From NCBI GenBank assembly GCA_024278555.1, contig JAJRSX010000010.1, positions 1 to 12,585 of the forward strand: a DNA stretch of 12,585 nt, in the 5' to 3' direction. This document shows positions 1 to 12,585 of the stretch, piece by piece (the first letter of the stretch is position 1; each line of letters opens with the position of its first letter). The position numbers and the translations under genes are program-made. Origin of the DNA: a bacterium. Its GTDB lineage: Bacteria; CG2-30-53-67; CG2-30-70-394. The notes below the pieces were generated by a model, which saw only the letters and a list, made by a program, of their open reading frames with translations, ran no database searches and was not told the DNA's origin.

Positions 1-202
1 CCCACCCTCCCCCTCCCTCCGGGAGGGGGCTGGGGGGAGGGGGGTTGGCAGGGGCTGGGTGGTGCATCCAACCACGCCAACCCTCCCCCGGAGGGGGATG
101 GGGCCGAACGGACTCCGATTCGCGGAGGATTGAAGTGTGCCTCCCCCGGAGGGAGAGGCAGCTGAATCGACCCAGCTATGCGCAAGGCATGGATTCTGGA
201 CC
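1..202. repeat. G/C-tract and palindrome-rich intergenic DNA
   Basis: No gene is seen here; this is the region downstream of the minus-strand nuclease gene. It holds three related small palindromes built on CCTCC(C/n)GGAGG: about 12-27, 81-97 and 139-159. The first is followed by a run of G-tracts (21-60) separated by 1-4 bases, which fits a G-quadruplex motif on the plus strand. The palindromes resemble the CCCTC...GAGGG intergenic elements common in proteobacterial genomes. They could act as transcription barriers for the minus-strand unit, but no T-tract terminator is visible. Confidence 0.5.
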
Positions 203-733
203 TCAGTCCGACAGACCCCTACGCCCCCCCTCCCCCGTCTCCCCCCCCTCCTCCCCCTGGCTGCGGAGGAAGTCCTCCGGGCGCATCTGTTTGAGCTCCT
301 CCTTGAAGCTCTCCAGCTCGTCCTCGGTGATCGGCTTCATCACCGCCACCCCCTTCTCCAAGACCCGGTCGTGGACATAGATCGGCACCCCGGCGCGCAC
401 CGCCAGGGCCATCGAGTCCGACGGGCGGGCGTCGATGGAGAGGTGCTGTCCTTCGAAGGAGGCCTCGATCACCGCGTAGTAGGTGTTGTCCACCAGGTCG
501 TTGACCACCACCCGCTCGATCTCCACCCCGAGGACGCGGACCAGATTGATCATCAGGTCGTGCGTCATGGGGCGCGGCAGCTCCTCGCCCTGGAGTTGCA
601 GGAGGATGGCGTTGCCCTCGTAGACGCCGATCCAGATCGGCACCATGCGCGCCCCCTCCGCCTCTTCGAGGAAGACCACGTACTGGCCGGAGTTGGGGAC
701 CAGCATCAGGGAAAGGATCTTGAACTCGTGCAT
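203..733 (-). CDS. DUF151 / bifunctional nuclease family protein
   Basis: A 176-residue cytoplasmic protein with no signal peptide or membrane segment. Residues 1 to about 135 show the DUF151 (bifunctional nuclease, BFN) pattern: start MHEFKILSLMLVPNSGQY, then FLEE...RMVPIWIGVYEGNAI, a central RPMTHDLM segment, a YYAVIE strand, and the signature IDARPSDSMALAVR followed by PIYVHD. Members of this family are described as having DNase/RNase activity, but their physiological role in most bacteria is unclear. The last ~25 residues are a Gly/Glu/Arg low-complexity tail encoded by C-rich DNA, outside the domain. The ATG lies one base after the stop of the upstream thiol transporter gene (TGACATG), so the two are probably co-transcribed and translationally coupled; a GAGG about 8 bases upstream can serve as ribosome site. 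Family assignment is firm; activity is inferred. Confidence 0.9.
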   Translation of the reverse strand: MHEFKILSLMLVPNSGQYVVFLEEAEGARMVPIWIGVYEGNAILLQLQGEELPRPMTHDLMINLVRVLGVEIERVVVNDLVDNTYYAVIEASFEGQHLSIDARPSDSMALAVRAGVPIYVHDRVLEKGVAVMKPITEDELESFKEELKQMRPEDFLRSQGEEGGETGEGGRRGLSD

Positions 734-734
734 G

Positions 735-1436
735 TCAAAACCTCAGGTACGCGCCATACCCCAACCATAGTGCCACCAGGACCATGACCGCACCGAAGCC
801 GCGCTTCAGCCGCTCCATCCACGGCCCCGAGGCGGGAAGGTTGGCCACCAGGCCGGTGAACAGCCCCACCAGGACGAGCAGGGTGGAGAGGCCGAGGGCG
901 AAGACAAAGAGGAGGGAGACCCCGAAGAGGACATTCTGCTGGCCCGCCACATAGACCAGCACCGCCCCAAGGACCGGCGCGGTGCACGGCGCCGCCACCA
1001 GGCCGGCGGTGAGCCCCATCACCGCCGCCCCCACAAAGCCGCGCCGCGCCCCGCCCGTGCGGCTGGTGAGGAAGGTGGGCAGCGGCAGGGTGAAGATGTC
1101 CATCATCGCCAGACCAAAGAGTCCGATCACCACCGCCACCACCACGTAGACCCACGGGTTGTTCGCGAAGGTCCCAAAGGTGGCGCCGGTGAGGGCCGCC
1201 GCCGCCCCGAGGGCGGCGTAGGTCACCGCGATCCCGAAGACGTAGCACAGCAGCAACGCCACCGTGCGCAGGCGCGAGTTGCCCACCTGCCCCCCCATGA
1301 ACCCCACGGTGATCGGGACCATCGGATAGACACACGGGGTGAAGCTGGTCACCACCCCGCCCAGGTAGACGAGGAGGAAGGCGAGGAGCGACGAGGTGTG
1401 GAGCGCCTCTTGGACGCGGGCGGCGAGCTGATCCAT
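735..1436 (-). CDS. DsbD transmembrane-domain / CcdA-family thiol:disulfide transporter
   Basis: A 233-residue polytopic inner-membrane protein that in this family carries reducing equivalents from cytoplasmic thioredoxin to periplasmic partners (cytochrome c maturation, disulfide repair). Two conserved Cys motifs are present: FTPCVYPM (Cys35) and AAPCTAPVLG (Cys151), the pair that cycles in DsbD/CcdA. Around them are six or more hydrophobic segments (about 15-31, 58-80, 93-113, 133-163, 170-197, 213-231). It lacks the periplasmic alpha and thioredoxin-like gamma domains of full DsbD, so a separate partner protein is expected; none is in the window. I chose the ATG at 1436. The frame stays open to 1502, but that extension would read through a long hairpin and is Arg/Gly-rich and unlikely. 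The gene is followed immediately by the DUF151 nuclease and diverges from the cytochrome pair at 1609. Confidence 0.88.
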   Translation of the reverse strand: MDQLAARVQEALHTSSLLAFLLVYLGGVVTSFTPCVYPMVPITVGFMGGQVGNSRLRTVALLLCYVFGIAVTYAALGAAAALTGATFGTFANNPWVYVVVAVVIGLFGLAMMDIFTLPLPTFLTSRTGGARRGFVGAAVMGLTAGLVAAPCTAPVLGAVLVYVAGQQNVLFGVSLLFVFALGLSTLLVLVGLFTGLVANLPASGPWMERLKRGFGAVMVLVALWLGYGAYLRF

Positions 1437-1469
1437 GGGGGGAGCGTACCGTCGCCGCCACCCACAGGG

Positions 1470-1524
1470 GTAGCCACGGCCAATACCGTCAGCTCGGGGC
1501 ACCGAGCCGACGGTATTGGCCGTG
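1470..1524. repeat. Long imperfect palindrome in divergent intergenic region
   Basis: Arms 1475-1490 and 1509-1524 are a perfect 16-bp inverted repeat (CACGGCCAATACCGTC and its complement). After one mismatch they continue for six more pairs (1492-1497 with 1502-1507), closing on a 4-base loop. A GTAG tetranucleotide sits at 1470-1473, one base before the left arm, as in REP elements. It lies between two divergently transcribed genes, so it is not placed as an end-of-operon terminator. It could be a REP-like element, a dual operator, or an attenuating hairpin in a leader. Confidence 0.75.
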
Positions 1525-1531
1525 CCGCCCG

Positions 1532-1552
1532 GGTTGGCTTGTTAGTCCAACC
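1532..1552. promoter_or_regulatory. Small inverted repeat, possible operator
   Basis: GGTTGG (1532-1537) and CCAACC (1547-1552) form a 6-bp inverted repeat with a 9-base spacer, about 55 bases upstream of the ATG at 1609 and next to the large hairpin. Such spacing would suit a dimeric regulator, but no regulator is known for these genes and no convincing -35/-10 pair could be fixed. Low confidence. Confidence 0.25.
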
Positions 1553-1608
1553 GGTGCAACGTCAGCGACAAATCACTACTCGATCCACAACCTTTTCCCG
1601 GAGCCCCC

Positions 1609-1977
1609 ATGCAGCGCACCCGCACCACCCCCCTCGCCTCCATCGCCCTCGTCGCCGCCCTCGCCGTACCGGCGATCTCGTCCACCTCCTTCGCCGGCAC
1701 CACCACCCTCAAGGGCGAGGTGGTCGACACCGCCTGCTACCTCGACCACGCCGCTCGCGGCGCCAAGCACAAGCAGTGCGCCCTCAACTGCCTCGCCAAC
1801 GGCGTGGCCCCGTCGCTGCTGACCCCCGACGGCAAGCTCTACCTCCTCCTGCCGCCCCACGGCCCGCACGACGCCTACGACAAGATCAAGACCCTCGCCG
1901 CCGAGACGGTCACCGTGCGCGGCACCGAGCTCTCCAAGGCGGGGATGGATGCCTTCATCGTCGAAGCGGTGGAGTAG
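1609..1977 (+). CDS. Secreted CYLDH-motif protein, conserved hypothetical
   Basis: A 122-residue exported protein. Residues 1-29 are a standard Sec signal peptide (basic MQRTRT, hydrophobic core SIALVAALAVPAI, probable cleavage SFA|G). The mature ~93 residues hold one notable cluster, C43-Y-L-D-H-x6-H-x2-C57-x3-C61, followed by a DGKLYLLLPPH strand and a final VTVRG...G...AFIV strand, suggesting a small beta-rich fold. The three Cys and two His could bind a metal or heme or form a disulfide; none of this is shown by sequence alone. I recall similar small periplasmic proteins beside c-type cytochromes but cannot name a characterised member. The start is supported by GGAG five bases upstream of the ATG. 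The stop is six bases before the cytochrome gene, so the two form an operon. Confidence 0.8.
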   Translation: MQRTRTTPLASIALVAALAVPAISSTSFAGTTTLKGEVVDTACYLDHAARGAKHKQCALNCLANGVAPSLLTPDGKLYLLLPPHGPHDAYDKIKTLAAETVTVRGTELSKAGMDAFIVEAVE

Positions 1978-1983
1978 GCGGAC

Positions 1984-2736
1984 TTGGCCCGCCTCCTGCT
2001 GGCCGCCGTCGCGGTGACGATCGTCCTCGCCTGGGCTGCCTATCGGTGGGAGACGTGGCCGCCGCCGGTGGTCCGCGGCCACCGCCTCGCCCTCTCCCTC
2101 GGGTGCGGCGGCTGCCACGACCTCGCCGGCGGCCCCGGCGCCCCCAACCCCGGCAGCCGTGAGGGCCGGGTCCCCGGCTGGGGCGGGGGCAACGCGATGA
2201 TGTACTTCCCGGAGCCGGGAGACGTGGCCGCCTGGATTCGCGACGGCGCCCCCAAAACCTACCGCGACAGCGCCGGCTTCCAAGCCCAGCAGCAACAACA
2301 GGCCCTCACCATGCTCGCCTACGGCGGCCGCCTCTCATCGCGGGCCCTCGCCGACCTCACCGCCTTTGTGGAGGCGGTGGCCGAGACCCGAGCGCCGGCG
2401 GATGGGGCCCCGGCCGAGGGGTACGCCGTGGCCGCGCGCACCGGCTGCTTCCACTGCCACGGCCCCGGCGGCCTCGGCGGCATTGACAACCCCGGCTCCT
2501 TCGCCGGCTACATCCCCGGCTGGCACGGCCGCGCCTACCGCGCCCTGGTGCGAAGCCGCGACGAACTCGTCGCCTGGATCCGCGACGGCCGCACCGAACG
2601 CACCGACGCCAACCCGATCGCCCGCTATTTCCTCCGCCGCCAACAGCTCCACATGCCCGCCTACCGCGACCACCTCAAGGCCGCGGAGATCGATGCGCTG
2701 GTCGCCTATATCGAGGCGCTCAACCTGGAGGAGTAG
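1984..2736 (+). CDS. Membrane-anchored diheme cytochrome c
   Basis: A 250-residue protein with an N-terminal hydrophobic anchor (about residues 3-20) and two class-I-like cytochrome c domains facing the periplasm. Heme-binding motifs are CGGCH (41-45) and CFHCH (155-159); probable distal Met ligands are M110 (MLAYGG) and M224 (MPAYRD), each followed by the usual C-terminal helix (LTAFVEAV, LVAYIEAL). The halves are related to each other: NPGS...G.(V/I)PGW occurs at 55-66 and 169-180, and VAAWIRDG / LVAWIRDG at 81-88 and 195-202. This points to an internal duplication. The role is electron transfer; donor and acceptor are unknown. The start is TTG at 1984, six bases after the upstream gene, with GGAG about nine bases before it; no closer ATG keeps the anchor. 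The neighbouring divergent thiol transporter could support heme attachment. Confidence 0.88.
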   Translation: MARLLLAAVAVTIVLAWAAYRWETWPPPVVRGHRLALSLGCGGCHDLAGGPGAPNPGSREGRVPGWGGGNAMMYFPEPGDVAAWIRDGAPKTYRDSAGFQAQQQQQALTMLAYGGRLSSRALADLTAFVEAVAETRAPADGAPAEGYAVAARTGCFHCHGPGGLGGIDNPGSFAGYIPGWHGRAYRALVRSRDELVAWIRDGRTERTDANPIARYFLRRQQLHMPAYRDHLKAAEIDALVAYIEALNLEE

Positions 2737-2867
2737 AGCGCCCCCCGCTCCACAGCGGCAACAGCTCCAGCCGCAAATGGACGTAGATGGCGGGCGGTGG
2801 GGAGGGGGTGTCGCGGGTGGATTCTCCGAGACGGTGGCGCCGACCCGGAAGGGGATCGCGCAACCGC

Positions 2868-2931
2868 CAGGGCCGGTTCTTGACTGTGCACTCCGGCTTC
2901 AGCCGGAGTGCACAGTCAAGAACCGGCCCTG
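2868..2931. terminator. Perfect 31-bp-arm hairpin between convergent genes
   Basis: Arms 2868-2898 and 2901-2931 are perfectly complementary over 31 bp with a 2-base apex (the inner pairs would open in practice). The site lies 131 bases after the cytochrome stop and 66 bases beyond the stop of the convergent Spy-family gene, so a bidirectional terminator or transcription barrier is the simplest role. No T-tract follows on either strand, so it is not a textbook intrinsic terminator. The core CGGCTTCAGCCGG recurs in a REP-like element at 12056-12068. Confidence 0.7.
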
Positions 2932-2948
2932 AGGCTTGCGAGCGACGC

Positions 2949-2976
2949 GGGCAAGGGGGCCGTTACCCCCCTGCCC
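2949..2976 (-). terminator. Terminator-like hairpin after the Spy-family gene
   Basis: GGGCA-A-GGGGG (2949-2959) pairs with CCCCC-C-TGCCC (2966-2976) around a 6-base loop, with one A.C mismatch. It begins about 21 bases beyond the TAA of the minus-strand Spy/CpxP-family gene. There is no U-tract, so termination strength is uncertain. Confidence 0.45.
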
Positions 2977-2997
2977 ACTTTGCACAAGGTGATCTCT

Positions 2998-3585
2998 TTA
3001 CGACCGATCCGCGGCCCACGGCGGCGGGCCGCCGCAGGGCGGGCCACCGGCGCCGCACGGCATCCCCCGACCCCCACACGGCGGACCGGCCACGCCGCAC
3101 GGCATCTCACCGTCGGCCCCCGGCCCCATGAGGGCATCGGGACCGGGACCGCCGCGGCGACCAGGGCCGCACATCCCCTTGAGCCTGTCGCGCTGTTCCG
3201 GCGTGAGCAGGGCGCGGATCTTCAGGAGGGTGGCGAGGTAGTGCCTATGCATCGCCGCCATGGCGGCGCTCACCTTGTCCGACTGGGCCATCACCGCCGC
3301 CTCATCGGGCTCGTCGGCATCGAGGAGGAGACGCATCTCGTCGCGCGCCGCACGCACCGCGTCGCGCAGGAGCGCCGTCTCCTCCCGGGAGGCGGCAACG
3401 ATCGCCTCGATCTTCGCCACGGTGGCGTCGTCGACGCCGAGCTCATCGGCGTGACGGGCGATGCAGCGGTCCGGCCCGTGGGGACCGCCTCCCCTGCAGG
3501 CCTGAGCGGTGACGGGAAGGGTGAGGGTAGCGGCGACAAGCGCCGCGAGGAGGAAAACGGTGGTGCGGTTACGCAGGATCTTCAT
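2998..3585 (-). CDS. Spy/CpxP-family periplasmic protein with Cys-rich tail
   Basis: A 195-residue exported protein, third gene of the sigma operon. Residues 1-29 are a signal peptide (MKILRNR, hydrophobic FLLAALVAATLTL, cleavage at AQA|C). Residues ~35-138 are predicted helical and Ala/Arg/Glu-rich, with the family's LTPEQR motif at 127-132 (the LTxxQ of Spy/CpxP). This is the fold used for periplasmic chaperoning (Spy, CpxP) and metal sensing (ZraP, CnrX). Residues ~139-195 are an unusual Gly/Pro/Cys tail with two 14-residue tandem repeats, MPCGVAGPPCGGRG (161-174) and MPCGAGGPPCGGPP (175-188). The mature protein has seven or eight Cys, suggesting metal or redox binding. The start at 3585 is supported by AAAGGAG six bases upstream; the ATG overlaps the preceding stop as ATGA. 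Whether it is a sensor for the anti-sigma or a chaperone output is open. Confidence 0.85.
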   Translation of the reverse strand: MKILRNRTTVFLLAALVAATLTLPVTAQACRGGGPHGPDRCIARHADELGVDDATVAKIEAIVAASREETALLRDAVRAARDEMRLLLDADEPDEAAVMAQSDKVSAAMAAMHRHYLATLLKIRALLTPEQRDRLKGMCGPGRRGGPGPDALMGPGADGEMPCGVAGPPCGGRGMPCGAGGPPCGGPPPWAADRS

Positions 3586-4049
3586 GGCCTTCTCCTTTCG
3601 AGTGGTGCGGTGGGTGTTCTCTGTTGGGTTGGCTGGGGCGCGTGCCCCGGCCACTCGCCGAGATAGTCGGCGGCGAGGGCCTGGTAGTCGGCCGGCAGGA
3701 CCATGGCGAGGTCGGTAGAGTCGCCGGTCGCCCAGTCGTAGACCGAGAGGATCTCCTCCATCTCCGTGGGCTGCTCATCAACGGTGGCCGCCACCGTGGT
3801 CTGCGGCGGTACCGCGATCGAGCCCGGCCGCACCATCACCACCCAGAGGAGGGTGGCGACCGCGGCGCTCGCCGCCACGTAGAGCGGCGGCCGCACCCGG
3901 CTACGCCGGGCGAGGCGGGCGCGGAGCCGCCGGTCGAAGGCGGCCTGCTCCGCCTCCCCCATGGGAGGGGGAGCATAGGCGTCGTTGAGGCGGCGGATGA
4001 AGGTCGCCTCGTCGGGGGTCAGGTCGGGGGTCGTGTTACGCATGGTCAT
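3582..4049 (-). CDS. Single-pass membrane protein, probable anti-sigma factor
   Basis: A 155-residue protein with about 53 cytoplasmic N-terminal residues (LTPDEATFIRRLNDAYAPPP, then an Arg-rich stretch), one membrane segment at about 54-73 (PPLYVAASAAVATLLWVVMV), and an ~80-residue periplasmic C-terminal part containing VYDWATGD and LPADYQALAADYLGEW. I see no named domain. The assignment rests on topology and position: directly after an ECF sigma gene with an ATGA overlap, and before a Spy/CpxP-type gene with another ATGA overlap. In such operons the cytoplasmic part binds the sigma factor and the periplasmic part receives the signal. The start at 4049 (MTMRN) fits the overlap; 4043 is an alternative. 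The final ~12 residues are read from the Shine-Dalgarno region of the next gene. Anti-sigma function is inferred. Confidence 0.75.
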   Translation of the reverse strand: MTMRNTTPDLTPDEATFIRRLNDAYAPPPMGEAEQAAFDRRLRARLARRSRVRPPLYVAASAAVATLLWVVMVRPGSIAVPPQTTVAATVDEQPTEMEEILSVYDWATGDSTDLAMVLPADYQALAADYLGEWPGHAPQPTQQRTPTAPLERRRP

Positions 4050-4600
4050 GCTCCTCTCTCCCCGGCAGACCGGAGATCGTCGAGTTCGCGCCGCAGGGCG
4101 GTGAGGGCGCGGTGGAGGTGGCTCTTCACCGTCCCCTCCGCCTTGCCCACGATCGCCGCCGCCTCGCGCACCGTGAACCCCTCGCCGTGGACAAGGAGGA
4201 AGCAGTCGCGCTGGGTCCGCGGCAGGCGGCCGAGGGCGGCGGCGATCCGGCGGCCCAGTTCGGGATCGGGAGCGGCGACCTCCGGAGACGGCTCGTTGCC
4301 CGCGGCGACGCGCCACGCCTCACGCACCCGCCGCCAGCGCAGGTAGCTGTGGGCCTGGCGCAGGAGGATCCGATAGAACCAGGTCTCCAGCCGCGCCTCA
4401 TCGCGAAAACGGGGCAACGCCCGGTAGGCGGCCACCAGGGCGTCCTGGGTCACATCCTCAGCCACCGCCGGGTCACCGCCGGTGAGCCGCCAGGCGAGCC
4501 GCACCGCCCGCTCCCGGTGGTCCTCCACAAAGGCGCGAAAGCGCACCGTGCGATCGTCCACCGCGTCCATCGTCATAATCAGCTCGCCGCTCGTCTCCAT
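4046..4600 (-). CDS. ECF-family RNA polymerase sigma factor
   Basis: A 184-residue protein of typical ECF sigma length. Region 2 spans about residues 20-90 (LAWRLTGGDPAVAEDVTQDA, then FRDEARLETWFYRILLRQA, the -10-binding part) and region 4 about 113-170 (ALGRLPRTQRDCFLLVHGEG, then FTVREAAAIVGKAEGTVKSH, the -35-binding helix-turn-helix). There is no region 1 or 3, as expected. Two starts are possible: the ATG at 4600 (chosen, ~17-base leader from the predicted promoter) and an internal ATG at 4576. It heads a three-gene operon with a membrane protein and a Spy/CpxP protein, and an ECF-type promoter immediately upstream implies it transcribes its own operon. It starts 149 bases after the end of the RND transporter gene in the same direction, so read-through from the efflux operon is also possible. 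Confidence 0.93.
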   Translation of the reverse strand: METSGELIMTMDAVDDRTVRFRAFVEDHRERAVRLAWRLTGGDPAVAEDVTQDALVAAYRALPRFRDEARLETWFYRILLRQAHSYLRWRRVREAWRVAAGNEPSPEVAAPDPELGRRIAAALGRLPRTQRDCFLLVHGEGFTVREAAAIVGKAEGTVKSHLHRALTALRRELDDLRSAGERGA

Positions 4601-4623
4601 CCGTGCGCCCTTTCCACCCCCTT

Positions 4624-4653
4624 TAGACGCATGAGAGGGGCAACGGGGTTACA
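4624..4653 (-). promoter_or_regulatory. ECF-type autoregulatory promoter
   Basis: On the minus strand, TGTAACC (4653-4647) and CGTCTA (4629-4624) are separated by 17 bases, the arrangement of many ECF promoters (AAC in the -35, CGTC in the -10). Transcription would start near 4617, giving a short leader before the sigma ATG at 4600. I did not find the same pair upstream of other genes in the window. The match is by eye; the cognate sigma is presumed to be the adjacent one. Confidence 0.72.
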
Positions 4654-4749
4654 TGAAACTCTGGAAATTTCTCAACGGACACCACGCTCATGAAAGAATC
4701 CGCCGAGCCCGCCCGTGGATGGGCCGACGAGTCGTCCCCGGCGCGCCTC

Positions 4750-7700
4750 TCACACCGACCCCACCACCCTTCGCCGCGCCGACTCCAGAAGATCGAAGAG
4801 GACCGGCACCACCAGCAGGGTGAGGAAGGTGCCCACCACCAGGCCACCGATGGCGACGACCGCCAGGGGCGAGAGGCGCTCGATGCCGACCGCCCACTCG
4901 AGGGCGATGGGGACCATCCCCACCGCCGAGGCGGCGGCGGTCATGAGGATCGGCCGGGTGCGCAGGGAGACCGCTTCGAGTAGCGCCTCGCGCACCGAGC
5001 TGCCCCGCTTCATGGCGACGCGGGCGAAGTCGACCAGCAGGATGCCGTTGTTCACGATGATTCCCATCAGCAGGATCATCCCCATGAACGACGGCATGCA
5101 GCCGTGCTTGTTCGCAATCAGCATCGCCCAGCTCGCCCCGATCAGCGCCATGGGCAGGGTGGCGATGATCGCCAGGGCGTCGAGGAAGGAGCGGAAGGTG
5201 ATCACCAGCATGAGGTAGAGCAGCGCCAGGCCGATGAGCAGGGAGCGGCCGAGGCGGCCGAAGGACTCGCCCATCTGCTTGATCTCCCCCTCGTAGGAGA
5301 GGCGGTAGCCGCGCGGCAGCTCCAGCCCCTTGAGCGCCGCCACCACCCGGTCGTGGAGGTGGCTGACGGCGATATCGCCGCGATAGCCGAGGACGTCCAC
5401 CGTGGGCAGGAGCGCCTGGTGGGTCTCGGCGGTGGGGGTGTGACCGCTCACGACCTTGGCGACCGCGGCCAGGGGTACCTTGCTGCCGTCGCGGGCGGTG
5501 ATCCGTAGGGCCGCGAGGTCCTCCGCGTCGGAGCGCTGGTCGGGCCGCAGGCGGACCCAGACGGGGATCGGGGTCTGCCCGCTCACCCGCAGGCGGCCGC
5601 CAGGGGTGCCGCCCACCTGGGCGGCGACCTGGCGCGCCACGTCCGCGGCGGTGAGGCCGTAGAGGCGCGCCGACTCCGGCTGCACCTCCAGCCGCAGCCG
5701 CTGCTCCCGCCCCTGCCACGACCGCTCCACACCGGTGAGGCCGTGGACCGTGCGCAGCCGCGCCATGACCCGGTCGGCGAGGTGGTCGAGGAGGTCCGGC
5801 TCGGGGCCGGTAAGCATCACGTCGACGGTGCCGCGGATGGAAGAGAGCGGCGTGGCGCCGAACTCGGTGACGTTGGTGGTGATGAGGCCGGGGATCCTGT
5901 GGAGCCGGGCCCGCACCCCGGCCTCGATGGCGTAGATGGTGCGGTCGCGGTGGAAGCGGTCCACCAGGTTCACCGTGGTCTGCCCCTGCTGGAGGGTGCG
6001 GGCGGCGCCGAAGGACTTCACCCCCGCCTCCGCCCCTACCACGGTGGAGGTGGACTCGATCCACGCCGGCTCCACCTCCGCCTGCACCGCCTGCTCCACC
6101 GCCGCGGCGAGGCGGCCCATCTCGGTCTCATCAGTGTCCGGCGCCGCCTCGAAGCTCACCAGGAAGATCCCCGAGTCCATGCGCGGCATGAGGTCGCGCC
6201 CGACGAGCGGCATCTGGCGCGCGGAGGCGACGAAGAGCAGCGCCAGAACCACCACCACCACCGCCCGGTGGTCGAGCCCCCAGGAGACGAAGCGGATGTA
6301 AAAGCTACGCACCGGCTCGAGGAGGAAGCGGTCGAAGGGGCGCAGGAGGAAGCCGAGGGGGTCGCGACCGCCCGGCTTCAGGAGCCACGGCACCAGGCGC
6401 GGGATGAGGGTGACGGAGACGATCAGCGAGGCGAACAGCGACACCGACAGGGTGACCGTGAGGGGCCGCAGGACGGTCTGCACGTAGCCGCCGATGAACA
6501 TGATGGGGATCAGGACGATCACCGTAGAGATCGTCCCCGCCATGTCCGCCAGGAGGATCTCGCGGGTCCCGGCCACCGCCACCGTCAGCCCCGACTCGCC
6601 CGCCGTGCGCATCCGCCGCTCGATGTTCTCGATCACCACGATCGCGTCGTCCGCCAGCAGCCCGACGGCGATGATCACCGCGGTGAGGGTCACCAGGTTG
6701 AACTCGTAGCCCATGAGCCGGATCACCGCGAAGGTGAGGAGGTAGCTGAAGGGGAGCGACACCGCGGTAATGAAGGCGGCGCGCGAGTTCCCGAGAAACA
6801 GCGGGATCACCGCCAGGGTCATCAGGACCGCGTCGCGCAGGGCGTCAAGCATGTTGGAGACGGAGATGTGGATCAGCCGGCCCTGGGTGTCCGCCACCGC
6901 CAGCTTCACCATCGGGAAGGCGCCGCGCACCGCCGGCAGGGCGTGGTCGATCGCCTTCACTACCTGGCTGGTAAAGCCGTTGTCGGCGCGCAAAAGCGAG
7001 ATCGCCACCGCCGCCTCGCCGTTGCCGCGGTACAGGGAGGTGGCGTCCTCCGCCCCCCAGTGGACCGTGCCGAGGTCGGCGACCCGCACATGCCCCCCGC
7101 CGGGGATCTCCACCAGGACATCACCGAGGTCGTCCGGGAGGCGGGCGAGGTGGGTGGCGGTGAGGACCAGGCGGTCGCCGTGGCGGTAGACCCGGCCCGC
7201 GGGCAGGGAGAGGTTCGAGCCGAGCAGCGCCGTGGCCACCTGGGCGACGGTGAGGTTGTGCGCCTCGATGCGGTTGCGATCGAGGTCCACTGCCACCTGC
7301 CGCACCGCGCCGCCGAAGACCTCCGCCTCCGCCACCCCGTCGATGGCGAGGAGCTGGTCGCGCAGGGGGTTCTCCGCCAGCCAGCGGAGGCGGCCGAGAT
7401 CCAACCTTGTCCCCGGCGCGGCGGTCACCGCCAGGACCGTCACCGGCCGGGCGGCGTCGGTGATCTTGAAGATCGTCGGCTCCCCCACCCCGTCCGGCAG
7501 CCGGCCGCGCACCCGCGGCAGCTCGTTCGCCACCCGGGTCGCGGCCATGTCGATGTCGTTACCGTACTCGAACTCCGCGGTCACCGCGGAGACCTGGTCG
7601 CGGGATGTAGAGGTCACCCTCCTGACCCCGTCGATCCCCGAGAGGCGCACCTCGATGGGGTGGGTGACCTCGCTCGCCACATCAAAGCTCGCCGCCCCGG

Positions 7701-7863
7701 GCCACTGGGTGACCACCGTCACCATGGGCCGGTTGGTGTCCGGGAAGAGGTTCATCGGCAGGGTGACGAAGGCGATCACCCCGCCCAGGATCACCACCAG
7801 GGTGAAGGCGAGGATCGCGTGCGGCTGGCGCAGGAGCCGCTCGATGAACGACGGGCTGCTCAT
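4750..7863 (-). CDS. RND efflux transporter, HAE1 (AcrB-like) type
   Basis: A 1037-residue inner-membrane pump, the usual RND length; it moves substrates from periplasm or membrane to the outer-membrane channel using proton influx. The first helix is at about 15-35, followed by the conserved MNLFPDTNRP and TQWPGAA segments. Helices 2-6 lie at about 340-490, helix 7 at 533-549, and the last five at about 872-1025. TM4 reads GLLADDAIVVIENIERR with the Asp405-Asp406 proton-relay pair, which places it with HAE1 drug pumps rather than CzcA-type metal pumps. In TM10 the Lys of AcrB (GLSAKNAI) is Asn938 (GIIVNNGI). The start at 7863 overlaps the upstream stop as ATGA, with GAGGTG about seven bases before it. 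It is the last gene of the marR-tolC-mfp-RND unit. Substrate is unknown; drugs, solvents or fatty acids are plausible. Confidence 0.95.
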   Translation of the reverse strand: MSSPSFIERLLRQPHAILAFTLVVILGGVIAFVTLPMNLFPDTNRPMVTVVTQWPGAASFDVASEVTHPIEVRLSGIDGVRRVTSTSRDQVSAVTAEFEYGNDIDMAATRVANELPRVRGRLPDGVGEPTIFKITDAARPVTVLAVTAAPGTRLDLGRLRWLAENPLRDQLLAIDGVAEAEVFGGAVRQVAVDLDRNRIEAHNLTVAQVATALLGSNLSLPAGRVYRHGDRLVLTATHLARLPDDLGDVLVEIPGGGHVRVADLGTVHWGAEDATSLYRGNGEAAVAISLLRADNGFTSQVVKAIDHALPAVRGAFPMVKLAVADTQGRLIHISVSNMLDALRDAVLMTLAVIPLFLGNSRAAFITAVSLPFSYLLTFAVIRLMGYEFNLVTLTAVIIAVGLLADDAIVVIENIERRMRTAGESGLTVAVAGTREILLADMAGTISTVIVLIPIMFIGGYVQTVLRPLTVTLSVSLFASLIVSVTLIPRLVPWLLKPGGRDPLGFLLRPFDRFLLEPVRSFYIRFVSWGLDHRAVVVVVLALLFVASARQMPLVGRDLMPRMDSGIFLVSFEAAPDTDETEMGRLAAAVEQAVQAEVEPAWIESTSTVVGAEAGVKSFGAARTLQQGQTTVNLVDRFHRDRTIYAIEAGVRARLHRIPGLITTNVTEFGATPLSSIRGTVDVMLTGPEPDLLDHLADRVMARLRTVHGLTGVERSWQGREQRLRLEVQPESARLYGLTAADVARQVAAQVGGTPGGRLRVSGQTPIPVWVRLRPDQRSDAEDLAALRITARDGSKVPLAAVAKVVSGHTPTAETHQALLPTVDVLGYRGDIAVSHLHDRVVAALKGLELPRGYRLSYEGEIKQMGESFGRLGRSLLIGLALLYLMLVITFRSFLDALAIIATLPMALIGASWAMLIANKHGCMPSFMGMILLMGIIVNNGILLVDFARVAMKRGSSVREALLEAVSLRTRPILMTAAASAVGMVPIALEWAVGIERLSPLAVVAIGGLVVGTFLTLLVVPVLFDLLESARRRVVGSV

Positions 7864-9053
7864 CGCGCCACCTCGCCGCCCTTGGCGGATGTCGGGGCGG
7901 TTGCCACCGCGGCGACGGGGCTGGAGACCCCGCCGCCCGCGACGACCACCGGGTCGCCGTCGTGGAGCTGCAACAGCACCGACTCGTGGGCGACCACCAC
8001 CCGATCGCCCGCCGCCACATCCCCGTCGACGACCCACCCCTCGTGGGCGTGAAGCCCCACCGCCACCGGGACCACCTTCACCTTTGTCTTCTCCCCGTCA
8101 CCCACGACCTTGAAGAGGCGGCCGTGGCCGTTTGCCTGCATGAGGACCGCGCGCGGCGGGGCGATGAGCGCCCCCTCCACCCGCGCCAGGAGGACGCGCG
8201 CCGCCACCCGCGCGCCGCTCGGCAGGCCGAAGGGGGAGGCGGCGAGGTCCGCCTCGGCCGAGCCGAGGGCGCGGAGATCCAGGGCCGGGTGGACGCGGGT
8301 GATCTGTATCTCCAGCCGCGCCGCGCCGTGGCTGAGGACCACCCGGCTCCCCGGGTGGACCTGCTCCAGGACCGCCTGCGGGAGGTCGACGCGCAGGCGC
8401 TCCCCGTGGCTCACGGTGAGGCGGTACATCGGGTGGCCCGGCTGGCAGAGGTCGCCCGGCTCCGCGAGGCGGGCGGCGATCACCCCATCCGCCGGGGCGG
8501 TGATCCGGGCATAGCCGAGGCGCACCCGCAGGGCGGTGATCTCCCGCTCGAGGGAGGCGACCTGCTGCTCCGCTGCCACCTCGGCGGTGTTCCACTCCTC
8601 CACCTTGGAGGCATCGCTCCCCCCCTCCTTCATCAACCGCTGCTCGCGCGCGTGCTCCGCCGTGGCGCGCGTCGCCGCCGCCTCGGCCGCGGCGAGCTGC
8701 GCCTCCTTGGCGGCGATGGTCGCCTCCAGCTCACGGGTGTCGACGCGGGCGAGGACCTCGCCCTCGTGGACCCGCACCCCCTCGCGCGGCCCCATCTCCA
8801 TCACGGTGCCGGAGATCCGGCCGGTGAGGGTGACCTCCCGGCTTCCGGTGAGGGTGGCCAGGGCCGGGAAGCCGCGGGTGGCGACCCCTGTCCGTACCGG
8901 CGCCACATGCACCGCCCACGCCGCGGGGGCCGGCGGCGGGACCGCCGCCAGCTCGTGGACGCGGCGCATGCGCAACCGCACCAGGGCGACCGCCACGACC
9001 ACCACCACGAGGACAATCAGGGAGACACGGAGACTCGTTTTCAGCTTCGACAT
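7860..9053 (-). CDS. RND efflux membrane fusion protein (periplasmic adaptor)
   Basis: A 397-residue adaptor that bridges the inner-membrane RND pump and the outer-membrane channel. Residues 10-26 are a single membrane anchor (SLIVLVVVVVAVALV), with no lipobox Cys. Then come the first lipoyl half (about 75-105, GRISGTVMEMGPREGVRVHEGEVLARVD), an Ala/Glu-rich coiled-coil hairpin (about 106-180), the second lipoyl half (182-210, ARITAPADGVIAARLAEPGD), a beta-barrel (about 212-295, including HPALDLRALGSAEADL) and a membrane-proximal domain (297-370). A ~25-residue Ala/Val/Ser-rich tail ends the protein. The start at 9053 has a good GGGAG six bases upstream; the open frame continues to 9182 but that extension overlaps the tolC-like gene and lacks support. 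Its stop overlaps the RND start. Confidence 0.93.
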   Translation of the reverse strand: MSKLKTSLRVSLIVLVVVVVAVALVRLRMRRVHELAAVPPPAPAAWAVHVAPVRTGVATRGFPALATLTGSREVTLTGRISGTVMEMGPREGVRVHEGEVLARVDTRELEATIAAKEAQLAAAEAAATRATAEHAREQRLMKEGGSDASKVEEWNTAEVAAEQQVASLEREITALRVRLGYARITAPADGVIAARLAEPGDLCQPGHPMYRLTVSHGERLRVDLPQAVLEQVHPGSRVVLSHGAARLEIQITRVHPALDLRALGSAEADLAASPFGLPSGARVAARVLLARVEGALIAPPRAVLMQANGHGRLFKVVGDGEKTKVKVVPVAVGLHAHEGWVVDGDVAAGDRVVVAHESVLLQLHDGDPVVVAGGGVSSPVAAVATAPTSAKGGEVAR

Positions 9054-9059
9054 GGACGG

Positions 9060-9064
9060 CTCCC
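9060..9064 (-). promoter_or_regulatory. Ribosome binding site fixing the adaptor start
   Basis: GGGAG on the minus strand lies six bases before the ATG at 9053, supporting that start over longer in-frame alternatives reaching 9182. Confidence 0.7.
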
Positions 9065-9114
9065 GGCACAGGGGCGGACAGAGAACGGAATGGAGGAGCG
9101 CGACGGCCGGGGCA

Positions 9115-10419
9115 TCACGGCGCCGGCTCGCGAGCGGCGTACGCCGCCGGAGCAAGCCCGAGGGCGAGGCGGTAGTCGTCATCCGCCGCCCACCAGCCGC
9201 TCAAGGCGTCGGTAAGAGAGGCGCGAGCACGCGCCAGCGCCGCCTCCGCGTCCACCAGATCGGCGGCGGAGAGCCGGCCCACGGAGAACCGGGAGCGCTG
9301 GATCACCGCGGTGCGCGCCGCCGCGTCGAGTCCGTCCACCGCCGCCTGGTAGCCATTACCCGCCGCCACCCAGCGACCACGGGCCGCCGCCACCTCGGCA
9401 CGGGCAGCCGCCTCGACCTCGGCAACGCGGGCGCGGGCCCCCACCACCCCCGCTGCCGCCGCCTCCACCTGACGCCGCCGCCGGCCGCCATCGAAGAGCG
9501 GCACGCTCGCCTCCACCTCCGCCTGCCAGTGGTCGCCGGTCGCCCCCTCCCACGCCTGGTCATGACGGATGGTCGCGGCCAGCGCCACCACCGGCAGGCG
9601 GGTGGCGCGCGCTCCCCGGAGACGTGCCTTGGCCGCAGCCACGCGCGCCCGGGCGGCGACCACGTCCGGGCGTGGCGGCACCTCCGGTCTCGGGGCCTCG
9701 GGCGCCCACGGCGCCACCACCACCTTCGCGGTGTAGTCGGGTGCATCGAGCAGCGCGGCGATCTTGGCGCGCGCCGCCGCCTCATCGCCATCGAGGGCGG
9801 CGAGGCGGCCGCGCACCGCGGCCACCTCCGCCCGCAGGCGCACCGCCTCCACCTCCGGCAATCGGCCCACATCCACCTTTGCCTGGGCCACGCGGGCCTG
9901 CTCCTCCAGGGCCTCCTGCTGGAGCACCAGGGCGGTGCGCTCACCGGCGATCCGCTGCAGGTCGTGGTAGAGGCGGGCCGCACGGTTCAACAGGGTGAGG
10001 CGCACATCCTCCCTCCCCGCGGCCGCCGCCCGCTCGCCGCCGCGCGCGGCGGCGAAGCCGGCGCGCAGGGAGCCGTTCACATCGACCGGCAGCCGCAGGT
10101 CGACGCCGTAGGTGGCGATGTTGTCGTCGAAGGCCATCGCGCCGAGGTCCACCGGCGGCGCGATGGGCTCCACGAGCTGCGGATCGTCGGCGTGGCGGTC
10201 GCTCCCGAAGAGGGTCACCTCACCCCAGTAGCGGCCGCGCGCCGCCCGCCGGCTCGCCCGCGCCGCCGCCGACACGGCCTCTGCCGCCCGCAGGGCCGGG
10301 GCCCGCTGCTCCACCTGCGCCAGCAGCGCCGAGAAGCTGTCCTCCTTTGCCGCGCCCCGGGCGACCGCCGGCGTGGAGAAGAGAAGAGAGATCACCAGAG
10401 ACAGCGTAAGCATTCGCAT
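9115..10419 (-). CDS. TolC/OprM-like outer-membrane efflux protein
   Basis: A ~434-residue outer-membrane channel subunit with a signal peptide (LTLSLVISLLFSTPAVARGA, cleavage near AVA). The rest is the two-fold repeated outer-membrane efflux (OEP) architecture: long Ala/Arg/Glu-rich helices interrupted by beta segments (YGVDLRLPVDVNG and VEASVPLFDGGRRRRQVEAA, the latter the usual VPLFDGG motif) and a late GRLSAADLVDAEAALARAR segment. It has the normal family length. The gene follows marR with an overlap: the marR TGA shares a base with the ATG at 10419 (TGATG). A GTG at 10422 is an equally possible start (GTGA overlap). A G-rich run just upstream can act as ribosome site. It is 61 bases upstream of the adaptor gene and would complete the tripartite pump. 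Confidence 0.9.
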   Translation of the reverse strand: MRMLTLSLVISLLFSTPAVARGAAKEDSFSALLAQVEQRAPALRAAEAVSAAARASRRAARGRYWGEVTLFGSDRHADDPQLVEPIAPPVDLGAMAFDDNIATYGVDLRLPVDVNGSLRAGFAAARGGERAAAAGREDVRLTLLNRAARLYHDLQRIAGERTALVLQQEALEEQARVAQAKVDVGRLPEVEAVRLRAEVAAVRGRLAALDGDEAAARAKIAALLDAPDYTAKVVVAPWAPEAPRPEVPPRPDVVAARARVAAAKARLRGARATRLPVVALAATIRHDQAWEGATGDHWQAEVEASVPLFDGGRRRRQVEAAAAGVVGARARVAEVEAAARAEVAAARGRWVAAGNGYQAAVDGLDAAARTAVIQRSRFSVGRLSAADLVDAEAALARARASLTDALSGWWAADDDYRLALGLAPAAYAAREPAP

Positions 10420-10865
10420 CACGTCCCCCCCTCAAGGTTCGCCCGTACCCGCTCCAGGATGTGCATCACCTGGGTGATCTCCCATGGCTCGATCCCCGCG
10501 TAGGCCTGCCCGAGGACCATCCGTCCGTGACGGGAGACGTGCCGCCAGACCTGGCGTGCCTCATCCGTGAGGACCACCCGCTTCACCCTGCGGTCCGTGG
10601 GATCCGGCTGCCGCACCACCCAGCCGTCCCGTTCCATCCGGTCGACGAGACGCACCGCCGAGGCCGGAGTCACGGCGAGGCGCGCCGCGAGCTCCGCCTG
10701 GGGCAGCGGCCCGAGGGCGATGAGATGAGCCAGGGCAATGAACTGCGCCGGGCTCATTCCGCTCCCGGCCAGGCGCCGCTCCAGGGCGGCGGTGAAGGCA
10801 CGGAAGGTGAGGGCGCAGTGGAAGCCGAGGGAGTCGTGGGGGTCGAGTGGCGGAGTCGTAGACAT
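10419..10865 (-). CDS. MarR-family transcriptional regulator
   Basis: A 148-residue winged-helix regulator. Helix H1 lies at about 12-35, and the wHTH at about 37-105 reads MSPAQFIALAHLIALGPLPQ, then LAARLAVTPASAVRLVDRME, then the wing RDGWVVRQPDPTDRRVKRVV, which carries the family's DxRxK/R wing motif. C-terminal dimer helices follow. MarR proteins usually repress an adjacent efflux operon and release DNA on binding a phenolic or hydrophobic ligand. Here the gene is first in the operon, its stop overlaps the tolC-like gene, and a palindrome lies 19 bases upstream of its ATG. Repression of its own operon is therefore the natural inference. AAAGG about ten bases before the ATG is the likely ribosome site. 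Confidence 0.93.
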   Translation of the reverse strand: MSTTPPLDPHDSLGFHCALTFRAFTAALERRLAGSGMSPAQFIALAHLIALGPLPQAELAARLAVTPASAVRLVDRMERDGWVVRQPDPTDRRVKRVVLTDEARQVWRHVSRHGRMVLGQAYAGIEPWEITQVMHILERVRANLEGGT

Positions 10866-10883
10866 GGATTCGCAACCTTTACT

Positions 10884-10897
10884 GTTAGCCTGCTAAC
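10884..10897. promoter_or_regulatory. Probable MarR operator
   Basis: GTTAGC-CT-GCTAAC is a perfect palindrome with 6-bp arms, 19 bases upstream of the marR ATG, in the 51-base gap between marR and the DUF3179-like gene. A possible -35 (TTGATG on the minus strand, 10920-10915) sits 17 bases before the palindrome, so bound protein would cover the -10 region. The -10 itself is weak. Confidence 0.6.
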
Positions 10898-10916
10898 CGT
10901 GAGCCTACTACATACA

Positions 10917-11366
10917 TCAAGGTTCGCCCTCTGCTCCGACCGACCAACTCGGTGACACCCCACGCCCCAAGGTTGGCGAGACCCGAAAGAGGGAGGTCTC
11001 CGGATGGCAGGCGGACCAGGCAGACCAGAAGAGGCGGGTGGCGGCGACATCGCGGCCGTCCACTTCCGCCCAGGCGGCGGGCGCGGGCGGATCATAGTGG
11101 ACGGTCACCGTGTGGCCGGCGACCTGCTCCACCACCAGCACGGCCGCCTTGACGAACTCGACAAAGGGGTAGGCGCGGTACCGGCCGCCGGCCGTCACCC
11201 CGAGGATCCGGCCGTCCGCCGTCAGGCGGCAGGCCCTGACCGCGGCCACGAGGTGGGGGGCATCGATCGCCGGAATCCCGTCGCGCGGCGACCCGCCGGG
11301 GAGGATCGCCGCCCCGGAGACGAGACCACCGGAGAGGTGAGAGCCGTTCGTCCCCGCCTGCACCAT
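10917..11366 (-). CDS. Short DUF3179-like protein, signal peptide apparently frameshifted
   Basis: A 149-residue frame similar to short members of DUF3179. Visible family features are the N-terminal NGSHLSGG...ILPGGSPRDGIPAIDAPHLV, then RILGVTAGGRYRAYPF, a VTVHYDPPA strand, and the late FWSAWSACHPETSLFR (family form FWFAWxAFHPxT). The CPLCG motif of longer members is absent. Function of the family is unknown; members are usually exported. The only in-frame ATG is at 11366, yet immediately upstream in the same frame lies a hydrophobic AALVSLLTLLALPAMVQA, an obvious signal-peptide core, cut off by a TGA at 11411-11409. The missing basic start, MGGVNPRRCRSLP from an ATG at 11452, is in another frame. 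A one-base deletion (or two-base insertion) near 11405-11415 would explain this. So the gene may be a recent pseudogene, or the read may carry an error. Confidence 0.6.
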   Translation of the reverse strand: MVQAGTNGSHLSGGLVSGAAILPGGSPRDGIPAIDAPHLVAAVRACRLTADGRILGVTAGGRYRAYPFVEFVKAAVLVVEQVAGHTVTVHYDPPAPAAWAEVDGRDVAATRLFWSAWSACHPETSLFRVSPTLGRGVSPSWSVGAEGEP

Positions 11367-11462
11367 GGCGGGGAGGGCGAGCAGGGTGAGGAGGGAGACG
11401 AGCGCAGCTCACACGGCAGCGAGCGGCAGCGACGAGGATTCACGCCCCCCATGAGGTCTCAC

Positions 11463-11648
11463 TCACCGCACCCGCCATCGCGCCGAACGCCGCCGCCGGG
11501 TGAGAGCGAGAGAGACGGTGACGGTGGCCAGGAGGAGGCCCGCGGGCGGCTCCGGGACCGTGACCGAGGTGAAGCTGCCCGCGCAAAGGTGATGCGGTGG
11601 ATAGACGCTGAGGCGCAGAGGGGGGGAGAGAGGGGGCCGGGGCGTCAC
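11463..11648 (-). pseudogene. Orphan PEP-CTERM sorting tail, probable remnant
   Basis: The 61-residue frame (GTG start at 11648) ends in TVPEPPAGLLLATVTVSLAL followed by TRRRRSARWRVR. This is the PEP-CTERM layout: Pro-Glu-Pro, a hydrophobic helix, and an Arg-rich end. In that system the tail directs exported proteins to exosortase. Here no signal peptide or protein body is present; the upstream part of the frame runs into a CTCTGCGCCTCAGCGTC repeat copy (11604-11620). I therefore read it as the 3' end of a PEP-CTERM gene whose body was lost or replaced by repeat DNA. Its stop is 10 bases before the ATG at 11452 of the next gene. No exosortase is in the window. Confidence 0.5.
11604..11620 (-). 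repeat. CTCTGYG-type degenerate repeat copy
   Basis: The minus strand reads CTCTGCGCCTCAGCGTC, matching copies at 12221-12250 (minus), 12344-12376 (plus) and 12456-12486 (plus). It sits at the point where the PEP-CTERM remnant loses its coding body. Confidence 0.45.
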
Positions 11649-11708
11649 CGGTGGTGATACGGGAGCCGCTGGCCGCCGCGAAGGGGAGGGCTCAACGCTG
11701 GAATCGCA

Positions 11709-11778
11709 GGGTGTGCCGAGCGCGGCGGCGTCTCATCGCCCCTTCGTGTCGGTGCGCCGCGCTCCGCTTGGCACACCC
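11709..11778. repeat. Imperfect palindrome, REP-like
   Basis: GGGTGTGCC (11709-11717) is complementary to GGCACACCC (11770-11778). Pairing continues through a G.T and four more pairs (11718-11722 with 11765-11769) and, after a bulge, GC-rich segments. The whole could fold into a ~70-base stem-loop resembling the GGGTG(C/T)GCC palindromes seen as dispersed intergenic repeats in proteobacteria. Confidence 0.5.
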
Positions 11779-11795
11779 CACGGAGGCATCTCTTT

Positions 11796-11812
11796 CCCTT
11801 CGAGGGTCAGCG
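11796..11812 (+). repeat. CCCTTCGAGGGTCAGCG repeat, copy 1
   Basis: Matches 12008-12024 at 16 of 17 positions; an inverted partial copy lies at 12448-12459. Confidence 0.5.
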
Positions 11813-11950
11813 AAAACGAGCGCGGAGGGGGGCAATCAAGACCAAAGTCCACCCCGGCGACTCCGTGCCCCATGCAAAAACGCTCTCTCATCCCGCACAC
11901 CGCTCTTCGACGAGCACACTGTTGCGCAGGAATAGAAGCTCTTTTTTCAC

Positions 11951-11977
11951 CATGAAGGACATGAAGAGCATGAAGAT
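11951..11977 (+). repeat. Tandem 9-base repeat (CATGAAGnn)x3
   Basis: Three consecutive units, CATGAAGGA, CATGAAGAG and CATGAAGAT, preceded by a T6 run and CAC. It would encode MKDMKSMK in one frame, but no gene context supports translation. The same kind of repeat is familiar to me from intergenic regions of unrelated environmental bacteria. Confidence 0.7.
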
Positions 11978-12007
11978 ACGAACCGCAGCACGGCAGCCAT
12001 CCCATAA

Positions 12008-12024
12008 CCCTTCGAGGATCAGCG
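12008..12024 (+). repeat. CCCTTCGAGGATCAGCG repeat, copy 2
   Basis: 16/17 match to 11796-11812. GAGGATCAGCGG (12014-12025) is also the exact inverse of CCGCTGATCCTC at 12448-12459. Confidence 0.5.
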
Positions 12025-12048
12025 GCAACAGGATCGGGTTACCAGACC

Positions 12049-12073
12049 GTAGGGTCGGCTTCAGCCGGCCGAC
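12049..12073 (+). repeat. REP-like element with GTAG foot
   Basis: GTAG (12049-12052) is followed by the imperfect hairpin GTCGGCT-TC-AGCCG(GCCG)AC, the layout of REP elements mobilised by RAYT transposases in gammaproteobacteria. The CGGCTTCAGCCGG core (12056-12068) is identical to the apex of the 31-bp hairpin at 2894-2906. No RAYT gene is in the window. Confidence 0.55.
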
Positions 12074-12220
12074 GCCGTCATCTCAAGAGATGGAGACTGC
12101 CCTCAGCTCATGACCGGCGATGGGCACTCGAAGAGAGGGCAAGATCCCGGGGGGAGGGGAGACCGCCAACAGGGTCGAGGGAGTCACCAGGTGATCACGG
12201 CGCGAGCCTGGAAGGCGATC

Positions 12221-12250
12221 TCACGACAGAGACACAGAGCACTGCAAAGG
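12221..12250 (-). repeat. CTCTGYG-type degenerate repeat copy
   Basis: The minus strand carries CTCTGTGTCTCTGTCGTGA, nearly the same as the plus-strand copy ending at 12486 (TTTGTGTCTCTGTAGTGA). The two therefore bracket a ~265-base block as inverted ends. Confidence 0.5.
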
Positions 12251-12343
12251 CAAGGTGCTTCCCTCCTCTTGGGCCTCGCAATGGATCGCCACGGGGTTGC
12301 CGCGCGAGAGGGCGGCGCAAGATCGCGCTGTTTTCTGATGGAG

Positions 12344-12376
12344 TTCTCTGTGCCCTCCGTTTCTCTGGGGTGAAAA
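12344..12376 (+). repeat. CTCTGYG-type degenerate repeat copy
   Basis: Contains CTCTGTGCCCTCCGTTTCTC followed by TGGGGTGAAAA. It aligns with 12459-12486 at about 20 of 28 positions in direct orientation. Confidence 0.5.
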
Positions 12377-12455
12377 TCCCTTCCGGGAGCCCTCCACCTC
12401 CCGGCCGAGGGGTGGAGCGACGCCGTACTTGGCCTCCATTGCGATTTCCGCTGAT

Positions 12456-12486
12456 CCTCTCTGCGTCCTTTGTGTCTCTGTAGTGA
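12456..12486 (+). repeat. CTCTGYG-type degenerate repeat copy
   Basis: Contains CTCTGCGTCCTTTGTGTCTC followed by TGTAGTGA; a direct relative of 12344-12376 and an inverse relative of 12221-12250. The end of the window (about 12560-12585, CCTCCGCGACTCCGCGTTAT) looks like a further member cut by the window edge. Confidence 0.5.
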
Positions 12487-12585
12487 CCCCCCTCCTTCCC
12501 GGCCCCCCCACTCACCACCTGCGACGCAGGGTTCCCGGCGGCCCTCCCCCTGCGCCTCCCGCCCCTCCGCGACTCCGCGTTATTC

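Follow-up and report, generated by a model that had tools for sequence, protein, structure and literature searches.

In the CnrYXH system of Cupriavidus metallidurans, the ECF sigma factor CnrH, the membrane anti-sigma factor CnrY and CnrX, a metal sensor of the Spy/CpxP fold, together control an RND cation pump. The genes are arranged in the order Y-X-H and are followed by cnrCBA, CnrY wraps the sigma factor with two helices, CnrX is anchored in the membrane, and the residues H42, H46, E63 and H119 of CnrX are metal ligands. Among other members of the Spy/CpxP family, CpxP feeds back on the sensor with which it is co-regulated, and in E. coli the spy gene belongs to the output of BaeR and CpxR. 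For CnrX, Met123 has also been described as a metal ligand (PMC7689651). The same gene order as in the locus considered here is found in the RpoE8 operon of Azospirillum brasilense Sp7 (AMK58_RS24945-24955; PMC12826043), where sigma factor, anti-sigma factor and Spy-like genes are likewise joined by two 4-base overlaps, the Spy-like gene is annotated as 'periplasmic heavy metal sensor' and no RND pump lies within the 30 kb read.

The window analyzed here, a stretch of 12,585 nucleotides, is the entire contig C114 of a bacterial genome of 3.06 Mb (G000). A first-pass annotation made from its letters alone had pointed out three genes joined by two ATGA overlaps in the order sigma factor, anti-sigma factor and sensor-like protein, with an ECF-type promoter just upstream and an RND efflux operon immediately before them on the same strand, and all of these features were found again (Table 1). 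An Rfam scan of the window returned no match.

Table 1. Features of the sigma/anti-sigma/Spy triad and of the neighboring RND operon in the window.
Feature	Position	Strand	Evidence and remarks
ECF-type promoter, TGTAACC-N17-CGTCTAA	4623..4653	-	Ahead of the sigma factor gene; core GTAACC from 4652
ECF sigma factor (184 aa; other possible starts at 4576 and 4570)	4046..4600	-	Pfam Sigma70_r2, r4_2; orthologues in 34 further loci
Putative membrane anti-sigma factor, 155 aa	3582..4049	-	ATGA overlap with sigma gene; transmembrane segment; charge bias; tail motif
Spy/CpxP/CnrX-family periplasmic protein, 195 aa	2998..3585	-	PF13801, PF07813; AF2 model
RND permease, drug (HAE) type; neighbor outside the conserved module	4750..7863	-	ACR_tran 3e-209; motif LADDAIVVIEN
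RND periplasmic adaptor; neighbor	7860..9053	-	TIGR01730 RND_mfp above cut-off
Outer-membrane efflux protein; neighbor	9115..10422	-	OEP PF02321 1.9e-38
Regulator of the MarR family; opens the pump operon	10419..10865	-	MarR_2 5.7e-17; position

The triad is encountered well beyond the window. A congeneric genome (G001) carries two copies, and a scan of named genomes revealed the same three genes in a 'Deltaproteobacteria' genome (locus L006). A profile built from four anti-sigma sequences, those of the window, the two G001 copies and L006, detected homologues in 38 of the 377 genomes of the phylum to which L006 belongs. In every one of the 32 loci examined in that phylum the anti-sigma gene has the sigma factor gene as its immediate upstream neighbor and a Spy-like gene as its immediate downstream neighbor, and the same order is kept in both G001 copies, so that the three genes co-occur in all 34 further loci in which homologues of the 155-residue membrane protein were compared, as the first-pass annotation had proposed to do. 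Counting the window, there are 35 modules, and in most of them the anti-sigma start overlaps the sigma stop as ATGA. Since the loci were found through the anti-sigma gene, a sigma factor neighbor is partly to be expected, while the Spy neighbor is not. Judged from gene content and order, the triad is more than a chance cluster.

Its distribution is nevertheless patchy, since a deeper anti-sigma profile gave no match in six further genomes belonging to the window's class and a single weak one among about 110 others from the domain. Searches of plasmids with the anti-sigma and with the Spy protein returned no match, and plasmid-borne ECF relatives with 30-40% identity are general ECF factors with no Spy partner listed in the four neighborhoods read. 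Most forks of the sigma factor tree are open, CnrH sits on a very long branch, and the window sigma factor is not placed firmly within the set of the other phylum, so that horizontal transfer is only suggested. Clustering of the flanking genes yielded only scattered families, including an SDR family in six loci, and one single-linkage artefact.

As one of two options, the first-pass annotation had tied the module to the adjacent RND pump, a tie that is not conserved, while its description of the pump as drug-type rather than CzcA-type agrees with the best NCBIfam match of the permease, a multidrug permease subfamily. Control of this pump by the module, in the way CnrYXH controls CnrCBA, would be in keeping with their adjacency on one strand across a gap of about 150 bp and with the lack of a terminator-like site between the pump operon and the sigma factor gene, which makes read-through from the pump into the sigma gene possible. 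However, the pump genes lie upstream of the triad promoter, which is directed away from them, the window contains no second copy of this promoter on either strand, and the pump operon opens with a MarR gene whose product is likely the pump's own control. Within the flanks, which were examined up to 10 kb on either side (27 of the 32 loci in the other phylum being at least 10 kb long), an RND permease gene was found near one of the 34 other loci, on the opposite strand and about 5 kb off, and an adaptor-like gene likewise near one. Conversely, no homologue of the pump was detected at E 1e-100 in G001, which carries two triads, while the class relatives G002 and G006 have pump homologues (45-48%; 46% for G002) and no triad. 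Because of these separate distributions and the pump operon's own MarR gene, the adjacency is local to the window genome. Pump control was rejected as the main function of the triad since the two are separately distributed; as an explanation of the locus it is now unlikely, with only a slight chance of being correct.

The third gene of the triad encodes a protein with Pfam matches to Metal_resist (PF13801; 3.8e-12, 46.9 bits against a cut-off of 29.2) and LTXXQ (PF07813; 8.2e-9, 36.5 bits against a cut-off of 24.3). In its AF2 model the pLDDT exceeds 90 across a helical hairpin, for which Foldseek lists CnrX and NccX on top, followed by Spy, CpxP and ZraP, with probabilities near 1; as the E values of these matches are 0.02-0.1 and their VIA Z of 9-11 is within the range of unrelated helical hairpins, the fold is assigned chiefly from the Pfam and profile matches. 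The protein thus shares family membership and hairpin with Spy, CpxP and ZraP, but differs from them in being linked to a sigma/anti-sigma pair instead of a histidine kinase and in belonging to a family with variable Cys/His-rich or Cys-repeat tails. Common to this family are the hairpin and an LTPEQR motif, while the C-terminal ends range from no extension through a Cys-repeat segment, whose aligned cysteines occur in about 18 of 32 proteins and which in L006 gives a sub-threshold match to Pfam Cys_rich_FGFR, to Cys/His-rich tails in the window, G001, L063 and L089. The first-pass label of a Cys-rich Spy-type protein therefore holds for the family assignment and for the PCG-rich tail of the window protein, but because the ends vary, 'Cys-rich' does not define the family. 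Read from the sequences, the N-termini look like signal peptides with A-x-A-like ends, TAQA in the window and in G001, rather than like lasting anchors.

Several further Spy-like genes were noticed. In nine loci (L062, L065, L072, L075, L078, L079, L080, L082 and L084) a second one is located upstream beside the sigma factor gene, in L065 on the opposite strand, which places Spy genes at both ends of some modules. The tails of the L089 and L063 proteins are long Cys/His-rich repeats (GGCKHK... and GADCPLH..., respectively), metal-binding in appearance. The window genome itself encodes a second Metal_resist protein on another contig (L110, 1423-1950 of G000:C192) with the Cys-rich N-terminal stretch CGPGGCSIGGCSMGGG; its gene is accompanied by an ABC transporter ORF on one flank and by a glutaredoxin-like ORF on the opposite strand, and no sigma or anti-sigma gene was seen beside it.

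Comparison with the Cnr reference sequences, taken from pMOL28, delimits the likeness to CnrYXH that the first-pass annotation had claimed. As in CnrYXH and NccYXH, an ECF sigma factor, a predicted anti-sigma factor with one transmembrane segment and a Spy-fold periplasmic partner are encoded together, and homology of the Spy family to CnrX extends over 127 columns (HHalign probability 85%, E 6.5e-6). In contrast, the gene order differs and the pump is upstream, this pump is not of the CzcA/CnrA type and its linkage is not conserved, the anti-sigma profile has no detectable similarity to CnrY (HHalign probability 0.1, one column), the Spy protein is apparently secreted rather than anchored, and the CnrX residues H42, H46, E63, H119 and M123 align with I42, A46, V63, T119 and I123, respectively. 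In its general logic the triad thus resembles CnrYXH, without being a member of that system.

Since none of the five ligands is kept where the sequences align, sensing of metal in the manner of CnrX is not supported. The Spy protein might still be a metal or thiol sensor of its own sort, binding a thiophilic metal through a Cys/His-rich tail or through C41, H45, H113 and H115 and signaling to the anti-sigma factor as CnrX does, without a pump of its own. Besides the homology to CnrX, C41 and H45 have the i,i+4 spacing of CnrX H42 and H46, onto which they would fall after a shift of one residue, columns 45, 113 and 115 have histidine more often than any other residue (19, 17 and 15 of 32, respectively), and the Cys- or His-rich tails of some members are a hint at metals. 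However, even with that shift H119 and M123 would have no counterpart, the tails are variable and many members have none, and the genes flanking the modules include no recurrent family related to metals. We consider a metal or thiol sensor unlikely, although by no means negligible.

The middle protein is a putative anti-sigma factor for whose family neither Pfam nor NCBIfam has a model, in agreement with the earlier remark that it is unrecognizable by sequence. The window protein has no match above cut-off in either collection, and at E 0.01 in Pfam 19 of 20 members have none and the other a weak one to DUF2749. Six of the 20 match NF038083 (CU044_5270 family) weakly, with 7e-5 at best, and the best NCBIfam profile of the sigma factor is SigE-fam_strep (TIGR02983; 7e-33, below its cut-off), both being too weak to name the window proteins; to our knowledge, the definitions of these two families include no Spy gene. 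The class I zinc anti-sigma motif HxxxCxxC is absent, the window protein containing no cysteine at all.

Members of the family are composed of an N-terminal cytoplasmic segment, one transmembrane segment (the single hydrophobic stretch at residues 55-73 in the window protein, with arginines ahead of it), a variable linker and a periplasmic tail, and in nearly all of the 35 members basic residues are more numerous before the membrane segment than after it. Conservation is highest in the N-terminal segment (consensus LxxxDxxFVxRLxxxYAPPPxxxAxRxAFDxxLxxRL; mean information 1.79 bits) and in the tail (LPxDYxAIASLFLD, 2.26 bits; LPADYQALAADYL in the window protein), compared with 1.46 bits for the membrane segment and 1.06-1.10 bits for the linker. 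The tail core P-x-[DEA]-[YW]-x-x-[LI] is present in 34 of 35 members and is found no more than 8 residues from the C-terminus in 28, the window protein being an exception in which about two dozen residues follow the motif. The AF2 model is poor (pLDDT 41) and at this low confidence has two N-terminal helices, 12-23 and 32-49.

The RpoE8 operon of Azospirillum departs from the triad in several respects. Its anti-sigma factor is not homologous to the window family (profile probability 0.1%), carries no tail motif and has no detectable similarity to CnrY; its Spy-like protein has a probable membrane anchor, and its sigma factor is only 28% identical to that of the window. Since the RpoE8 anti-sigma factor resembles neither the window family nor CnrY, the sigma/anti-sigma/Spy architecture recurs with unrelated anti-sigma proteins in CnrYXH, in the RpoE8 operon and in the window triad. 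On A. brasilense p2 (L106, 24943-33277), an RND adaptor and permease are located about 1.4 kb ahead of another pair of ECF sigma and hypothetical genes, for which no Spy gene is listed.

Evidence on what the sigma factor controls comes from its promoter. The sigma factor has Pfam Sigma70_r2 and r4_2 domains (2e-13 and 1.4e-15), and the promoter ends 22 bases ahead of its first ATG. The exact core GTAACC-N17-CGTCTA occurs once in the window genome and once in G001, each time directly upstream of the sigma factor gene, and is absent from the remaining six of the eight related genomes searched. In the wider set (561 kb of module loci, both strands), the pattern GTAACC-N17-SGTCNAA has 14 matches, all upstream of module sigma or Spy genes: 12 lie within stretches defined beforehand upstream of sigma or spy, one just upstream of the sigma ORF in L069 and one at the start of the second Spy ORF in L080. 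Copies of this pattern were recovered from no more than roughly one locus in three, and the others may use variants. Matches with one mismatch were about as frequent as those of a reversed control pattern, for which reason only exact matches were used and a wider regulon drawn from the former was rejected. In L006 two copies with the same spacing precede sigma and spy, respectively, which fits a regulon consisting of the module itself. Given such copies ahead of sigma or spy, transcription of the operon by its own sigma factor is probable, as is separate transcription of spy by it in some species. Sequence shows the triad to be a single operon-like unit behind an ECF promoter, kept with the same promoter in distant bacteria without the pump.

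The reading we favor, tentatively and at somewhat less than even weight, is that the triad is a self-contained, autoregulated and pump-independent ECF switch for envelope stress, probably periplasmic protein or metal stress. The conserved order, the ATGA overlaps, the promoter and the conserved N-terminal and tail regions of the anti-sigma factor are counted in its favor, as are the second Spy-like genes ahead of sigma, the confident hairpin model and the secreted-looking Spy N-termini. The first-pass annotation had proposed sensing tied either to a different kind of pump or to general envelope stress, and envelope stress is the better half of that proposal, the pump being the half that fails. 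In such a switch, the short N-terminal segment of the anti-sigma factor would hold the sigma factor at the inner membrane, and the secreted Spy protein would contact the conserved tail or shield it from a protease. Stress would then pull the Spy protein off or alter its state, thereby releasing the sigma factor, which would transcribe its own operon, raise the supply of Spy protein and so reset the system. This would be a feedback loop of the chaperone type, by analogy with RseB for RseA and CpxP for CpxA. The Spy protein probably acts on the conserved tail, although this tail could equally be a protease signal, and co-variation at the sequence level is modest (Spearman 0.26-0.45, 28 loci, with shared ancestry left in).

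Alternatively, the Spy protein might be output only, that is, a chaperone made under stress, while the anti-sigma factor would sense through its own tail and be cut by regulated proteolysis. In line with this, spy has its own promoter copy in L006 and in several other loci, the tail motif is C-terminal in most members, as expected of a protease or PDZ ligand, and spy of E. coli offers a precedent for an output gene. Yet the strict linkage directly behind the anti-sigma gene in 34 of 34 loci exceeds what an output gene would need, and the motif of the window protein is followed by further residues. We regard an output-only Spy protein as improbable, albeit worth keeping in mind. Extending the autoregulated switch to an unnamed and widespread ECF switch class, in which a free Spy chaperone docks on the anti-sigma tail and its occupancy, free as opposed to busy, sets sigma activity independently of any pump, would be going further, and this generalization seems to us doubtful rather than probable.

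For the anti-sigma family, which had no earlier description, the comparison supplies an evident genetic partner as well as a short, conserved tail that lends itself to experiments with a peptide. Spy-type signaling through sigma factors thereby becomes directly testable beyond the nickel/cobalt case, with the caution that a neighboring pump should not be read as the target.

Two inverted repeats and a small gene lie in the remainder of the window. At 2859-2940, between the convergent cytochrome c and Spy genes, a near-perfect inverted repeat (40-nt arms, 93%, 2-nt gap) that is the sole copy in the genome is possibly a two-way terminator, although it has no T run. A 23-nt inverted repeat (96%, 4-nt gap) at 1475-1524 is a possible operator between a DsbD/CcdA-like gene and a divergent gene at 1609. 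The latter (1609-1977) encodes a secreted-looking protein of 122 residues without a Pfam or NCBIfam match that contains the Cys/His-containing stretch CYLDHAARGAKHKQCALNC, and it directly precedes the cytochrome c gene (1984-2736), whose product has two haem-binding motifs.
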